DNA of 64,000 bases from the NCBI GenBank assembly GCA_003243965.1, contig QHBO01000036.1, positions 1 to 64,000 on the forward strand, in the 5' to 3' direction. The position numbers and the translations under genes were made by a program. This DNA is from Chloroflexota bacterium. GTDB lineage: Bacteria > Chloroflexota > Limnocylindria > QHBO01. The number at the start of each line of letters is the position of its first letter. Position 1 is the stretch's first letter. The notes under the pieces are model-generated. The model did not search any database. It saw only the letters and a list, made by a program, of their open reading frames with translations, and was not told the DNA's origin. This document shows positions 1-64,000 of the stretch, one piece after another.

Positions 1-308
1 AGTTCCAGGGCAGCAGCCACGATCGCCTCGCGGTCCTGCCGGGCCCACAAGGGGTCCAGCTGAGCGATGTGGGCCAACCGGTCCGGGCTGCCCCAGGCGC
101 CGAACGCGTAGGCGGATCGCACCGCGACGGAGCGATGCCGGACGTGCATGCCGCGGGCGCAGGGGCGACAGCGGCGGTAGTGTGAGTGGGCGTCGCAGCC
201 GCAGTCGCAGCGGCAGCGCGGCGCCAGGGACGGGCATTCTGGGCAGGCCGCCGACATGCGGCGCTCCCTCCGCCTGCGGTGTGGGGCACGCACCCCGCGG
301 CGCAGCAT
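1..308 (-). CDS. Cys-rich small protein (partial, runs off left edge): MLRRGVRAPHRRRRERRMSAACPECPSLAPRCRCDCGCDAHSHYRRCRPCARGMHVRHRSVAVRSAYAFGAWGSPDRLAHIAQLDPLWARQDREAIVAAALE...
   Basis: Own reverse-strand translation; open to window edge so absent from ORF track. ATG at 308 overlaps the stop of the upstream ORF (TGATG); alternative ATG at 257. Eight Cys in 29 residues. Confidence 0.55.
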   Translation of the reverse strand, partial: MLRRGVRAPHRRRRERRMSAACPECPSLAPRCRCDCGCDAHSHYRRCRPCARGMHVRHRSVAVRSAYAFGAWGSPDRLAHIAQLDPLWARQDREAIVAAALE

Positions 309-568
309 CATCGCGGCCACCCGGGCAACGTCTGCAGGGCGAGGTCGACGACCTCATCAGGATCCTGCCCGGCCAGGATGCAGACCTCTCCGAGCTCGGC
401 GACCAGACGATGCTCGAGGCACGCGCCGTGGTGCGCCAGGCGGACCTGCTCGTCGATCTGGGCCCTGGTCATCCGCCGAGAGAGGCCACCCGGCGTGTAG
501 GCGTCCGCGCCCAAGCTCGGGCGCGGACCCCCCGATCGGAGCTTGGGAACCGACGGGAGCTCGCTCAT
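308..568 (-). CDS. Hypothetical small protein (MSELPSVPKLRSGGPRPSLGADAYTPGGLSRRMTRAQIDEQVRLAHHGACLEHRLVAELGEVCILAGQDPDEVVDLALQTLPGWPR)
   Basis: Internal ATG of track ORF 308..727; ATGA overlap with the upstream ORF stop at 565-567. Confidence 0.55.
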   Translation of the reverse strand: MSELPSVPKLRSGGPRPSLGADAYTPGGLSRRMTRAQIDEQVRLAHHGACLEHRLVAELGEVCILAGQDPDEVVDLALQTLPGWPR

Positions 569-792
569 CGCGGCGTCCCGGCCGGCGGCCAGTCGCCAAA
601 GGCGTAGGCGGCGCGCACGCTCACCGACACGAGCTCGCTCATCGACCGGAGCTCGTGTGGGCAGGCTCGAGCGCCACGGCCATCGACGGCACGGTGCGCC
701 CAATAGGAGCGCCCACACCGCCGGCACCAGGTCCGCCAGCCGTCAGCCCTGGAGAAAACCTCTTCTAGAGGGCGCTCACGCGGGGCGGCCAC
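565..792 (-). CDS. Small zinc-ribbon-like protein (WCRRCGRSYW...CPHEL)
   Basis: Track ORF 565..807; GTG at 792 has SD GGAGGTG (803-797) just upstream. CxxC plus CPH motif. Confidence 0.55.
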   Translation of the reverse strand: MAAPRERPLEEVFSRADGWRTWCRRCGRSYWAHRAVDGRGARACPHELRSMSELVSVSVRAAYAFGDWPPAGTPR

Positions 793-961
793 GGCGCACC
801 TCCGCACATAGACCTAGCTGCGCGCAGCGCAACATAAGATCTATTTGCGGCAGTGCGCGGGACGGGCCCAGGACCGCTCTGAGGGGCGGAGCCGGTTCCT
901 CTGCCGCGATGGCCGGCCGCCCACGGCGCGGCGGCGGCAGAATGTGCGTGTGTGAAGGCGG

Positions 962-2257
962 TCAGCGGCGCGTGGGGCGCCGCCGGGTGCCGCCCGCGGC
1001 GGTCACCTCGGCGGCGATCGCCGTCGGGAGATGGCCGGAGACGCGGATGCCACCCGCGAGGTAGCGCTCGGTCACGTCACCGGCCGCCTTCGCTCGGGCG
1101 ACGAGCTCGCCGCGGTGGTAGGGCACCACGGCGTTGACCGCGACCATCTGGTGGCGGAGCATGGCGGCGATCTGTTCCCGCAGCGCGTCGAGACCCTGTC
1201 CGTGGACGGCGCTGACGAACGCGGCGCGGTCGGAGCCAGGGCTCGGGCTGCCGGCGCGCGCATCGCCGAGCCGGTCGATCTTGTTGAAGACCGTGATCCG
1301 CGGCGTGTCGGCTGCGTCGAGCTGCTCGAGCACCTGCTGCACGGCCGCCTGCTGGCCGATGAAGTCGGGATCGGCGGCGTCGACCACCTCGAGCAGCAGG
1401 TCGGCGCGTGCCACCTCCTCGAGCGTGGCTCTGAACGCATCGACGAGGTCGTGGGGCAGTTTGTTGATGAACCCGACGGTATCGGTCATCACCACCCGTT
1501 GGCCGGTCGGCAGCGTCACCTGCCGGGAGGTCGGGTCCAGCGTGGCGAACAGCATGTTCGCGGCGTACACGTCCGTACTTGCAAGGGCGTTGAGCAGGGT
1601 GCTCTTTCCGGCATTCGTGTAGCCGACCAGCGCCACGGTGGACACCTCGCTGCGGTCCCGTTGACGGGCGGCGGTGGCGCGCTGCCGCTTGACGTCCTCG
1701 AGCTCGCCGCGCAGCTTGCGGATCTTGTCGGCGATCAGTCGACGGTCCGTCTCGAGCTGGCTCTCGCCCGGTCCCCGCGTGCCGATGCCGCCGCCGGTGC
1801 GCGACAGGTGGGTCCACATCCGGGTCAGCCGCGGCAGGTGGTATGCGAGCTGTGCCAGCTCGACCTGGAGGCGTCCCTCGCGGGTCCGCGCGTGCTTGGC
1901 GAAGATGTCGATGATCAGCGCGGACCGGTCCAGCACTTTGCAGTCGACGAGCTTCTCGAGGTTCCGCTGCTGCGCAGGGGTGAGCTCGTCGTCGACGATG
2001 AGCAGGTTGAAGTCGGTGGCCGCCCTCTCGTCGACGAGCTCGGCGGCGCGCCCCTTCCCGAGGTACCAGGCGGCGTCGGGAGCGCGCCGACGCTGGAAGG
2101 CGCTGCCAACCACGCTGGCTCCCGCGGTCCGGGCCAGGGCCTCCAGCTCGGCCAGGCTGCGGCCGATCGGCCAGCGGCCGTCTCCAGGGTTTTCGATCCC
2201 GACCAGATAGGCGCGCTCCACGGGCGCGGTGAGGTCGAGCAGGCGTCCATCGGTCAT
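962..2257 (-). CDS. hflX: GTPase HflX
   Basis: HflX N-domain, GTRGPGESQLETDRR, G1 GYTNAGKST, DTVGF, NKID. Confidence 0.95.
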   Translation of the reverse strand: MTDGRLLDLTAPVERAYLVGIENPGDGRWPIGRSLAELEALARTAGASVVGSAFQRRRAPDAAWYLGKGRAAELVDERAATDFNLLIVDDELTPAQQRNLEKLVDCKVLDRSALIIDIFAKHARTREGRLQVELAQLAYHLPRLTRMWTHLSRTGGGIGTRGPGESQLETDRRLIADKIRKLRGELEDVKRQRATAARQRDRSEVSTVALVGYTNAGKSTLLNALASTDVYAANMLFATLDPTSRQVTLPTGQRVVMTDTVGFINKLPHDLVDAFRATLEEVARADLLLEVVDAADPDFIGQQAAVQQVLEQLDAADTPRITVFNKIDRLGDARAGSPSPGSDRAAFVSAVHGQGLDALREQIAAMLRHQMVAVNAVVPYHRGELVARAKAAGDVTERYLAGGIRVSGHLPTAIAAEVTAAGGTRRRPTRR

Positions 2258-3243
2258 CTGCGGGCCATGGTAGTCGATGCCGGACGGGGCACCGCTGCGA
2301 TCGCCTGGACGGCCGCCGTCGCGGCATCGACCAGCACGCGATCCGTCATCGAACGATCCGCGGCGTCCGGCGCGGCGAGCCAGACGACATCGGGATCACG
2401 GCGAAACCAGCTCAGCTGGCGCTTGGCGTACTGGCGCGTGCGGCGGGCGGCGACCTCGAGCGCCTCGTCCAGCGTCCACTCCCCTGCCAGATAGCGCGCC
2501 GTCTCCGCGTAGCCGTGGCCACTCATCGCCGGGAGCTCGGGTCGATAGCCCGCGGCGAGCAGCGAGCGCACCTCATCGACCAGGCCGTGGCTGAACAGCC
2601 AAGCGGCCCGTTCGTCGATGCGTCGATAGAGCGTCTCGCGCGGACGGTCGATGGCGAGTTGGAGGACAGGCCCGCCATAGGCAGTTGCCGTCGGCAACGG
2701 ATCGCCCGCCATGCGGCGCTCGAGCGCGGCCAACACGCGTCGCGGGTTCCGCACATCGATGCCGTCGCCAGCCCGCGGGTCGTAGGCCCGCAATCGGGCA
2801 GCCATCGCGTCCAGCCCGTGCCGCTCGAAGTCCCGCTGGAGCGCAATCCGCAGCCCCGGCGACCGCGGCCGTTCGGTCAATGCGTAACCGCCGAGCAGCG
2901 CAGTGATGTACAGCCCGGTGCCCCCCACCAGGATCGGCAGCCGGCCTCGCTCCCCCACCTCGCGGAGCGCCTTGCGAGCTGCACGCAGCCAGTCGGCGAC
3001 GGTGAGCCGCTGATCGGGCGCTGCGAGGTCCAGGAGGTGGTGCGGCGCTCTTGCCAGGTCCGCCGGTCCCGGCTTGGCGGTGCCGATCGTCATCCCGCGG
3101 TACACCTGGCGCGAGTCGGCCACCAGGATCTCGCCGTTGAGGCGCTCGGCCAGCGCCAGCGCCAGCTCGCTCTTGCCCGAGGCTGTGGGGCCCACGATGG
3201 CGAGCAGCGCCGGCTCGGTCGAGCCGGCGAGCGACGTGCCCAT
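2254..3243 (-). CDS. miaA: tRNA dimethylallyltransferase MiaA
   Basis: IVGPTASGKSELALALAERLNGEI..DSRQVYRGMTIGTAKP; start set at MGTSLAG to avoid long overlap with ymdB. Confidence 0.95.
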   Translation of the reverse strand: MGTSLAGSTEPALLAIVGPTASGKSELALALAERLNGEILVADSRQVYRGMTIGTAKPGPADLARAPHHLLDLAAPDQRLTVADWLRAARKALREVGERGRLPILVGGTGLYITALLGGYALTERPRSPGLRIALQRDFERHGLDAMAARLRAYDPRAGDGIDVRNPRRVLAALERRMAGDPLPTATAYGGPVLQLAIDRPRETLYRRIDERAAWLFSHGLVDEVRSLLAAGYRPELPAMSGHGYAETARYLAGEWTLDEALEVAARRTRQYAKRQLSWFRRDPDVVWLAAPDAADRSMTDRVLVDAATAAVQAIAAVPRPASTTMARR

Positions 3244-3250
3244 CGGCCCT

Positions 3251-4060
3251 CTAGTCGACCTCCACCAGTCGCTGGACCTGGTCGATGCGAAGGGCGCGCC
3301 CGGTGCGCCGGTCGGCCTCGACGACCACCGCATTGAAGCTCACCGTCCCGCTCGCCACCGCGAACCGCGTCGGCATGTGCGTCAGGAAGCGGGGCAGGAC
3401 GGTCTCCACCGACATCCCGATGATCGAGTCGCGTGGCCCGGTCATGCCCACGTCGCTGATGTAGGCGGTACCCCGGGGCAGCAGCCGCGCGTCGGCGGTC
3501 GGGACGTGAGTGTGGGTGCCGACCACCGCGCTCACCCGTCCGTCCAGGTGCCAGCCCATCGCGTTCTTTTCGGAGGTCAGCTCGCAGTGGAAGTCGACGA
3601 TGCGCACCGGAGGCAGGGGCTCGGCGGCTTCGTCGAGCAGCGCGTCGAGCGCCTCGAACGGCGAGGCCAGCTGGTTCATGTACACGCGGCCCATGGCGTT
3701 GATGACTGCCACCTCTCCCCCATCCGCCAGCCGCAGCACCAACCAGCCCCGGCCGGGTGCCCGGTCGGGATAGTTGAGGGGCCGCAGGACGGGCCGATCG
3801 GTCTCGAGGTACTCGTAGATTTCGCGCTTGTCCCAGATGTGGTTGCCGCTGGTGATGACGTCGATCCCGTGGGCCAGAAGCTCCTCGGCGAGCGATGGCG
3901 TGAGCCCCATCCCACCGGCGACGTTCTCCCCGTTGGCGATCACGCAGTCGAGGTCGAGCTCCCGACGCAGTGCTGGGACGAGCTGGTTCACCGCCAGGCG
4001 CCCCGGTTTGCCGATGATGTCGCCGACGACCATGCACCGCAGGACGGCGCCGTCGGTCAC
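3251..4060 (-). CDS. ymdB: YmdB family metallophosphoesterase (TIGR00282-like)
   Basis: VVGDIIGKPGR, GNHIWDKREIYEYLETD, GTHTHVPTAD. Confidence 0.92.
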   Translation of the reverse strand: MTDGAVLRCMVVGDIIGKPGRLAVNQLVPALRRELDLDCVIANGENVAGGMGLTPSLAEELLAHGIDVITSGNHIWDKREIYEYLETDRPVLRPLNYPDRAPGRGWLVLRLADGGEVAVINAMGRVYMNQLASPFEALDALLDEAAEPLPPVRIVDFHCELTSEKNAMGWHLDGRVSAVVGTHTHVPTADARLLPRGTAYISDVGMTGPRDSIIGMSVETVLPRFLTHMPTRFAVASGTVSFNAVVVEADRRTGRALRIDQVQRLVEVD

Positions 4061-5592
4061 CGCGCGAAGTCGACCGCCCGCGTCTCGCGGATCACGGTCA
4101 CCTTGATCTGGCCGGGATACTGCAGCTGGTCCTCGATCTTGCGCACCACGTCACGAGCCAGGCGGTTCGAGGCGCCATCATCGATCTCCTCCGGCCGAAC
4201 CAGGATGCGGATCTCGCGCCCGGCCTGGATGGCGTAGCAGCGCTCGACCCCGGGGAAGCTGAGGGCGATCTGCTGCAGGTCGTCGAGACGCTTCACGTAG
4301 TTGTCCAGGCTCTCGCCCCGCGCTCCCGGGCGGGATGCGCTGATCGCGTCGGCGATCTGGACCACCGTGGCCTCGATGCTCTCCTGCTCCACCTCCTGGT
4401 GGTGTGCGGCGATGGCATTGCAAACGACCGCATTCACGCCGCAGCGGCGCGCGATGTCGCCGCCGATGAGCGCGTGGGGGCCCTCGACCTCATGGTCCAC
4501 CGCTTTGCCGATGTCGTGCAGCAGTCCGCCCTTCTTCGACTCCTGGACGTTGGCACCGATCTCGGCGGCGAGGAGGCCGGAGAGGCGCGCGGTCTCGACG
4601 CAGTGGTCGAGAACGTTCTGGCCGTAGCTGGTGCGGTACTTGAGCCGGCCGAGAAGCTTGATCAGCTCGGGATGGAGACCCGGCACGGCAGCGTCGTAGG
4701 CGGCCTGCTCGCCGGCTTGGCGCATCACCATCTCGATCTCCTGGCGCGCCTTGGCGACCGTCTCCTCGATCCGGCCCGGATGGATCCGCCCATCGGAGAT
4801 GAGCTTGGTGAGGGCCATGCGCGCCACCTCGCGCCGCACCGGATCGAATCCGGAGAGGACCACCGCCTCGGGGGTGTCGTCGATGATCAGATCGACGCCG
4901 GTTGCCTGCTCCAGCGCGCGGATGTTCCGCCCTTCACGGCCGATGATCCGGCCCTTCATCTCCTCGCTCGGAAGCGGGACGACGGTGACCGTCGCTTCGC
5001 TGGTGTGGTCCGCGGCGATCCGCTGCATGACGGTGGTGAGCACTCTCCGGGCTCGCTCCTGTCCCTCTTCCTGGGCGGCGCGCTCGATCTCCCGCACGCG
5101 CTGGTTTGCCTCCGCCTGCGCCTCGTCGACGATCTGCTGGATCAAGCTCTGGCGCGCCTCGCTCACGGACAGGCCGCTCACGCCCTCGAGCTGTTCCAGC
5201 TGCTGTCGGCGCAGCTCGGCGACCTCCGCTCGATCCGCCTCGATCTCGGACAGGCGCTGGTCGAGGGCTGCTTCGCGCCGTTCGAGGGTCTCGAGTTTGC
5301 GGTCCATGCTCTCCGACCGATCGAGCAGGAGCCGCTCCTGGCGCTGCAGGTCGACACGCTTCTCGCGCGCCTCATCCTCTGCGACGCGCTGGATCTTCAG
5401 CGCGTCGTCCTTGCCCTCGAGGACGATCTCCTTTTGCTTGGCGCGTCCCTCGGCGATGATCCGCTCGGCGTACGTCTCCGCGTGCTTGACCGCCGCGGTC
5501 GCGACGAGCCGCCGCGCGATATAGCCGAGGGCGCCGCCGACGAGGATCCCCGCCAGCAGCGCCACCCCGGCGACCACCGCAATCTCTGGCAT
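4057..5592 (-). CDS. rny: Ribonuclease Y
   Basis: N-terminal TM + coiled coil, KH GRIIGREGRNIRALE, HD HDIGKAVDHE. Confidence 0.96.
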   Translation of the reverse strand: MPEIAVVAGVALLAGILVGGALGYIARRLVATAAVKHAETYAERIIAEGRAKQKEIVLEGKDDALKIQRVAEDEAREKRVDLQRQERLLLDRSESMDRKLETLERREAALDQRLSEIEADRAEVAELRRQQLEQLEGVSGLSVSEARQSLIQQIVDEAQAEANQRVREIERAAQEEGQERARRVLTTVMQRIAADHTSEATVTVVPLPSEEMKGRIIGREGRNIRALEQATGVDLIIDDTPEAVVLSGFDPVRREVARMALTKLISDGRIHPGRIEETVAKARQEIEMVMRQAGEQAAYDAAVPGLHPELIKLLGRLKYRTSYGQNVLDHCVETARLSGLLAAEIGANVQESKKGGLLHDIGKAVDHEVEGPHALIGGDIARRCGVNAVVCNAIAAHHQEVEQESIEATVVQIADAISASRPGARGESLDNYVKRLDDLQQIALSFPGVERCYAIQAGREIRILVRPEEIDDGASNRLARDVVRKIEDQLQYPGQIKVTVIRETRAVDFAR

Positions 5593-5729
5593 CGGCTCCC
5601 TCCCGTTCGATGGAGCCCGCTGATGGGCGATGATGATGCGCCCGCAATCTCCGGGCGCCCGCGTCGTGCAATCTCAACTGGCCCGCCCCCCGCGCCATCG
5701 AAAAAGTGTACCGCAAGTTGCTCGGACCC

Positions 5730-6689
5730 TCAGGCCCGGACTGGGTTGAAGACGCGGCCCATCAGACGTACGTGGTCCAGATCCCGCGGCAGGAAGTCCT
5801 GGAGCATGACGCGCTGGACACCCGCCGCCTCCAGCTCTGCCACCCGGGCCAGCGCCTGGTCCGGAGTGCCTATGATCCAGCGCTCCCGACGCTCGTCGAG
5901 CCACCCCTTGGCGTCCGCTTCCCCGCCGGCGGCCAGCACGTCGCGGGCGCGATCTTCGACGTCGCCCGGCGACTCGCCGATCAGCACGCCGACCATCGCG
6001 GACAGCACGACCGTGGCGGGATCCCGCCCGATCGACTCGCACGCCGCCCGCACGCGGCCGTATGCCTCTCGTGCCCGATCAGGTGTCGCGCTCTGCCGGT
6101 TGAACTCGTCCGCATAGCGCGCAACCAGGCGGGCGAGCCGCGGGCCACCGTCCCCACCCAGGATCAGGTGCGGGCCGCAGCGACCGTCTCCGCTCGGACG
6201 GGGGGCAAAGCGGGATCCGCGCACCTGCCAGTGTCGTCCCTCGAACGTCCATCCGTCCGGCTCGCACCACAGTCCGGTCACGACCGCGAGCGCCTCCTCC
6301 AGGCGGTCGTAGCGCTCGCGGAGCTCGGGGGGATACGGGATCCCCAGCTCGGCGTGTTCACGTTGGTTCCAACCGGCCCCCATGCCGACCTCGATCCTTC
6401 CGCCGCTCATCTGGTCGACGGTGGCGACCACCTTGGCGAAGCTGCCCGGGATGCGGAATGTGACCGGTGAGACCAGCGTGCCAAGACGGATGCGGCTCGT
6501 CTCCCGCGCCAGGCCCGCCAGGGTCGACCAGGCATCGGTGGTCGGCAGCCCGGCAGCACCGGGAAACGAGGTGTAGTGGTCCGAGCGGAAAAATGCCTCG
6601 ATGCCCGACTCCTCAGCCTTGCGCGCGAGCGCCAGGAGCTCCTCGTACGTGAGTCCCTGCTGCGGCTCCGTCATCAGCGCGTACCGCAT
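5730..6689 (-). CDS. LLM class (F420-dependent type) oxidoreductase
   Basis: Luciferase-like fold: MRYALMTEPQQGLTYEELLALARKAEESGIEAFFRSDHY; ATG 6689 has SD GAGGTG. Confidence 0.88.
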   Translation of the reverse strand: MRYALMTEPQQGLTYEELLALARKAEESGIEAFFRSDHYTSFPGAAGLPTTDAWSTLAGLARETSRIRLGTLVSPVTFRIPGSFAKVVATVDQMSGGRIEVGMGAGWNQREHAELGIPYPPELRERYDRLEEALAVVTGLWCEPDGWTFEGRHWQVRGSRFAPRPSGDGRCGPHLILGGDGGPRLARLVARYADEFNRQSATPDRAREAYGRVRAACESIGRDPATVVLSAMVGVLIGESPGDVEDRARDVLAAGGEADAKGWLDERRERWIIGTPDQALARVAELEAAGVQRVMLQDFLPRDLDHVRLMGRVFNPVRA

Positions 6690-6696
6690 GAACACC

Positions 6697-7275
6697 TCAT
6701 TCGTCGATCTCTTCGAGCGGCAGGTTCGCGCGCTCGCGCAGCGCGCCGCGCACGGTCGCAGCGTCGAAGCCGCGCCGCATCAGGAAGGCACCGAGGCGGG
6801 CGATCGCCTTTGGGTCGTCGGGCATCGGGCGACCTCGCAGGTGCCGATCGACTGCCTTGCGGGCTCGTTCGGCCTCAGTCCGCGGGAGCATCTCCTCGGT
6901 CGGCGGGCGTTCGTGCCGGGTATTCCCTTCGCGGAATCGCTCGAGCGCCTCGCCTTGCACGCCGTGCTGGCGCAGCTCCGCCTCCAGCATCCGCTGTCCG
7001 CGCGGTGCATGCCGATCCCGCTGCTCGGTCCACCAGCGAGCGAATGCGTCGTCGTCCAGATAACCGAGCGCGCGCAGCCGATCCGTCGTCTCCGCAATCA
7101 CATCGTCCTCGGCCCCCGCCCGCCGGAGCCGTTGCTGCAGCTCCCAGCCGCTCCGCGGGCGAGTGGCGAGGAAGCGCGCGGCGATTTCGAAGGCGGCGGC
7201 GGCGTCCGGGCGCTCTCGCGACCGGGCAGGCCGGCGGGCGCCGGGCCGCGGCGGGTGCTGCGGGCCTGACTCCAC
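6697..7275 (-). CDS. recX: Regulatory protein RecX
   Basis: Tri-helical repeats (RSGWELQQRLRRAG..., YLDDDAFARWW...), immediately downstream of recA. Confidence 0.88.
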   Translation of the reverse strand: MESGPQHPPRPGARRPARSRERPDAAAAFEIAARFLATRPRSGWELQQRLRRAGAEDDVIAETTDRLRALGYLDDDAFARWWTEQRDRHAPRGQRMLEAELRQHGVQGEALERFREGNTRHERPPTEEMLPRTEAERARKAVDRHLRGRPMPDDPKAIARLGAFLMRRGFDAATVRGALRERANLPLEEIDE

Positions 7276-7284
7276 GACGAGCGG

Positions 7285-8367
7285 CTACTCAGCTTCCGCG
7301 ATGCCTTCGACCCCGACCTCGATCGACGCCACCTTGCCCCGGATCTCGTCGTCGATCCGCTGCGCGATCTCTGGGTTCGCGCGCAGGAAGTCGCGGGCGT
7401 TCTCGCGACCCTGCCCGAGGCGGGTCTCCCCGTAGTTGAACCAGGCGCCGGTCTTGGACAGGATGCCGGCGGCGATACCGACATCGAGCAGGCCGCCCTC
7501 GCGGCTGATCCCCTCGTTGTACATGATGTCGAACTCGGCGACGCGGAACGGCGATGCGACCTTGTTCTTGACGACCTTCACGCGCGTGCGGCTGCCGATC
7601 GCATCGGTGCCGGTCTTGAGCGTCTCGATGCGGCGGATGTCCATGCGGATGGATGCGTAGAACTTGAGAGCCCGCCCTCCCGGCGTCGTCTCCGGGTTGC
7701 CGAACATGACGCCGATCTTCTCGCGCAGCTGATTGGTGAACACCAGCGCGGTGTTGCTGCGGTTGATTGCGCCGGTCAGCTTGCGAAGCGCCTGGCTCAT
7801 CAGGCGGGCCTGGAGGCCAACGAAGCTGTCGCCCATGTCGCCCTCGATCTCGGCGCGCGGCACGAGTGCGGCAACCGAATCCACGATCACCACGTCGACC
7901 CCGTTGCTCCGAATCAGCGTTTCGGCGATCTCGAGCGCCTGCTCGCCGGTGTCCGGCTGGCTGACCAACAGCTCATCCACGTTGACGCCCACGTTGCGGG
8001 CGTAGTTGGGATCGAGGGCGTGCTCGGCGTCGATGAAGGCCACGATCCCGCCGGCACGCTGCGCGCTGGCCGCGATGTGATAGCACAGCGTGGTCTTCCC
8101 GCTCGACTCGGGGCCGAAGATCTCGGTGATCCGCCCGCGCGGCACGCCGCCCACACCGAGTGCCAGGTCGAGCGCGACCGAGCCGGTCGGGACGATGTCG
8201 ACCGCCAGCTTGGCGCCCTTGTCGCCCAGGCGCATGATCGCGCCGCGCCCGAACTGCTTCTCGATCTGCAGGATTGCGGCGTCGACGGCTCGCCCACGTT
8301 CGCCGTGATGTTGCTCGCCGTTGCGCTGGTCGCCGCTCTTCACGATCTGGGCCACCGGGGCGTCCAT
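7285..8367 (-). CDS. recA: Recombinase RecA
   Basis: [13 protein letters not shown], canonical RecA core, [26 protein letters not shown]. Confidence 0.98.
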
Positions 8368-8411
8368 CGGTCTGCTCGGGCTCCTTCCCTCTTGCCCCGG
8401 CGGCTACGAGG

Positions 8412-8570
8412 TCATTCCTCGACCGGACCGGGCTCGGTGCGCGGCTTGCGCCTTGGTTTGATCACCTCGACGGACATCGGCGGCTCGTACAGCGAGGGCG
8501 GCTGCACCTTTGGCGCTTTCGCCTTTGGCTTCCGTTTCTCCTGATGCCGCGGCCGATCTCGGCTTCCCAC
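8412..8570 (-). CDS. Putative 52-aa basic/proline-rich protein
   Basis: Own translation (below ORF-track length cutoff): MGSRDRPRHQEKRKPKAKAPKVQPPSLYEPPMSVEVIKPRRKPRTEPGPVEE*, GTG start; fills gap between tgt and recA. Confidence 0.4.
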   Translation of the reverse strand: MGSRDRPRHQEKRKPKAKAPKVQPPSLYEPPMSVEVIKPRRKPRTEPGPVEE

Positions 8571-8636
8571 CTGGTGACCTCCGATCTGGGCCGGACGAGG
8601 CTGGCGCCAGTCTCGTCGGTAGTCCTTATCGAGTCG

Positions 8637-9806
8637 TTATGCGCTGCTTTGCCGCGTTCCGGCGGCCGGAAGGTAGTGTGCGTCGATGGCGCCCCGCAAC
8701 GATTCGAACGAGCCATCGTCCAGCGCGCCGCGGATGGCACGCATCAGGTCCAGAGTATAGGTGAGGTTATGGACCGAGGCGAGGCGATACGCGAGCAGTT
8801 CCTCGGCGCGGAAGAGATGCGCGACATAGGCGCGCGAGTAGTCGCGGCACGTCTCGCAGCGACACGCCGGATCGATCGGCCCCGGGTCGTCCAGGAACCG
8901 CGCGTTGCGCAGGTTCAGCTTGCCGCCACCGGTCCACAGCTGGCCGTTGCGCGCCACCCGAGTGGGCAGCACGCAGTCGAAGAGGTCGACGCCGCACTCG
9001 ATCGCGGTGAAGAAATCGGGTGGCGCGCCGACCCCCATCAGGTAGCAGACACGAGTGTCCCCCTCGAGCGCCTCGGCCACGGTGTCGAGTGCTGCGGCCA
9101 TCTGCCGCTTGGTCTCCCCCACCGACAGGCCACCGATGGCGATGCCGTCGAACGGCAGCGCGCGGATCGCGGCGGTCGAGATGCGACGCATCTCGCGGTC
9201 AATGCCGCCCTGAATGATGCCGAACAGCGCCTGGTCGGGCCGAGACCGGGCCGCCAGACAGCGCTCCGCCCAGGCATGGGTGCGCGCCATCGCGATCTCC
9301 ACCTCGCTCGCCGGCAGTCGCGCGTCGACGAGCTGGTCGAATGCCATGGCGATGTCGCTGCCGAGCAGCTCCTGGATCTCGACGGCGCGTTCCGGCGTGA
9401 TGCGCTGACGCGAGCCGTCAAGATGGGATGCGAAGGTGACGCCGTCATCATCCACGCGGCGCAGCCGGGCAAGGCTGAAGACCTGGAATCCTCCCGAGTC
9501 GGTCAGGATCGGGCCATCCCAGCCCATGAACCGATGCAGCCCGCCGAGCGCCGCGATGCGCTCCGCCCCCGGCCGGAGGGAGAGGTGATAAGTGTTGGAC
9601 AGCAGGATCTGCGCGCCCGCCGCACGCAGGTCGCCCGGCGTGAGGCTCTTGACCGTTGCCTGCGTCCCGACCGGCATGAAGGCGGGCGTCTCGATCACGC
9701 CATGCGCGGTGCGCAGCTGACCGAGCCGCGCGCGCCCGATGCTCGTCGGGCGATGGGTGAACGAGATCGGTTCGGTGCCTGTTCCACCCGCTGCGCTTGC
9801 GGTCAT
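8637..9806 (-). CDS. tgt: tRNA-guanine transglycosylase
   Basis: LSNTYHLSLRPGAERI, DSGGFQVFSLA, VDLFDCVLPTRVARNGQLWT, zinc ligands CRCETC. Confidence 0.96.
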   Translation of the reverse strand: MTASAAGGTGTEPISFTHRPTSIGRARLGQLRTAHGVIETPAFMPVGTQATVKSLTPGDLRAAGAQILLSNTYHLSLRPGAERIAALGGLHRFMGWDGPILTDSGGFQVFSLARLRRVDDDGVTFASHLDGSRQRITPERAVEIQELLGSDIAMAFDQLVDARLPASEVEIAMARTHAWAERCLAARSRPDQALFGIIQGGIDREMRRISTAAIRALPFDGIAIGGLSVGETKRQMAAALDTVAEALEGDTRVCYLMGVGAPPDFFTAIECGVDLFDCVLPTRVARNGQLWTGGGKLNLRNARFLDDPGPIDPACRCETCRDYSRAYVAHLFRAEELLAYRLASVHNLTYTLDLMRAIRGALDDGSFESLRGAIDAHYLPAAGTRQSSA

Positions 9807-9847
9807 CGGCGGAGAGGATAGGCTACGCGCTGCAGGAGGTGCACCGC

Positions 9848-10324
9848 GTGCGACTCGCCGACTGGCCTCGGATGCCGTACCTGAATGAAGAGCTGCGGGA
9901 ATGGGTGGCCCTGCAGCTGAAGGCGCTGGGCGTCGAGGAGATCGCGATCTTCGCCCTGGAATGCGGGCCCCAGGATGAGGAGCGCCGCGTCCTGGTCGCC
10001 ACCGATATCGGGCTCTGGGATGGCCTCTACACGCCGCGCGGCTCGACCGCGCGGTACGCGTTGCGGAGCACCCTTCACGCCTGGCAGGCGGTGCGGGGGG
10101 TCCGGCTCGAGGCGGAGACGTTCCGGCTGTGGGCCCTCGAGCACCAGACCCGCTGGCAGATGCGCATCACACGGCCCGCGCTGGAGGTCACGATCGACGA
10201 TCCCCAGCTCGGCGCGGCACTCGCCGACTTTGCGAAGGCGTGCCTGGTGATGGCCGAGCCGGCCGGCTGGCAGGCGCCCGACGACGGCTCCGGCGCAGAG
10301 GCCGGCGAGTCCCTCAGCAGATGA
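9848..10324 (+). CDS. Conserved-looking hypothetical protein, 158 aa
   Basis: GTG 9848 preceded by perfect SD AGGAGGT (9834-9840); opposite strand to flanking queA/tgt. Confidence 0.7.
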   Translation: MRLADWPRMPYLNEELREWVALQLKALGVEEIAIFALECGPQDEERRVLVATDIGLWDGLYTPRGSTARYALRSTLHAWQAVRGVRLEAETFRLWALEHQTRWQMRITRPALEVTIDDPQLGAALADFAKACLVMAEPAGWQAPDDGSGAEAGESLSR

Positions 10325-11375
10325 GCATCGCGTCGCCGAAGCTGAAGAACCGATAGCCCCGCGCCAGCGCGGCGCCGTACACCCTGAGCAGCGCGTCGCG
10401 CGCCTCGAGCGGAGATAGGCTGCCCGAGCGCCACTGCACGAAGGCGGCGACCAGCAGCAGCAGCGAGCTGCGCGGCAGGTGGAAGTTGGTGACCATTCCG
10501 TCGACCGCGGCAAAGGCGTGGGGCGGGGTGATGTAGAGGTCCGTCCAGCCGTGGTCCTGCGCGCTGCGGGCAGCGGTCTCGAGGACGCGCACCGTGGTGG
10601 TTCCCACCGCGATCACCCGTCCGCCGCCGCCGCGGGTGTCGGTCACCAGGCGGCGGGTCGCCTCCCCGACCTCGTACCACTCGCGGTGGATCCGGTGCTC
10701 GTCCACGAATGTGCCCTCCAGCGGGCGGAAGGTGTCAAGCCCGACGTGCAGGGTGACGCTGGCGCGCCGGACCCCGGCTGAGTCGAGGCGAGCCAGCAGA
10801 CCCGCGGTGAAGTGCAGCCCGGCGGTGGGCGCCGCCGCGGAGCCCGGTGTCCGCGCGTAGACCGTCTGGTAGCGGTCAGGGTCGGCAGTGCGGCCGTGGA
10901 TATAGGGCGGCAGCGGCATCTCGCCGGATGTGGCCATCACCGACTCCGGATCCCGGTCGAAACGGACTGCACGGGTGGTATCGGTCAGTCGCTCCCCCAC
11001 CTCGACCCCGTCGCCGGAGGGAAACGTGATCCGCGCGCCGGGTGGCAGACGCCGCGAGGGTCGCACCAGCGCCTCCCAGCGTCGATCACCCATCGCGCGG
11101 AGCAGCAGCACCTCGCCTCGCCCACCGCCGGGACGGGTGCCGCGCAGCCGGGCGGGCAGGACGCGGGTGTCGTTGACCACCAGCAGATCGCCGGGCCGGA
11201 GCTCCGCGGTAATCTCATGAAAGGCTCGGTGCCGGAGCGCGGGCGGCATCGCCCCCGCCTCGAAGTCGGCGACCAGCAGGCGGCTGCTGTCGCGCGGCTC
11301 CGCCGGGGACTGCGCGATCGCGGCGGGCGGCAGCTCGTAGTCGAAGTCGTCGATCCGGAGCCGCCGGCTGCTCAC
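10314..11375 (-). CDS. queA: S-adenosylmethionine:tRNA ribosyltransferase-isomerase
   Basis: DFDYELPPAAIAQSPAEPRDSSRLLV, TAGLHFT, VGTTTVRVLE. Confidence 0.96.
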   Translation of the reverse strand: MSSRRLRIDDFDYELPPAAIAQSPAEPRDSSRLLVADFEAGAMPPALRHRAFHEITAELRPGDLLVVNDTRVLPARLRGTRPGGGRGEVLLLRAMGDRRWEALVRPSRRLPPGARITFPSGDGVEVGERLTDTTRAVRFDRDPESVMATSGEMPLPPYIHGRTADPDRYQTVYARTPGSAAAPTAGLHFTAGLLARLDSAGVRRASVTLHVGLDTFRPLEGTFVDEHRIHREWYEVGEATRRLVTDTRGGGGRVIAVGTTTVRVLETAARSAQDHGWTDLYITPPHAFAAVDGMVTNFHLPRSSLLLLVAAFVQWRSGSLSPLEARDALLRVYGAALARGYRFFSFGDAMLIC

Positions 11376-11416
11376 CGGCAGATGCCCGCCGTGTGGTACC
11401 GCCCGCGGGGTGGCGC

Positions 11417-11445
11417 GCCTCCGGGCCGCCTCGGCGGCCGGAGGC
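11417..11445 (-). terminator. Strong GC stem-loop between NCS2 permease and queA (no clear T-tract)
   Basis: GCCTCCG-g-GCCGCC TC GGCGGC-CGGAGGC inverted repeat immediately 3' of the permease stop. Confidence 0.45.
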
Positions 11446-11457
11446 TATCGCCATCGG

Positions 11458-12858
11458 TCAGACCTTGGGAAGCAGGGGCAGCAGCCACGACTCCGTGAAG
11501 TACACCACGAAGGCCGCCGACACGAGCCACATCAGCGGATGGATCGCCGAGAATCGGCCGCGAATGACCTTGATCAGGACCCAGCTGATGAACCCGGCTC
11601 CGATGCCGACCGTGATGTCGTAGGTGAGCGGCATCAGGATCATCGTCAGCAGCGCCGGCAGGCCCTCGTCGGGATCTGCCACCGGGATGTCGCGGACCAG
11701 GGTGAACATCAGGTATCCGACCAGCACCAGAGCAGGTGCGGTGGCGACCGCCGGCACCAGACCGGCGAGCGGGCTCAGGAAGACCGCGAGCAGGAACAGG
11801 ATGCCGGTCACGATCGAGGTCAGGCCGGTGCGTCCGCCCTCCGCCACGCCCGCGGCGCTCTCGATGTAGGTGGTGTTCGACGAGGTGCCGGCCACGCCGC
11901 CGGCGACGGCTGCCAGTGAGTCGACCAGGAGCACCCGCCCGACGCCGGGAACGCTTCCATCCGGCCGCGAGAGACCCGCCTCGGCAGCGACGCCGGTGAC
12001 GGTCCCGATCGTGTCGAAGAAGTCGGTGAGCATGATCGCGAACACGGTCAGCAGGGCGGCGATGACGCCAAGGTGGACGAAGACGTTGCCGAGGTCGAAG
12101 TGACCCAGCGTCGAGAAGCTCGGGGCGACGCTGAAGGTCGTCGGCAGCTTCTGGACGCCGAAGATCAGCGCGATCGCCGTGGTCACCACGATGCTGATGA
12201 TCAGCGCCGCCCTGATCCTCAGGATCCAGAGCGCGATGGTCAGCGCCAACCCGATGAGAAACACGCCCTGGGCCGCCGTCGTCGGGAACGCCAGGAACAC
12301 TGGAGTCCCCTGCCCGGTCGGGTTGGAGCCGATGAACCCGCCGTTCACCAGCCCGATGAAGAGGATGAACAGGCCGATGCCGACGCCGATCGCGCGCTTG
12401 AGGGCGAGGGGCACCGCGTTCATGATCGCCTCGCGAAGGCCGACGAGCACGAAGACGGTGACGGCCAGTCCCTCGAGGACGATGACGCCCATCGCGCCTG
12501 CCGGTGTCAGCTTCTCCGCGCCGACAAGCGTGAAGGCCACGATCGCGTTGATCCCCAGCCCGGCCGCGAGCGCAAGCGGGTAGTTGGCGATGACCCCCAT
12601 CAGGATCGTCATCAGCCCGGCCACCAGGGCTGTGCCCGCCGCGAGGGCCGTGGCGGTGAAGGCGGGATCGGCATCCTTGAAGCCGGCCCCCAGGATCGAG
12701 GGGTTCAGGAAGATGATGTAGGCCATGACCATGAAGGTCGTGATTCCCGCCCGGATCTCGGTGCCGACCGTCGTGCCGCGCTCTTCGAGTTTGAAATAGC
12801 CCGAGAGGCCGCCCGACGCGCCCCCGCCTGGCTGCTTGGGAACGCTCTCTGCCGCCAT
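11458..12858 (-). CDS. NCS2 family (AzgA/PbuG-like) purine permease
   Basis: GYFKLEERGTTVGTEIRAGITTFMVMAYIIFLNPSIL, multiple TM segments, TSSNTTYIESAAGVAEGGRTGLTS. Confidence 0.92.
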   Translation of the reverse strand: MAAESVPKQPGGGASGGLSGYFKLEERGTTVGTEIRAGITTFMVMAYIIFLNPSILGAGFKDADPAFTATALAAGTALVAGLMTILMGVIANYPLALAAGLGINAIVAFTLVGAEKLTPAGAMGVIVLEGLAVTVFVLVGLREAIMNAVPLALKRAIGVGIGLFILFIGLVNGGFIGSNPTGQGTPVFLAFPTTAAQGVFLIGLALTIALWILRIRAALIISIVVTTAIALIFGVQKLPTTFSVAPSFSTLGHFDLGNVFVHLGVIAALLTVFAIMLTDFFDTIGTVTGVAAEAGLSRPDGSVPGVGRVLLVDSLAAVAGGVAGTSSNTTYIESAAGVAEGGRTGLTSIVTGILFLLAVFLSPLAGLVPAVATAPALVLVGYLMFTLVRDIPVADPDEGLPALLTMILMPLTYDITVGIGAGFISWVLIKVIRGRFSAIHPLMWLVSAAFVVYFTESWLLPLLPKV

Positions 12859-12989
12859 GGGTGAGAGACCCTCCGTGCTCTCGCGTGGCCCGTCCACCGG
12901 ATCGGGACGGTCGCCGGCCCGATCGTATCGCGCGCTGCGCGGAGGCAGTGCCCGTTTCTGCGCGTACGACTCGGCGCCGTCCGCGCGGC

Positions 12990-13205
12990 TCAGCGGCGGA
13001 ACAGGATGGTGGCGATCACGCTCAGGACCACGGACACCACCAGCATGCTGGTGATCGGGATGAAGAGGCTCCCGTTCCTGCCCTCGATGGCGATGTCGCC
13101 CGGCAGGCGCCCGAACGGCAGCCGGATACCGAGGACGCTCGTGACTCCGAGGATGACGATCAGCGTGCCCACCACGATCAGCACCCGCCCCAGGTCAGGA
13201 GACAT
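12990..13205 (-). CDS. DUF2905 family membrane protein
   Basis: 71 aa, two TM; LPFGRLPGDIAIEGRNGSLFIPITSML. Confidence 0.85.
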   Translation of the reverse strand: MSPDLGRVLIVVGTLIVILGVTSVLGIRLPFGRLPGDIAIEGRNGSLFIPITSMLVVSVVLSVIATILFRR

Positions 13206-13211
13206 CGGTCG

Positions 13212-14252
13212 TCAGTCGAACAGTCCGGGCTGGGCGGTCGGAGCCGGCTGACTGGCCGCGAGTCCCAGGTGCTCCCACGCGCGCGAGGTGAGCTGGCGCC
13301 CGCGTGAGGTGCGTGCCAGGAGGCCGATCTGCATCAGGTAGGGCTCGATCACGTCCTCGAGCGTCTCGACCGGCTCCGAGATGGTGGCGGCCATCGTCTG
13401 CAACCCGACGGGACCTCCGGCGTGGTGCTCGGCGATGGCCGTCAGCAGTTGGCGGTCCATGGCGTCGAGGCCCAGGCCATCGATCTCGAGCAGGTCGAGC
13501 GCTTCGGCAGCCAGCCGCGCGGTCACCCGGCCGTCCCGCTCTCCGCGGACCTGCGCGAAATCGCGCACCCGCTTCAGCAGCCGGTTCGCGATGCGTGGCG
13601 TCCCGCGGCTCCGGCCGGCGACGATCTCGGCGGCGTCTGCCTCGAGAGGGACGGCGAGGATCTCCGCGCTCCGGCTGAGGATGCGGACCAGGTCGTCGGG
13701 AGTGTAGTAGTCGAGTCGATAGGTAACACCAAAACGGTCGCGCAGCGGACCGGTGATGCTGCCGACCCGGGTCGTGGCCCCGATGACCGTCACGCGCTCG
13801 ATCTGGAGCCGCACGGTGCGCGCGCCAGGCCCCTTGCCGAGGACCACGTCGAGGGCGAAGTCCTCCATCGCCGGGTAGAGGATCTCCTCTACCGCGTGAC
13901 TTAGCCGGTGGATCTCGTCGATGAACAGCACATCACCCGCCGCAAGGCTGGTCAGCACTGCCGCCAGATCCCCCGCGCGCTCGACAGCCGGGCCGCTGGT
14001 GGTTCGAATCTGGGCCCCCATCTCCGCGGCCACGATGTTTGCCAAGGTGGTCTTCCCGAGTCCGGGCGGGCCGTACAGCAGGATGTGGTCGACCGGCTCG
14101 CCGCGGTGCTGGGCGGCGTCGACCAGGATGGCGAGGTTCTCCTTCACGCGATCCTGGCCGGCGAACTCGTCGAGGCGTCGCGGACGCACCGTGGACTCGA
14201 GCGCGAGCTCCTCGGCCACCGCCTCCGGGATGGCGATCCGCTCGATCGTCAT
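13212..14252 (-). CDS. ruvB: Holliday junction helicase RuvB
   Basis: [37 protein letters not shown]. Confidence 0.97.
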
Positions 14253-14315
14253 GCGCGGCCGTCCCGTTGGCCGGGCCGCGCGACGGAGACCGCGGAATCG
14301 AACATGTGGCCGATT

Positions 14316-14924
14316 CTACGCGTCCTCCATGGCGCGCAGGTCCTCGGGCGTGTCCACGTCGGCCGCGTGCATCGCCACCGATACGGGCGTCACCAGCTCG
14401 GGGCGTGCCTGGAGGAGGGTGCGCAGCCCCCCGTCTCCGCTGATCTCGTCGACCAGCCACCAGTGGCTGCGCTCGATCAGCACGGGGTGCCCGATGCGGC
14501 CCTGCGCACGCGCGGCAACCACGGGTCGGCTGCCGCGGGCAGCGATCACCGCCGCGATGGCGTTGCCGGGCAGCGTCGGCTGATCTCCCAGGAGCACGAG
14601 CGCGGCGCCGGTTGCCTCCTCGAGCGCCTGAAGCGCGAGCCGCAGCGAGTGGGCCATCCCGCGTTCGGGGTTCGGGTTGCGGATCCAGCGCAGTCGGTGG
14701 GACGGCCGGCCGGCGGGCGGGGTCAGCCAGACTGGCACGACCGCAACCACCGGCTCCAGGCCGGCCTCCAGCGCGATGTCGAGCACGTGCGCGAGGAGTG
14801 GCTTGCCACGCAGGAGAGCCAACTGCTTCGGCGCCCGGAAGCGGCGCGAGCGGCCGGCTGCCAGCACGACGCCGGCGACCGCATCGGGGTGTCCCACGGG
14901 TCCAGGGGCTTGGGGCCGATCCAC
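14316..14924 (-). CDS. MobA/MocA-like nucleotidyltransferase (probable molybdenum cofactor cytidylyltransferase)
   Basis: VVLAAGRSRRFRAPKQLALLRGKPLL, LVLLGDQPTLP, GHPVLIER, DVDTPEDL; divergent from a cluster with a Mo hydroxylase. Confidence 0.8.
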   Translation of the reverse strand: MDRPQAPGPVGHPDAVAGVVLAAGRSRRFRAPKQLALLRGKPLLAHVLDIALEAGLEPVVAVVPVWLTPPAGRPSHRLRWIRNPNPERGMAHSLRLALQALEEATGAALVLLGDQPTLPGNAIAAVIAARGSRPVVAARAQGRIGHPVLIERSHWWLVDEISGDGGLRTLLQARPELVTPVSVAMHAADVDTPEDLRAMEDA

Positions 14925-14928
14925 GCTG

Positions 14929-14936
14929 CCTATACT
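14929..14936. promoter_or_regulatory. Candidate shared bidirectional -10 (CCTATACT: TATACT on +, TATAGG on -)
   Basis: Located between divergent mocA-like and adenosine deaminase genes. Confidence 0.4.
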
Positions 14937-14974
14937 GGCGCGAAACGCTCGCGCCGGAGGGCGATGGAGTCTCG

Positions 14975-15994
14975 GTGGACCTCTTCGACGCGATCCCGAA
15001 GGTCGAGCTGCACTGCCATGTCGAGGGTACGGTGCGGGCCGCCACCGTCCTCGAGCTGGCGCGCAAGAACGGGCGGCCGCTGCCCACGACTGACCCCACC
15101 GAGCTGTACCGCTACCACTCGCTCGACTCGTTTCTCGAGATCTTCTGGCTCGTCCAGTCGCTCATCGCGGACCGCGCGGACTGGGCGCGAGTTGCGCACG
15201 AGTCGCTGCTCGATGGCGCGGAGCACGGCCTCCGTTACCGTGAGACCTTCTTCACGCCGGCACGTCACCTGGCGGGCGGTCAGTCTCTGGCCGAGATCGT
15301 CGCGGGGCTCACCGAGGGCCTCGAGGCGGCGGAGGCCGAAACCGATGTGCGGGGCATGCTGATCTGCGACATCGATCGTGCGTACGGCGGATCGGCGGCC
15401 AATGAGCTGATCGAGCAGCTCGGCGAGCTGCGGCGAGCAGGAGGTGCGGAGCGCGTGATCGGTATCGGGTTGGACTCGACCGAGCGAGGCGTCGACCCTC
15501 GGGAGTTTGCCGACGCCTTCGCCCAGGCCGGACGCCTCGGCCTGCGACGCACCGCCCACGCCGGGGAGGACACCGGGCCGGAGAACATCGCGGTGGCGAT
15601 CGAGGCGCTGGGAATCGAGCGGATCGACCACGGTCTCGCCATCCTGGACGACGCGGCGCTCACCCGACGAGTGGCCGAGGCCCGAACGCCGCTGACGGTG
15701 TGTCCGAACTCGAATGTCGTCATCGCCAACAGGTACACGCGGCTGGAGGACCATCCCTTCCGCCGCATGCGCCGAGCGGGCCTGCTGGCGACCCTCAATA
15801 CTGATGACCCGGCGATGACCGATCTCGACCTCGGACGAGAGTACCGCTCCGTGGCGACCGCGCTGCAGATGCCGTGGCCCGAGATGGCCGCGGTCGCGCT
15901 GGACGGCGTGGAGGCCAGCTGGCTGGAGGAGGTCGACAAACGGTCGATGCGCGCCCGCTTCGAGCGCGAGCTGGCCGCGACGGAGCCGGTGTAG
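14975..15994 (+). CDS. add: Adenosine deaminase family protein
   Basis: PKVELHCHVEGT, HAGED, ERIDHG, LTVCPNSNV, NTDDPAM; GTG start chosen within longer track ORF. Confidence 0.92.
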   Translation: MDLFDAIPKVELHCHVEGTVRAATVLELARKNGRPLPTTDPTELYRYHSLDSFLEIFWLVQSLIADRADWARVAHESLLDGAEHGLRYRETFFTPARHLAGGQSLAEIVAGLTEGLEAAEAETDVRGMLICDIDRAYGGSAANELIEQLGELRRAGGAERVIGIGLDSTERGVDPREFADAFAQAGRLGLRRTAHAGEDTGPENIAVAIEALGIERIDHGLAILDDAALTRRVAEARTPLTVCPNSNVVIANRYTRLEDHPFRRMRRAGLLATLNTDDPAMTDLDLGREYRSVATALQMPWPEMAAVALDGVEASWLEEVDKRSMRARFERELAATEPV

Positions 15995-15997
15995 CAG

Positions 15998-17344
15998 GTG
16001 GTCCCCCCGTGGCCGCCCTTTGCGATCAGGGTCGGTCTGGTCACCCCGCTCGATGCGGGAGGCACGCGATTCGAGCGCGACGCGCTGGTCGAGGTCGACG
16101 ACCACGGTCGCCTGGCGCGGGTCGAGCCATGGTCGTCTGCGAGCTCCCCCGCGAGCGTGGACGACCTTCGTCCGCTGTTCGTGCTTCCCGGGCTGGTCGA
16201 CCTGCACGCCCACCTCCCTCAGCTGCCGAATGCCGGGCTGGGCCAGGGTCTGGACCTGTTGACGTGGCTTGAGCGCTACATCTTCCCGCTCGAGCGCGCG
16301 TTCGATCGCCGCGCTGCGGAGCACCTGGCGCCGCATGCCTTCAGGGCCTTCGCGGCCGCCGGGACGACGACCGTGGTGCTCTACGGCGCCGTGTACGAGG
16401 CGAGCATCGACGCGGCGTTCACGGCGGCGGAGGCGCATGGCATCCGGGCCGTGATCGGCAAGGTGATGATGGATCGGCTGCGCTACGACCCGGCACTCCG
16501 TGATGCCGAGGTGCTCGAGGCAAGCCTGCGGCAGACGCGCGACCTCATCGAGCGCTGGCACGGGCGCGACGGCGGGCGCCTGCAATACGCGGTCACCCCC
16601 CGCTTCGCGGTCAGCTGCTCGGAGGAGCTGCTGCGCGAGTCGGCCGCCCTTGCCGCCGCGACCGGAACCTACTGGCAGACGCACCTCAGCGAGGACCGGG
16701 GCGAGATTGCCGAGGTAAGACGCCTCTTCCCGGCAGCCCTCGACTACACCGATGTCTACGAGCGTGCCGGCGGGCTCGGGGCTCGAAGCCTGTTCGCGCA
16801 TGCCATTCACCTGGGGGATCGAGAGCTTGGGCGGCTGGTCGAGACCGGCAGCCGCGTGGCGCACTGCCCGGCCTCCAACCTGTTCCTGGCCAGCGGCGCG
16901 ATGGACCTGGCCCGGTACCGGGACGCGGGGCTGTGCGTGGGGCTGGGATCCGACATCGCCGGTGGCCCCGATCTCTCGCTGTTCGGGGTGATGCGTGCCG
17001 GGGCGTACACCCAGAGCGGCCTCCGTTCGATGCTCGGCGCGCAGGGAGCGCCGCTGACTCCGCAGGACTGGCTGCGCATCGGCTCGCTCGAGGGGGCCCG
17101 AGCGCTCGGCCTGGAGCGCACCATCGGCTCGGTCCAGGTGGGCAAGGAGGCGGACCTGATCCTGGTAGACCCGGAGGTCACGATGCCGATCCCCGGCCTG
17201 CGCGATGACCAACCCGACGGCGCGCTCGACGACCTATTGAGCCGCCTCATCTTCCGGACGCAGCGCGACATGATCCGCGCGGCGTGGGTCCGCGGCCGGC
17301 GCCTGGATGCCGCTCCTCCCGCACGCAGCCACGTCGATGCCTGA
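15998..17344 (+). CDS. guaD: Guanine deaminase (amidohydrolase family)
   Basis: PGLVDLHAHLPQLPN, LERYIFPLE, HLSED, HCPASNLFLASG, GLGSDIAGG. Confidence 0.88.
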   Translation: MVPPWPPFAIRVGLVTPLDAGGTRFERDALVEVDDHGRLARVEPWSSASSPASVDDLRPLFVLPGLVDLHAHLPQLPNAGLGQGLDLLTWLERYIFPLERAFDRRAAEHLAPHAFRAFAAAGTTTVVLYGAVYEASIDAAFTAAEAHGIRAVIGKVMMDRLRYDPALRDAEVLEASLRQTRDLIERWHGRDGGRLQYAVTPRFAVSCSEELLRESAALAAATGTYWQTHLSEDRGEIAEVRRLFPAALDYTDVYERAGGLGARSLFAHAIHLGDRELGRLVETGSRVAHCPASNLFLASGAMDLARYRDAGLCVGLGSDIAGGPDLSLFGVMRAGAYTQSGLRSMLGAQGAPLTPQDWLRIGSLEGARALGLERTIGSVQVGKEADLILVDPEVTMPIPGLRDDQPDGALDDLLSRLIFRTQRDMIRAAWVRGRRLDAAPPARSHVDA

Positions 17345-18929
17345 AACAGCTGACCTGCTGATCGAGCACGGCACCCTCGTGGACGGGTCGGGTGCGCCGG
17401 GGTTCGCGGGCAGCGTGGCGATCGTCGGCGACCGCCTCCGTATTCTGCGCGAAGCGATGCCCGAGATCGACGCCGGCGTGCGGATCGATGCGACCGGCAG
17501 GGTGGTCGCCCCGGGGTTCATCGACCTCCATTCGCACTCCGGGCTGATGATCCTGGCCGAGCCTCGACACGAGCCGAAGGTGCGCCAGGGGGTGACCACC
17601 GAGGTGATCGGGGTCGACGGCAACTCGTACGCTCCGTTCCTCCGGCCCGAGGATCTCCAGGCTTTCGCCGAGCTGAACGGCGGCCTCGACGGCCGTCCGT
17701 CGATCGACTTCGACTGGGACTCGGTGGCGAGCTACCTGAGCCGCTTCGACGGGCGGGTGGCGGTCAACATCGGATTCCTGATCGGGAACTCGGCGCTGCG
17801 CATCTGCGCGCTCGGCTGGGATGACCTGCCCGCCGACGAGGCGGCCCTCACCCGAATGCGCTCGATGCTCGCTGAGGGGATGGCCGAGGGCGCCCTTGGA
17901 GTGTCCAGCGGGCTCGACTATCCGCCCGGCTCGTACGCCAGCACCGCGGAGCTCGTCGCGCTGACCGCGGAGGCGACACGGCACGGCGGCCTGTATCACA
18001 CCCACGTGCGCTACCCGCTGGGTGACCGTTTCCTCGACCCGTTCCGCGAGGCGATCGAGATCGGGCGCCGGGCCGGCGGGCCGGTGCACATCACCCACTT
18101 CTACCATCGGGCCAGCTACCCCGGCTCACCGGAGCGCATGCTCGAGCTGGTCGACGACGCGCGCGCCGAGGGACTCGACGTCACCTTCGACACCTACCCG
18201 TCCGAATGGGCCAGCACACGGCTGCTGATCCAGTTGCCGCAATGGGTGCAGGCCGGCGGACCCGGGGCGCTTCGAGCGCGCCTGGCCGATGGCGGCATCC
18301 GGGATCGACTGCGCGCCGAGCTCGCGGCCAACGGAGCCGCCTCCGCATCGGGTGGCTGGGCGGACGTGCGCCTCGGCTACCTTGCCAATCCGCGCAACCT
18401 GAGGTGGGAGGGGCGGACCCTCGCCGACCTCATGGAGGAGACCGGCACCGATGCGGTGGACGCCATCTGCGACCTGCTGCTGAGCGACGACCTGCGGGTC
18501 AACCAGGTCACGTCCGGCCCGGAGGCGGAGTCACTCCCCCGCTTCGTGTGCCACCCGATCGGGATGGTCGGCACCGATTCGACCTTCATCGGCGCGAAGC
18601 CGTCGCCGCGCACCTATGGGTCCTTCCCGAGGATTCTGGGCCAGTTCGTGCGGGACGAGGCGCTCCTCTCGCTTGAGGAGGCGGTGCGCAAGATGACCTC
18701 GGCCCCGGCCGCCCGACTCGGCCTGGCAGACCGCGGGCTGCTGCGCGACGGTATGAAGGCGGACGTCGTCGTCTTCGACCCGCAGACCGTCCGGTCGACC
18801 GCCACCTACGACGCGCCGCGCAGCTATCCGCTGGGCATCGAGCAGGTCGTGGTCAACGGCACGCTGGTCATCCACGACGGCCGTCACACCGGCGCGCTCC
18901 CCGGCCGTTCGCTGGGCCGACGACACTGA
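17337..18929 (+). CDS. N-acyl-D-amino-acid deacylase (D-aminoacylase) family amidohydrolase
   Basis: LLIEHGTLVDGSGAPGFAGSVAI, APGFIDLHSHSG, GVSSGLDYPPGSYA. Confidence 0.88.
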   Translation: MPETADLLIEHGTLVDGSGAPGFAGSVAIVGDRLRILREAMPEIDAGVRIDATGRVVAPGFIDLHSHSGLMILAEPRHEPKVRQGVTTEVIGVDGNSYAPFLRPEDLQAFAELNGGLDGRPSIDFDWDSVASYLSRFDGRVAVNIGFLIGNSALRICALGWDDLPADEAALTRMRSMLAEGMAEGALGVSSGLDYPPGSYASTAELVALTAEATRHGGLYHTHVRYPLGDRFLDPFREAIEIGRRAGGPVHITHFYHRASYPGSPERMLELVDDARAEGLDVTFDTYPSEWASTRLLIQLPQWVQAGGPGALRARLADGGIRDRLRAELAANGAASASGGWADVRLGYLANPRNLRWEGRTLADLMEETGTDAVDAICDLLLSDDLRVNQVTSGPEAESLPRFVCHPIGMVGTDSTFIGAKPSPRTYGSFPRILGQFVRDEALLSLEEAVRKMTSAPAARLGLADRGLLRDGMKADVVVFDPQTVRSTATYDAPRSYPLGIEQVVVNGTLVIHDGRHTGALPGRSLGRRH

Positions 18930-18954
18930 GGCTGCCCTGACCCCTGGCGGGTTG

Positions 18955-18960
18955 TAGGAT
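18955..18960 (+). promoter_or_regulatory. Candidate -10 (TAGGAT) 6 nt before xdh large-subunit ATG
   Basis: TAGGAT-cgaacg-ATG; no SD. Confidence 0.35.
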
Positions 18961-18966
18961 CGAACG

Positions 18967-21375
18967 ATGAAGCGCGCGTCGACGAGGATCGCCCCGCCAT
19001 CGCGACCGGCGGAGCGTGTCGCGCCCGCGGCGCCAGCCCTGGCGGCCCGCACCGCCTTTCCCCTTCGGCGCGAGGGCCCGGCGAAGCTCACCGGGGAGGC
19101 TCGTTACGCCGACGATCTCGTCTTTGCCGGCGCGTGGTACGGCGCAACCATCCGCTCCGATGACCCGCACGCCACGCTGATCGCCATCGACCGCGATCCC
19201 GATTTCGACTGGTCGCGGGTGCTGATCGTCACCGCTGACGAGATCCCCGGCGAGAACGTGGTGAGCCTCATCTCCGACGACCAACCGGTGCTCGTTCCGG
19301 TCGGAGGCGAGATCCGTCACCACGCCGAGCCGGTGGCGCTCCTGGCCGCAGCCGACCGCTCGACGCTGCATGCCGCGAAACGTCGGATCCAGCTGCGGAC
19401 CGAGCGTTTGCCAGCCGTCTTCGATCCGCTCGCCTCGACGCAGCAGATCGCCCACTTCGCGATCCGGCGCGGCGATGCCGAGAAGGGTCTGGCTGACGCC
19501 GAGCTCATCGTGGAAGGCGAGTATCGGGTCGGACACCAGGAACAGCTGTACATCGAGAACCAGGCGATGATCGCCCTGCCGCGGGATGACGGCGGGATCA
19601 CCGTCCACGGCTCGCTGCAATGCCCGTACTACATCCACAAGGCGATGAAGCGCGCGTTGAACCTGACCGATGCGCAGGCCGTGGTGATCCAGAGCGAGAC
19701 CGGTGGCGGCTTCGGCGGCAAGGAGGAGTACCCCTCCATGATCGCCCTGCACGCGGCGCTGCTCGCTCGCAAGCTCGGCAAGCCGGTGCGCATGATCTAT
19801 GACCGCCACGAGGACATCAGCGCGACCACCAAGCGCCACCCGGCCATCGTCCGGCATCGGACCGGCGTGACTCGAGATGGCGAGCTGGTGGCCCAGGAGA
19901 TCGAGGTGGTGATGGACGGCGGCGCGTATGCGACCCTGACCCCGGTGGTGCTCAGTCGCGGGACCATCCATGCCGGGGGGCCGTATCGGTGTGAGAACGT
20001 GACGATCACCGGCCGAGCGATGGCCACCAACACGCCGCCCAACGGCGCATTCCGCGGGTTCGGCGCGCCGCAGACCGAGTTCGCGGCGGAGATGCAGGTC
20101 AACCGCATCGCGGAGGCCCTCGACGTCTCGCCGCTCGAGCTGCGCCGGCGGTGGGCCTACCGCGAGGGCGATGTGACGCCGACCGGGCAGGTGCTGCGTG
20201 AGAGCGTCGCCGCTCTGGAGGTGCTCGAGGCTGCGGCCGAGACCGCCGGGTTCAGCCGCAAGCGGACCGATCGGCGGCGCGCTTCGACCTCGGGCGGCAC
20301 CCGCGCGTCGGGGATCGGTCTGGCGCTGGCTTGGCATGGCGCTGGGTTCACCGGGGCCGGCGAGACGCACCTGGCCAGCGTCGCGTCCATCGAGCTGACC
20401 GATGTCGGCGCCATCCGGGTGCTCACCGCATCGACCGAGATGGGCCAGGGCACCAAGACGATCTTCCCGCAGCTGGTGGCCGCCGAGCTGGGAATCGGGA
20501 TCGACGAGGTCGAGATGGCGCCCCAGGACACGTCGCTGGTCCCCGACTCGGGACCGACGGTCGCCTCCCGGACGGCGATGGTCGTCGGCCGCATCCTGAT
20601 CGGCGCGGCCCGAAAGCTTCGCGCCCGGGTGGAGGAGTCCAGCGGCCAGCCCTTCCCGCGGTCGTATCGGGACTTCGCGAAGCGGAATGGGGGGATCCGG
20701 ATCGACGAGCGCTTCGAGCCCTACCCGGGGATCACCTTCGACGAGGAGCGCTACGTCGGCGATGCGTATCCGTGTTACGGGTGGGCGGCCGCCGTGGCGG
20801 AGGTCGAGGTCGATCTCGACACCGGCGAGGTCGCCGTTGAATCGGTGGTCAGCGCCGACGACGTGGGTCGGGTCATTCACCCCGTCCTCGCCGAGGGCCA
20901 GGTGGAGGGCGGCACCCTGCAGGCGGTCGGCTACGCCACCATGGAGGAGATCAAGCTCGCCGACGGGCGGTACCTCAACGACCGGCTCGCGACCTACCTG
21001 ATTCCCACCGCGCTCGACGCCCCACGCATCACTTCGATCCTGGTGGAGAAGCCGTTCAGCGGATCGCCCCACGGCGCCAAGGGCGTCGGGGAGCTGCCGA
21101 TGGACGTCGCGGCGCCTGCCGTGGTGGCGGCCATCCACGACGCCGTCGGGGTCTGGATCCATGAGCTACCCGCCACGCCGGAGCGGATCCTGGCCGCGCT
21201 GTCCGGCGCCTCGGCACCGGACACCCCGGGGTCCGAGCCGGGCACCCGATCGGGCGCGCGGGCCAATCGTGCCGCACCGGCGCGCGGCGTCGATCCGCGG
21301 CCGGAGGCGCCCTCGGATCCGCTCCCGCTCCGCGCCCCACAGGACAAGGGTGGCGATTGGGAGCGCGATCGGTGA
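18967..21375 (+). CDS. Xanthine dehydrogenase family, molybdopterin-binding subunit
   Basis: ETGGGFGGKEEYP, PNGAFRGFGAPQ, TEMGQGTKT, KGVGELP. Confidence 0.93.
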   Translation: MKRASTRIAPPSRPAERVAPAAPALAARTAFPLRREGPAKLTGEARYADDLVFAGAWYGATIRSDDPHATLIAIDRDPDFDWSRVLIVTADEIPGENVVSLISDDQPVLVPVGGEIRHHAEPVALLAAADRSTLHAAKRRIQLRTERLPAVFDPLASTQQIAHFAIRRGDAEKGLADAELIVEGEYRVGHQEQLYIENQAMIALPRDDGGITVHGSLQCPYYIHKAMKRALNLTDAQAVVIQSETGGGFGGKEEYPSMIALHAALLARKLGKPVRMIYDRHEDISATTKRHPAIVRHRTGVTRDGELVAQEIEVVMDGGAYATLTPVVLSRGTIHAGGPYRCENVTITGRAMATNTPPNGAFRGFGAPQTEFAAEMQVNRIAEALDVSPLELRRRWAYREGDVTPTGQVLRESVAALEVLEAAAETAGFSRKRTDRRRASTSGGTRASGIGLALAWHGAGFTGAGETHLASVASIELTDVGAIRVLTASTEMGQGTKTIFPQLVAAELGIGIDEVEMAPQDTSLVPDSGPTVASRTAMVVGRILIGAARKLRARVEESSGQPFPRSYRDFAKRNGGIRIDERFEPYPGITFDEERYVGDAYPCYGWAAAVAEVEVDLDTGEVAVESVVSADDVGRVIHPVLAEGQVEGGTLQAVGYATMEEIKLADGRYLNDRLATYLIPTALDAPRITSILVEKPFSGSPHGAKGVGELPMDVAAPAVVAAIHDAVGVWIHELPATPERILAALSGASAPDTPGSEPGTRSGARANRAAPARGVDPRPEAPSDPLPLRAPQDKGGDWERDR

Positions 21376-21842
21376 GCTATCGGCTCCAGGTCAACGGGGA
21401 GCCGGTCGAGGTCGACGCCCCGGGAATGCGTCGCCTCCTCGACGTGCTGCGCGAGGAACTCGGGCTGACCGGCACCAAGGAGGGCTGCGGCGAGGGGGAG
21501 TGCGGCGCCTGCTCGGTGCTGCTGGACGGGGCCGTGGTCGACGCCTGCCTGGTTCCGATCTGCCAGGTCGATGGCCGGGCGGTGACCACCGTCGAGGGCC
21601 TGGCGCGCGAGGGCGTCCTCAACGCGCTGCAGGCGGCATTCCTGGAGACCGGCGGCGCACAGTGCGGAATCTGCACCCCGGGGATGCTGATGGCCGGCGA
21701 GGCGTTCATCGCCAGCGGCGCCGCGCCGGAGGAGGACGCCATCCGCGAGGCGATTGCCGGCAACCTGTGCCGGTGCACGGGGTACACGAAGATCATCGAC
21801 GCAATCGCGCTTGCGGCGGAGCGACGCCGCGTCCCCGGCTGA
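21372..21842 (+). CDS. Xanthine dehydrogenase family, (2Fe-2S) subunit
   Basis: GCGEGECGACSVLLDG, QCGICTPGMLM, CRCTGY; GTG overlaps previous TGA (GTGA). Confidence 0.95.
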   Translation: MSYRLQVNGEPVEVDAPGMRRLLDVLREELGLTGTKEGCGEGECGACSVLLDGAVVDACLVPICQVDGRAVTTVEGLAREGVLNALQAAFLETGGAQCGICTPGMLMAGEAFIASGAAPEEDAIREAIAGNLCRCTGYTKIIDAIALAAERRRVPG

Positions 21843-21845
21843 GCG

Positions 21846-22709
21846 ATGCCAAACGCCGTCGAGCCACCCGTCGCCTCACCGTCGAGCCTCCAGGACGCGT
21901 ATGCGCTGCTGGCCAAGGGCGGCTACCGACCGATCGCGGGCGGCACCGACCTGATGGTCCAGCTCACCGGTGAGATCGGCGAACCGCCGGAGCGCGTGCT
22001 GGACATCTCCCGCCTCGATCGGCTGCGCGGCATCGAGCGCAACGCCGGCTGGTTGGTGATCGGGGCGCTGACCACCTACACTGAGCTGCGACGCTCGCCG
22101 CTGATTGCGGAACTGCTGCCGGCCCTGGCGGAGGCGGCCGCCACCATCGGCGCCGCCCAGATTCAGCAGCGTGGCACCCTGGGGGGCAACATCGCCAACG
22201 CCTCGCCGGCGGGCGACACGCTTCCGATCCTGCTCGCCACCGACGCGCGCATCGTGGTCGGCAGCGGGCGGCAGGAACGAACGATTCCGGCGACCGAGTT
22301 CTGGATCGGCTACCGCACCACCGCGCGAGCCGACGACGAGCTCGTGCTGCGCGTGGAGGTGCCGCTGGTGTCCGATCGCCGGGTGCGCTTCCGCAAGATC
22401 GGGACGCGCAGGGCGCAGGCGATCAGCAAGGTGGTGATGGCACTTTCGTGGTCGGCCGATGGGCGCGCGGGGGCCTGGCGGAATGTGCGGCTTGCGCTCG
22501 GCTCGGTGGCTGAGCGCCCGATCCGTGCATGGGAAACGGAGGCGATCCTGGAGGGCGCACGCCCGGACGAGGAGACCGCCGAGCGAGCGGTCGCCGCGTT
22601 GGCCGCGGAGATCCACCCGATCGACGACGTCCGGTCGACGGCCGAATATCGGCGTGCGGTCGCCACCCGCGTCCTGCACCGCCTGATCCGCGAGGAGGGC
22701 AGCCGGTGA
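21846..22709 (+). CDS. Xanthine dehydrogenase family, FAD-binding subunit
   Basis: PIAGGTDLMVQ, QIQQRGTLGGNIANASPAGD, KIGTRRAQAIS. Confidence 0.94.
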   Translation: MPNAVEPPVASPSSLQDAYALLAKGGYRPIAGGTDLMVQLTGEIGEPPERVLDISRLDRLRGIERNAGWLVIGALTTYTELRRSPLIAELLPALAEAAATIGAAQIQQRGTLGGNIANASPAGDTLPILLATDARIVVGSGRQERTIPATEFWIGYRTTARADDELVLRVEVPLVSDRRVRFRKIGTRRAQAISKVVMALSWSADGRAGAWRNVRLALGSVAERPIRAWETEAILEGARPDEETAERAVAALAAEIHPIDDVRSTAEYRRAVATRVLHRLIREEGSR

Positions 22710-23128
22710 GACGGGCCGTCTCGTTGAGCGCGGTCACCGATGAGGAGGACGCGGCGCTCGCGGCGGTCGGCGCCCTCCTTGCCGCCATCGGCGCTTCGGC
22801 GGTGGTGCTCGGCATCGGCGGCCTGGCTGCCACCGGGCTTTCCGCCGCGGTCGCGTTATCCGGGCTGCTCGTGCTGGCGGCCAGCCGCCGGCTGACACGC
22901 GGCGACGTCGCGTCGCTCCGCGTGGGGGTCGCCGCCTGCTGGGTCTGCATCGGCCTCGGGACGCTCGCCGCGCTGCTGACCGATGTCGATGGCGTGGCCC
23001 TGGCGCTGATCGTTCTGCTCTTCGGTGGGGCGACCCTGTACCTCCGCCAGCTGCTCGACGAGCGATCCGCCGGCGCCCAGTTGCCACCGCCCGAGGTTGA
23101 CCGCGGGTCCATCGAGGACCTGCCCTGA
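22706..23128 (+). CDS. Small membrane protein (140 aa, ~4 predicted TM) coupled to xanthine dehydrogenase FAD subunit
   Basis: GTG 22706 overlaps the TGA of the FAD subunit; hydrophobic segments visible in MRRAVSLSAVTDEEDAALAAVGALLAAIGASAVVLGIGG... Confidence 0.7.
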   Translation: MRRAVSLSAVTDEEDAALAAVGALLAAIGASAVVLGIGGLAATGLSAAVALSGLLVLAASRRLTRGDVASLRVGVAACWVCIGLGTLAALLTDVDGVALALIVLLFGGATLYLRQLLDERSAGAQLPPPEVDRGSIEDLP

Positions 23129-23129
23129 A

Positions 23130-23612
23130 TCAGATGCTCGCCGCGCCGCCGGCGGTATCGCGGAGCCAGGCGATCTGTGCCCGGTGCTCCGCCTCGTGCT
23201 GCAGCAGGTGGTGCACGACCCAGTCGGCCGAGACGTCCCAGCTGTCGCGGTGCCGGAGCGCGTGGTAGGCCTCGGCATCCATCGGTCGCATATGGTCGAG
23301 CAGCAGCCGGCGGACCGCCGCGAGGCGCTCCAGGTGCTCGGCGAGCGGCACGCCGGCGACCTGGGCCAGCCGTCCTTCGGAATCGCGATCGCCGAACGGC
23401 AGCAGGTCGTGGGGCCACGCGGGGGCGTCATCGGGACCGAGGATGTCGGCCAGCAGCCAATCGGCTTCGACCAGCGCGATGTGGTACAGAATCGTGCCGA
23501 TGGTGTTGTCGCCACCCGCCGGGCGCCAGTCGACCGCCTCCGGCGTGACTCGGACGAGCTCCTTGAGGGTGTCCCGGCGCCCCTCCTCCAGGGCGGCCAG
23601 CCAGCGGCCCAC
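23130..23612 (-). CDS. DinB family protein
   Basis: WRPAGGDNTIGTILYHIALVEADWLLADIL, DWVVHHLLQHEAEHRAQI; coding-like sequence extends 5' to ~23666 without a canonical start. Confidence 0.82.
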   Translation of the reverse strand: MGRWLAALEEGRRDTLKELVRVTPEAVDWRPAGGDNTIGTILYHIALVEADWLLADILGPDDAPAWPHDLLPFGDRDSEGRLAQVAGVPLAEHLERLAAVRRLLLDHMRPMDAEAYHALRHRDSWDVSADWVVHHLLQHEAEHRAQIAWLRDTAGGAASI

Positions 23613-23740
23613 CTCGGGGTCGTCGGCGATCGGAAAAAGCGTCAGGACGTCGCGTTCGGCTTCGATGCGGGCAGCCTACCCCAGCCGATGGTGCGGCGCA
23701 TGAACCGTCGGCGCCGTGCGGTGCATGCGGCCCCGGGTCG

Positions 23741-25126
23741 CTACGACCGGGACAGCGACCGCTCAACGAAGACGCCGCGGCGCGTGGTCGGGACCGCCGC
23801 CCCGTTGCGGATCACCGGCTCGCCTCGCAGCAGCACGTCGCGGACGCTCCCGATACTCGGCCTGCCCTCGTACGGCGTGAAGTCGCTGGTGTGGTGGAGC
23901 TGCGCCTGCTCGATGCGGCCGCGGCTGCGCGGATCGAAGAGGACCAGGTCCGCGTCGCGTCCGATCTCCACCGCGCCCTTGCTCGACAGGCCGAAGAGGT
24001 GCGCCGGGGTCGTCGCCAGCACGCCGACCATCTGCTCGACGCTGATTGCGCCGGTGGCCACTCCCTCGGTGTAGACCACCCGAAGGAGCGTCTCGATGCC
24101 GGGGGCCCCATTGCTGATCCGGTCGAACGCCGGCGCCGGTAGGCGCTTCTCGACCGCCAGGCGATCCGGCACGTGATCACTGGCCACCAGGTCCAGCCCC
24201 CCGTGGGCGAGCGCCAGCCAGAGCGCCTTGCGGTCCGAGTCGGAGCGCAGGGGTGGCGAGATGAGACGGGTGATTGCTTCGGCCTCCGGCGCCTCATACA
24301 GCGCGTCGGTCAGCGTGAGGTAGTGCGGGCAGGTCTCGGCGTACACCGGCCAGCCGCGTGCCCGGGCGGCAATGACCTCGGCCAGCGCATCGGCGCACGA
24401 CAGGTGGACGATGTAGACCGATGCGTCCGCGGCGCGCGCGAGCGCAATCGCACGGTGGGTCGCCTCCGCCTCCGCGTAGGACGGACGACTGACCGCGTGG
24501 TACCGGCTGGCGAGGTGCCCTGCGGCGAGCTCGCGGCGCACGAGCTCGTCGACGACGGTCGCGTTCTCGCAGTGCACCTGGAGCATGCCGCCACGCTGAG
24601 CGGTGACCCGCAGGGCGGCGAGCAGCAGCTCATCGGTCAGGCGGAAGTCGTAGACCATGAACGCCTTGAAGGTCGGCACTCCGGCCTCGATCAGGCGTGG
24701 CAGCTCCGCGATCGAGTCCGGCTGGTCGCCGGAGAGGACCGCCGAGAGCCCGAAGTCGACCGCCGATTCCCCCACCGTTCGAGCGCGGAACTCCTCCATG
24801 CCGGCGACCAGAGAGCGTCCGCCGGCGGGGCTGATGCCCGTCCCGGGGTTGTTGAAGGCCAGGAACGTTGTGGTGCCGCCGTACGCCGCCGCGAGCGAGT
24901 CGCGGTGGAATCGGTCCGGCTCGATCTCGGTCGGCAGCCGCGTGTGGGTGTGAACGTCGATGCAGCCGGGCAGCACGAGCATTCCGCCAGCCTCGATCGT
25001 TCGGCTGCCGGCGCGTGGCAGGTCCGGCCCGACGGCCTCGATCCGGCCGTCGGTGATGGCCACGTCCGCGCGGAACGAGCGCTCCGAGGTAACCACCGTG
25101 CCGCCTCGGATGACGAGGTCGGTCAT
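23741..25126 (-). CDS. Allantoinase / dihydropyrimidinase family amidohydrolase
   Basis: MTDLVIRGGTVVTSE, LPGCIDVHTHTRLP, VHCENATV, SDHVPD; purine-degradation context favours allantoinase. Confidence 0.85.
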   Translation of the reverse strand: MTDLVIRGGTVVTSERSFRADVAITDGRIEAVGPDLPRAGSRTIEAGGMLVLPGCIDVHTHTRLPTEIEPDRFHRDSLAAAYGGTTTFLAFNNPGTGISPAGGRSLVAGMEEFRARTVGESAVDFGLSAVLSGDQPDSIAELPRLIEAGVPTFKAFMVYDFRLTDELLLAALRVTAQRGGMLQVHCENATVVDELVRRELAAGHLASRYHAVSRPSYAEAEATHRAIALARAADASVYIVHLSCADALAEVIAARARGWPVYAETCPHYLTLTDALYEAPEAEAITRLISPPLRSDSDRKALWLALAHGGLDLVASDHVPDRLAVEKRLPAPAFDRISNGAPGIETLLRVVYTEGVATGAISVEQMVGVLATTPAHLFGLSSKGAVEIGRDADLVLFDPRSRGRIEQAQLHHTSDFTPYEGRPSIGSVRDVLLRGEPVIRNGAAVPTTRRGVFVERSLSRS

Positions 25127-25136
25127 GGCGGCGCGC

Positions 25137-25547
25137 TCAGGATTCGCTGATGACGATCGGCTGTGCCCCCTCCCACAGCACTCGCCGGCCGAGCTCCGCG
25201 AGGAGCTCGGTACCGTCGGTGACCGTCGCAAAGTGGTTCCCGGCGAGCTGGCCGAGCTTCGAGCTGAACATGCATGCGCCGTACGGGAACAGGATCTCGC
25301 ACTCCGAGATCGGTCCGCTGTAGACGAGGAGCTGGCCGGCCGCGGGATGCGAGGTGTGATGCTCGTACCCGACCCCCATGTCCAGGTCGCCGAGGGGGAC
25401 CCAGGTGCCCTCTCCGCTCCAGCGACAGTGGATCAGCCGCGCCTCGATCGGCAGCAGCCCGCGAACCGCCGCGACGGTGCGCGGGGCCTCCGCCTCCCAG
25501 CGGGCGGTAAAGTGGAGGTCGCCGACACGGATGGTCAGGTCAGTCAC
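25137..25547 (-). CDS. DUF3830 family (cyclophilin-like) protein
   Basis: RLIHCRWSGEGTWVPLGD, ENHTSHPAxGQLLVY-like; GTG start, 14 bp from divergent HIU hydrolase. Confidence 0.75.
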   Translation of the reverse strand: MTDLTIRVGDLHFTARWEAEAPRTVAAVRGLLPIEARLIHCRWSGEGTWVPLGDLDMGVGYEHHTSHPAAGQLLVYSGPISECEILFPYGACMFSSKLGQLAGNHFATVTDGTELLAELGRRVLWEGAQPIVISES

Positions 25548-25561
25548 GCGCGGAGGATACC

Positions 25562-25918
25562 GTGGCCGCTCCCCCACCGACGATCTCGACCCACGTGCTG
25601 GACCTCGGCCGGGGCGAACCGGCGACCGGCGTCCCGGTTGCGATCTTCCGCCTCTCCCCGGCAGGGCAGCCGGAGCTGCTCGGCGAGATGACGACCGATC
25701 CGGACGGCCGCGTCGTCGACCTGCTCGGCGGCGCCGAGCTCATCGCCGGGGACTACCAGCTCGTCTTCGACATGGCCGCGTACGCCGATGACCAGGGTGC
25801 CGAGCCCGCGTTCTTCGAGAACCTGGCGCTCGGCTTCCGCATCGACGACGTGGGGCGCGGCTACCACGTACCGCTGCTGCTCTCGCCGTTCGGCGTATCG
25901 AGCTATCGGGGCAGCTGA
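25562..25918 (+). CDS. uraH: 5-hydroxyisourate hydrolase
   Basis: STHVLDLGRGEPATGVPV...DGRV..., C-terminal SPFGVSSYRGS; SD GGAGGAT. Confidence 0.95.
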   Translation: MAAPPPTISTHVLDLGRGEPATGVPVAIFRLSPAGQPELLGEMTTDPDGRVVDLLGGAELIAGDYQLVFDMAAYADDQGAEPAFFENLALGFRIDDVGRGYHVPLLLSPFGVSSYRGS

Positions 25919-25920
25919 CC

Positions 25921-26454
25921 TTGGCCGAGCACGTCCTCCCCGCTGCGGCCGAGCTCGACCTGCTCCCGTCCGACGCGTTCGTCGAGCGGGTCGCTCCGCT
26001 CTTCGAGGATGCCCGCGCCTTTGTTGCCCGGCTGGCTGCTCGGCGCCCGTTCCGGACCGATGACGGCCTGCTTGCCGCGGCGCGCGAAACGGCCCTGGGG
26101 ATGCCCGCTGAGGACCAGCGCCGACTGCTCGACGCGCATCCGCGGATCGGCGCCGCCCCAGAGACCATGTCGGACCTGTCGCGTGGCGAGCAGGGCGCTG
26201 CGGATCCTGCGGCCGGCGGCAGATCGATCGCCTCCGAGCTGGCGGAGCTGAACGAGGCGTACGAGGAGCGTTTCGGCTTTCGCTTCGTGATCTTCGTCGC
26301 TGGACAGTCACGATCCCAGATCGTCCCGCTGCTCGAGCAGGCGCTGCGCAGCGACCCGGAGGTGGAGCTGCGGCGCGGGCTGGAGGATGCGCTGCGCATC
26401 GCCGCCGATCGCCTCGGGCGCCTGCCGCGCACCACCGAGGCGGTCGTTCGATGA
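25921..26454 (+). CDS. uraD: OHCU decarboxylase
   Basis: AHPRIGA, ELNEAYEERFGFRFVIFVAGQSR. Confidence 0.94.
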   Translation: MAEHVLPAAAELDLLPSDAFVERVAPLFEDARAFVARLAARRPFRTDDGLLAAARETALGMPAEDQRRLLDAHPRIGAAPETMSDLSRGEQGAADPAAGGRSIASELAELNEAYEERFGFRFVIFVAGQSRSQIVPLLEQALRSDPEVELRRGLEDALRIAADRLGRLPRTTEAVVR

Positions 26455-27395
26455 GCTACGAGATCAGCTACGGCAAGGCTGACGTGAAGGTCTACCGCAC
26501 CCACGCGACGCCGCTGACCGGCATCGCGCCGATCCCCGAGTCGCCGTTCACCGGCCGCGACAATCGGCTCTTCGCCGCCGAGCTGGAGATCGTGGTCCGC
26601 GGAGAGGCGTTCATCGCGGCCTACACCCGCGGCGACAACCGGCGAGTGGTGGCCACCGACACGATGAAGAACTTCATCCTCCAGGCAGCGCTCAACTGCG
26701 AGGCGGCGACCCTGGAGGGATGGCTGCACGAGATCGGCCGAGCATTCCTGCTGACCTATCCGCAGATGGAGCGCCTCACGATGCGGGGTCGTGAGCTGCC
26801 GTTCCCGGCGGCGCTCGTGCCGGACCGCCAGGGGTTCATGCTCTCCGAGCGGCTCTTCAGCCGCGATCGGAACGACGCCAGCCACGCGTCGCTCGATCTG
26901 GAGCGAGCCGCCGGCGGTGACGCCGTGGAGGTCACGTCGCTCGAGGCGGGGCGCGAGGGCCTGCAGCTCATCAAGCTGACGGGCAGCAGCTTCGCCGACT
27001 TCGCGCGCGACGCGCACACCACCCTCCCCGACCGCCCCGACCGTCCGCTCTACATCTGGGTCGACATCGATTGGCGGTACACCGACCCGATGCGCCCGCT
27101 CGACCCCGTGCACCCCGGCTACGTGGCCGGCGAGCAGGTGGCTGACCTGGCGGCATCGGTCTTTCACGACTTCGTGAGCCTGTCGATCCAGCACCTCGTC
27201 CACGAGATCGGCGAGCGGATGCTCGCCCGCTGGCCGCAGCTTGCCGAGGTTCGGTTCGAGGCGCAGAACCGCCTCTGGGACACCGCCGCGGTGAGCGAGG
27301 CGGACCCGCAGGTGCGCGTCTATTGCGATCCGCCTCCGCCCTACGGGCGAATCGGCCTGGTCATGCGTCGCGGAGAGCGGGCAACTCAGCGGTGA
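26451..27395 (+). CDS. pucL: Urate oxidase
   Basis: SYGKADVKVYR, NRRVVATDTMKNF, GSSFADFARD, RFEAQNRLWDT. Confidence 0.95.
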   Translation: MSYEISYGKADVKVYRTHATPLTGIAPIPESPFTGRDNRLFAAELEIVVRGEAFIAAYTRGDNRRVVATDTMKNFILQAALNCEAATLEGWLHEIGRAFLLTYPQMERLTMRGRELPFPAALVPDRQGFMLSERLFSRDRNDASHASLDLERAAGGDAVEVTSLEAGREGLQLIKLTGSSFADFARDAHTTLPDRPDRPLYIWVDIDWRYTDPMRPLDPVHPGYVAGEQVADLAASVFHDFVSLSIQHLVHEIGERMLARWPQLAEVRFEAQNRLWDTAAVSEADPQVRVYCDPPPPYGRIGLVMRRGERATQR

Positions 27396-27440
27396 ACCTT
27401 TGACCACCCCGCGGTGTAGGCGGAGAGTGGTCGGGTACCC

Positions 27441-30400
27441 ATGATCCGCAGCCTCGCCAGCACCGCTGTCCTGGTGCTGAAACGCGCCGCCGCCCACCGG
27501 CTCGTGCTCGCCGCCGCGGCGATCATCGTTCTGCTGAGCACCACGCTCCTGTCCGCCGGAGTGATCTATGCCGACGCGGTGTCGACCAGTGGTCTGCGAC
27601 GGGTCCTCTCCGAAGCCGCAGCCGACGCGGTAAATGTCGAGGTCTCCGCGCGTGCCTCCGCCCGCGACGACGCGGCCGTCGACGCGGGCGTCCAATGGTC
27701 ACTGAGGTGGGCCCTGGCCGGCTTCTCGCCCGTCGTGGTTCGGAGCGGCCAGTCCGATTCCTTCGCCCTCCCCGGGCAGGGCGCAAACGTGCGGAAGCTG
27801 ACCCGATTCGCCTTCTCCGACGGCGTTGCTGCGCACGCCCGCCTGGTCGCCGGCCGCTGGCCGGCCGCCAAGGCCGCCTCCGGAGCGATCGATTCGGCCA
27901 TCTCCGTGTCGACCGCCGATCTGTTGGGCCTGCGACCCGGAGATCAGCTGGTGCTTATCAGCCGCCTGGACCCCGGCTTCAGGACGACGGCGCGCATCGT
28001 CGGCGTCTTCGCCGTGGCCAACCCGGGCGATCCGTTCTGGTTCGCCGATTCCGCCCTCCTCAGGGGGATCGAGCACACCGAGAATTTTGATACCTACGGC
28101 CCGATCTTCGTCACGCGGCCGACGTTCCTCTCCCTCTTCGGGGGCCGGGAGTTCGACCTGCGCTGGCGCGCCTTTCCGGACTTCGGCAGGCTCACCGTCT
28201 CGGGTGCGGGCGATCTCCAGGCGCGCGTCAACGGCCTGCTCGCCACCCTCAACGGCAGCGTGCCGCGGCCACCGGCGTTCTCGATCGCCACGCGGCTGGG
28301 ATCGATCCTGGGCGACGCCCAGCGCTCTCTGCTCGTCACGCAGACCAGCGTGGTGCTGGTCACCCTGCAGCTCATCGTGCTGGCCGGCTACGCGTTGCTG
28401 CTGAGCACGACGCTCGTCGTGGACCAGCGGCGAGTGGAGACCGCCCTGCTGCGCTCGCGGGGTGCCAGCGCGGCCCAGGTGGCAGGGCTGGCGGCGCTCG
28501 AGGGCCTGATCATCATCGTCCCGGCGGTGGCCGCCGCGCCGTGGCTGGCGGCGCTGGCGTTGCGGGGGTTCAACGCCGTCGGCCCGCTGGCGGCCATTCG
28601 GCTTCAACTCGATCCAGCCGTCTCCCCCCAGGCGTACGAGCTCGCGGTGGCAACCGGCATCGGCTGCCTCGCAATGCTCGTGCTGCCCAGCTACCGATCG
28701 GCGCGGTCGGTCACCGCGGCACGCGCGTCGCGTGGGCGCCCGGGTGCCGGGGGGCTGCTGCAGCGCGGCGGCGTCGATGTCGCGCTGCTGCTCGTCGCCG
28801 CGCTCGCCGTGTGGCAGCTGCGCCGATATGGCGCACCGCTCACCGCCAGCCTGCGCGGCCAGCTGGGCATCGATCCTCTGCTGGTCGGCGCGCCCGCGAT
28901 CGCCATGCTCGCAGGGGGCCTGCTGGCGCTGCGCCTGGTCCCGAGGCTGGCGCAGGCCGCCGAGTGGCTTGCCGTTGGCGGCCGCGGCATCGTGTCCAGC
29001 CTCGGCACCTGGCAGCTGTCCCGACGCCACGGGCGCTACGGTCGCGCCTCGCTGCTGCTGGTGCTGTCCATCGCTCTCGCCATGTTCGGTCTGTCGTATT
29101 CGGCGACGTGGACCCAGTCGCAGCGCGACCAGGCCGACTTCCAGGTGGGAGCGGACGTGCGCGTGGCGCCCGACCAGGGCCAGGCGGCCGTGCCAGCGGC
29201 GGTGCTGGCCAATGCCTACCGCGCGAGTGGCGGCGAAACGGTGCTGCCCGTGCTGCGCACGACCACCGCGCTGCCGAATGCCATCCCCCAGGTGCTGGCC
29301 CTCGACGCATCGCATGCCGCCTCGGTGATGCGGCTCCGCGCCGATCTCGGCTCCGCCGCGTTCGAGGGTGCGCTCGCGGATCTCGCACGCCAACGCCCAA
29401 TGCCAGCGCTTCCCGCCCTGAGTGGCACACCGGTGCGGGTCCGGGTGCGCACGACGCTCGCCGCGCAGCTCGATCGGGGCCAGGCCGCGCCGCCATTCAG
29501 ACTCGACCTCGTCGCTCGTGACGCCGGAGGGCTGCTCCATCGGTTCAACGGCGGGCCCCTGGCGCTCGGCAGATCGGTGATCGACGTCGGGCTCACCGAT
29601 CCGCTGGCCGGCGGAACGCCGGCTTACCCGCTGACGATCGTGGCGATCGAGCTCGGCGCGCCGGTGCCCCTCAACAGCGTCTCGGGGAGCTTCGAGATCG
29701 CCGGAGTCGAAGCGGTGGCAGCCGACGGCAAACTCACGCCGGTTGCTCTCGCGTCGACCGGTTGGAGGGCCGTCGCGCACGGTGGTGGCAACCGCGCCCC
29801 CGGCCGCATCGAGCTCGGACGTCGACTGGGTGCGACATTCGAGACCGGCGCCAGGCTTCCAGCGTCCACAGCGTCGATCACCTTCAGCATCGAGCCGGTC
29901 GCCCTGCACCAATCCGTGACAAGCATCCCCGCGGTGGTCAGTGGACCATTCCTGGACGCCGTGGGCGGCGCGTTGGGGGACAGCATCCCCATGGATCTCG
30001 GGCCACCGGGCGTCGCCGTCCGCGCGACCGCGCGCCAGGACCTGCTCCCAGCCGTGGACGCGGCGCGGCCCGCCATCGTGGTCGACCTTCCGACGCTGGC
30101 GCTGCTCGACTACGCGGCGACCGGCGACGTGACCGAGCCGAACGAGTGGTGGGTCGCAACCTCTCATCCCGACGAGTTCTCCGCGGCCATCTCCGGCCCG
30201 CCGTTCTCGAGCCGATCAGTGATCGGCCGGGCCGCGCGGGCAAGGTCGTTGCAGACCGACCCGGTGGCCCTCGGCATCGTCGGCGCCTTGGCACTCGGCG
30301 CGCTGGCCGCGGCGGTCTTTGGCGCCATCGGGTTCGCGGCCACCGCGGCGGTGGGAGCTCGTGAGCGGTCGTCGGAGTTCGGCCTTCTGCGGGCGCTCGG

Positions 30401-30698
30401 CCTTGCGCCCCGTCAGCTGACGGGCTGGCTCGTGGTCGAGAACGGCTTCCTTGCGCTGGTGAGCCTGCTGATCGGTACGGGTCTCGGCGTGCTGCTTATC
30501 TGGCTGGTGATTCCGTTCGTGACCGTCAGCCGCGAGGCTGGTCGCGTCGTGCCCGATCCGCTGGTGATCATCCCCTGGGCGCCCGTGGCGGTCGTGGACC
30601 TCGCGCTCCTGGTGGTGGTCGCGCTGCTGGTCGCCGGCCTCACGCGCCGGCTCGCACAGCTCGGATTGAGCGCCGTGCTGCGCTCGGCGGACGACTGA
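27441..30698 (+). CDS. FtsX/MacB-like ABC transporter permease (1085 aa)
   Basis: Multiple TM blocks; FtsX domain ERSSEFGLLRALGLAPRQLTGWLVVENGFLALVSLLIGTGLGVLL. Confidence 0.88.
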   Translation: MIRSLASTAVLVLKRAAAHRLVLAAAAIIVLLSTTLLSAGVIYADAVSTSGLRRVLSEAAADAVNVEVSARASARDDAAVDAGVQWSLRWALAGFSPVVVRSGQSDSFALPGQGANVRKLTRFAFSDGVAAHARLVAGRWPAAKAASGAIDSAISVSTADLLGLRPGDQLVLISRLDPGFRTTARIVGVFAVANPGDPFWFADSALLRGIEHTENFDTYGPIFVTRPTFLSLFGGREFDLRWRAFPDFGRLTVSGAGDLQARVNGLLATLNGSVPRPPAFSIATRLGSILGDAQRSLLVTQTSVVLVTLQLIVLAGYALLLSTTLVVDQRRVETALLRSRGASAAQVAGLAALEGLIIIVPAVAAAPWLAALALRGFNAVGPLAAIRLQLDPAVSPQAYELAVATGIGCLAMLVLPSYRSARSVTAARASRGRPGAGGLLQRGGVDVALLLVAALAVWQLRRYGAPLTASLRGQLGIDPLLVGAPAIAMLAGGLLALRLVPRLAQAAEWLAVGGRGIVSSLGTWQLSRRHGRYGRASLLLVLSIALAMFGLSYSATWTQSQRDQADFQVGADVRVAPDQGQAAVPAAVLANAYRASGGETVLPVLRTTTALPNAIPQVLALDASHAASVMRLRADLGSAAFEGALADLARQRPMPALPALSGTPVRVRVRTTLAAQLDRGQAAPPFRLDLVARDAGGLLHRFNGGPLALGRSVIDVGLTDPLAGGTPAYPLTIVAIELGAPVPLNSVSGSFEIAGVEAVAADGKLTPVALASTGWRAVAHGGGNRAPGRIELGRRLGATFETGARLPASTASITFSIEPVALHQSVTSIPAVVSGPFLDAVGGALGDSIPMDLGPPGVAVRATARQDLLPAVDAARPAIVVDLPTLALLDYAATGDVTEPNEWWVATSHPDEFSAAISGPPFSSRSVIGRAARARSLQTDPVALGIVGALALGALAAAVFGAIGFAATAAVGARERSSEFGLLRALGLAPRQLTGWLVVENGFLALVSLLIGTGLGVLLIWLVIPFVTVSREAGRVVPDPLVIIPWAPVAVVDLALLVVVALLVAGLTRRLAQLGLSAVLRSADD

Positions 30699-30700
30699 TA

Positions 30701-33460
30701 GTGGCGTCCGCGACCCTGTTTCTGCGGCGCCTGCGCACCGACTTCCCGATCGTGGCCGCCATCTTCCTGGTCACGCTCCTCAGCGCGATCGTGTTCCAGG
30801 CGCTGCCGGTCGTTGGGTCGGAGGTCGCCCAGTCCGGTCTGACCCGCACGCTGCTCGATGCGCCAGCGGTCGAGCGGAACCTGGCGATCCAGTTGACCGA
30901 CCTGTCCGTCGGCCCGGACCAGGGCAATCCGCTCGCGACCGTGGATGAGCTCGGCGGCACGTATCTGCGCGGCTTCCCCGCATCCATCCGATCGCTGATC
31001 ACGTCGCGAAACTCGTCGGTTGAGACGTTCGACATGCTGGTCGGCGGCGGGCCGAAGCCACCGCATCTTGTCCTTGCGACGCGAACCGATATCGAGGCGC
31101 ACCTGCGCATCGTCGCGGGGCGTGCGCCCGCCTCCGGCTCGGTCCTGAGGGGCCGTCCGGGACTCGAGATCGCGGTTTCCCGCACGACCGCCACCCTGAT
31201 GAGACTCAAGGTCGGCGATCGGCTCCCGATTGCGCGCGCACCGACCGGACCGATCCAGATCTTCCTGGATCGGCCGGTGAACGTCGACGTGGTGGTGGTC
31301 GGCATCTTCGAGCCCACCGATCCCGCCGGGGAGTACTGGGCGAGTGACCGCCGCCTCATGGCGCCTCGCGTGGAGACGACGCTCGAGGGCGACACCCTGT
31401 ATGGCGTTGCCCTGATCGGCAGAGGCAGCCTCGCGCAGCTGACCAGCCTCCCACAGCCGATCACCGGGTACACGATGACCTGGCGCTACCACGTGGATCC
31501 CGACCGGCTGCACATCGACGGCGTTCCGTCGCTCCTGGCGGATCTGCGGCGGACGACGCTGGAGCTGCAGCGAGGCGGCGGCTCCCTGAACCCAGGCCCC
31601 TCTCCGTTTGAAGGGCCACGGCTGGCCACCGGCCTCAGCCAGCTGGTCGCCGCGTACACGGCGGCGCAGGCCCCCGCGGTTGCCCTGCTGACGGTCGTGG
31701 CCGGCGGCGTGGCCGTCATCGGCGGCGCGCTGCTCCTGCTGCTCGGTGTGCTCACCGCCGAGCGCCGCCGCGCCACCATCCTGCTGCTTCGCACTCGTGG
31801 AGCAGCTGTTCCCGATCTGCTGCTGGGCGCGACGGTCGAGGCCGCAGCCGTCGCCGCGCTGGCCGCCGCGCTGGCAGTGCTGGCGGTTGCGCTGGCACTC
31901 TCCCCTGCCTCGGGCAGATTCGAACTGATCGGCCCGGCCGCGGTCGCGGCGGTGACCATCGGCTGCCTGGTCGGACCGGTGATGGCTGCCGCGTTCCGGC
32001 GAGCCTCGGAGATCGGCGTGCGGCAGACCGGGAGATTCGACCCGCGCCGGGTCGTCATCGAGCTTACGGTGATCGCGCTTGCAGGCGTTGCCGTGGTCCT
32101 GCTCCAGCGTCGCGGTCTGAGCGGAGCGGCCGTCGGGGGCGCGGCGCCGCCCGCGGGACCGGACCCCTTCCTGGCTGGAGCCCCGGTGCTCGTCAGCCTG
32201 GCAGTCGGCGCCGCATTGCTTCGCATCTACCCGGTTCCGCTCGGCGCGCTTGCCGCAGCGGCGTCTCGCGGCCGTCGTGCGATCGCGGTGCTCGCCCTGC
32301 GCCGCGCCAGCCGCGCGTCGACCACCGCGCACCTCCCCCTCGTCGTGCTCCTCCTCTCGGTGTCGGTGGCCTCGTTCTGCTCCGTGGTGGGATCGACTGT
32401 TGACGAGGGGCAGATGCAATTCGCGTGGCTGACGGTCGGCGCCGACTATCGCGTCAGCGCCCCGGAGGGACAGATCTTCCCGGCCAACGTCGACCTTGCG
32501 CAGGTGCCCGGCGTCCAGGCGCAGGCGCGTGCGGTGGTGCGCGAGGCGAGCGTTGGACTGGGCGGTTCGAACCTGGTGACGACGCACATCGTCGGCCTCG
32601 ACGCCGCCGCCTATGAACGCGTGGTGGCCGGGACGCCGCTTGCCATGACGTTTCCCTCGGCCCTGACCGCCAAAGCAACCGCCACCGGGTCCGAACGCGA
32701 CCCGCTTCCGAGCGTCGTCTCGCCGCTCACGCTGGGCGGCAACGTACGCGTGGGCGATCGGCTGCTGATCGTTCTCGACCAGCAGACCTACACCTCGGTG
32801 GTGGTCGGAGTCCGCGATGCGTTTCCCGGCGTGGGAGGATCGTTCGTGCTCATCGATCGACGCCTGCTGCTCTCGGTGCTCGGCCCCACCGCGCCGGCAC
32901 TGACCGCGCTATACCTTCGGGCGCCGAACGTGGCCGACCTCACGCTGCGCCGCGCGGCGGCTGCCGAGAGCTCGCTCGCGAGCGTGACATCACGCGAGGA
33001 TGAGTACCAGCGGGTGCATGGCGGGCCACTCGTCGCGGCCACGCGGCTGGCGTTCGTCGCTGCCTCCGCGCTCGCCGCGCTCTACACCGTGCTCGCCCTC
33101 GTCGCGGTCGTGCTGGTCACCGCCCCCGCGCGCGATCGCGACCTCGTCCTGCTCAGAACGCTCGGCGTCAGCCGACGCCAGGCGGTGTGGATGACTGCCG
33201 CCGAGCAGCTTCCTCCTGCGCTGATCGCGATCGGCGTCGGTCTCGGTCTGGGAATCGCGATCGCCGTGGTGGTCCTGCCCGGCCTGGGGGTGGACGCGCT
33301 GATGGGTCCGCTGCTGCCCGCGCGGGTCGCTGTTGCGTGGGCCAGCCTGCTCGCGATCGGTCTGCTCTTCTGCCTGGTGGCGCTGGTCGCCACCACGCTG
33401 GCCGCGATCTCCGCGGGGGGTGCGAATCTCGCTGCCTCCCTCCGGATCGGCGAGCGATAG
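30701..33460 (+). CDS. FtsX/MacB-like ABC transporter permease (919 aa)
   Basis: RDRDLVLLRTLGVSRRQAVWMTAAEQLPPALIAIGVGLGLGIAIAVV; 2 bp after first permease. Confidence 0.87.
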   Translation: MASATLFLRRLRTDFPIVAAIFLVTLLSAIVFQALPVVGSEVAQSGLTRTLLDAPAVERNLAIQLTDLSVGPDQGNPLATVDELGGTYLRGFPASIRSLITSRNSSVETFDMLVGGGPKPPHLVLATRTDIEAHLRIVAGRAPASGSVLRGRPGLEIAVSRTTATLMRLKVGDRLPIARAPTGPIQIFLDRPVNVDVVVVGIFEPTDPAGEYWASDRRLMAPRVETTLEGDTLYGVALIGRGSLAQLTSLPQPITGYTMTWRYHVDPDRLHIDGVPSLLADLRRTTLELQRGGGSLNPGPSPFEGPRLATGLSQLVAAYTAAQAPAVALLTVVAGGVAVIGGALLLLLGVLTAERRRATILLLRTRGAAVPDLLLGATVEAAAVAALAAALAVLAVALALSPASGRFELIGPAAVAAVTIGCLVGPVMAAAFRRASEIGVRQTGRFDPRRVVIELTVIALAGVAVVLLQRRGLSGAAVGGAAPPAGPDPFLAGAPVLVSLAVGAALLRIYPVPLGALAAAASRGRRAIAVLALRRASRASTTAHLPLVVLLLSVSVASFCSVVGSTVDEGQMQFAWLTVGADYRVSAPEGQIFPANVDLAQVPGVQAQARAVVREASVGLGGSNLVTTHIVGLDAAAYERVVAGTPLAMTFPSALTAKATATGSERDPLPSVVSPLTLGGNVRVGDRLLIVLDQQTYTSVVVGVRDAFPGVGGSFVLIDRRLLLSVLGPTAPALTALYLRAPNVADLTLRRAAAAESSLASVTSREDEYQRVHGGPLVAATRLAFVAASALAALYTVLALVAVVLVTAPARDRDLVLLRTLGVSRRQAVWMTAAEQLPPALIAIGVGLGLGIAIAVVVLPGLGVDALMGPLLPARVAVAWASLLAIGLLFCLVALVATTLAAISAGGANLAASLRIGER

Positions 33461-33490
33461 TCTGTCAATCGAGCTGGGAGTGATGGACGC

Positions 33491-34489
33491 ATGACGCTCG
33501 AAAGCGGCGGCACGGAGACCGGTGGCATCGTCGAGCTGCAGCGCACGACGGCGGACGAATCTTCCGGAATGCGTCCGCGATTCGGCACCGATGCCCACAT
33601 CGTCTGCGACAACCTCGTGCGCATCTACAAGGTCGCGGACCTGGAGGTTGTCGCGCTCCAGGGGCTCGACCTGCTCGTCAACCGCGGTGAGCTGATCGCC
33701 ATCGTCGGCGCTTCCGGCAGCGGCAAATCGACGCTGATGAACATCCTCGCCGGGCTCGACAGCCCGTCCGCCGGCCGTGCCACGGTTGCCGGCCACGATC
33801 TGGGCGCCATGGGTCCGCGCCAACGGGTGCGCTATCGCCGCCAGGTGGTCGGCTTCGTTCGCCAGCAGACGATGAGCAACCTGCTCCCCTACCTCACCGC
33901 GAAGGAGAACGTCGAGTTGCCGATGGTGCTCAAGGGCGTGGAGGCGGATGCCCGCCGGCGACGCAGCACCGAGCTCCTCGATCGGGTGGGGCTGGGCGAT
34001 CGGGCTCGGCATCGTCCCGAGCGGCTGTCCGGCGGCGAGCAGCAGCGAGTCGCGATCGCGGTTGCGCTCGCCAACCAGCCGGAGGTCCTGTTCGCCGACG
34101 AGCCGACCGGTGAGCTGGACAGCACCACCTCGAGCCAGGTGTTCAGGATCTTCCAGGACATCTCGGCCTCGCTGAATGTGACGGTCGTGGTCGTCACCCA
34201 CGACCCGCTGGTCTCCGAACAGGTCCGCCGCACGGTCGCCATCCGGGACGGCCGCACGAGCAGCGAGACCCTGCGGCGCAGGCAGCGGGGCGTCGGTGGC
34301 GAGCACGAGGTCATCTCGGAGGAGTTCGCGGTACTGGATCGCGCCGGCAGGCTTCAGCTCCCTCGCGACCACATCGAGACGTTGGGTCTCGAGCACCGAG
34401 TGCGCCTCGAGCTCGAGCCCGACCACATCGGTGTCTGGCCCGATGGCGATCCGAGGAACGAGGACCCGCGACCAGAGGGGCCGGCGTGA
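33491..34489 (+). CDS. ABC transporter ATP-binding protein with C-terminal AbrB-like extension
   Basis: GASGSGKSTLMNIL, LSGGEQQRVAIAVALA, LFADEPTGELD; tail EEFAVLDRAGRLQLPRDHIETLGLEHRVRLELEPDHIGVWP. Confidence 0.92.
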   Translation: MTLESGGTETGGIVELQRTTADESSGMRPRFGTDAHIVCDNLVRIYKVADLEVVALQGLDLLVNRGELIAIVGASGSGKSTLMNILAGLDSPSAGRATVAGHDLGAMGPRQRVRYRRQVVGFVRQQTMSNLLPYLTAKENVELPMVLKGVEADARRRRSTELLDRVGLGDRARHRPERLSGGEQQRVAIAVALANQPEVLFADEPTGELDSTTSSQVFRIFQDISASLNVTVVVVTHDPLVSEQVRRTVAIRDGRTSSETLRRRQRGVGGEHEVISEEFAVLDRAGRLQLPRDHIETLGLEHRVRLELEPDHIGVWPDGDPRNEDPRPEGPA

Positions 34490-35226
34490 CGGCGTTCGAC
34501 GCCTACCGTCCCGACCGCGGGCGCGCCGAGCTGGTTGTCGCCGAGCGCCTCACCCGTGAGTACGAGCTGGGCGGCCAGACGATTCGCGCCGTCGACGAGC
34601 TGACGCTCCGCGTGCGTCGCGGGGAGATGGTCGCCGTGCAGGGCCGCTCCGGGTCGGGCAAGACGACGCTCCTGAACCTGCTCGGCGGCCTCGACCGGCC
34701 GACGACTGGCACGGTCCGGTTCGACGGCCTGGAGCTCACCGAGCTGGCCGACGATCAGCTGACCGAGCTTCGCCGACGGCGGATCGGGTTCATCTTCCAG
34801 TCGTTTGGCCTGATCCCGATCCTGTCGGCCGCCGAGAACGTCGAGATTCCGTTGCGGCTGGTAGGCGCGGAGCCGGCGGCACGTCGCGCGCGGATCGCCA
34901 TGCTGCTCGAGATGGTCGGCCTGGCCGAGCGCGCTCGGCACCGGCCACACGAGCTCTCCGGCGGCGAGCAGCAGCGGGTGGCGATCGCGCGAGCGCTCGC
35001 CAACGGGCCGGAGCTGCTCATCGCCGACGAGCCAACCGGACAGCTCGATTCGCAGTCTGGGCGGGCAATCATGCGGCTCGTACGAGCCGTGGCCAGGTCC
35101 GAGGGGGTGACCGTGGTGGTCGCGACCCATGACGTCGCGCTGGTCAGCCTCTCGGATCGGGTGCTGGAGCTGCGCGACGGGCGGCTCGTCTCCGAAGGTC
35201 AGCCGATGAGCAGCCCACCGGTCTGA
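34486..35226 (+). CDS. ABC transporter ATP-binding protein
   Basis: GRSGSGKTTLLNLLGGL, ELSGGEQQRVAIARALA, LIADEPTGQLDS. Confidence 0.94.
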   Translation: MTAFDAYRPDRGRAELVVAERLTREYELGGQTIRAVDELTLRVRRGEMVAVQGRSGSGKTTLLNLLGGLDRPTTGTVRFDGLELTELADDQLTELRRRRIGFIFQSFGLIPILSAAENVEIPLRLVGAEPAARRARIAMLLEMVGLAERARHRPHELSGGEQQRVAIARALANGPELLIADEPTGQLDSQSGRAIMRLVRAVARSEGVTVVVATHDVALVSLSDRVLELRDGRLVSEGQPMSSPPV

Positions 35227-35300
35227 CCCGGCCCTCCGACCGCCGTCCCCGGGCCATACCGGCGCCGACACGTCCGGATCAGGCGCCGAGCAATCTGCTC

Positions 35301-35879
35301 TCAGCGCGAGCGAGCAAGCTCCTGGAGCGCGGCACGAATGCGCGCGTCGAGGCCGCCGTCGGTGGCCGCCACGCTCGCGGCCGCGCGCCGGCCCTCGGAG
35401 GCGGTGTAGCCGAGCGACTCGAGTGCTGCCACCACGTCGCTGTCGGGGCTCGGGCTCCCGGCCCCGGCCGCGATGCCGGCCGCGTGGACCTTCTCCTTGA
35501 GCTCCAGGATCAGCCGCTGCGCGGTCTTCCGTCCCACGCCCGAGACCGAGGTGAACAGGTCGATGTCATCGGTCAGGATCGCCAGCTGCAGCTTCGTCAC
35601 CGGCTGTGCGGCCGTGATCGCCAGGGCCAGGCGCGGCCCGACACCGGCCACCGTCATCAGCAGCTCGAAGAACGCCAGCTCCTCCGCCGAGGCGAACCCA
35701 AACAGCGCCTGCTGGTCGTCGCGCACCAGGTGATGGATGAACAGGCGGGCCTCCCCGCCGATCCGCAGGCGGGCCAGCAGCGCTGGGCTCGCCACGACCC
35801 GGTAGCCGATGCCTCCGGTCTCCACCAGGGCGTGGTCAAGCCCGATGTGGGTCACCGCGCCGCGGATGAAGCCGATCAC
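35301..35879 (-). CDS. ruvA: Holliday junction branch migration protein RuvA
   Basis: MIGFIRGAVTHIG..., VAGVGPRLALAI, VSGVGRKTAQRLILELKEK; GTG overlaps ruvC TGA. Confidence 0.95.
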   Translation of the reverse strand: MIGFIRGAVTHIGLDHALVETGGIGYRVVASPALLARLRIGGEARLFIHHLVRDDQQALFGFASAEELAFFELLMTVAGVGPRLALAITAAQPVTKLQLAILTDDIDLFTSVSGVGRKTAQRLILELKEKVHAAGIAAGAGSPSPDSDVVAALESLGYTASEGRRAAASVAATDGGLDARIRAALQELARSR

Positions 35880-36391
35880 GCGCGCGAAGCCCTCACCGCC
35901 GGCACCGGGTCCGTCCGAGATGCCGCCGCACGGTAGACGGAGCCGATGGCGATCGCCAGGGCATCGGTCGCATCGTCGGGCACCCGCTCGAGCGAGACGT
36001 TCAGCAGCCGCGCGACCATGGTGGCGACCTGCCCTTTCTCGGCGGCGCCGTTCCCGCACACGGCCTGCTTGACCTCGTTGGGTGTCGGCTCGTCGACCGG
36101 GAGGCCGTGCTCCGCGGCGACCAGCAGGGCGACGCCACGTGCCTGCCCCACCGACATCGCGGTCTGCACGTTGCGCTGAAAGAAGAGCCGCTCGACGCCG
36201 ATCCGAACCGGCCGATGCGCATCCACCAGCGAGCTGAGCGCGACGTGCACCAGGCGCAACCGATCGGCATCCGACGATGAGGTCGCCGTCCGGATGCAGC
36301 CAGCGTCGACAAGCCGCAGCGTGCCGTCGTGGAGGGCAACGACGCCAAAGCCGGTCGTCGCCGTACCGGGGTCGATACCGAGGGCGATCAC
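35876..36391 (-). CDS. ruvC: Crossover junction endodeoxyribonuclease RuvC
   Basis: ALGIDPGTATTGFGVV, GVERLFFQRNVQTAMSVGQARGVALL, DDATDALAIAI. Confidence 0.96.
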   Translation of the reverse strand: MIALGIDPGTATTGFGVVALHDGTLRLVDAGCIRTATSSSDADRLRLVHVALSSLVDAHRPVRIGVERLFFQRNVQTAMSVGQARGVALLVAAEHGLPVDEPTPNEVKQAVCGNGAAEKGQVATMVARLLNVSLERVPDDATDALAIAIGSVYRAAASRTDPVPAVRASRA

Positions 36392-36412
36392 CTGGCCATG
36401 GTAGCCGCCGTG

Positions 36413-37171
36413 TCAGACGACCGAGGCTTCGAGCTGCTCCATCAGGGCATCGGGAATGTCGAAGTTGGCGTACACGTTCTGCACGTCGTCGAGCTCCTCG
36501 AGACGTTCCACGAATTGCAGCACTTGCCGCGCAAGACGCTCGTCGCCGAGCTCGACCCGGGTCGTGGGCTCCATCGAGACCTCCGCCGAGAGTGGAGCGT
36601 GGCCGGCGGCGGCCAGCGCAGCGCGCACCCGCTCCACGTCTGCAGGCTCGGTGTAGACCACGATCGCGCCGGCATCCGGCGAGGAGACGTCGCTGGCGCC
36701 CGCGTCGATGGCGGCCAGGGTCACCTCGTCGGGGTCGTGGCCGTTCAGCGCGATGTCGATCACACCGCGCTGCTCGAACTGCCAACTGACCGGGGTGAGC
36801 GACCCACCGACCTTGTTGAAGATGCTGCGGATCTCCGAGGCGGTCCGATTCCGGTTGTCGGTCATCGCCGCCACGATCACCGCCACGTTGGCCGGCCCGA
36901 AGCCTTCGTAGGTGATCTCTTCATACTGCTCCGCCTCGCCATTGTCGCCCGTCGCCCGATCGATGGCCCGCTTGATGTTGTCGGCAGGCATGCTGTTCGC
37001 GCGCGCCTTGTCGACGGCCATCCGCAAGCGATAGTTGCCGTCCAGGTCGCCCCCGCCCTGGCGCGCGGCGGTGATGATCTCGCGCGTCAGCTTGGTGAAC
37101 AGCGCGCCGCGCTTGGCGTCGTTCGCGCCCTTCTGGCGCTTGATCTGCGACCACTTGCTATGGCCTGACAT
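36413..37171 (-). CDS. YebC/PmpR family transcriptional regulator
   Basis: MSGHSKWSQIKRQKGANDAKRGALFTKLTREI; ATG at 37171 inside longer track ORF. Confidence 0.96.
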   Translation of the reverse strand: MSGHSKWSQIKRQKGANDAKRGALFTKLTREIITAARQGGGDLDGNYRLRMAVDKARANSMPADNIKRAIDRATGDNGEAEQYEEITYEGFGPANVAVIVAAMTDNRNRTASEIRSIFNKVGGSLTPVSWQFEQRGVIDIALNGHDPDEVTLAAIDAGASDVSSPDAGAIVVYTEPADVERVRAALAAAGHAPLSAEVSMEPTTRVELGDERLARQVLQFVERLEELDDVQNVYANFDIPDALMEQLEASVV

Positions 37172-37251
37172 CGGCCCTCCCTGGTGCTGCCACGCGGCCG
37201 CGGGCGCAGAGCGCAGGCAACGCGCAGCCTCTCGGTCCGGTGAGGGTGCCG

Positions 37252-37257
37252 ATTGTA
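37252..37257 (-). promoter_or_regulatory. Candidate -10 (TACAAT) for yebC-ruvCA
   Basis: Reverse-strand TACAAT in the divergent intergenic region. Confidence 0.35.
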
Positions 37258-37348
37258 CCAAGCGCGCCGCACGGTCCGGCGCGGGCAACCCGATCGCCGC
37301 GCTTCTCCGCGATGAGAGCCCGGACCTGGTCCGCTGCGTATCGCTCCG

Positions 37349-37354
37349 TATAAT
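37349..37354 (+). promoter_or_regulatory. Perfect -10 TATAAT upstream of EF-G-like gene
   Basis: TATAAT in otherwise GC-rich intergenic region; -35 weak. Confidence 0.5.
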
Positions 37355-37423
37355 GCGGGTCCTGATCGACTCGACTGCGCGGGGCGGCTGGCCTCGCGGC
37401 CGACACCACGCCAAGGAGCTCGG

Positions 37424-39496
37424 ATGAAGCCGACCAGTCCTGACCGTATTCGGAACGTGGCGCTCATCTCGCATGGCGGTGCCGGCAAGACGAGCCTCGC
37501 CGAAGCGATGCTGTTCGACGCCGGGGCGATCCAACGGCTCGGGAGCGTCGACGCCGGGACGGCCACCCTCGACTGGGATCCCGACGAGCACAAGCGCAGG
37601 CAATCAGTCAACCTCGGCATCGCCTCGCTGGAGACCGATGGCGTGCGCGTCACCATCGTGGACACCCCCGGCTATGCCGATTTCCAGGCCGATGTGATCC
37701 AGGCCCTGGCGGCGGTCGATGCGGCGATCGTGGTCATCGATGCCTCGGCCGGCGTGGAGGTCGGCACCGAGGAGGTGTGGCGCCTGGCTGATGACCGGCA
37801 TCTGCCGCGGATGATCTTCGTCAACAAGATGGACCGCGAGAATGCGAACTTCGACGCGGTCCTCGACGCGCTCAAGGCGCGGTTCGGGCCGAAGATCGCG
37901 CCGGTCTACCTTCCCATCGGCTCCGCGGATTCGTTCCGGGGCTACGTCGACGTCATCGAGCAGCACGCCAACGTCTACGAGGGCGGCACGCCGCGCGAGG
38001 CACCGATCCCCGACGAGATGCGCGGCCTCGAGGAGTCGCGCCGCGAGGCGCTGGTCGAGGCGGCCGCCGAGGCGAGCGATGAGCTGATGGAGAAGTATCT
38101 CGAAGGGACTCCGTTCAGCGACGAGGAGATCACGGCCGCCCTGCACAAGGGCACCCGCGAGGGCAGCGTGGTGCCGGTGTTCGTCGGCAGCGCGCTGAAG
38201 AACATCGGCGTCCGGGAGCTGACGAGCATGATCGCCAAGCACATCCCTTCCCCGTCCGAAGTTGGCACCCGAACGACGGTCGACGCCAGGCAGATCGCCC
38301 CCGATCCGGACGCGCCGCTGGTGGCGCAGGTGTTCAAGACGATCGCCGATCCGTTCGTCGGTCGGCTCACCTACTTCCGGGTCGTGGCCGGAACGCTGCG
38401 CGGCCAGGGGCACATCTACAACGCCTCACGGCGCGAAGAGGAGCGGATCGGCAACCTGCTGGCGCTGCGTGGCAAGGACCAGGAGACGCTTTCCGAGGTT
38501 GGCCCCGGCGACATCGCGGCGGTCGCCAAGCTTACCTCGACGCAGATCGGCGACACGCTCACCGCCGATCGAAGCCAGGCGGTCGAGCTGCCGCGCCCCG
38601 CCTTCCCCGCGCCGACGTTGCAGGTGAGCATCGAGCCGCAGTCCAAGGCGGACCTCGACAAGCTCGGCCAGGCGTTGACTCGCCTCCTCGAGGAGGAGCC
38701 GTGCGCTCAGATCCACCGCGAGGACGGCACCGGCGAGACGGTCCTGGCCGCCATGGGCGATGCGCACGTGGATGTCATCGTCGATCGCCTGAAACGCAAG
38801 TTCGGCGCGTCGGTTCGGACCGGAACACCACGCGTCCCTTACCGCGAGACGATCCGGAAGCCAGCAAAGGTCGACAACCGGTTCAAGCGCCAGACGGGAG
38901 GGCACGGCCAGTACGGCCATGTCGTGATCGAGTTCGAGCCGATGCCGTCCGGCACCGGCTTCGAGTTCGGCGACCGGATCGTCGGTGGCGTGGTGCCCAA
39001 GCAGTACATCCCCGCGGTCGAGAAGGGGCTGCGCGAGGCGCTGGGTGAGGGGGTCATCGCCGGCTACCCGATCGTCGATCTCAAGGCGACCCTGGTCGAC
39101 GGCTCCTACCACACCGTTGATAGCTCAGAGATGGCGTTCAAGGTCGCGGCCTCCCAGGCGCTGAAGCGTGCCTTCCCCGATGCGAACCCGGTCCTGCTCG
39201 AGCCGGTGCTCGAGGTGGAGGTGGTGGTACCCGACGAGTACATGGGCGACGTGATGGGCCAGATCACCGCCAAGCGCGGTCATGTGCTGGGGATGGATTC
39301 GAGCGACGGCATGCAACGGCTGCGCGCGCAGGTCCCGCAGGCCGAGATGTTTCACTACGCCACCGAGCTGCGGAGCATCACGCAGGGGCGTGGCCGCTTC
39401 AGCCAGCGCGTCGACCACTATGCGGAGGTGCCGCACAATATCGCTGACAGGGTCGTGGCCGAGCACACCAGGACGGCGGCCGGCGAGAAGCACTAG
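37424..39496 (+). CDS. Elongation factor G-like GTPase (EF-G paralogue)
   Basis: SHGGAGKTSLAEAML, DTPGYADF, NKMDREN, EF-G domain IV/V motifs GGVVPKQYIPAVEKG, YMGDVMGQITAKRG. Confidence 0.92.
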   Translation: MKPTSPDRIRNVALISHGGAGKTSLAEAMLFDAGAIQRLGSVDAGTATLDWDPDEHKRRQSVNLGIASLETDGVRVTIVDTPGYADFQADVIQALAAVDAAIVVIDASAGVEVGTEEVWRLADDRHLPRMIFVNKMDRENANFDAVLDALKARFGPKIAPVYLPIGSADSFRGYVDVIEQHANVYEGGTPREAPIPDEMRGLEESRREALVEAAAEASDELMEKYLEGTPFSDEEITAALHKGTREGSVVPVFVGSALKNIGVRELTSMIAKHIPSPSEVGTRTTVDARQIAPDPDAPLVAQVFKTIADPFVGRLTYFRVVAGTLRGQGHIYNASRREEERIGNLLALRGKDQETLSEVGPGDIAAVAKLTSTQIGDTLTADRSQAVELPRPAFPAPTLQVSIEPQSKADLDKLGQALTRLLEEEPCAQIHREDGTGETVLAAMGDAHVDVIVDRLKRKFGASVRTGTPRVPYRETIRKPAKVDNRFKRQTGGHGQYGHVVIEFEPMPSGTGFEFGDRIVGGVVPKQYIPAVEKGLREALGEGVIAGYPIVDLKATLVDGSYHTVDSSEMAFKVAASQALKRAFPDANPVLLEPVLEVEVVVPDEYMGDVMGQITAKRGHVLGMDSSDGMQRLRAQVPQAEMFHYATELRSITQGRGRFSQRVDHYAEVPHNIADRVVAEHTRTAAGEKH

Positions 39497-39515
39497 CGAG
39501 TGGAGGAGGTTTGCG

Positions 39516-39674
39516 ATGGAGCAGGAGAGGAGCCGCACGCCGGATCCAGGCGTGCATGATCCGGAGATGACCGAGCCGGACGAGGCGAACGCGCCCGACA
39601 CCGATCCGACCGATGACCGCGAGCTGGCCGGTGACATCGATGATGAGGGCCCTCGATCGCCCAGCCCGTCGTGA
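39516..39674 (+). CDS. 52-aa highly acidic small protein
   Basis: ATG 39516 with strong SD GGAGGAGGT (39502-39510); stop overlaps GTG of next gene (GTGA). Confidence 0.65.
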   Translation: MEQERSRTPDPGVHDPEMTEPDEANAPDTDPTDDRELAGDIDDEGPRSPSPS

Positions 39675-40426
39675 CCACCCGACCCTCAAACACCGTGGCG
39701 GCGACCGCGGAGGAGCCGGGCGCCGGGGCGCTCGACCTGCGCGGCTTCGCCGTCCTGAGCTTCGACTGCTACGGGACACTCATCGACTGGGAGTCCGGCA
39801 TTCTCAGCGCCCTGCGGCCGATCCTCGCCGCCCACGGCGTCCAGGTTTCCGACGATGCCGCGCTGGCGGCATATGCCCAAGCGGAGACCGCTGCCGAAGC
39901 GGGCCCCTACCAGGCCTACGCCGCCATCCTGCACCTGGCGCTGATCGGCATCGGTGAGCGGCTCGGCTTCTCGCCGCTTGCCGAGGAAGCTGACCGATTC
40001 GCCTCCTCGATCGCCGACTGGCCCCCGTTCCCCGATTCCGTCGACGCCCTCGCACGACTCCGGACGCGCTACCGCCTCGCCGCACTGACGAACTGTGACG
40101 ACAACCTGTTCGCCCATTCGAGCCGGCGCCTCGGCGATCCGTTCAGCTGGGTCATCACCGCTCAGCAGCTCCACAGCTACAAGCCCGCCCCGCGGAACTT
40201 CGTGGCGGCCATCGAGCGCACCGGCGTGCCGGCGGACCGCTTGCTGCATGTGGCCCAGAGCCTGTTCCACGATCACGCGCCGGCCAAGGAGCTCGGGCTG
40301 CGAACCGTGTGGGTCAATCGCCGACGGGGTCGGGCAGGCGCGGGGGCCACGCCGCTGGCCGTCGGCGTGCGGCCTGACCTCGAGGTGCCCGACCTGGCGA
40401 CCCTGGCCGGATTGGCGGGCGTCTGA
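39671..40426 (+). CDS. HAD superfamily hydrolase, haloacid dehalogenase type II-like
   Basis: LSFDCYGTLIDWESGI, LTNCDDNLF, SYKPAPRNF, VAQSLFHDHAPAKELGLRTVWVNR. Confidence 0.92.
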   Translation: MTTRPSNTVAATAEEPGAGALDLRGFAVLSFDCYGTLIDWESGILSALRPILAAHGVQVSDDAALAAYAQAETAAEAGPYQAYAAILHLALIGIGERLGFSPLAEEADRFASSIADWPPFPDSVDALARLRTRYRLAALTNCDDNLFAHSSRRLGDPFSWVITAQQLHSYKPAPRNFVAAIERTGVPADRLLHVAQSLFHDHAPAKELGLRTVWVNRRRGRAGAGATPLAVGVRPDLEVPDLATLAGLAGV

Positions 40427-40427
40427 A

Positions 40428-40445
40428 GCGGTCGAAGCCGACCGC
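40428..40445. terminator. Perfect 7-bp stem/tetraloop hairpin between convergent HAD and tyrS genes
   Basis: GCGGTCG-AAGC-CGACCGC 1 nt after HAD stop; no T-tract. Confidence 0.45.
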
Positions 40446-40470
40446 CACCGACCGTCCGGACACCGGCGAA

Positions 40471-41694
40471 CTAGGCGGTGGCCACCGGCTCCAGCACCAG
40501 CTTGGCCGCCCGCCGCTTCCCGATCCGCACCTCCACGACTCGCCGGGGTGCGAAGCGCTGCAGCTCGTCACGCGCCACGGAGCCATCGATCCGGACGCCC
40601 CCTTGGCGCAGCAGCCGCCGCACCTCTCCGCGCGAGGAGGCGAGGCCTGCCTGCACCAGCAGCTCCGGGAGCTCAATCCCCTCTGGTTCGACCCGCATCG
40701 AGACCACGGGCACCTCTGCAATCCCCTCGCCACGGCCGACACTCCGCTCCCATTCGTCCTCAGCCAGGGTGGCAGCCTCTTCCCCGTGCCAGCGTCCGAC
40801 GATCTCGCGTGCCAGCCGCTGCTTTGCGGCCTTGGCATGCAGAGCGCCGGATTCGATTGCCGCCAGGAAGTTCTGCGCCTGCGCATCGGTCCAACGCGTC
40901 ACCAGGTGCGCCCAGTTGTCCATCAGCCCGTCGGGGATGCTCATCACCTTCGCGTACTGGTCGTAGGGCAGCTCGGTGAGACCGATGGCGTTCCCGAGCG
41001 ACTTGCTCATCTTCTGCACGCCATCGGTACCGACCAGCAGCTCACAGGTGAGGATCTGCTGCGGCGGCTGGCCGTAATCCCGCTGCACGTCTCGCCCGAC
41101 GAGGAGGTTGAACGTCTGGTCGGTACCGCCCATCTCGAGGTCCGCCACCACCGCCACGCTGTCGAACGCCTGGAGGAACGGGTAGAGCGTCTCGTGCATG
41201 CTGATCGCGGAGCCGGTCGCCAGACGCCGCGCGAACGTGTCGCGCTCGATGAGGCGGGCGAGGGTCGTCGAGCTCAGCAGCCGGAAGACGTCGCCCAGCC
41301 GGAAGGAGTCGAACCACTCCGACTGCCAGCGGATCTCGGTCCGCTGCGTGTCGACAACCGCGTGGAACTGGGCAAGGTACGTCTCCGCGTTCGAGCGGAC
41401 CTGCTCCGGGGTGAGGATCGGCCGGGTGGCGTTGCGCTCCGATGGATCACCGATCTGCGCGGTCGTGTCGCCGACCACCAAGATCGCGAGATTGCCGAGC
41501 TGCTGCCAGGCCCGGATCCGCTCGAGCAGGACGCCGTGGCCGATGTGCAGGTCTGGGCTGGTCGGATCGAAGCCGATCTTGGCGCGCAGCGGCCGATCCG
41601 CCTCCAAGAGCATGGTCCGCAGCGCATCGCGCTCTACGACCTGCGTGACCCGGTGAGAGAGGAACTGCTCGACAGCAGCGGCGCGATCGGCCAT
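40471..41694 (-). CDS. tyrS: Tyrosyl-tRNA synthetase
   Basis: IGFDPTSPDLHIGHGVLL, KMSKSLGNAI, C-terminal S4 domain. Confidence 0.97.
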   Translation of the reverse strand: MADRAAAVEQFLSHRVTQVVERDALRTMLLEADRPLRAKIGFDPTSPDLHIGHGVLLERIRAWQQLGNLAILVVGDTTAQIGDPSERNATRPILTPEQVRSNAETYLAQFHAVVDTQRTEIRWQSEWFDSFRLGDVFRLLSSTTLARLIERDTFARRLATGSAISMHETLYPFLQAFDSVAVVADLEMGGTDQTFNLLVGRDVQRDYGQPPQQILTCELLVGTDGVQKMSKSLGNAIGLTELPYDQYAKVMSIPDGLMDNWAHLVTRWTDAQAQNFLAAIESGALHAKAAKQRLAREIVGRWHGEEAATLAEDEWERSVGRGEGIAEVPVVSMRVEPEGIELPELLVQAGLASSRGEVRRLLRQGGVRIDGSVARDELQRFAPRRVVEVRIGKRRAAKLVLEPVATA

Positions 41695-41703
41695 GGGCGG
41701 TCG

Positions 41704-41709
41704 AGTATA
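41704..41709 (-). promoter_or_regulatory. Candidate -10 (TATACT) 9 nt before tyrS ATG
   Basis: TATACT-cgaccgccc-ATG; no SD. Confidence 0.45.
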
Positions 41710-41770
41710 GGGTGCGCAGCCCGGGCGCTCGTGGGTCAGACCCGTTTCGGCCGCGGTCGAGACTGCGTGC

Positions 41771-41776
41771 TAGAGT
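41771..41776 (+). promoter_or_regulatory. Candidate -10 (TAGAGT) 9 nt before PBP ATG
   Basis: TAGAGT-gccgcagcg-ATG; no SD. Confidence 0.35.
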
Positions 41777-41785
41777 GCCGCAGCG

Positions 41786-44524
41786 ATGGCCCGACGTTAC
41801 CCGCCGCCGCGTGACGGCTTCACCCGGCGTGCCGGGCCTGCCGCCGCGGCCCGTCCACTCGACCGCTCTGCGGTGCCGCCGGCGCTGGTGCTGGGCATCT
41901 TCGGTCTCCTCGCGGCGGGTCTGTTCATGCTCGTGGTGGGTGCCTACCTGACCTACGCTCGCGGCCTACCGTCGGTCTCCGACCTCGAGACGTTCCGCCT
42001 CGACGAGGGATCGACCGTCATGTCAGCGGATGGTGTGCAGCTCGCCTCCTTCGCTGCGGAGCAGCGGCGAGTGGTGCCGTACGCCCAGATTCCGCGGGTC
42101 ATGATCGACGCGCAGGTTGCCGCAGAGGACCAGAGCTTCTGGACCAATCCGTGCATCGACATGCGCGGCATCGTCCGCGCCTTCGTCCAGAACCTGAGCG
42201 CCGGCGAGACCGTATCGGGCGCATCCACCATCTGCCAGCAGCTCGTCCGGATCCGCCTCTTCGACGCCTCGCTGATGGCCGACCGCTCGCGACGGCTGGA
42301 GCGCAAGATCAAGGAGGCGCTGTTGGCGCTGCGCGTCGGCGAACGGTACGTCGGGAAGGCGGGCAAGGAGAAGCTGCTGGAGATGTACCTCAACCAGGTC
42401 TTCTACGGGCACAACTCCTACGGTGTGTGGGCCGCCGCCCACTCGTACTTCGGCAAGGACATCACCCGCACCGATTCCGCCAACCGACTGACCATCAGTG
42501 AGGCGGCACTGCTGGCCGGCCTGGTGCGCTCACCCTCCTCGCTCGACCCGACCAAGGTCGCGGTCCAGCGCAAGGATGCCAAGGGGCGCCCGATCCTCGT
42601 CGTCCCGTTCAACAGCGACGTGGTCCGCGTCCGTGGATTCGTGCTGAACAACATGCTCGACAGCGGCTACATCACTCCGGCCCAGCTGGCAGCCGCGAGG
42701 GCCGAGCAGGTGGTGCTGCACCCCGCCGGCACCGATCGGTTCAAGGCGCCGCATTTCGTCTACGCCGTGCGGCGAGCCGCCGGCCAGCTGCTCGGCGGTG
42801 AGGAGGTGCTTGACCGCGGTGGCCTGAAGATCCTGACCACGCTCGACTACAAGGGATACCAGCTGAGCGCCGAGAAATGGGCCGCCATCGGGTATGACCT
42901 CGACCGCATGACCGATGCGCAGCTCACGGTCAAGTACGGTCCCGATGCCCTGCGCTGGATCAAGACGCTGCAGGGACGGAACATCAACAACGACGCCCTC
43001 GTGTCGCTCAACTACCGGACCGGAGCGGTCATCGCCTACGTAGGGAGCGCCAACTACTACGGGCAGAGCACGCCCGCCCACCAGCCGGCCTATGACGTGG
43101 TCGGACAGGCATTCCGTCAGTCGGGATCCGCATTCAAGCCGGTCACCTACGCCACCGGGTTCGAGCGCGGCACCATCACGCCGGCGACCATCTTCATGGA
43201 CGTCATCGGCGAGATCGTGAACGGCTACAGCGTCCCCGATGCCGAGCCGATCGAGCGTGGTCCGGTCCGCGTCCGCGATGCGCTGAAGTACTCGCTCAAT
43301 ATCCCGGTCGCCAAGGCCCAGCAGCTGATCGGCACGGAGAACGTGGTCGCCCAGGCGAAGCGGTTTGGGTTGCAGTTCGATCCCTCACAGAACCCCAACG
43401 TGCCGTCACTGACGCTCGGGACGATCGGCGTCCACCAGCTCGACCTGGCGGGCGCGTACGGGGCGCTGGCCAACGGGGGAGTCCTGGCGCGCCCGTACAT
43501 GATCGAGAAGATCATCGACCGCAACGGCAAGGTCGTCTACGACCATGCCGTTGACGCGGCCAAGCCGGCGCGCGTCCTCTCGCCGCAGTCCGCGTACCTC
43601 GTCACCGACATCCTGGCCGATAACACCGATCCGGCCGCAAACCCGCTGTGGGGACCGCGCTTCCAGCTCACCACCGACACCGGTCGGCGCCCCGCGACGC
43701 TCAAGACCGGCACCACCAACGACTTCCGCGACCTCCAGGCGTTCGGATACGTCGCCCCGGACAAGGATGCGGGCAAGGCGCAGGGCGCGATCGTGACCGG
43801 CGTGTGGGTCGGGAACAGCGACTTCTCGGCCATCAAGTCGGTCTTCGCGGCCGACGGGCCGACCTTCATCTGGCACGACTACATGGCCGACGTGCTGGCC
43901 AAGAACAGGGTCCCGGTGCGCGACTTCCTCCGTCCCGACGGGATCACCGAGCTGAAGGTCGATGCGCTGAGCGGGATGCTCCCCGGCGACCAGACCACCA
44001 AGGTCGTCAACGAGGTGTTCAACACGACCGAGGTGCCGCGCGACAAGGACACGCTCCACCGCGAGCTCGCGATCGAGGCCAAGACCGGCAAGATATGGCA
44101 ATCCGGCTGCGGTGACTTCGTGCCGTCCGGTGCCAGCGCGGCTCCCAGCGCGGCTCCCAGCGCGAGCCCGGGACCCAGTCCGAGCGGCAGCCCCGCTGCG
44201 CCAACCGCGCAGATGAAGGTCTACCTCGACCTCTCCAAGCTCGAGGCCGATCACCCCACGTGGCTCAGGGCCAACCTGGCGTGGATCCGCAAATGGCGCG
44301 GGAACGAGGCGAACCTGGAACGTTTCCCAATCGTCAATCTCGATGCGCCGCTGGCGCCGACCGAGACCTGCACGCCGGGGGCGATCCCGACCTCGACGCC
44401 CACGCCGTCGCCGAGCCCGACGCCGTCACCGAGCCCAACCCCGTCACCGACCCCGTCGCCCACGCCGTCACCGACCCCCGCGCCGACCGGCTCGGCGACA
44501 CCGACGCCAGCCCCGACGCCCTAG
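41786..44524 (+). CDS. Class A penicillin-binding protein (transglycosylase/transpeptidase)
   Basis: AAEDQSFWTNPCIDMRGIVRA, TYLNQVFYGHNSYG-like, RQSGSAFKPVTY, KTGTTNDFRD; Ser/Thr/Pro-rich tail. Confidence 0.95.
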   Translation: MARRYPPPRDGFTRRAGPAAAARPLDRSAVPPALVLGIFGLLAAGLFMLVVGAYLTYARGLPSVSDLETFRLDEGSTVMSADGVQLASFAAEQRRVVPYAQIPRVMIDAQVAAEDQSFWTNPCIDMRGIVRAFVQNLSAGETVSGASTICQQLVRIRLFDASLMADRSRRLERKIKEALLALRVGERYVGKAGKEKLLEMYLNQVFYGHNSYGVWAAAHSYFGKDITRTDSANRLTISEAALLAGLVRSPSSLDPTKVAVQRKDAKGRPILVVPFNSDVVRVRGFVLNNMLDSGYITPAQLAAARAEQVVLHPAGTDRFKAPHFVYAVRRAAGQLLGGEEVLDRGGLKILTTLDYKGYQLSAEKWAAIGYDLDRMTDAQLTVKYGPDALRWIKTLQGRNINNDALVSLNYRTGAVIAYVGSANYYGQSTPAHQPAYDVVGQAFRQSGSAFKPVTYATGFERGTITPATIFMDVIGEIVNGYSVPDAEPIERGPVRVRDALKYSLNIPVAKAQQLIGTENVVAQAKRFGLQFDPSQNPNVPSLTLGTIGVHQLDLAGAYGALANGGVLARPYMIEKIIDRNGKVVYDHAVDAAKPARVLSPQSAYLVTDILADNTDPAANPLWGPRFQLTTDTGRRPATLKTGTTNDFRDLQAFGYVAPDKDAGKAQGAIVTGVWVGNSDFSAIKSVFAADGPTFIWHDYMADVLAKNRVPVRDFLRPDGITELKVDALSGMLPGDQTTKVVNEVFNTTEVPRDKDTLHRELAIEAKTGKIWQSGCGDFVPSGASAAPSAAPSASPGPSPSGSPAAPTAQMKVYLDLSKLEADHPTWLRANLAWIRKWRGNEANLERFPIVNLDAPLAPTETCTPGAIPTSTPTPSPSPTPSPSPTPSPTPSPTPSPTPAPTGSATPTPAPTP
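44391..44518 (+). repeat. Degenerate low-complexity repeat encoding PTPSPSP-type tail of the PBP
   Basis: Iterated ccgacgccgtcaccgagccc-like units, protein PTSTPTPSPSPTPSPSPTPSPTPSPTPSPTPAPT. Confidence 0.85.
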
Positions 44525-46947
44525 AGCTCGGCGATGGTGGCCCCTTCGCCACCCTCCTCTCGGCGACCGCCACGCGTGGCACGCACCCTCGGGTGCTCGG
44601 TCAGCCGCTCCCGAAGGGCGCGCCGCAGGGCCCCGGTCCCAGTCCCGTGGATGATGCGGACCTCATCGAGCGCGGCCAGGAGCGCCTCGTCCAGGTAGGC
44701 ATCCAGGCGCTCGAGCGCGGCCTCCACCCGCTCACCGCGAAGGTCGAGCGACGGCGACACGTGAGCGGCGGCCCGACGCCGCATCTCGTCGGCCTCGCGG
44801 TCGCGGGGCGCGGGGCCGCTGACCGGCTCGTCGACCACCTCGACGTCCGAGCCCGGTACGACCACCCGCGGCCCGTCGGTCTCGAGTGTGACGCGGCCCG
44901 TTCGGCCGCTCACCTCGACGATGCGGCCCGGCGTGCCGAGGGTCCGGCTCCGGCCCCACAGTCCGACGCGGGGCTGCGGGGACGCGCCGACCGGCGCTGT
45001 CTGCGCGGCAGCCTCGTGCGGTCCGCGCGCGCTCCGTGCCGACTCGCGTGCCGCGGCGGCCCGCAGCCCAAGCTCGTCGAGGGCACGCGCTGCAGCTCCC
45101 TGGGCCGACTGGCGAGCATGGGCGCCGCGTTGTCGCCCGAGCTCGCGCTGCAGCTCCGCGACGTCGCGTTCGGCACGGTCCAGCAGCTCATCGGCAGCTC
45201 GCCGCGTCTCGGCCAGGATGCGCGCAGCCTCGCGGCGCGCCCGCTCGACGCCGGCCTCGGCCAGCTCCCGCTGCCTGCGAGCGACAAGCTCCTCGTCCCG
45301 CGCGCGGGCCAGCGCGGCGTCGCGCTCGATCTCGGCGCGTTGAATCGCTCCGAGCGTCTCCTCGATCGAGGCGTGCTCCCGTGACAGGCGTCGCCGGGCG
45401 TCCGCCAGCAGCGTCGGCTCCAGGCCCAGGCGCTCGGCGATGGCGAACGCCTGCGACTTGCCGGGCAGCCCGATCGATAGCCGATACGTCGGGCGCAGGG
45501 ACTGCACATCGAACTCGACGGCGGCATTCGTGACCCGCGGGTGCTCCTGCGCGAACGTCTTGAGTTCCGCGTAATGCGTGGTGGCGGCGACCATTGCCCC
45601 GTCGTCCAGGAGGCGGTTGACGACCGCCATGGCCAACGCCGATCCCTCGGTCGGATCGGTCCCGGCGCCCACCTCGTCGAGCAGCACGAGCGTCGAGGCT
45701 CCGCCGGCGGCAACGAAGCGCACGACATTGCGCAGGTGGCTCGAAAAGGTCGAAAGCGATTGCGCGATGCTCTGCTCGTCGCCGATGTCGGCCATCACCC
45801 GGCGGAAGATCGTCAGCCGCGCGCCCTCCGCCGCGGGAACCCGCAGCCCGGCCTGGTGCATCAGCGCCAGCAGCCCGAGCGTCTTGAGGGCCACCGTCTT
45901 GCCGCCGGTGTTCGGACCGGTGACGATCAACGCGCGGTACCCGAACCGATCTCCCAGGCGCAGGTCGATCGGTACCGCCGATGCGCCGAGCAGCGGATGG
46001 CGGGCCGAGAGAAGCTCGACCGCATCATCGGTCGGCTCCGGACGCACGCCGTCCAGCTGGGAGGCGAGACGGGCCCGGGCAATCCACAGATCGGCGCGCG
46101 CGAGCGCAACCAGAGAGCCGAGGAGCGCATCGGCGCGCCGTTCCACCTCACCCGACAGCGCGTCGAGGATCCGCTCCTGCTCGCGCTGCTCCTCGAGCGC
46201 GGCCTGCGTCCAGGCATTGTTGAGCTCGACGACGGCCAGCGGCTCGATGAACAGCGTCGCGCCCGATGCGCTCTGGTCGTGAACGAGGCCCTTCAACCGG
46301 CCCTTGGCCTCTGCGCGGATCGGAATGACGTAGCGCCCCGAGCGAACGGTCACGACCGGTTCGCCGATCACGCCCGCGAGATCCGTTGATCGCAGCATGG
46401 TGTTCAGCCGCTCGCGGACGCGGTCCTGAGCGGTGCGCAGGCGTCGCCGGATGGCAGCCAGCTCGCGAGAGGCGCCGTCGAGCACCTCGCCGGTCTCGTC
46501 GACGCTGCGCTCGATTCGCTCGCGCAGCGCCGGCGCGTCGTCCAGCTGCGCGCGGACCTCCGCCAGGTGAGGTCGGCGCCAGTCGTCCAGGCGCGCCGCG
46601 AACAGGCCGGTGGCGCGCAGCGTGGCTGCCACGTCGAGCAGCTCGGGCGCGGTCAGGCGTCCGCCCCGGCGCGCCCGTTCCAGATGAGGGCGCAGATCGC
46701 GCGCCCCCCCGATCGTGGCTTGTGCCTGCTCGCGGAGCAGGGCCGCCGCTTCATCGGTCTGGTCCTGGAGCAGCCCCACGTGAGCCGCGTCGGCCACGGG
46801 CAGACTCGCGGCGGCGAGCTCACGCGATGGACCAAAGGCGGTCAGCGCGGCGAGCATCTCGACCACCGCGGGGAACTCGAGCGCTCGCGCGGTCGCGGCG
46901 TCGACGGCGGCACCGGCAGCCGGCTCGCGGTCAGCGGCGGGAGACAT
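44521..46947 (-). CDS. mutS2: Endonuclease MutS2
   Basis: GPNTGGKTVALKTLGLLALM, DEVGAGTDPTEGSAL, C-terminal Smr LDLRGERVEAAL...IIHGTGTGALR. Confidence 0.96.
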   Translation of the reverse strand: MSPAADREPAAGAAVDAATARALEFPAVVEMLAALTAFGPSRELAAASLPVADAAHVGLLQDQTDEAAALLREQAQATIGGARDLRPHLERARRGGRLTAPELLDVAATLRATGLFAARLDDWRRPHLAEVRAQLDDAPALRERIERSVDETGEVLDGASRELAAIRRRLRTAQDRVRERLNTMLRSTDLAGVIGEPVVTVRSGRYVIPIRAEAKGRLKGLVHDQSASGATLFIEPLAVVELNNAWTQAALEEQREQERILDALSGEVERRADALLGSLVALARADLWIARARLASQLDGVRPEPTDDAVELLSARHPLLGASAVPIDLRLGDRFGYRALIVTGPNTGGKTVALKTLGLLALMHQAGLRVPAAEGARLTIFRRVMADIGDEQSIAQSLSTFSSHLRNVVRFVAAGGASTLVLLDEVGAGTDPTEGSALAMAVVNRLLDDGAMVAATTHYAELKTFAQEHPRVTNAAVEFDVQSLRPTYRLSIGLPGKSQAFAIAERLGLEPTLLADARRRLSREHASIEETLGAIQRAEIERDAALARARDEELVARRQRELAEAGVERARREAARILAETRRAADELLDRAERDVAELQRELGRQRGAHARQSAQGAAARALDELGLRAAAARESARSARGPHEAAAQTAPVGASPQPRVGLWGRSRTLGTPGRIVEVSGRTGRVTLETDGPRVVVPGSDVEVVDEPVSGPAPRDREADEMRRRAAAHVSPSLDLRGERVEAALERLDAYLDEALLAALDEVRIIHGTGTGALRRALRERLTEHPRVRATRGGRREEGGEGATIAEL

Positions 46948-47578
46948 GCGGATCATCCGCGGCCAGGAAGCGAAGCCGGCGCCGGGCCCAGGTCCCCGCG
47001 TAGTCCACACCGACGCGTGGGCGCGCGATGACGATGGCCGGTACGCTCCCCGTCGCCAGCCACAGCGGCCCGCTGATCAGATCGGACCCGTTGATCGCGC
47101 GGTCCACGCCGAAGGCTGCCGTGAGGTTCCCCGGCCCGGCGGCCAGGCGGACGGGCGGCACCGCGGTTCCGCGGCGCTGTCGGGCGAGGGCCTGCCCCTC
47201 GGTGATCGCCGCAGCGCGGAGCAGGACCGCTTCCGGCTTGGCGCCGGGGCCGCACACCACGTTGAGGCAGTGGTGGAGCCCGTACACGAAATACACGTAC
47301 GCATGCCCGGCCGGACCGAACATCACGGCATTGCGCTCGGTTCGCCCGCGCGCCGAATGTGCTGCGAGATCCTCCGGTCCCTGGTACGCCTCCGTCTCGA
47401 CGATCCGACCCACAACCCGGCCACCGGCGCCATCGTGCACCAGCCACATGCCCACCAGGTCGCGGGCGACCGCCGGGGAGGGTCGATCGAACCATGCGCG
47501 GTCGGTGATCGGGGCACCAAGTTCTAAGCTCTCGCTGGCGCCAGCCGGGGCGCCGTCACGGGAGGGCGCGGCACTCAC
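46931..47578 (-). CDS. mpg: DNA-3-methyladenine glycosylase (Mpg/AAG family)
   Basis: VGRIVETEAYQGPEDLAAHSARGRTERNAVMFGPAGHAYVYFVYGLHHCLNVV; GTG overlaps cvpA stop. Confidence 0.94.
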   Translation of the reverse strand: MSAAPSRDGAPAGASESLELGAPITDRAWFDRPSPAVARDLVGMWLVHDGAGGRVVGRIVETEAYQGPEDLAAHSARGRTERNAVMFGPAGHAYVYFVYGLHHCLNVVCGPGAKPEAVLLRAAAITEGQALARQRRGTAVPPVRLAAGPGNLTAAFGVDRAINGSDLISGPLWLATGSVPAIVIARPRVGVDYAGTWARRRLRFLAADDPHVSRR

Positions 47579-48144
47579 CGTCGAAGGAGCGCGGCGATCT
47601 CGGCGGGGACGAACGGGCGGGCCAGGAAGCCGGCGGTCGGAATCACCAGGGCGCGCAGCCAGCCGACCAGCAGCGAGCTGTTGAGGCCGTCGTACAGGTT
47701 CGCCAGCCAGCCGGCATCGGCGATCGACGCGCTCGATGCGTTCCGGAAGAAGCTCGCCAGCACGATGTAGAAAAAGACGACGCTCATCGCCGCGGCCACG
47801 AATCCGAGAATGGCGCCGATCAGCTCGTCTGCCTGGCGACCGATGGGCAGCGGTGTCCGACGATAGAACGCGCTGACCAGCAGCCACGCGCCAATCGTCA
47901 GGGCGACGAACAACACGAGGTAGATGATGAGCTCGCGCAGGCCGGGTGTGAAGGCGGTCCAGGCGCCGGACAGCATGGCGGCGAGGGGGTGCTTCAGCTG
48001 GCTGGCGATGATGAAAGCCAGGAGCACCGCCAGCGCGTCGAGGAGGTGGCGAACGGTGCCCTGGATCCACCCCGCGAAGATCCCGCCTGCGATCAGGACC
48101 AGGATCGCCAGGTCCATCCAGTTCAGCTTGGTGAGAACGTCCAT
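47575..48144 (-). CDS. CvpA family membrane protein
   Basis: LNWMDLAILVLIAGGIFAGWIQGTVRHLLDALAVLLAFIIA; pheT-cvpA-mutS2 context. Confidence 0.85.
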   Translation of the reverse strand: MDVLTKLNWMDLAILVLIAGGIFAGWIQGTVRHLLDALAVLLAFIIASQLKHPLAAMLSGAWTAFTPGLRELIIYLVLFVALTIGAWLLVSAFYRRTPLPIGRQADELIGAILGFVAAAMSVVFFYIVLASFFRNASSASIADAGWLANLYDGLNSSLLVGWLRALVIPTAGFLARPFVPAEIAALLRR

Positions 48145-48239
48145 GTGGCGACTCCTCGAATCGCGGGCGGCCGTTCGGGGCGGCGCGGGGGCGGCGCGTA
48201 GCGTAGCAGTGGGATCCCGGTTGCGGCAAGGTGAGCGGG

Positions 48240-50681
48240 CTAGCGGATCTCGGCGTGGAGGTGGTGGCGGAGCGTCCCGCCGATCCTGCCGAGCGCCCTG
48301 TCGACCGCGCGCTCGTGGCCCGGGACCGCAGGCTGAAAGCGAAGGGCGAGCGCGTATGACACGCGGCCTGCGCCGATCTGGGGGCCGCGGTACTCGTCGA
48401 AGAGGGTGACACCGGTGAGCAGGGGGCCTGCGGTGGCACGTACCAGGCGCAGCAGCTCCCCCACCGGCACTGCGGCGTCGAGCACCACGGCCAGGTCGCG
48501 GTCGACCGGCTGCGCCGACGGCACGGGTGCGGCGTGCAGGACTGCCGGAACGAGCGCCAGGAGCTGCGGGAGATTGATCGCCGCCACGACCGGGCGCCCG
48601 GGCAGGTCCCACGCGGCCGCCACCCCGGGATGCACCTCTCCCAGGCTGCCGTAGGGGCGGCCAGCGGCATCCATCACTCGGGCACGGCGGCCGGGGTGGA
48701 GGTGCGGATGCGCCTCCGCGTCGGTGTCTGGCCGATAGGTGGGCAGCGGCGCGCCGAGGGCGGCATGCAGCGCCTCGACCACGCCTTTCAGATCCGCAAC
48801 ATCGGCCGCTCGACCCGGCTGACCGACCGATCGGGGGGCGTGGCTGCCCAGCAGGGCGATGGCCACATGCCACGCCTCGAAACGACCGGTCCCCGCCGTC
48901 TCCGCCAGGCGGCCGGCGGGGCCACCCTGCTGGTCCGCCATCCAGTACGTCTTGCCGACCTCGTAGAGCCACGCGTCGCCTCGCCGCCGGCGCACGTTTT
49001 CGGCGAGTGAGGCAAGCACCGAGGCGTACATCACCGGGCGAAGCACCGAGTGTGCCGGCGAGATCGGGTTGGCGACCCGGATCAGCTCCGGATCATCGGG
49101 CGGGTATCCGGTCCGCTCCAGGTCGGCCGGACCGATGAGCGCGTGCGTCACCGTCTCCGTCAGCCCGATTCCGGCCAGGATGCGCCGTACCTGATGCCGG
49201 CCCGCGCTTGGATCGCGCCGTGGTTCGCCAAGCTCTGGTCGTGGCAACACACCCGGGATGCGCCCATAGCCGTATGCGCGTGCGACCTCCTCTGCGACAT
49301 CGACCGCGTGGGCCACGTCGAGACGATGCGGTGGTACCTCGACCTCCAGGTGGTCGCCGCCGCCGCGAGCCGTGAACTCGAGCGGCTCCAGCAGGGTGGT
49401 GACCGTCGGCGTCTCCAGGTCGATCCCCAGCAGGCGCCGCATGCGTCCGACGCTGACCGAGACGACCCGGTTCGGGTGTGGCGCGGGGTCAGTGTCGAGG
49501 ATCCCGCGTGCCACTCTGGCCCCGGTCAGCTCCGCAATCAGCCCGGCCGCGCGGTCCGCGGCGGCCCGGGGGAGGTTCCACGGGATGCCCTTCTCATGCC
49601 GCGCGCTCGCCTCCGAGCGCAGTCCGAGGCGCCGAGCCGCGTTGCGCACCGTCGGCCCGTGGAAGGCCGCCGACTCCAGGATCACGCTGGTGGTGGTGTC
49701 GCCGACCTCGGTGCTCGCGCCGCCCATGATTCCCGCCAGGCCGATCGCGCCAGCTGCGTCGGCGATGACCAGCATCCGGGGATCGAGACGCCGGCGCTGA
49801 TGATCGAGCGTCTCCAGCTCCTCATCCTGGCCCGCCTGGCGGACGACGATCGTGCCGCCGCGGATCGCGACCGCCGAGTACGCGTGCATCGGCTGTCCCA
49901 GCTCGTGCATCACGTAATTCGTGATATCGACCACCGCGCTCACCGGTCGCATCCCGGCGGCCACCAGCCGCTGCTGCATCCACTCCGGGGAGCTGCGGTT
50001 GCTGACCGCATCGAAGTAGCGGGCCGCGAAGCGCGGGCACAGCGCCGGCGCCTCGATGCGAACGACGAGGTGGTCGGCGGTGTCGTCGCCGCTTTCGACG
50101 ACGTCCGATTTGGGGAGGCGGAGCGCGGTCCCGGTGAAGGCGGCGATCTCGCGCGCCAGACCGACCATCGACAGGCAGTCGCCGCGATTCGGCTTGACGT
50201 CGACGTCGAGCACGGTCTCGCCGAATAGGCTCCGGACGTCGCTGCCTGGCTCGTGCTCGCGATCCGCCCCGAGGATCTTGATCCCGTCCGCGTCAGCACC
50301 GATCCCGAGTTCGGCGGCGCTGCACAGCATGCCCTCGCTGATGACACCGCGAATGCGGCTCCGCTCGATGCGTCGCTCGCCGGGCAGCATCGCACCGACC
50401 AGCGCCACCGGCACCAGCTGTCCCGGAGAGATGTTCGTCGCACCGCACACGATCCGCAGCGGCTCGCCGGTACCGACGTCGACCGTCGTCAGGGACAGCT
50501 TCTCGGCGTTCGGGTGCGGCTCGATGGCCAGCAGTCGGCCGACCACGACATCGGTCCAATCCGCTCCGGAGACCTCGATCCCCTGCACCTCCATGCCGCG
50601 CACCGTCAGCTCCTCGGCCAGTTCTGCCGGCGTCAGGTTGAGGGCGACGTAGTCGCGCAGCCAGGAGAGCGGCACGCGCAT
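48240..50681 (-). CDS. pheT: Phenylalanyl-tRNA synthetase beta subunit
   Basis: VPLSWLRDYV, tRNA-binding domain, B3/4 and B5 motifs. Confidence 0.96.
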   Translation of the reverse strand: MRVPLSWLRDYVALNLTPAELAEELTVRGMEVQGIEVSGADWTDVVVGRLLAIEPHPNAEKLSLTTVDVGTGEPLRIVCGATNISPGQLVPVALVGAMLPGERRIERSRIRGVISEGMLCSAAELGIGADADGIKILGADREHEPGSDVRSLFGETVLDVDVKPNRGDCLSMVGLAREIAAFTGTALRLPKSDVVESGDDTADHLVVRIEAPALCPRFAARYFDAVSNRSSPEWMQQRLVAAGMRPVSAVVDITNYVMHELGQPMHAYSAVAIRGGTIVVRQAGQDEELETLDHQRRRLDPRMLVIADAAGAIGLAGIMGGASTEVGDTTTSVILESAAFHGPTVRNAARRLGLRSEASARHEKGIPWNLPRAAADRAAGLIAELTGARVARGILDTDPAPHPNRVVSVSVGRMRRLLGIDLETPTVTTLLEPLEFTARGGGDHLEVEVPPHRLDVAHAVDVAEEVARAYGYGRIPGVLPRPELGEPRRDPSAGRHQVRRILAGIGLTETVTHALIGPADLERTGYPPDDPELIRVANPISPAHSVLRPVMYASVLASLAENVRRRRGDAWLYEVGKTYWMADQQGGPAGRLAETAGTGRFEAWHVAIALLGSHAPRSVGQPGRAADVADLKGVVEALHAALGAPLPTYRPDTDAEAHPHLHPGRRARVMDAAGRPYGSLGEVHPGVAAAWDLPGRPVVAAINLPQLLALVPAVLHAAPVPSAQPVDRDLAVVLDAAVPVGELLRLVRATAGPLLTGVTLFDEYRGPQIGAGRVSYALALRFQPAVPGHERAVDRALGRIGGTLRHHLHAEIR

Positions 50682-50684
50682 CGC

Positions 50685-51797
50685 CTAGCGTCCGTCCGAG
50701 AACTGCTCGAGGAATCGCAGGTCCGATCCCATCAGCAGGCGGAGGTCGGGAATCCCGTAGCGCAGCAGGGTCATGCGGTCGAGTCCCATCCCGAACGCAT
50801 AGCCCTGGTACAGCTCCGGATCGAGGCCGCCGTTGCGGAGCACCACCGGGTGCACCATCCCGGCCCCCAGGATGGTCATCCAGCCTGTGCGCTGGCACGC
50901 CGGGCAGCCCTCTCCGGCGCACACCACGCACCCGACGTCAAAGGCCACGCTCGGTTCGGTGAACGGGTAGTAGCCCGGCCGGAATCTCGTCCTCGTCTCG
51001 GGGCCATACATCGCCCGAGCGTAGGCCTCGAGGGTGCCCTTCAGGTCGGCAAGGCTCGTCTCGCGGTCGACCACCAGGCCCTCGACCTGGAAGAACTCGA
51101 AATTGTGGCCCGCGTCGACCGCCTCGTAGCGGAAGCAGCGGCCGGGGATCACGACCCTGATCGGCGGCTTGAGGGCCTTCATGGCGCGGATCTGGACCGG
51201 GCTGGTGTGGGTACGCAGGATGGTGCCGTCCTCCGCGGGACGCGGCGCTCCCGCTTCGACGCTGCCGGGCTCGGCCACGTACAGCGTGTCCCACAGGTCG
51301 CGCGAGGGGTGGTCGGGCGGGATGTTGAGACGCTCGAAGTTCATCTCGTCGGTCTCGATCTCGGGCCCCTCGATCACCTCGAAACCGAAGCCGTGGAAGA
51401 TCTCCCGCACCTCCCGCTCGGCGGTCATCAGCGGGTGCAGGTGCCCCGCAGCGACAGGGCGCCCCGGGGCGGTCATGTCGATCGCCTCCGCGGCAAGCTG
51501 TCGTTGCAACGCCTCGCGGCGCACGACACGCTGCCGGTCGTCGAGCGTCGCCTCCAGCTCGGCGCGGACCTCGTTCGCGAGCCTTCCCAGCGCAGGACGC
51601 TCGGAAGGCTGCGCATGAGCGATCTCGCGCAGCAGCGCCGTCAGTCGGCCGGACCTTCCCAGGAGCCCGCTGCGCAATGAGCCCACCGCGGCGGGATCAT
51701 CGGTCTGTGCCAGGGCGGCCAGCCCGGCGGCGCGCACCTCCTCCAGGGCGATCCGAAGATCGTCGCTGCTCGGACGGTCTGGCGCTCCCTGGTTCAT
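50685..51797 (-). CDS. pheS: Phenylalanyl-tRNA synthetase alpha subunit
   Basis: GRPVAAGHLHPLM, FHGFGFEVIEGPEIE, LRTHTSPVQIRAM, GMGLDRMTLLRYGI; start MNQGAPDR. Confidence 0.96.
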   Translation of the reverse strand: MNQGAPDRPSSDDLRIALEEVRAAGLAALAQTDDPAAVGSLRSGLLGRSGRLTALLREIAHAQPSERPALGRLANEVRAELEATLDDRQRVVRREALQRQLAAEAIDMTAPGRPVAAGHLHPLMTAEREVREIFHGFGFEVIEGPEIETDEMNFERLNIPPDHPSRDLWDTLYVAEPGSVEAGAPRPAEDGTILRTHTSPVQIRAMKALKPPIRVVIPGRCFRYEAVDAGHNFEFFQVEGLVVDRETSLADLKGTLEAYARAMYGPETRTRFRPGYYPFTEPSVAFDVGCVVCAGEGCPACQRTGWMTILGAGMVHPVVLRNGGLDPELYQGYAFGMGLDRMTLLRYGIPDLRLLMGSDLRFLEQFSDGR

Positions 51798-51828
51798 CGG
51801 TCCTTCCGCATCATGCGTGAAATGAAAC

Positions 51829-51857
51829 GACCCCGCCCCGGTGACCGGAGCAGGGTC
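51829..51857 (-). terminator. Candidate attenuator/terminator hairpin between rplT and pheS
   Basis: GACCCtgctCCGGtcaCCGGggcgGGGTC followed by GTTTCATTT on the minus strand. Confidence 0.4.
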
Positions 51858-51880
51858 GGCATGCCGACGTCGTCGCCGGC

Positions 51881-52240
51881 CTAGCCGGTAAAGGCGCGCT
51901 TGGCGAGATCGACGACCTGCCCGAACCCCGCCTGATCCCGGACGGCGAGATCCGCGAGCTGCTTGCGATCGACCTCGACGCCGGCGGCCTTCAGCCCGGC
52001 GATCAGCCGCCCGTACGGCAGGCCGTGGATCCGGCTGGCAGCGTTGATCCGCTCGATCCACAGGCGCCGCATGTCCCGCTTCCGCTGTCGGCGGTCACGG
52101 TAGGCGTACACGAGCGCATGGAACAGCGCCTCGCGGGCCGGCCGGACGAGGCGTGAGCGGGTCATGCGCCGCCCCTCGGCCTGGTTCAACAGCCGCTTGT
52201 GACGCCGGTGCGCGGTGACCCCGCGCTTCACGCGTGCCAT
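51881..52240 (-). CDS. rplT: 50S ribosomal protein L20
   Basis: [43 protein letters not shown]. Confidence 0.97.
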
Positions 52241-52246
52241 CGGCGG

Positions 52247-52444
52247 CTACTCGTACGGAAGCAGCCGCTTCAGCTGCTTCTGGTGGGCCGGGCTGACGGC
52301 GGTCACGCCGGCGTAGCGCCGCGTGCGCCGGCTCGACTTGATCTCGAGGTGGTGGCCACGCCACGCCTTGGGGCGCAACCACTTTCCGGCTCCCGACTTC
52401 CGGAAGCGCTTGGCGGTTCCCTTGTGCGATTTGATCTTCGGCAC
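52247..52444 (-). CDS. rpmI: 50S ribosomal protein L35
   Basis: PKIKSHKGTAKRFRKSGAGKWLRPKAWRGHHL; GTG start at 52444. Confidence 0.95.
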   Translation of the reverse strand: MPKIKSHKGTAKRFRKSGAGKWLRPKAWRGHHLEIKSSRRTRRYAGVTAVSPAHQKQLKRLLPYE

Positions 52445-52445
52445 G

Positions 52446-53159
52446 CTATCCCTGCTCCATCGGTTGTGAGACCTCGGCCGGAGGCTCCGGCTTGTCCTTG
52501 ACGCGCTCCTGCGGCCCAACCGCGGCGGGCGAGCGGGCTGCGATCGCGTCGCCGATCGTCTCCCCGGTCGGCGCGGCGGCGGCGTCCTCGGTGATCCGTT
52601 CGGTCTTCTTCTCCGGTCGCTTCTCGAGTGACGCCATCACGATGTACATGCTGCGACCCTCGAGCAGCGGCTGTCGCTCAACGGTTCCGTGCTCGGCAAG
52701 CAAGTCCGCTGCCTTGACCAGAAGGTCGCGGCCCAGGTTGGCGTGGGTCATCTCCCGTCCGCGGAACTGGACCGTGACCTTGACCCTGTCCCCCTCATCG
52801 AGGAACTCCGCGGCGCGCCGCAGCTTGGTTCGCAGGTCGTTCACATCGATCTTGACCCGCAGGCGGATCTCCTTGAACGTCTGCGACTTCTGCTTCTTCT
52901 TCGCCTCGCGCTCGCGCTTCTGAAGCTCGTATTTGTACTGACCGTAGTCGAGGATGCGGCAGACCGGTGGGACTGCGGTGGGAGCGACCTCCACGAGGTC
53001 GAGCCCTTTCTCCTGGGCGAGGGCCAGGGCCCGTGCCGTCGGCATCACGCCGAGCTGCTGACCTTCGTCATCGATGACCCGCACCTCGCGGATCCGGATC
53101 ATCTCATTGGTTCGCAGATCCCTTGCGATCTTCTTCCTCTCCTTTGACAACAAGGCCAT
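52446..53159 (-). CDS. infC: Translation initiation factor IF-3
   Basis: RTNEMIRIREVRVIDDEGQQLGVM, CRILDYGQYKYELQKREREAKKKQK; start uncertain (track ORF to 53186). Confidence 0.95.
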   Translation of the reverse strand: MALLSKERKKIARDLRTNEMIRIREVRVIDDEGQQLGVMPTARALALAQEKGLDLVEVAPTAVPPVCRILDYGQYKYELQKREREAKKKQKSQTFKEIRLRVKIDVNDLRTKLRRAAEFLDEGDRVKVTVQFRGREMTHANLGRDLLVKAADLLAEHGTVERQPLLEGRSMYIVMASLEKRPEKKTERITEDAAAAPTGETIGDAIAARSPAAVGPQERVKDKPEPPAEVSQPMEQG

Positions 53160-53261
53160 CCGACCGATGCTGGCCGGGTGGCCCATCCACGCGCAAACGC
53201 CGCAGCATGGTAGCCCACATCGCCACCGAGGGTCAACGAATCCAAGGCGCCAGGGCGCCGG

Positions 53262-53627
53262 TCACACGGGGTAGTCGTAGAAGATGGCCACCTGGCGCCC
53301 ATCCGGGTCGGCGATGCGGAACGACCGGCTCCCCTCCCACCGATCGCCGGAAGGGGGCGCCACGAGCGCAAAGCCGCGCCGGCTCAGCTCCTGGGCCCAG
53401 GCGTCGACCTCGGCGGCGGTATCCATCCGGAAACCAATCTGGATCCCGTCGCGCGTCGCCTTGGCCCCGCGTCGGAAGCTGAGCTCGAAGCCGCTCAGCT
53501 CGAGATCGACCCCGCTCTCGTCCTCGGCACGCCGCCGGAACCCGAACGCCGATGCATAGAACTCGCCGACCCTCGACGGCTCGGGGGAGACGAGCGCCAG
53601 CTGACCGATGGCCCGCATCTTTCGCAT
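53262..53627 (-). CDS. VOC (glyoxalase/bleomycin resistance) family protein
   Basis: QLALVSPEPSRVGEFYASAFGFRR..., FRIADPDGRQVAIFYDYPV. Confidence 0.85.
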   Translation of the reverse strand: MRKMRAIGQLALVSPEPSRVGEFYASAFGFRRRAEDESGVDLELSGFELSFRRGAKATRDGIQIGFRMDTAAEVDAWAQELSRRGFALVAPPSGDRWEGSRSFRIADPDGRQVAIFYDYPV

Positions 53628-53658
53628 CAGGCGTGAGATGGCCGCGGTATGCCGGCGC

Positions 53659-55470
53659 TCAGTCGGCGTCCGCGATTACGGCGTAGGGCCACAGCTCCCG
53701 CGCTCCGATGCGACCACCGAGCTCGGCGATGAACTCGCCGAGCGGCACTCCCTGGCTCGACTCACCGGTGCGCAGCCGCGGCGAGACAGCTCTCCCCTCC
53801 TGGTCGCGGTCGCCGACGACCAGCATCACCGGAATCTGCTGCCCCTGGGCATCGCGCAGCTTTGCCTGCATCCGCTCGGATCGGTCATCGACCTCGACGC
53901 GGATGCCGGCGGCGAGGAGCGCATCCCGCACGTCCGCCGCGTAGGCCAGATGGCGGTCGGCGATCGGGATCACGATCGCCTGGACCGGGGCCAGCCAGGC
54001 CGGGAAGGCGCCCGCGTAGTGCTCGGTGATGACCCCGGTGAAGCGCTCGAACGACCCGTAGATCGCGTAGTGAATCATCACCGGCCGCTCGAAGCCGCCC
54101 TCGCCCGCCCGGTAGTCCAGGTCGAAGCGCTGCGGGAGCTGGTAGTCGAGCTGGATGGTCGCCGTCTGCCACTCGCGGCCCAGCGCATCCTCGATGAAGA
54201 TGTCGATCTTGGGGGCATAGAAGGCGGCGCCCCCGGGGTCCATCTCGAAGCCTATCGCCGCCCCCTCGATCGCCTCCCTGAGCTTGCCCTCGGCCATGTC
54301 CCAGAACTCGTCGCTGCCCAGCTTCTGCTCCGGTCGGGTGGCGAGCTTGAACCTCGGCGAGAAGCCGAACGGCGCGTACTGCTGCTTCACCAGGTTGAGG
54401 GCCAGGTTCACCTCGTCGATGACCTGGTCGTCGCGACAGAAGACGTGCGAGTCGTCCTGGGTGAGCTGCCGCACCCGGAACATGCCGGCCAGCGCACCGG
54501 TCCGCTCCTTCCGGAACAGGGTGCTGTAGTCCGCGAATCGGATCGGCAGGTCGCGGTACGATCGCGGCCGCGTCTTGTAGACCAGGATCTCCTGGGGGCA
54601 GTTCATCGGCTTCAGCCCGGAGACGTGGTCGGAGTCGTCAAGCACGAACATGTTGTCCTGGTAAAGCGACCAGTGGCCGGACTGCTCCCAGAGCTCTTTC
54701 CGCACCAGGCTCGGCGTGCGAACCTCGCTGAAGCCGCCGCCGAGTCTAACCGAGCGCGACCATTCCTCCAGGGCCCGCCACAGCGCCATCCCCCGCGGGT
54801 GCCAGAACGGCGCGGCGGGCGACTCCGGGTGAAAGGTGAACAGATCGAGTTCGCGGCCAAGGCGCCGATGGTCGCGCTTGCGCGCCTCCTCGAGCCGCCA
54901 GAGGTATCGGTCGAGATCATCCTGCTGCTCCCAGGCCGTCCCGTAGATCCGCTGCAGCATCGGCCGGGCCTCGTCGCCCCGCCAGTAGGCACCGGCGCTG
55001 TGCAGCAGCTTGAATGGCCCCAGATCTGCGGTCGAAGGCAGATGCGGGCCGCGACAGAGGTCGATGAAAGCTCCGTGGCGGTAGAACGAAACGACCTCAG
55101 CCTCCGCGGCCGGCAGTTCTCGGATGATCTCGGCCTTGTAGGCCTGCCCCTGAGGCTCGAGCTCGGCGAGCGCCTCGTCCCTCGACATTTCGATCCGGAC
55201 GAACGGGAGCTCCGCGCCCTGTTCCTGTCGCATGCGGTCCTCGATGCGCGCCAGGTCGTCGGGGGTCAGGGCCCGCGGCAGGTCGAAGTCGTAGTAGAAG
55301 CCGTCCCTGATCGCCGGACCGATCCCGAGCTTTGCATCGGGGAAGAGGGCCAGCACCGCCGCCGCCATCATGTGCGCGGCCGAGTGACGCATGGTGGCCA
55401 GCCGATCATGGGCGCCCGCGTCGAGCATCTCCTCCGGTGCTTCGCGGACCTCGTCGCTCTCGATTGTCAT
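53659..55470 (-). CDS. thrS: Threonyl-tRNA synthetase (appears to lack TGS domain)
   Basis: MRHSAAHMMAAAVLALFPDAKLGIGPAIRDGFYYDFD, MNCPQEILVYKTRPRSYRDLPIRFAD, HYAGAFPAWLAPVQAIVIPIA. Confidence 0.96.
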   Translation of the reverse strand: MTIESDEVREAPEEMLDAGAHDRLATMRHSAAHMMAAAVLALFPDAKLGIGPAIRDGFYYDFDLPRALTPDDLARIEDRMRQEQGAELPFVRIEMSRDEALAELEPQGQAYKAEIIRELPAAEAEVVSFYRHGAFIDLCRGPHLPSTADLGPFKLLHSAGAYWRGDEARPMLQRIYGTAWEQQDDLDRYLWRLEEARKRDHRRLGRELDLFTFHPESPAAPFWHPRGMALWRALEEWSRSVRLGGGFSEVRTPSLVRKELWEQSGHWSLYQDNMFVLDDSDHVSGLKPMNCPQEILVYKTRPRSYRDLPIRFADYSTLFRKERTGALAGMFRVRQLTQDDSHVFCRDDQVIDEVNLALNLVKQQYAPFGFSPRFKLATRPEQKLGSDEFWDMAEGKLREAIEGAAIGFEMDPGGAAFYAPKIDIFIEDALGREWQTATIQLDYQLPQRFDLDYRAGEGGFERPVMIHYAIYGSFERFTGVITEHYAGAFPAWLAPVQAIVIPIADRHLAYAADVRDALLAAGIRVEVDDRSERMQAKLRDAQGQQIPVMLVVGDRDQEGRAVSPRLRTGESSQGVPLGEFIAELGGRIGARELWPYAVIADAD

Positions 55471-55507
55471 CGGCCCTCCTTGCCTCGCAGGAGGCCAATG
55501 GTAGCCA

Positions 55508-55876
55508 TCAGTGGCCCGCGGCGTTCTCCTCGATGAGTCGCGCCGTCTCCTGCTCCGCCTCCTCCGCGGAGCCTCCGGCCTGGTCGTCCCCGACCTCCAC
55601 GATCCGGAATGGCGAGCCGTCTCCGAGGTTGCGCAGCATTGGGAGCGAGACGTTGTGGACCGGCACGCCACCCCGTGTCCCGCCATCGGGCGAGCCACGA
55701 TGCGCGTGTCCGTGGAGCACGACGCGGGTGCCGTAGCGGTCGATCGGGTCCTCGAGCCGACTCGAGCCCAGGAAGGGGAAGATCGCCGGCGGCTCGCCTT
55801 CAACGGTGGCGTGCACCGGGGCGTAGTGGAGGAGCACGACCCGTGCCCGCGGAGCGGAACCGATGCCCCGCCTCGG
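55508..55876 (-). pseudogene. 5'-truncated calcineurin-like metallophosphoesterase fragment
   Basis: C-terminal part only: RARVVLLHYAPVHATVEGEPPAIFPFLGSSRLEDPIDRYGTRVVLHGHAHRGSPDGGTRGGVPVHNVSLPML; N-terminal metal-binding half absent, sequence abuts paaD stop. Confidence 0.7.
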
Positions 55877-56404
55877 TCACACGGTCTTGAACTGCTCGAA
55901 CGGTTGACGGCAGGCGGCGCAGTAGTAGATGGCCCGGCACAGCGTCGGACCGAAGGGGTTCTCCAGCGTGGTGTTCCGCGAGCCGCAGTACGGGCAGCTG
56001 GCGATCGGCAGCACGGCCAGCTCGTCGAGCGGGTCGCGATCGGGTGGAATCCGCCCCTGTGGGACCGGGGGGGCGAACCCGCTGCGACGCAGCCGCTCAC
56101 GGCCGCGGGCCGTGATCCGCTCGGACGTCCATGCCTCGACGAAGCTCAGGGCGACCCGAACTTCGTCGGCGATACCGAGAGCGCTCAGCTTGGCGGTGAT
56201 CTCGTCCCGCATCACGTCCACCGCCGGACAGCCGACGAAGGTCGGCATCAGCTCGATCTCCAGTGTCCGCCCGTCTGAGGAGAAGGCGACGGTCCGGATG
56301 ACCCCCAGATCCACCACGCTGACGGTGGGAATCTCCGGGTCGTTCACGTCGGCAAGGGCGTTCCAGGCAGCTGCGAGCCGGATTTCGACCGAGGCTGCTA
56401 CCAC
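55877..56404 (-). CDS. paaD: 1,2-phenylacetyl-CoA epoxidase subunit PaaD
   Basis: LADVNDPEIPTVSVVDLGVIR, PTFVGCPAVDVM, CPYCGSRNTTLENPFGPTLCRAIYYC. Confidence 0.92.
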   Translation of the reverse strand: MVAASVEIRLAAAWNALADVNDPEIPTVSVVDLGVIRTVAFSSDGRTLEIELMPTFVGCPAVDVMRDEITAKLSALGIADEVRVALSFVEAWTSERITARGRERLRRSGFAPPVPQGRIPPDRDPLDELAVLPIASCPYCGSRNTTLENPFGPTLCRAIYYCAACRQPFEQFKTV

Positions 56405-57186
56405 GTGGCTCCCTCCTCGGAGCCGGCGACCATCGTGAACTCGCCATGGAGCCATCGGAAGTCATCGGTACGGCGCGTCCTGCCATCCGGTGGGGGCGCT
56501 CCATCGCCGCCGACCGGCAGCGAGAGCCGCTCCAGTGTGGGACGCACGCGCGCTCGCCAGCGGCCGTGCAGCGCGGCGAGCGGCTCGGCCAGGACGCCGG
56601 ATGCGAGCAACTCGGGTTCGCCACTGAGTGGCGTGAACACGGCATCGGCATCCGGCCACAGGCGCTGGAGGGCGGCCGTCAGGCGCTTGCGCGCCTCCCC
56701 CCCGGCCTCGGCCAGGCGCTGAAGCCACGCATCGGCGTGCATGCGGTGGTACGACTCCTCGCGGCGCATCTTGCCGGCCAGACCGGCGAGACGCTCGTGC
56801 GACGAGCGGGCGAGGGCTTCGAGGCGAACCGCATCGGCGTGCTCGTAGAGGAAGCGGCGGGCCACCGTGAAGGCCCAATCGGTGCGCGGGTGGTTCATCA
56901 GCGCGGCGTGGCGAAATGCATCGGCGGGGCGCCCGAACGCGATTCGGTCCGGATCGTCGTGGGTGGTCTCGGCAAGGAGTTCGTAGAGGGCGCGCGCATG
57001 GCCGATCTCGTCCTGGGCGATGGAGCTCATCGCGACGTCTTCCTCGAGCATCGGCGCGATGCCGGTCCACTCGGAGTCCCAGAAGCCGATCACGAACTCG
57101 TCGTCGGCGGTTGCCAGCAGCAGCTCGGCGAGCGCGTCCCGCGTGACGTCCCCGAGGAGCGCCTCGGGCGGTGCGGCCGAGCTCAC
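56398..57186 (-). CDS. paaC: 1,2-phenylacetyl-CoA epoxidase subunit PaaC
   Basis: LLATADDEFVIGFWDSEWTGIAPMLEEDVAMSSIAQDEIGHARALYELL. Confidence 0.92.
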   Translation of the reverse strand: MSSAAPPEALLGDVTRDALAELLLATADDEFVIGFWDSEWTGIAPMLEEDVAMSSIAQDEIGHARALYELLAETTHDDPDRIAFGRPADAFRHAALMNHPRTDWAFTVARRFLYEHADAVRLEALARSSHERLAGLAGKMRREESYHRMHADAWLQRLAEAGGEARKRLTAALQRLWPDADAVFTPLSGEPELLASGVLAEPLAALHGRWRARVRPTLERLSLPVGGDGAPPPDGRTRRTDDFRWLHGEFTMVAGSEEGATW

Positions 57187-57476
57187 GGCGATTCCTCCGC
57201 GCGTGCCTTGGCCGCCTCGAGCTTGTGCTTGATGAGGTACCCACCCGGTCGCTTGTAGGATCGGTCGAACGGCGGCTTCAGCCAGTCCGGGTCGTCCAGC
57301 TCGTTGATCGCTTCTCGGGGCACCACCCACAGGCGCGTCGATTCCTGGCGGCGCCCGTAGAACTCCCGCGCGTAGTGCAGCGCCAGCTCGGCATCGGGCG
57401 CGCGCACGCTCCCCGCATGGGTCATCGCGTCACCCTCGTCTTCCTGGCGGAAGACCTCCCAGACCGAATCGGTCAT
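57183..57476 (-). CDS. paaB: 1,2-phenylacetyl-CoA epoxidase subunit PaaB
   Basis: WEVFRQEDEGDAMTHAGSVRAPDAELALHYAREFYGRRQESTRLWVVPREAI. Confidence 0.93.
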   Translation of the reverse strand: MTDSVWEVFRQEDEGDAMTHAGSVRAPDAELALHYAREFYGRRQESTRLWVVPREAINELDDPDWLKPPFDRSYKRPGGYLIKHKLEAAKARAEESP

Positions 57477-57491
57477 CGAGCCGTGGAGGCC

Positions 57492-58409
57492 TCAGGCGGC
57501 CGCAGCCGCCCGCCCGATGATCGCGTCGCGTACCCATTGCGTCAGCGCACGGTTGACCCGGCGAAACTCGAGACGCTCCTGCGACCGAGGGCCGTGACCG
57601 GTGACCACGCTGCGCAACTCGTCCCAATCCGGCTCGCTGTAGTGCCACCGACCGGCGCCGTCGTCATAGCGCAGCTCGGGATCGGGAATCCGCAAACCCA
57701 GCTCCCGGATGCGCGGAACGTAGATGGACAGGAACTCCTGGCGCAGCTGCTCGTTGCCCTTGGACTTGATGCGCCACAGCAGGTCCTTGTCGCGCGCGGG
57801 ATCGGTGGGCGGGCCATGCATCTGCATCAGGGGGCCCCACCATCGGTCGAGGGCGTTCTGGACCAGCGCGCGCTGACGATCGGTGCCGTTCATGAGGGTC
57901 AGGACGACATCCCGCCCGTGCATGATGTGCACGGATTCCTCCCAGCAGATCTTCTTCATCGTCCGCGCGTAGGGTGCGTACGATGAGTCACGGAGCGCCT
58001 GCTGGCTGACGATCGCCGCGGCGTCCACCAGCCAGGCGATGATGCCGACATCGGCCCACGACTCCGTCGGGTAATGGAAGACGTTGTGGAACTTCGTCTT
58101 CCCGTCGAGCAGGTCCTGGAGCATCTGCTCGCGCGGCTTTCCGAGGTCCTCGGCGACCCGGTACAGCAGTTGAGCGTGGCCCACCTCATCCTGGACCTTG
58201 CTGGTCAGGGCCAGCTTGCGGCGCAGCGTGGGAGCGCGAAGGATCCACTCGCGCTCGGGGAGGACGCCCATCAGCTCGCTGTTGGCGTGCATCTCAACGA
58301 ATTTCAGGATCGCGGCCCGGTACGGATCCGGCATCCAGTCGTCGGCCTCGACCTTGCCGCCGGCCGCCACGCGGGCGTAGAAGCTGTCCGCCCGCTCGCT
58401 GTCGTCCAT
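57492..58409 (-). CDS. paaA: 1,2-phenylacetyl-CoA epoxidase subunit PaaA
   Basis: HANSELMGVLPEREWILRAPTLRRKLALTSKVQDEVGHAQLLYR, CWEESVHIMHGRDVV. Confidence 0.95.
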   Translation of the reverse strand: MDDSERADSFYARVAAGGKVEADDWMPDPYRAAILKFVEMHANSELMGVLPEREWILRAPTLRRKLALTSKVQDEVGHAQLLYRVAEDLGKPREQMLQDLLDGKTKFHNVFHYPTESWADVGIIAWLVDAAAIVSQQALRDSSYAPYARTMKKICWEESVHIMHGRDVVLTLMNGTDRQRALVQNALDRWWGPLMQMHGPPTDPARDKDLLWRIKSKGNEQLRQEFLSIYVPRIRELGLRIPDPELRYDDGAGRWHYSEPDWDELRSVVTGHGPRSQERLEFRRVNRALTQWVRDAIIGRAAAAA

Positions 58410-58487
58410 TGCGTTTCACCTCCGCGCGACCGAGTCAGCGGTCGTGCTGGCTAAGGGTACCTCATGGCCCAATCCACCGATTCCGCG

Positions 58488-58517
58488 GCCGACTGCCGGC
58501 TGGCGGCGGCAGTCGGC
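58488..58517. other. Perfect 11-bp inverted repeat (8-nt loop) in divergent intergenic region
   Basis: GCCGACTGCCG-GCTGGCGG-CGGCAGTCGGC upstream of secreted protein gene. Confidence 0.7.
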
Positions 58518-58600
58518 ATGCCGCTTGCTGCCTTGGTGGCCAAACGGCCGCGGCCGCGTGCTGCGCTGCGACCGCGATGAGCCTACGGAGGGTGGATCTC

Positions 58601-61426
58601 ATGCACTCGCTGCCCATGCGAGCGGCGCGCCGTGCCCGTCGCCGCACCCTGGTCGCCTTCGCGATGCTTCCGCTGCTCACCGCCCTGCTGCTCACCGGCC
58701 AGGGCCGGCCCGTGCAGGCGGCGGCGCCGCCGGGCGGGACGATCGGCCCCGCCACCCCCAGCGTCACCTGGCAGGGCCAGACCTACACGGCGGGCCACAC
58801 GGTGGCCGATCCAGCCGCCTGCCCGCCCGCCACGGACCCGGCGAACACGCTCTGCGACCACTTCCTTCTGAACGTCAACGTGCCGACCACCTACTGGAAC
58901 ACGAATACCGGCGGGGCGGAGATCAGCATCAACTGGGGATCCTCCCAGGATGACTTCGACCTGTACGTCTACGACGCCAGCGGCACACAGGTCGCCTCCT
59001 CGGCTTCGGGCGGGACGACCTCGGAGCGGGTGTTCGTGCAGAGCGCCTCGGGACAGTACGAGGTCCGCGTGGTGCCCTTCCTGATCGCCAGCGTGCCGGG
59101 CTCCGGCTACAGCGGCACCGCCGGCTTCGTCAGCCGCGCGGGCGGCCCGGCGCCCAATCCGACACGCGCCAGCGGCGGGCTGGTCTTTGCCCCGGCCACG
59201 GTGATCGACGCCCAGCGCACCGAGGGCGAGCCGATCAACCACATCGACCGCAACGGCAACTACTGGGAGTCGGGTCCGTGGGGCACCAGCACCCAGAACT
59301 CCTTCATTCACCGCTCGACGGACGGCGGAAACCAGTTCAACATCGTCAGTCCGGTGGGCGTGCGACCGAACACGCCTCCCGGCGGTGGCGACACCGATAT
59401 CACCACCGATGACCAGCTCAACGCCTACTTCGTGGATCTCGAGGGCCTGGTCAACCTCGGCGCCGCGGTGAGCAACGACAGCGGCAACAGCTGGCGGACG
59501 AACCCGTTCAGCGTTGCGCATGCGCTCGACGATCGCCAATGGTTCGCCGCCGACAACGGCACGACATCGGCCGCCGTCGACAACACGATCTTCCTGGCCT
59601 TCCGCCAGGTCGCGCTGGGCTCCTACATCTACTCGACGCCCGGGTCGACAGGCCCGACCGATCCGATCGGGGGCCTGGTCTACAGCAACTCGTCGAGCAA
59701 CCCGGTGGGTCCGATTTCGACCGGGGCGCCCTGCGGCCAGCTGCGCTTCGATCCGGTGAAGCGCAACCTCTACTACCCCTGCGCCGCGGGTGACCATGTC
59801 GAGCTCACCATCGGCCACGTGAACCCCGGTCAGCGGACCGGCATCACCTTCCGGACCGTCGCCGGTCCCACCTCTCCTGGCGGGGCGGTGGGTGACATCT
59901 TCCCCAGCGTGTCCGCCGACCGCGCGGGAAACATCTACCTGGTCTGGATCGACGAGACGAACCACAACGTCTACTACGCGTACTCCACCAACCAGGGCAC
60001 GACCTGGTCCGCGGTGGTCCAGGTCAATGGCAACGATGCAAACTCGAACGTCTTCCCGTGGGCGGTGGCCGGCAACGCCGGAACGCTGGCGGTGGCCTGG
60101 TACGGAACCAGCTCGAGGCTGGACAGCGACAACATGCCCTCGTGGTACAACAACCGGCCGGCAGCGACGGCCTACAAGTGGTTCGGCTACGTCTCGCTGA
60201 TCCGGGGCGCGGCCAGCCCTCGCCCAAGCCTGGTCCAGACGCGCTTCACCGAGAAGCCGATGCACTACGGCCAGATCTGCAACGGCGGCCTCGGCTGCAC
60301 GACTTCGAGCGGTGACCGCACCATGGCGGATTACTTCGCGGTCGCGTTCGATCGTGCCGGGGCGATGCGCATCGTCTACAACGACACGACCAGCCAGCAC
60401 CACGGAGCGCACCTGTTCGAGGCACGGCAGATCGCGGGGCCCGGTGGCTTCGGATCGTCGGTCAGCACCCCGGCTCCGGGGAACCCGATGCCCGATCCCA
60501 CGGGGGACGCGCGCTCGCCGCACTACGCGCCGACCGGCGCCGGGCCGAACCTCCCGCAGCTCGATTTCACCGGGCTGCGGCTCAGCCAGCCCAATCGGTC
60601 CACCCTGCGCGTCGAGATGGCGCTGAGCAGCCTCGCGAGCCTGGCGCCGCCTCCGGGCAAGACGAACGCCCTGTGGCTCACGCGCTTTCAGGCGCTCTCG
60701 ATCGGTGACGGTGGAGAGGAGGCGTATCGGATCTTCTACGTGGGCGCGGAGAGTGCCGGTGGCGCGCGGCCGCCCACGTTCTTCGCGGGGAGTGGCGCAT
60801 CTGCCCAGGGAGCCGTCCCGGGTAACGGATGCACCACCAACACCCCGGAGAACTGCAAGGTGGTGCAGTATCCCAAGGAGAACACCGCGACCGGCGCCAT
60901 CGTTGGGAACCGGATCATCATCGACGTGGCGATCCAGGGCGGCTTTGGGCCGAATCGGCCGATCCTCGGCGGCAAGCTGTTCAGCGTGACGGCGCTCAGC
61001 GCCGGCAGGAACGCGGACGTGGACCTGTTCGCCGACGTGGACGCGACCCGCGCGTTCGACTACCTCCTCGGAGGTGGCGGCGGGACGCCGCCGCCGGGTG
61101 GTGACTGCGACGTCGAGGGCGGCGGCCACGGCGAGGGCAAGGGAGGCGACGATGCCGCTCTGGCACTCAACGTCCCGGTCTCGCTGCTGGGCAAGGTGGC
61201 GTACACCGACAGCGGTCAGGCGGACTTCCGCTCCACCCGCGTCACCAAGGAGAGTTGTGACGATCGTCGGGAGCATGCCACCATCGAGGGCGAGGGCATC
61301 GACCGCGGACAGCGGGTCTCCTTCCTGCTGAACGTCAGCCGTGCCGGCGCCTTCACCATCGCGCTCAGCAATGGCTACACGCATTCGGGGACGCTCTCCA
61401 CGGGCAGCTTCCGAATCGGGCCATAG
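58601..61426 (+). CDS. Secreted sialidase/BNR-repeat-like protein with distinct C-terminal domain
   Basis: SD GGAGGGTGG, signal peptide MHSLPMRAARRARRRTLVAFAMLPLLTALLLTGQGRPVQA, IHRSTDGGNQF, NDSGNSW, STNQGTTWS Asp-box-like motifs. Confidence 0.75.
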   Translation: MHSLPMRAARRARRRTLVAFAMLPLLTALLLTGQGRPVQAAAPPGGTIGPATPSVTWQGQTYTAGHTVADPAACPPATDPANTLCDHFLLNVNVPTTYWNTNTGGAEISINWGSSQDDFDLYVYDASGTQVASSASGGTTSERVFVQSASGQYEVRVVPFLIASVPGSGYSGTAGFVSRAGGPAPNPTRASGGLVFAPATVIDAQRTEGEPINHIDRNGNYWESGPWGTSTQNSFIHRSTDGGNQFNIVSPVGVRPNTPPGGGDTDITTDDQLNAYFVDLEGLVNLGAAVSNDSGNSWRTNPFSVAHALDDRQWFAADNGTTSAAVDNTIFLAFRQVALGSYIYSTPGSTGPTDPIGGLVYSNSSSNPVGPISTGAPCGQLRFDPVKRNLYYPCAAGDHVELTIGHVNPGQRTGITFRTVAGPTSPGGAVGDIFPSVSADRAGNIYLVWIDETNHNVYYAYSTNQGTTWSAVVQVNGNDANSNVFPWAVAGNAGTLAVAWYGTSSRLDSDNMPSWYNNRPAATAYKWFGYVSLIRGAASPRPSLVQTRFTEKPMHYGQICNGGLGCTTSSGDRTMADYFAVAFDRAGAMRIVYNDTTSQHHGAHLFEARQIAGPGGFGSSVSTPAPGNPMPDPTGDARSPHYAPTGAGPNLPQLDFTGLRLSQPNRSTLRVEMALSSLASLAPPPGKTNALWLTRFQALSIGDGGEEAYRIFYVGAESAGGARPPTFFAGSGASAQGAVPGNGCTTNTPENCKVVQYPKENTATGAIVGNRIIIDVAIQGGFGPNRPILGGKLFSVTALSAGRNADVDLFADVDATRAFDYLLGGGGGTPPPGGDCDVEGGGHGEGKGGDDAALALNVPVSLLGKVAYTDSGQADFRSTRVTKESCDDRREHATIEGEGIDRGQRVSFLLNVSRAGAFTIALSNGYTHSGTLSTGSFRIGP

Positions 61427-61454
61427 CTCGCACCGGTCGGAGTCAGTCAAACGG

Positions 61455-61482
61455 GCGAGGGCGGCCGCGCGGCCGCCCTCGC
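61455..61482. terminator. Perfect 28-bp palindrome between convergent genes (bidirectional terminator candidate)
   Basis: GCGAGGGCGGCCGC/GCGGCCGCCCTCGC followed by TTCT. Confidence 0.6.
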
Positions 61483-61494
61483 TTCTCGCCCCCG

Positions 61495-61773
61495 TCAGTC
61501 GTGCGGCGCGCTCCGCAGCGGCCGGCGCCAGCGTTGGTGCGCGTCCGCCCTGTCCGCCGAGGCGCGCAGCCGCCCGGGCGCCTCGACGCTCACCTCCGCG
61601 CGCGGCACGTACAGGTCGATCGGCACGAGGCCCGGCGTGCGCACCAGCAGGTAGTCGGCAAACACGGCGTCGACCGTCCCGATCCGGCCGCGTCTCCCCT
61701 CAACGCGCCACCCCGGCGCGATCTCCTCGATGACTTCGCTCACCCGGTTACCGTAGCGGATCAAAGCCGCCAC
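61495..61773 (-). CDS. DUF2171/PRC-barrel-like small protein
   Basis: VEGRRGRIGTVDAVFADYLLVRTPGLVPIDLYVPRAEVS. Confidence 0.65.
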   Translation of the reverse strand: MAALIRYGNRVSEVIEEIAPGWRVEGRRGRIGTVDAVFADYLLVRTPGLVPIDLYVPRAEVSVEAPGRLRASADRADAHQRWRRPLRSAPHD

Positions 61774-61786
61774 CGATGCCCCCGGG

Positions 61787-63367
61787 TCAGCCGACGCTCA
61801 CCGAGATGGTGTGATACCCCGTCGCACCGCTGGGCGCTGGCGGTTGCACGGCTGCGGTCTGCACCACGCCCGTGCCATCGGTGGCGCGGACCCTGAGCGC
61901 GTGCCGTCCCGCCACTGCGTTCCAGGGGTAGAGCCATTGCACCCAGGTCGCTCGACCGATGGGGGTCGAGAGCCGCGCAGCGGCCCAGGGGGAATCGTCG
62001 ACCTGGACCTCGACCCCGGCGATGCCCCGCTCCGGCGCCCAGGCCACGCCTGCGACGGCCACCCGGCCGATCGGGAGCTGCACCCCGCCGCGCGGCGTGT
62101 CGATGCGCGACTGCGTCTTGATCGGTCCGTACTTCGCCCAGCCGAGCGGCACCCAGTAGGCGTCGAAGGCCTCCAGCGTGGTGAGCTCGATCTCGGTGAT
62201 CCACTTGGTGGCCGAGACGTAGCCGTACAGGCCCGGCACGATGAGTCGCGCCGGAAAGCCGTGGGCGGCGGGGAGCGGTGCACCATTCATGCGAACCGCC
62301 AACAGCGCCTCCTTCCCCTCATCGGTGAGCCACAGGGTGGGAAAGCCGCACGTCCAGCCGTCGAAGGCGCGTCCCACGACCTGGGAGGCGCCGCGCCGTA
62401 CACCGGCAAGGTCCAGTATCCGCTGCAGGCGGACGCCGCCCCACAGGGCGTTGCCGACAAGGTCGCCGCCCACCTCATTGCTGACGCAGGCGATCGTCAC
62501 GTACTGCTGCTGCATCGGCATCGCGAGCAGGTCGGCGTACGAGAGCGTCACCTCGCGGTCGACGAGCCCATGGATACGGAGCTTCCAGGTCCGGGCGTCC
62601 AACCGCGGGGTGAGAAGCTGGGTATCGATCCGGTAGAACCGGTCATTGGGCACCACGATCGGCGTGAGCCCCGCGACCTCGAGGCTGGTGCCCGGGGGAA
62701 GCGTCGGAGCGGCGACCGGCGGAAGCGCGGGCACTCCCGGCGGGGTTTCGAGACGCTGTCGATCGAGCAGCAAGCGGCCCACCACTCCCCCGCCGATCGC
62801 GGCGGCGCCGACGCCCAGCGATGTGCCCAGGAACCGGCGGCGGGACCAATCCGGCATCTCTGCGCGCGCGGCGGCGGGGGTCGCGATGGCGAGCAGCCGC
62901 TGAAGGGTGAGGATCGCCACCGCCACCGCCACCAAACATGTAAGCAGCGCGAGCAGCGGATCGACCAGCGGGTCGGGCAGGCTGACGAGGAAGGCGGCCA
63001 GGCCAATCGCCGCGTACCCGAAGCGCGCGAGGCCCTGGCGTCGGCGCGCGACGATCCCCAGCAATGCGGCGAGCCCGACGGCGATCAACGCCACCAGCAC
63101 GTTGAGGGCGAGCTTGTCGTTCGTCCCGAAGATGCCGACCACCAGCTGCTTGGCTCCCGGCGGCTGACGACCGATGACGAACGCACCGACCTCCACGACC
63201 AGAGAGGGGGCCCCCGCAACCAGGCCGGCAAGCAGCTCCGAGACGGCGAGAGCCGCCGCGCCGGCGACGGTCCCCGCGAGCGCAGCCGCGGACGCGGTCG
63301 CGGACGCGGTCGCAACAGGACGCACGGCGGCGCGTTCGGCGGGCGCGGTGTCGGTCGGAAGCTGCAT
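61787..63367 (-). CDS. Membrane-anchored molybdopterin-dependent oxidoreductase (sulfite oxidase/YedY family)
   Basis: N-terminal TMs; IVVPNDRFYRIDTQ, VTIACVSNEVGGDLVGNALWGGVRL, HGFPARLIVPGLYGYVSATKWI. Confidence 0.93.
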   Translation of the reverse strand: MQLPTDTAPAERAAVRPVATASATASAAALAGTVAGAAALAVSELLAGLVAGAPSLVVEVGAFVIGRQPPGAKQLVVGIFGTNDKLALNVLVALIAVGLAALLGIVARRRQGLARFGYAAIGLAAFLVSLPDPLVDPLLALLTCLVAVAVAILTLQRLLAIATPAAARAEMPDWSRRRFLGTSLGVGAAAIGGGVVGRLLLDRQRLETPPGVPALPPVAAPTLPPGTSLEVAGLTPIVVPNDRFYRIDTQLLTPRLDARTWKLRIHGLVDREVTLSYADLLAMPMQQQYVTIACVSNEVGGDLVGNALWGGVRLQRILDLAGVRRGASQVVGRAFDGWTCGFPTLWLTDEGKEALLAVRMNGAPLPAAHGFPARLIVPGLYGYVSATKWITEIELTTLEAFDAYWVPLGWAKYGPIKTQSRIDTPRGGVQLPIGRVAVAGVAWAPERGIAGVEVQVDDSPWAAARLSTPIGRATWVQWLYPWNAVAGRHALRVRATDGTGVVQTAAVQPPAPSGATGYHTISVSVG

Positions 63368-63498
63368 CAGTATCTGTACGGCATCGGCTTCACCGCGTCC
63401 CATTCTCTCGGCGATCGTCGGTCGTTCACGCGTAAGGTGATGGCATCGCGCAGCCTGTCGTCCACCTCGCGCATGGAGCCTCTGCGGGCGCCGAGAGT

Positions 63499-63978
63499 AT
63501 GCGCCCATGGGTCGTGGCGCTCGAGGCGCGCGGATTCCGATCGCGTGCCGTCTCGCTGCCGCGCACTGCGGCGACGCGTGCCGTGGCCGCGTATCGCGCC
63601 GCGGCGCCTCCGGCCCTCGACTCGGTCATCGGCGGCCATTCGTTCGGCGGCCGGGTCGCGTCGCTGCTGGCGGCCGAGGAGCCGTACCGCGGGCTCATCC
63701 TGCTCAGCTACCCGCTGCACCGCCCCGGGCATCCCGAGGGTTGGGAGGAGCGGACGGCGCATTGGCCTTCGATCTCGTGCCCCGTCCTGCTGCTCTGGGG
63801 CGAGTCCGATCCGTTTGCACGAGTCGCGCTCCTGCGCGCCGCCACCGACCGGCTCGCGGACGGCCGTCTGGTCCTGTACCCGCGAGTCGGGCACGGACTG
63901 CTCCCGGTGCGTGACCAGGCGGCGGAGCAGATCGCCCGATTCCTCGCAGGGCTCAACCCACGCTCGCCCTCGAGCTGA
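63499..63978 (+). CDS. Alpha/beta hydrolase (dienelactone-hydrolase/KANL3-like); true start probably upstream (~63445)
   Basis: GGHSFGGRVASLLA, LILLSYPLHRPGHPE, LLLWGESDPF; upstream in-frame VVHLAHGASAGAES is homologous-looking. Confidence 0.82.
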   Translation: MRPWVVALEARGFRSRAVSLPRTAATRAVAAYRAAAPPALDSVIGGHSFGGRVASLLAAEEPYRGLILLSYPLHRPGHPEGWEERTAHWPSISCPVLLLWGESDPFARVALLRAATDRLADGRLVLYPRVGHGLLPVRDQAAEQIARFLAGLNPRSPSS

Positions 63979-64000
63979 GCGAGGCACGAGACGCCAGACA

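Follow-up and report, generated by a model that had tools for sequence, protein, structure and literature searches.

Small cysteine-rich proteins sharing a short peptide at the edge of a Chloroflexota contig, with counterparts in phage contigs

The early regions of phage genomes hold many tiny proteins of unknown role, and the closest counterpart of the gene cluster considered here comes from a phage of this kind. It is a 33.6-kb contig of a tailed temperate phage (C278), recovered from a genome of the same family, in which matches to PHROGs mark terminase, portal, major head, tape measure, exonuclease, SSB and serine integrase genes. One of its small genes, the homologue of the middle gene of our cluster (ORF2), is joined by an ATGA overlap to the Cys-containing ORF on its upstream side, and the ORF after it has CRRC...CDPC. 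The SSB of the same phage (L015:2252-2731) is 62% identical over ~110 residues to the SSB encoded at G000:C1:5850-6179, which belongs to the rpsF-ssb-rpsR locus of the bacterial genome analyzed here; the comparison of the two sequences suggests that the phage gene was captured from a related host.

The window, as the whole stretch of DNA under analysis is called, comprises 64,000 nucleotides (G000:C36:1-64000) of a 64,301-bp contig, in a genome of 2.2 Mb in 48 contigs, and its position 1 is a contig end. Three ORFs occupy this edge beside two host genes (Table 1). The first-pass annotation described them as three coupled, tiny ORFs on the minus strand. The ORFs themselves and the first coupling stand, with the stop of ORF1 overlapping the start of ORF2 in the ATGA at 565-568, but the coupling of ORF3 through the TGATG found at 306-310 is doubtful. 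Although starts at 308 and 311 are available to ORF3, ATG257 with its upstream GGAGG is the more likely start on sequence grounds, because the 17 N-terminal residues added by the TGATG start are Arg-rich filler, and thus the coupling suggested by the second overlap may be spurious. Moreover, the contig end at position 1 truncates ORF3, so that the complete gene could be larger than the term tiny implies. For ORF1 an alternative start at GTG807 would give a protein of 80 aa.

Table 1. Positions of the small ORFs, the shared peptide and the neighboring features at the contig edge.
Feature	Position	Strand	Start
ORF1, 75 aa, with CRRC...CPH and the C-terminal motif SVSVRAAYAFGDWPPAGTPR	565..792	-	GTG792 with GGAGG
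ORF2, 86 aa, predicted helical	308..568	-	ATG568 within the ATGA overlap with ORF1
ORF3, cut by the contig end; Cys-rich N-terminal part, then the motif	1..257	-	ATG257 behind GGAGG (more likely start)
Shared peptide, copy 1 (ORF1): SVSVRAAYAFGDWPP	583..627	-	
Shared peptide, copy 2 (ORF3): SVAVRSAYAFGAW	93..131	-	
Strong predicted hairpin: GCTGCGCGCAGC core, flanking AUAGAUCU/AGGUCUAU stem	808..844	-	
hflX, host gene flanking the cluster	962..2257	-	
miaA, host gene next after hflX	2254-3243	-	

Judged by GC content per codon position, the coding signal is good for ORF2 (.76/.52/.85) and ORF3 (.71/.64/.88), while within ORF1 it is weak in the N-terminal part (GC3.75) and good in the C-terminal part (.88). 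A 22-nt direct repeat (91%) at window positions 549-570 and 623-644 spans the start of ORF2 (MSELPSV) and an in-frame MSELVSV directly before the ORF1 motif. The hairpin sits between hflX and the ribosome-binding site of ORF1 and is present in both the minimum-energy and the centroid structures, within a 154-nt stretch that is unremarkable as a whole (z -0.89); it may represent an operator, an attenuator or the end of the hflX transcript.

The cysteine features that had been pointed out in the first and third proteins are all present, namely CRRC...CPH in ORF1 and, in ORF3, 8 Cys in 29 residues plus HSH; the full set in ORF3 is CPEC, CRCDCGC, HSH and CRPC. From the spacing of these Cys and His residues both proteins are probably zinc-binding, and ORF1 is a probable small zinc ribbon. 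No significant family match was found for the ORFs in the profile libraries searched (including Pfam and NCBIfam), in keeping with the initial impression that they belong to no annotated family; PADLOC-DB, which covers anti-phage defence, gave no match at E up to 1, and neither PDB relatives nor an Rfam match were found. A match of ORF1 to the Lar-like restriction alleviation proteins (phrog_5558; E 0.038 over 28 residues in the CRRC region) is not significant and lacks support from Pfam and NCBIfam, and this assignment was rejected. AlphaFold, proposed at the outset as a check for zinc sites, placed a low-confidence beta hairpin at CRRC and predicted the zinc-ribbon part best, but the ORF1 model as a whole is poor (mean pLDDT 45), and the motif, at below 50, fits a flexible peptide, for which such a model is weak evidence. 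The model of ORF2 is helical and of moderate quality (mean pLDDT 70).

The peptide SV(S/A)VR(A/S)AYAFG(D/A)W is found in both ORF1 and ORF3. The two copies, SVSVRAAYAFGDW and SVAVRSAYAFGAW, are identical at 10 of 13 positions, as reported in the first pass, and among 12 codons compared between them five are identical, four synonymous and three changed. Two instances of the core pattern AYxFGxW are present in the window and none in 100 shuffles, and no further occurrence was found elsewhere in the 2.2-Mb genome. Apart from the motif, ORF1 and ORF3 show hardly any resemblance.

A search of IMG/VR with ORF1 led to two contigs, 3300042191_000028 (V177, the contig of loci L019 and L020) and 3300036851_000093 (V178, the contig of L018 and L021), each of which carries terminase genes. 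The same two contigs provided the only matches, exactly two in 2.9 million viral contigs, to a codon-degenerate pattern for VRxAYxFGDW, and both matches agree with the peptide also at the unspecified and flanking positions. In V177, a 213-aa protein (L019) has ISVRAAYAFGDWPPKR as its C-terminal end, and in V178, SVSVRAAYAFGDWPPSG lies inside a 128-aa protein (L018) with its own GGAGG site. The motif is therefore not fixed in its placement, being a C-terminal tail in ORF1 and the L019 protein and internal in ORF3 and the L018 protein, and the proteins that bear it hardly align outside the peptide. Over the 12-codon core, ORF1 and V178 differ by synonymous changes only (5 codons identical, 7 synonymous, 0 changed), and V177 and V178 have 3 identical codons, 8 synonymous ones and a single amino-acid change. 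As almost all codons of the motif are either identical or synonymous in these comparisons, selection acts on the peptide, and the four copies compared support the conservation at the protein level that the first-pass annotation had suggested. Its companion suggestion, a duplication of whole proteins, fares less well: with so little likeness between ORF1 and ORF3 outside the motif, and with the motif in unrelated proteins elsewhere, a shared short module fits the sequences at least as well.

Beyond the two phage contigs, the motif search that had been recommended yielded no other credible copy. Looser motif scans of IMG/VR and a scan of GTDB contigs returned only matches in unrelated or chance contexts, for example head-morphogenesis-like proteins and very short frames. 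The tested form of the motif was absent from the 399 other genomes of a 400-genome sample of the phylum, tblastn found no match to the peptide in INPHARED and PLSDB or to the three ORFs in INPHARED, and the matches to ORF1 and ORF3 in 150 relatives were borderline and chance-like. No paper containing AYAFGDW was found in the literature searched. That only four copies of the motif are known counts against the explanation preferred below.

The motif-bearing phage contigs have two further features. In V178 (IMGVR_UViG_3300036851_000093, near 43438, minus strand; L041 near 3438), a gene for a CxxC protein with HSAYRFGH neighbors the motif gene and is divergent from it; HSAYRFGH is possibly a degenerate form of the motif. 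In addition, both contigs (L037:13161-13371 and L041:5234-5452) have another short module in common, LTLAEAQAHCNDPETSSSTA...ARTRR.G.W.DGY, which is likewise C-terminal and is also matched in Tunturiibacter phage Tunturi_3 (PP885686.1); the proteins that bear it are again otherwise unlike.

Among the 151 genomes searched, ORF2 has one clear relative (G012:C278:1562-1783, E 4.5e-10), with 45-46% identity and an alignment score reached by 0 of 1000 shuffles; a further match, in G115, is borderline (9.3e-4). An alignment search of IMG/VR gave no match to ORF2, no homologue was found in the two motif-bearing contigs, and a search with the ORF2 homologue gave matches at chance level only. The guess of a phage or mobile-element module, made originally from the tight packing of the ORFs, gains from both lines: the cluster contains genes homologous to tailed-phage genes, with the ORF2 relative in a temperate phage contig and the motif in two terminase-bearing viral contigs, and its phage origin is supported by these sequence relationships.

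Of the element itself no integrase, att site or structural gene is visible, as the contig breaks off within the cluster. Nothing recognisable as an att site was found near 800-960, and the 11-14-base words in common with phage contigs resemble chance matches between GC-rich sequences and were set aside. When the marker proteins of C278 were searched in the rest of the genome, only SSB genes matched, and the stronger of these, on contig C1, is the host rpsF-ssb-rpsR gene. Among the same-family relatives examined, the region downstream of hflX varies, and the three ORFs are absent from beside hflX. Elsewhere in the genome, a 12-kb contig (C15) that ends in the apparent 3' end of a 16S rRNA gene encodes a large serine recombinase (L087, 9183-10739, plus strand), which probably belongs to another integrated element; no evidence was found to link it to contig C36.

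The reading that we prefer, at roughly even odds (about 0.5), places the three ORFs at the margin of a tailed phage integrated next to the host gene hflX, or of a phage-derived island there, which the end of the contig truncates, and has its Cys proteins share a docking peptide. We infer integration and early expression, such that the ORFs would be early or accessory genes clustered in leftward orientation. ORF1 and ORF3 would each combine a probable zinc-binding head with the short peptide S(V/I)(S/A)VR(A/S)AYAFG(D/A)W(PP), by which different phage proteins could dock on one common partner, and ORF2 would be a small helical companion protein, translationally coupled to ORF1. The broader proposal that S(V/I)SVRAAYAFGDWPP is an undescribed transferable docking peptide, through which several unrelated phage early proteins, two of them in one element, reach one host target, is put forward tentatively and falls short of being probable. 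When unrelated proteins from different phages retain a peptide letter for letter, this marks an interaction at the level of residues and provides a defined bait for the target, and the peptide described here probably has a specific function. Should it be a docking motif, it would reveal a component, of host or phage, exploited by several phages.

This reading has to be weighed against the view that a single small phage zinc-finger protein gave rise to both ORF1 and ORF3 as ordinary paralogues, with the motif as the conserved core of the fold and not a docking peptide. The Cys-rich parts do precede the motif in both proteins, their whole-length local alignment score was beaten by only 8 of 5000 shuffles, and the small CxxC gene adjoining the L018 motif gene carries the possibly degenerate form HSAYRFGH. 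However, that alignment score comes mostly from the motif, and the viral proteins are built differently, the L019 motif following an acidic linker as a C-terminal tail, with ~70 residues between it and the Cys cluster, and the Cys residues of the L018 protein coming after the motif. Docking is favored over a fold core because the placement varies, with two tails and two internal copies, and because the surroundings are dissimilar, and common descent of the two proteins as paralogues is considered rather unlikely.

An effect on translation is less likely still. Pro-Pro slows ribosomes, and both ORF1 and L019 overlap the following gene in an ATGA only a few codons past the end of the motif, such that FGDWPP near the stop might be a nascent-chain pause element controlling the coupled downstream gene; but ORF3 and L018 have the motif at an internal position, a long way from the stop, and ORF3 is without WPP, which leaves this explanation improbable. 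There is a similarly small chance that the left 0.8 kb is phage DNA misjoined to a host contig during metagenome assembly. Its position at a contig end in a 48-contig genome would allow for this, as would the failure to find any other C278-like phage part in the genome, while the host-like GC content (72.7%) and codon-position pattern argue mildly against a chimera. The same host-like composition, together with the weak coding signal in the N-terminal part of ORF1, might instead indicate lineage-specific host genes or no genes at all, but the presence in phage contigs of an ORF2 homologue and of the motif, the latter with codon-level constraint, makes this very improbable.

The cluster is best regarded as a new set of small phage proteins whose peptide is unusually sharply conserved and apparently undescribed. 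To call it an undescribed system, as the first-pass annotation did, says more than the evidence allows, since neither a partner nor an activity nor a conserved set of genes came to light. Compared with C278, the likeness is one of layout only: in the early/accessory region of that phage, as in the window, the ORF2 homologue lies between small Cys-containing ORFs, all on one strand, but its flanking small proteins are without the motif and do not align with ORF1 or ORF3, and homology between them was rejected. The SSB and structural genes of C278 are not seen at the window cluster, which ends at the contig edge. The Lar-like protein family is likewise one of small phage proteins, with the ORF1 motif lying outside the matched region. 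The motif proteins of IMG/VR contigs 3300042191_000028 and 3300036851_000093, unrelated in the remainder of their sequences, share SVRAAYAFGDWPP letter for letter with the cluster.
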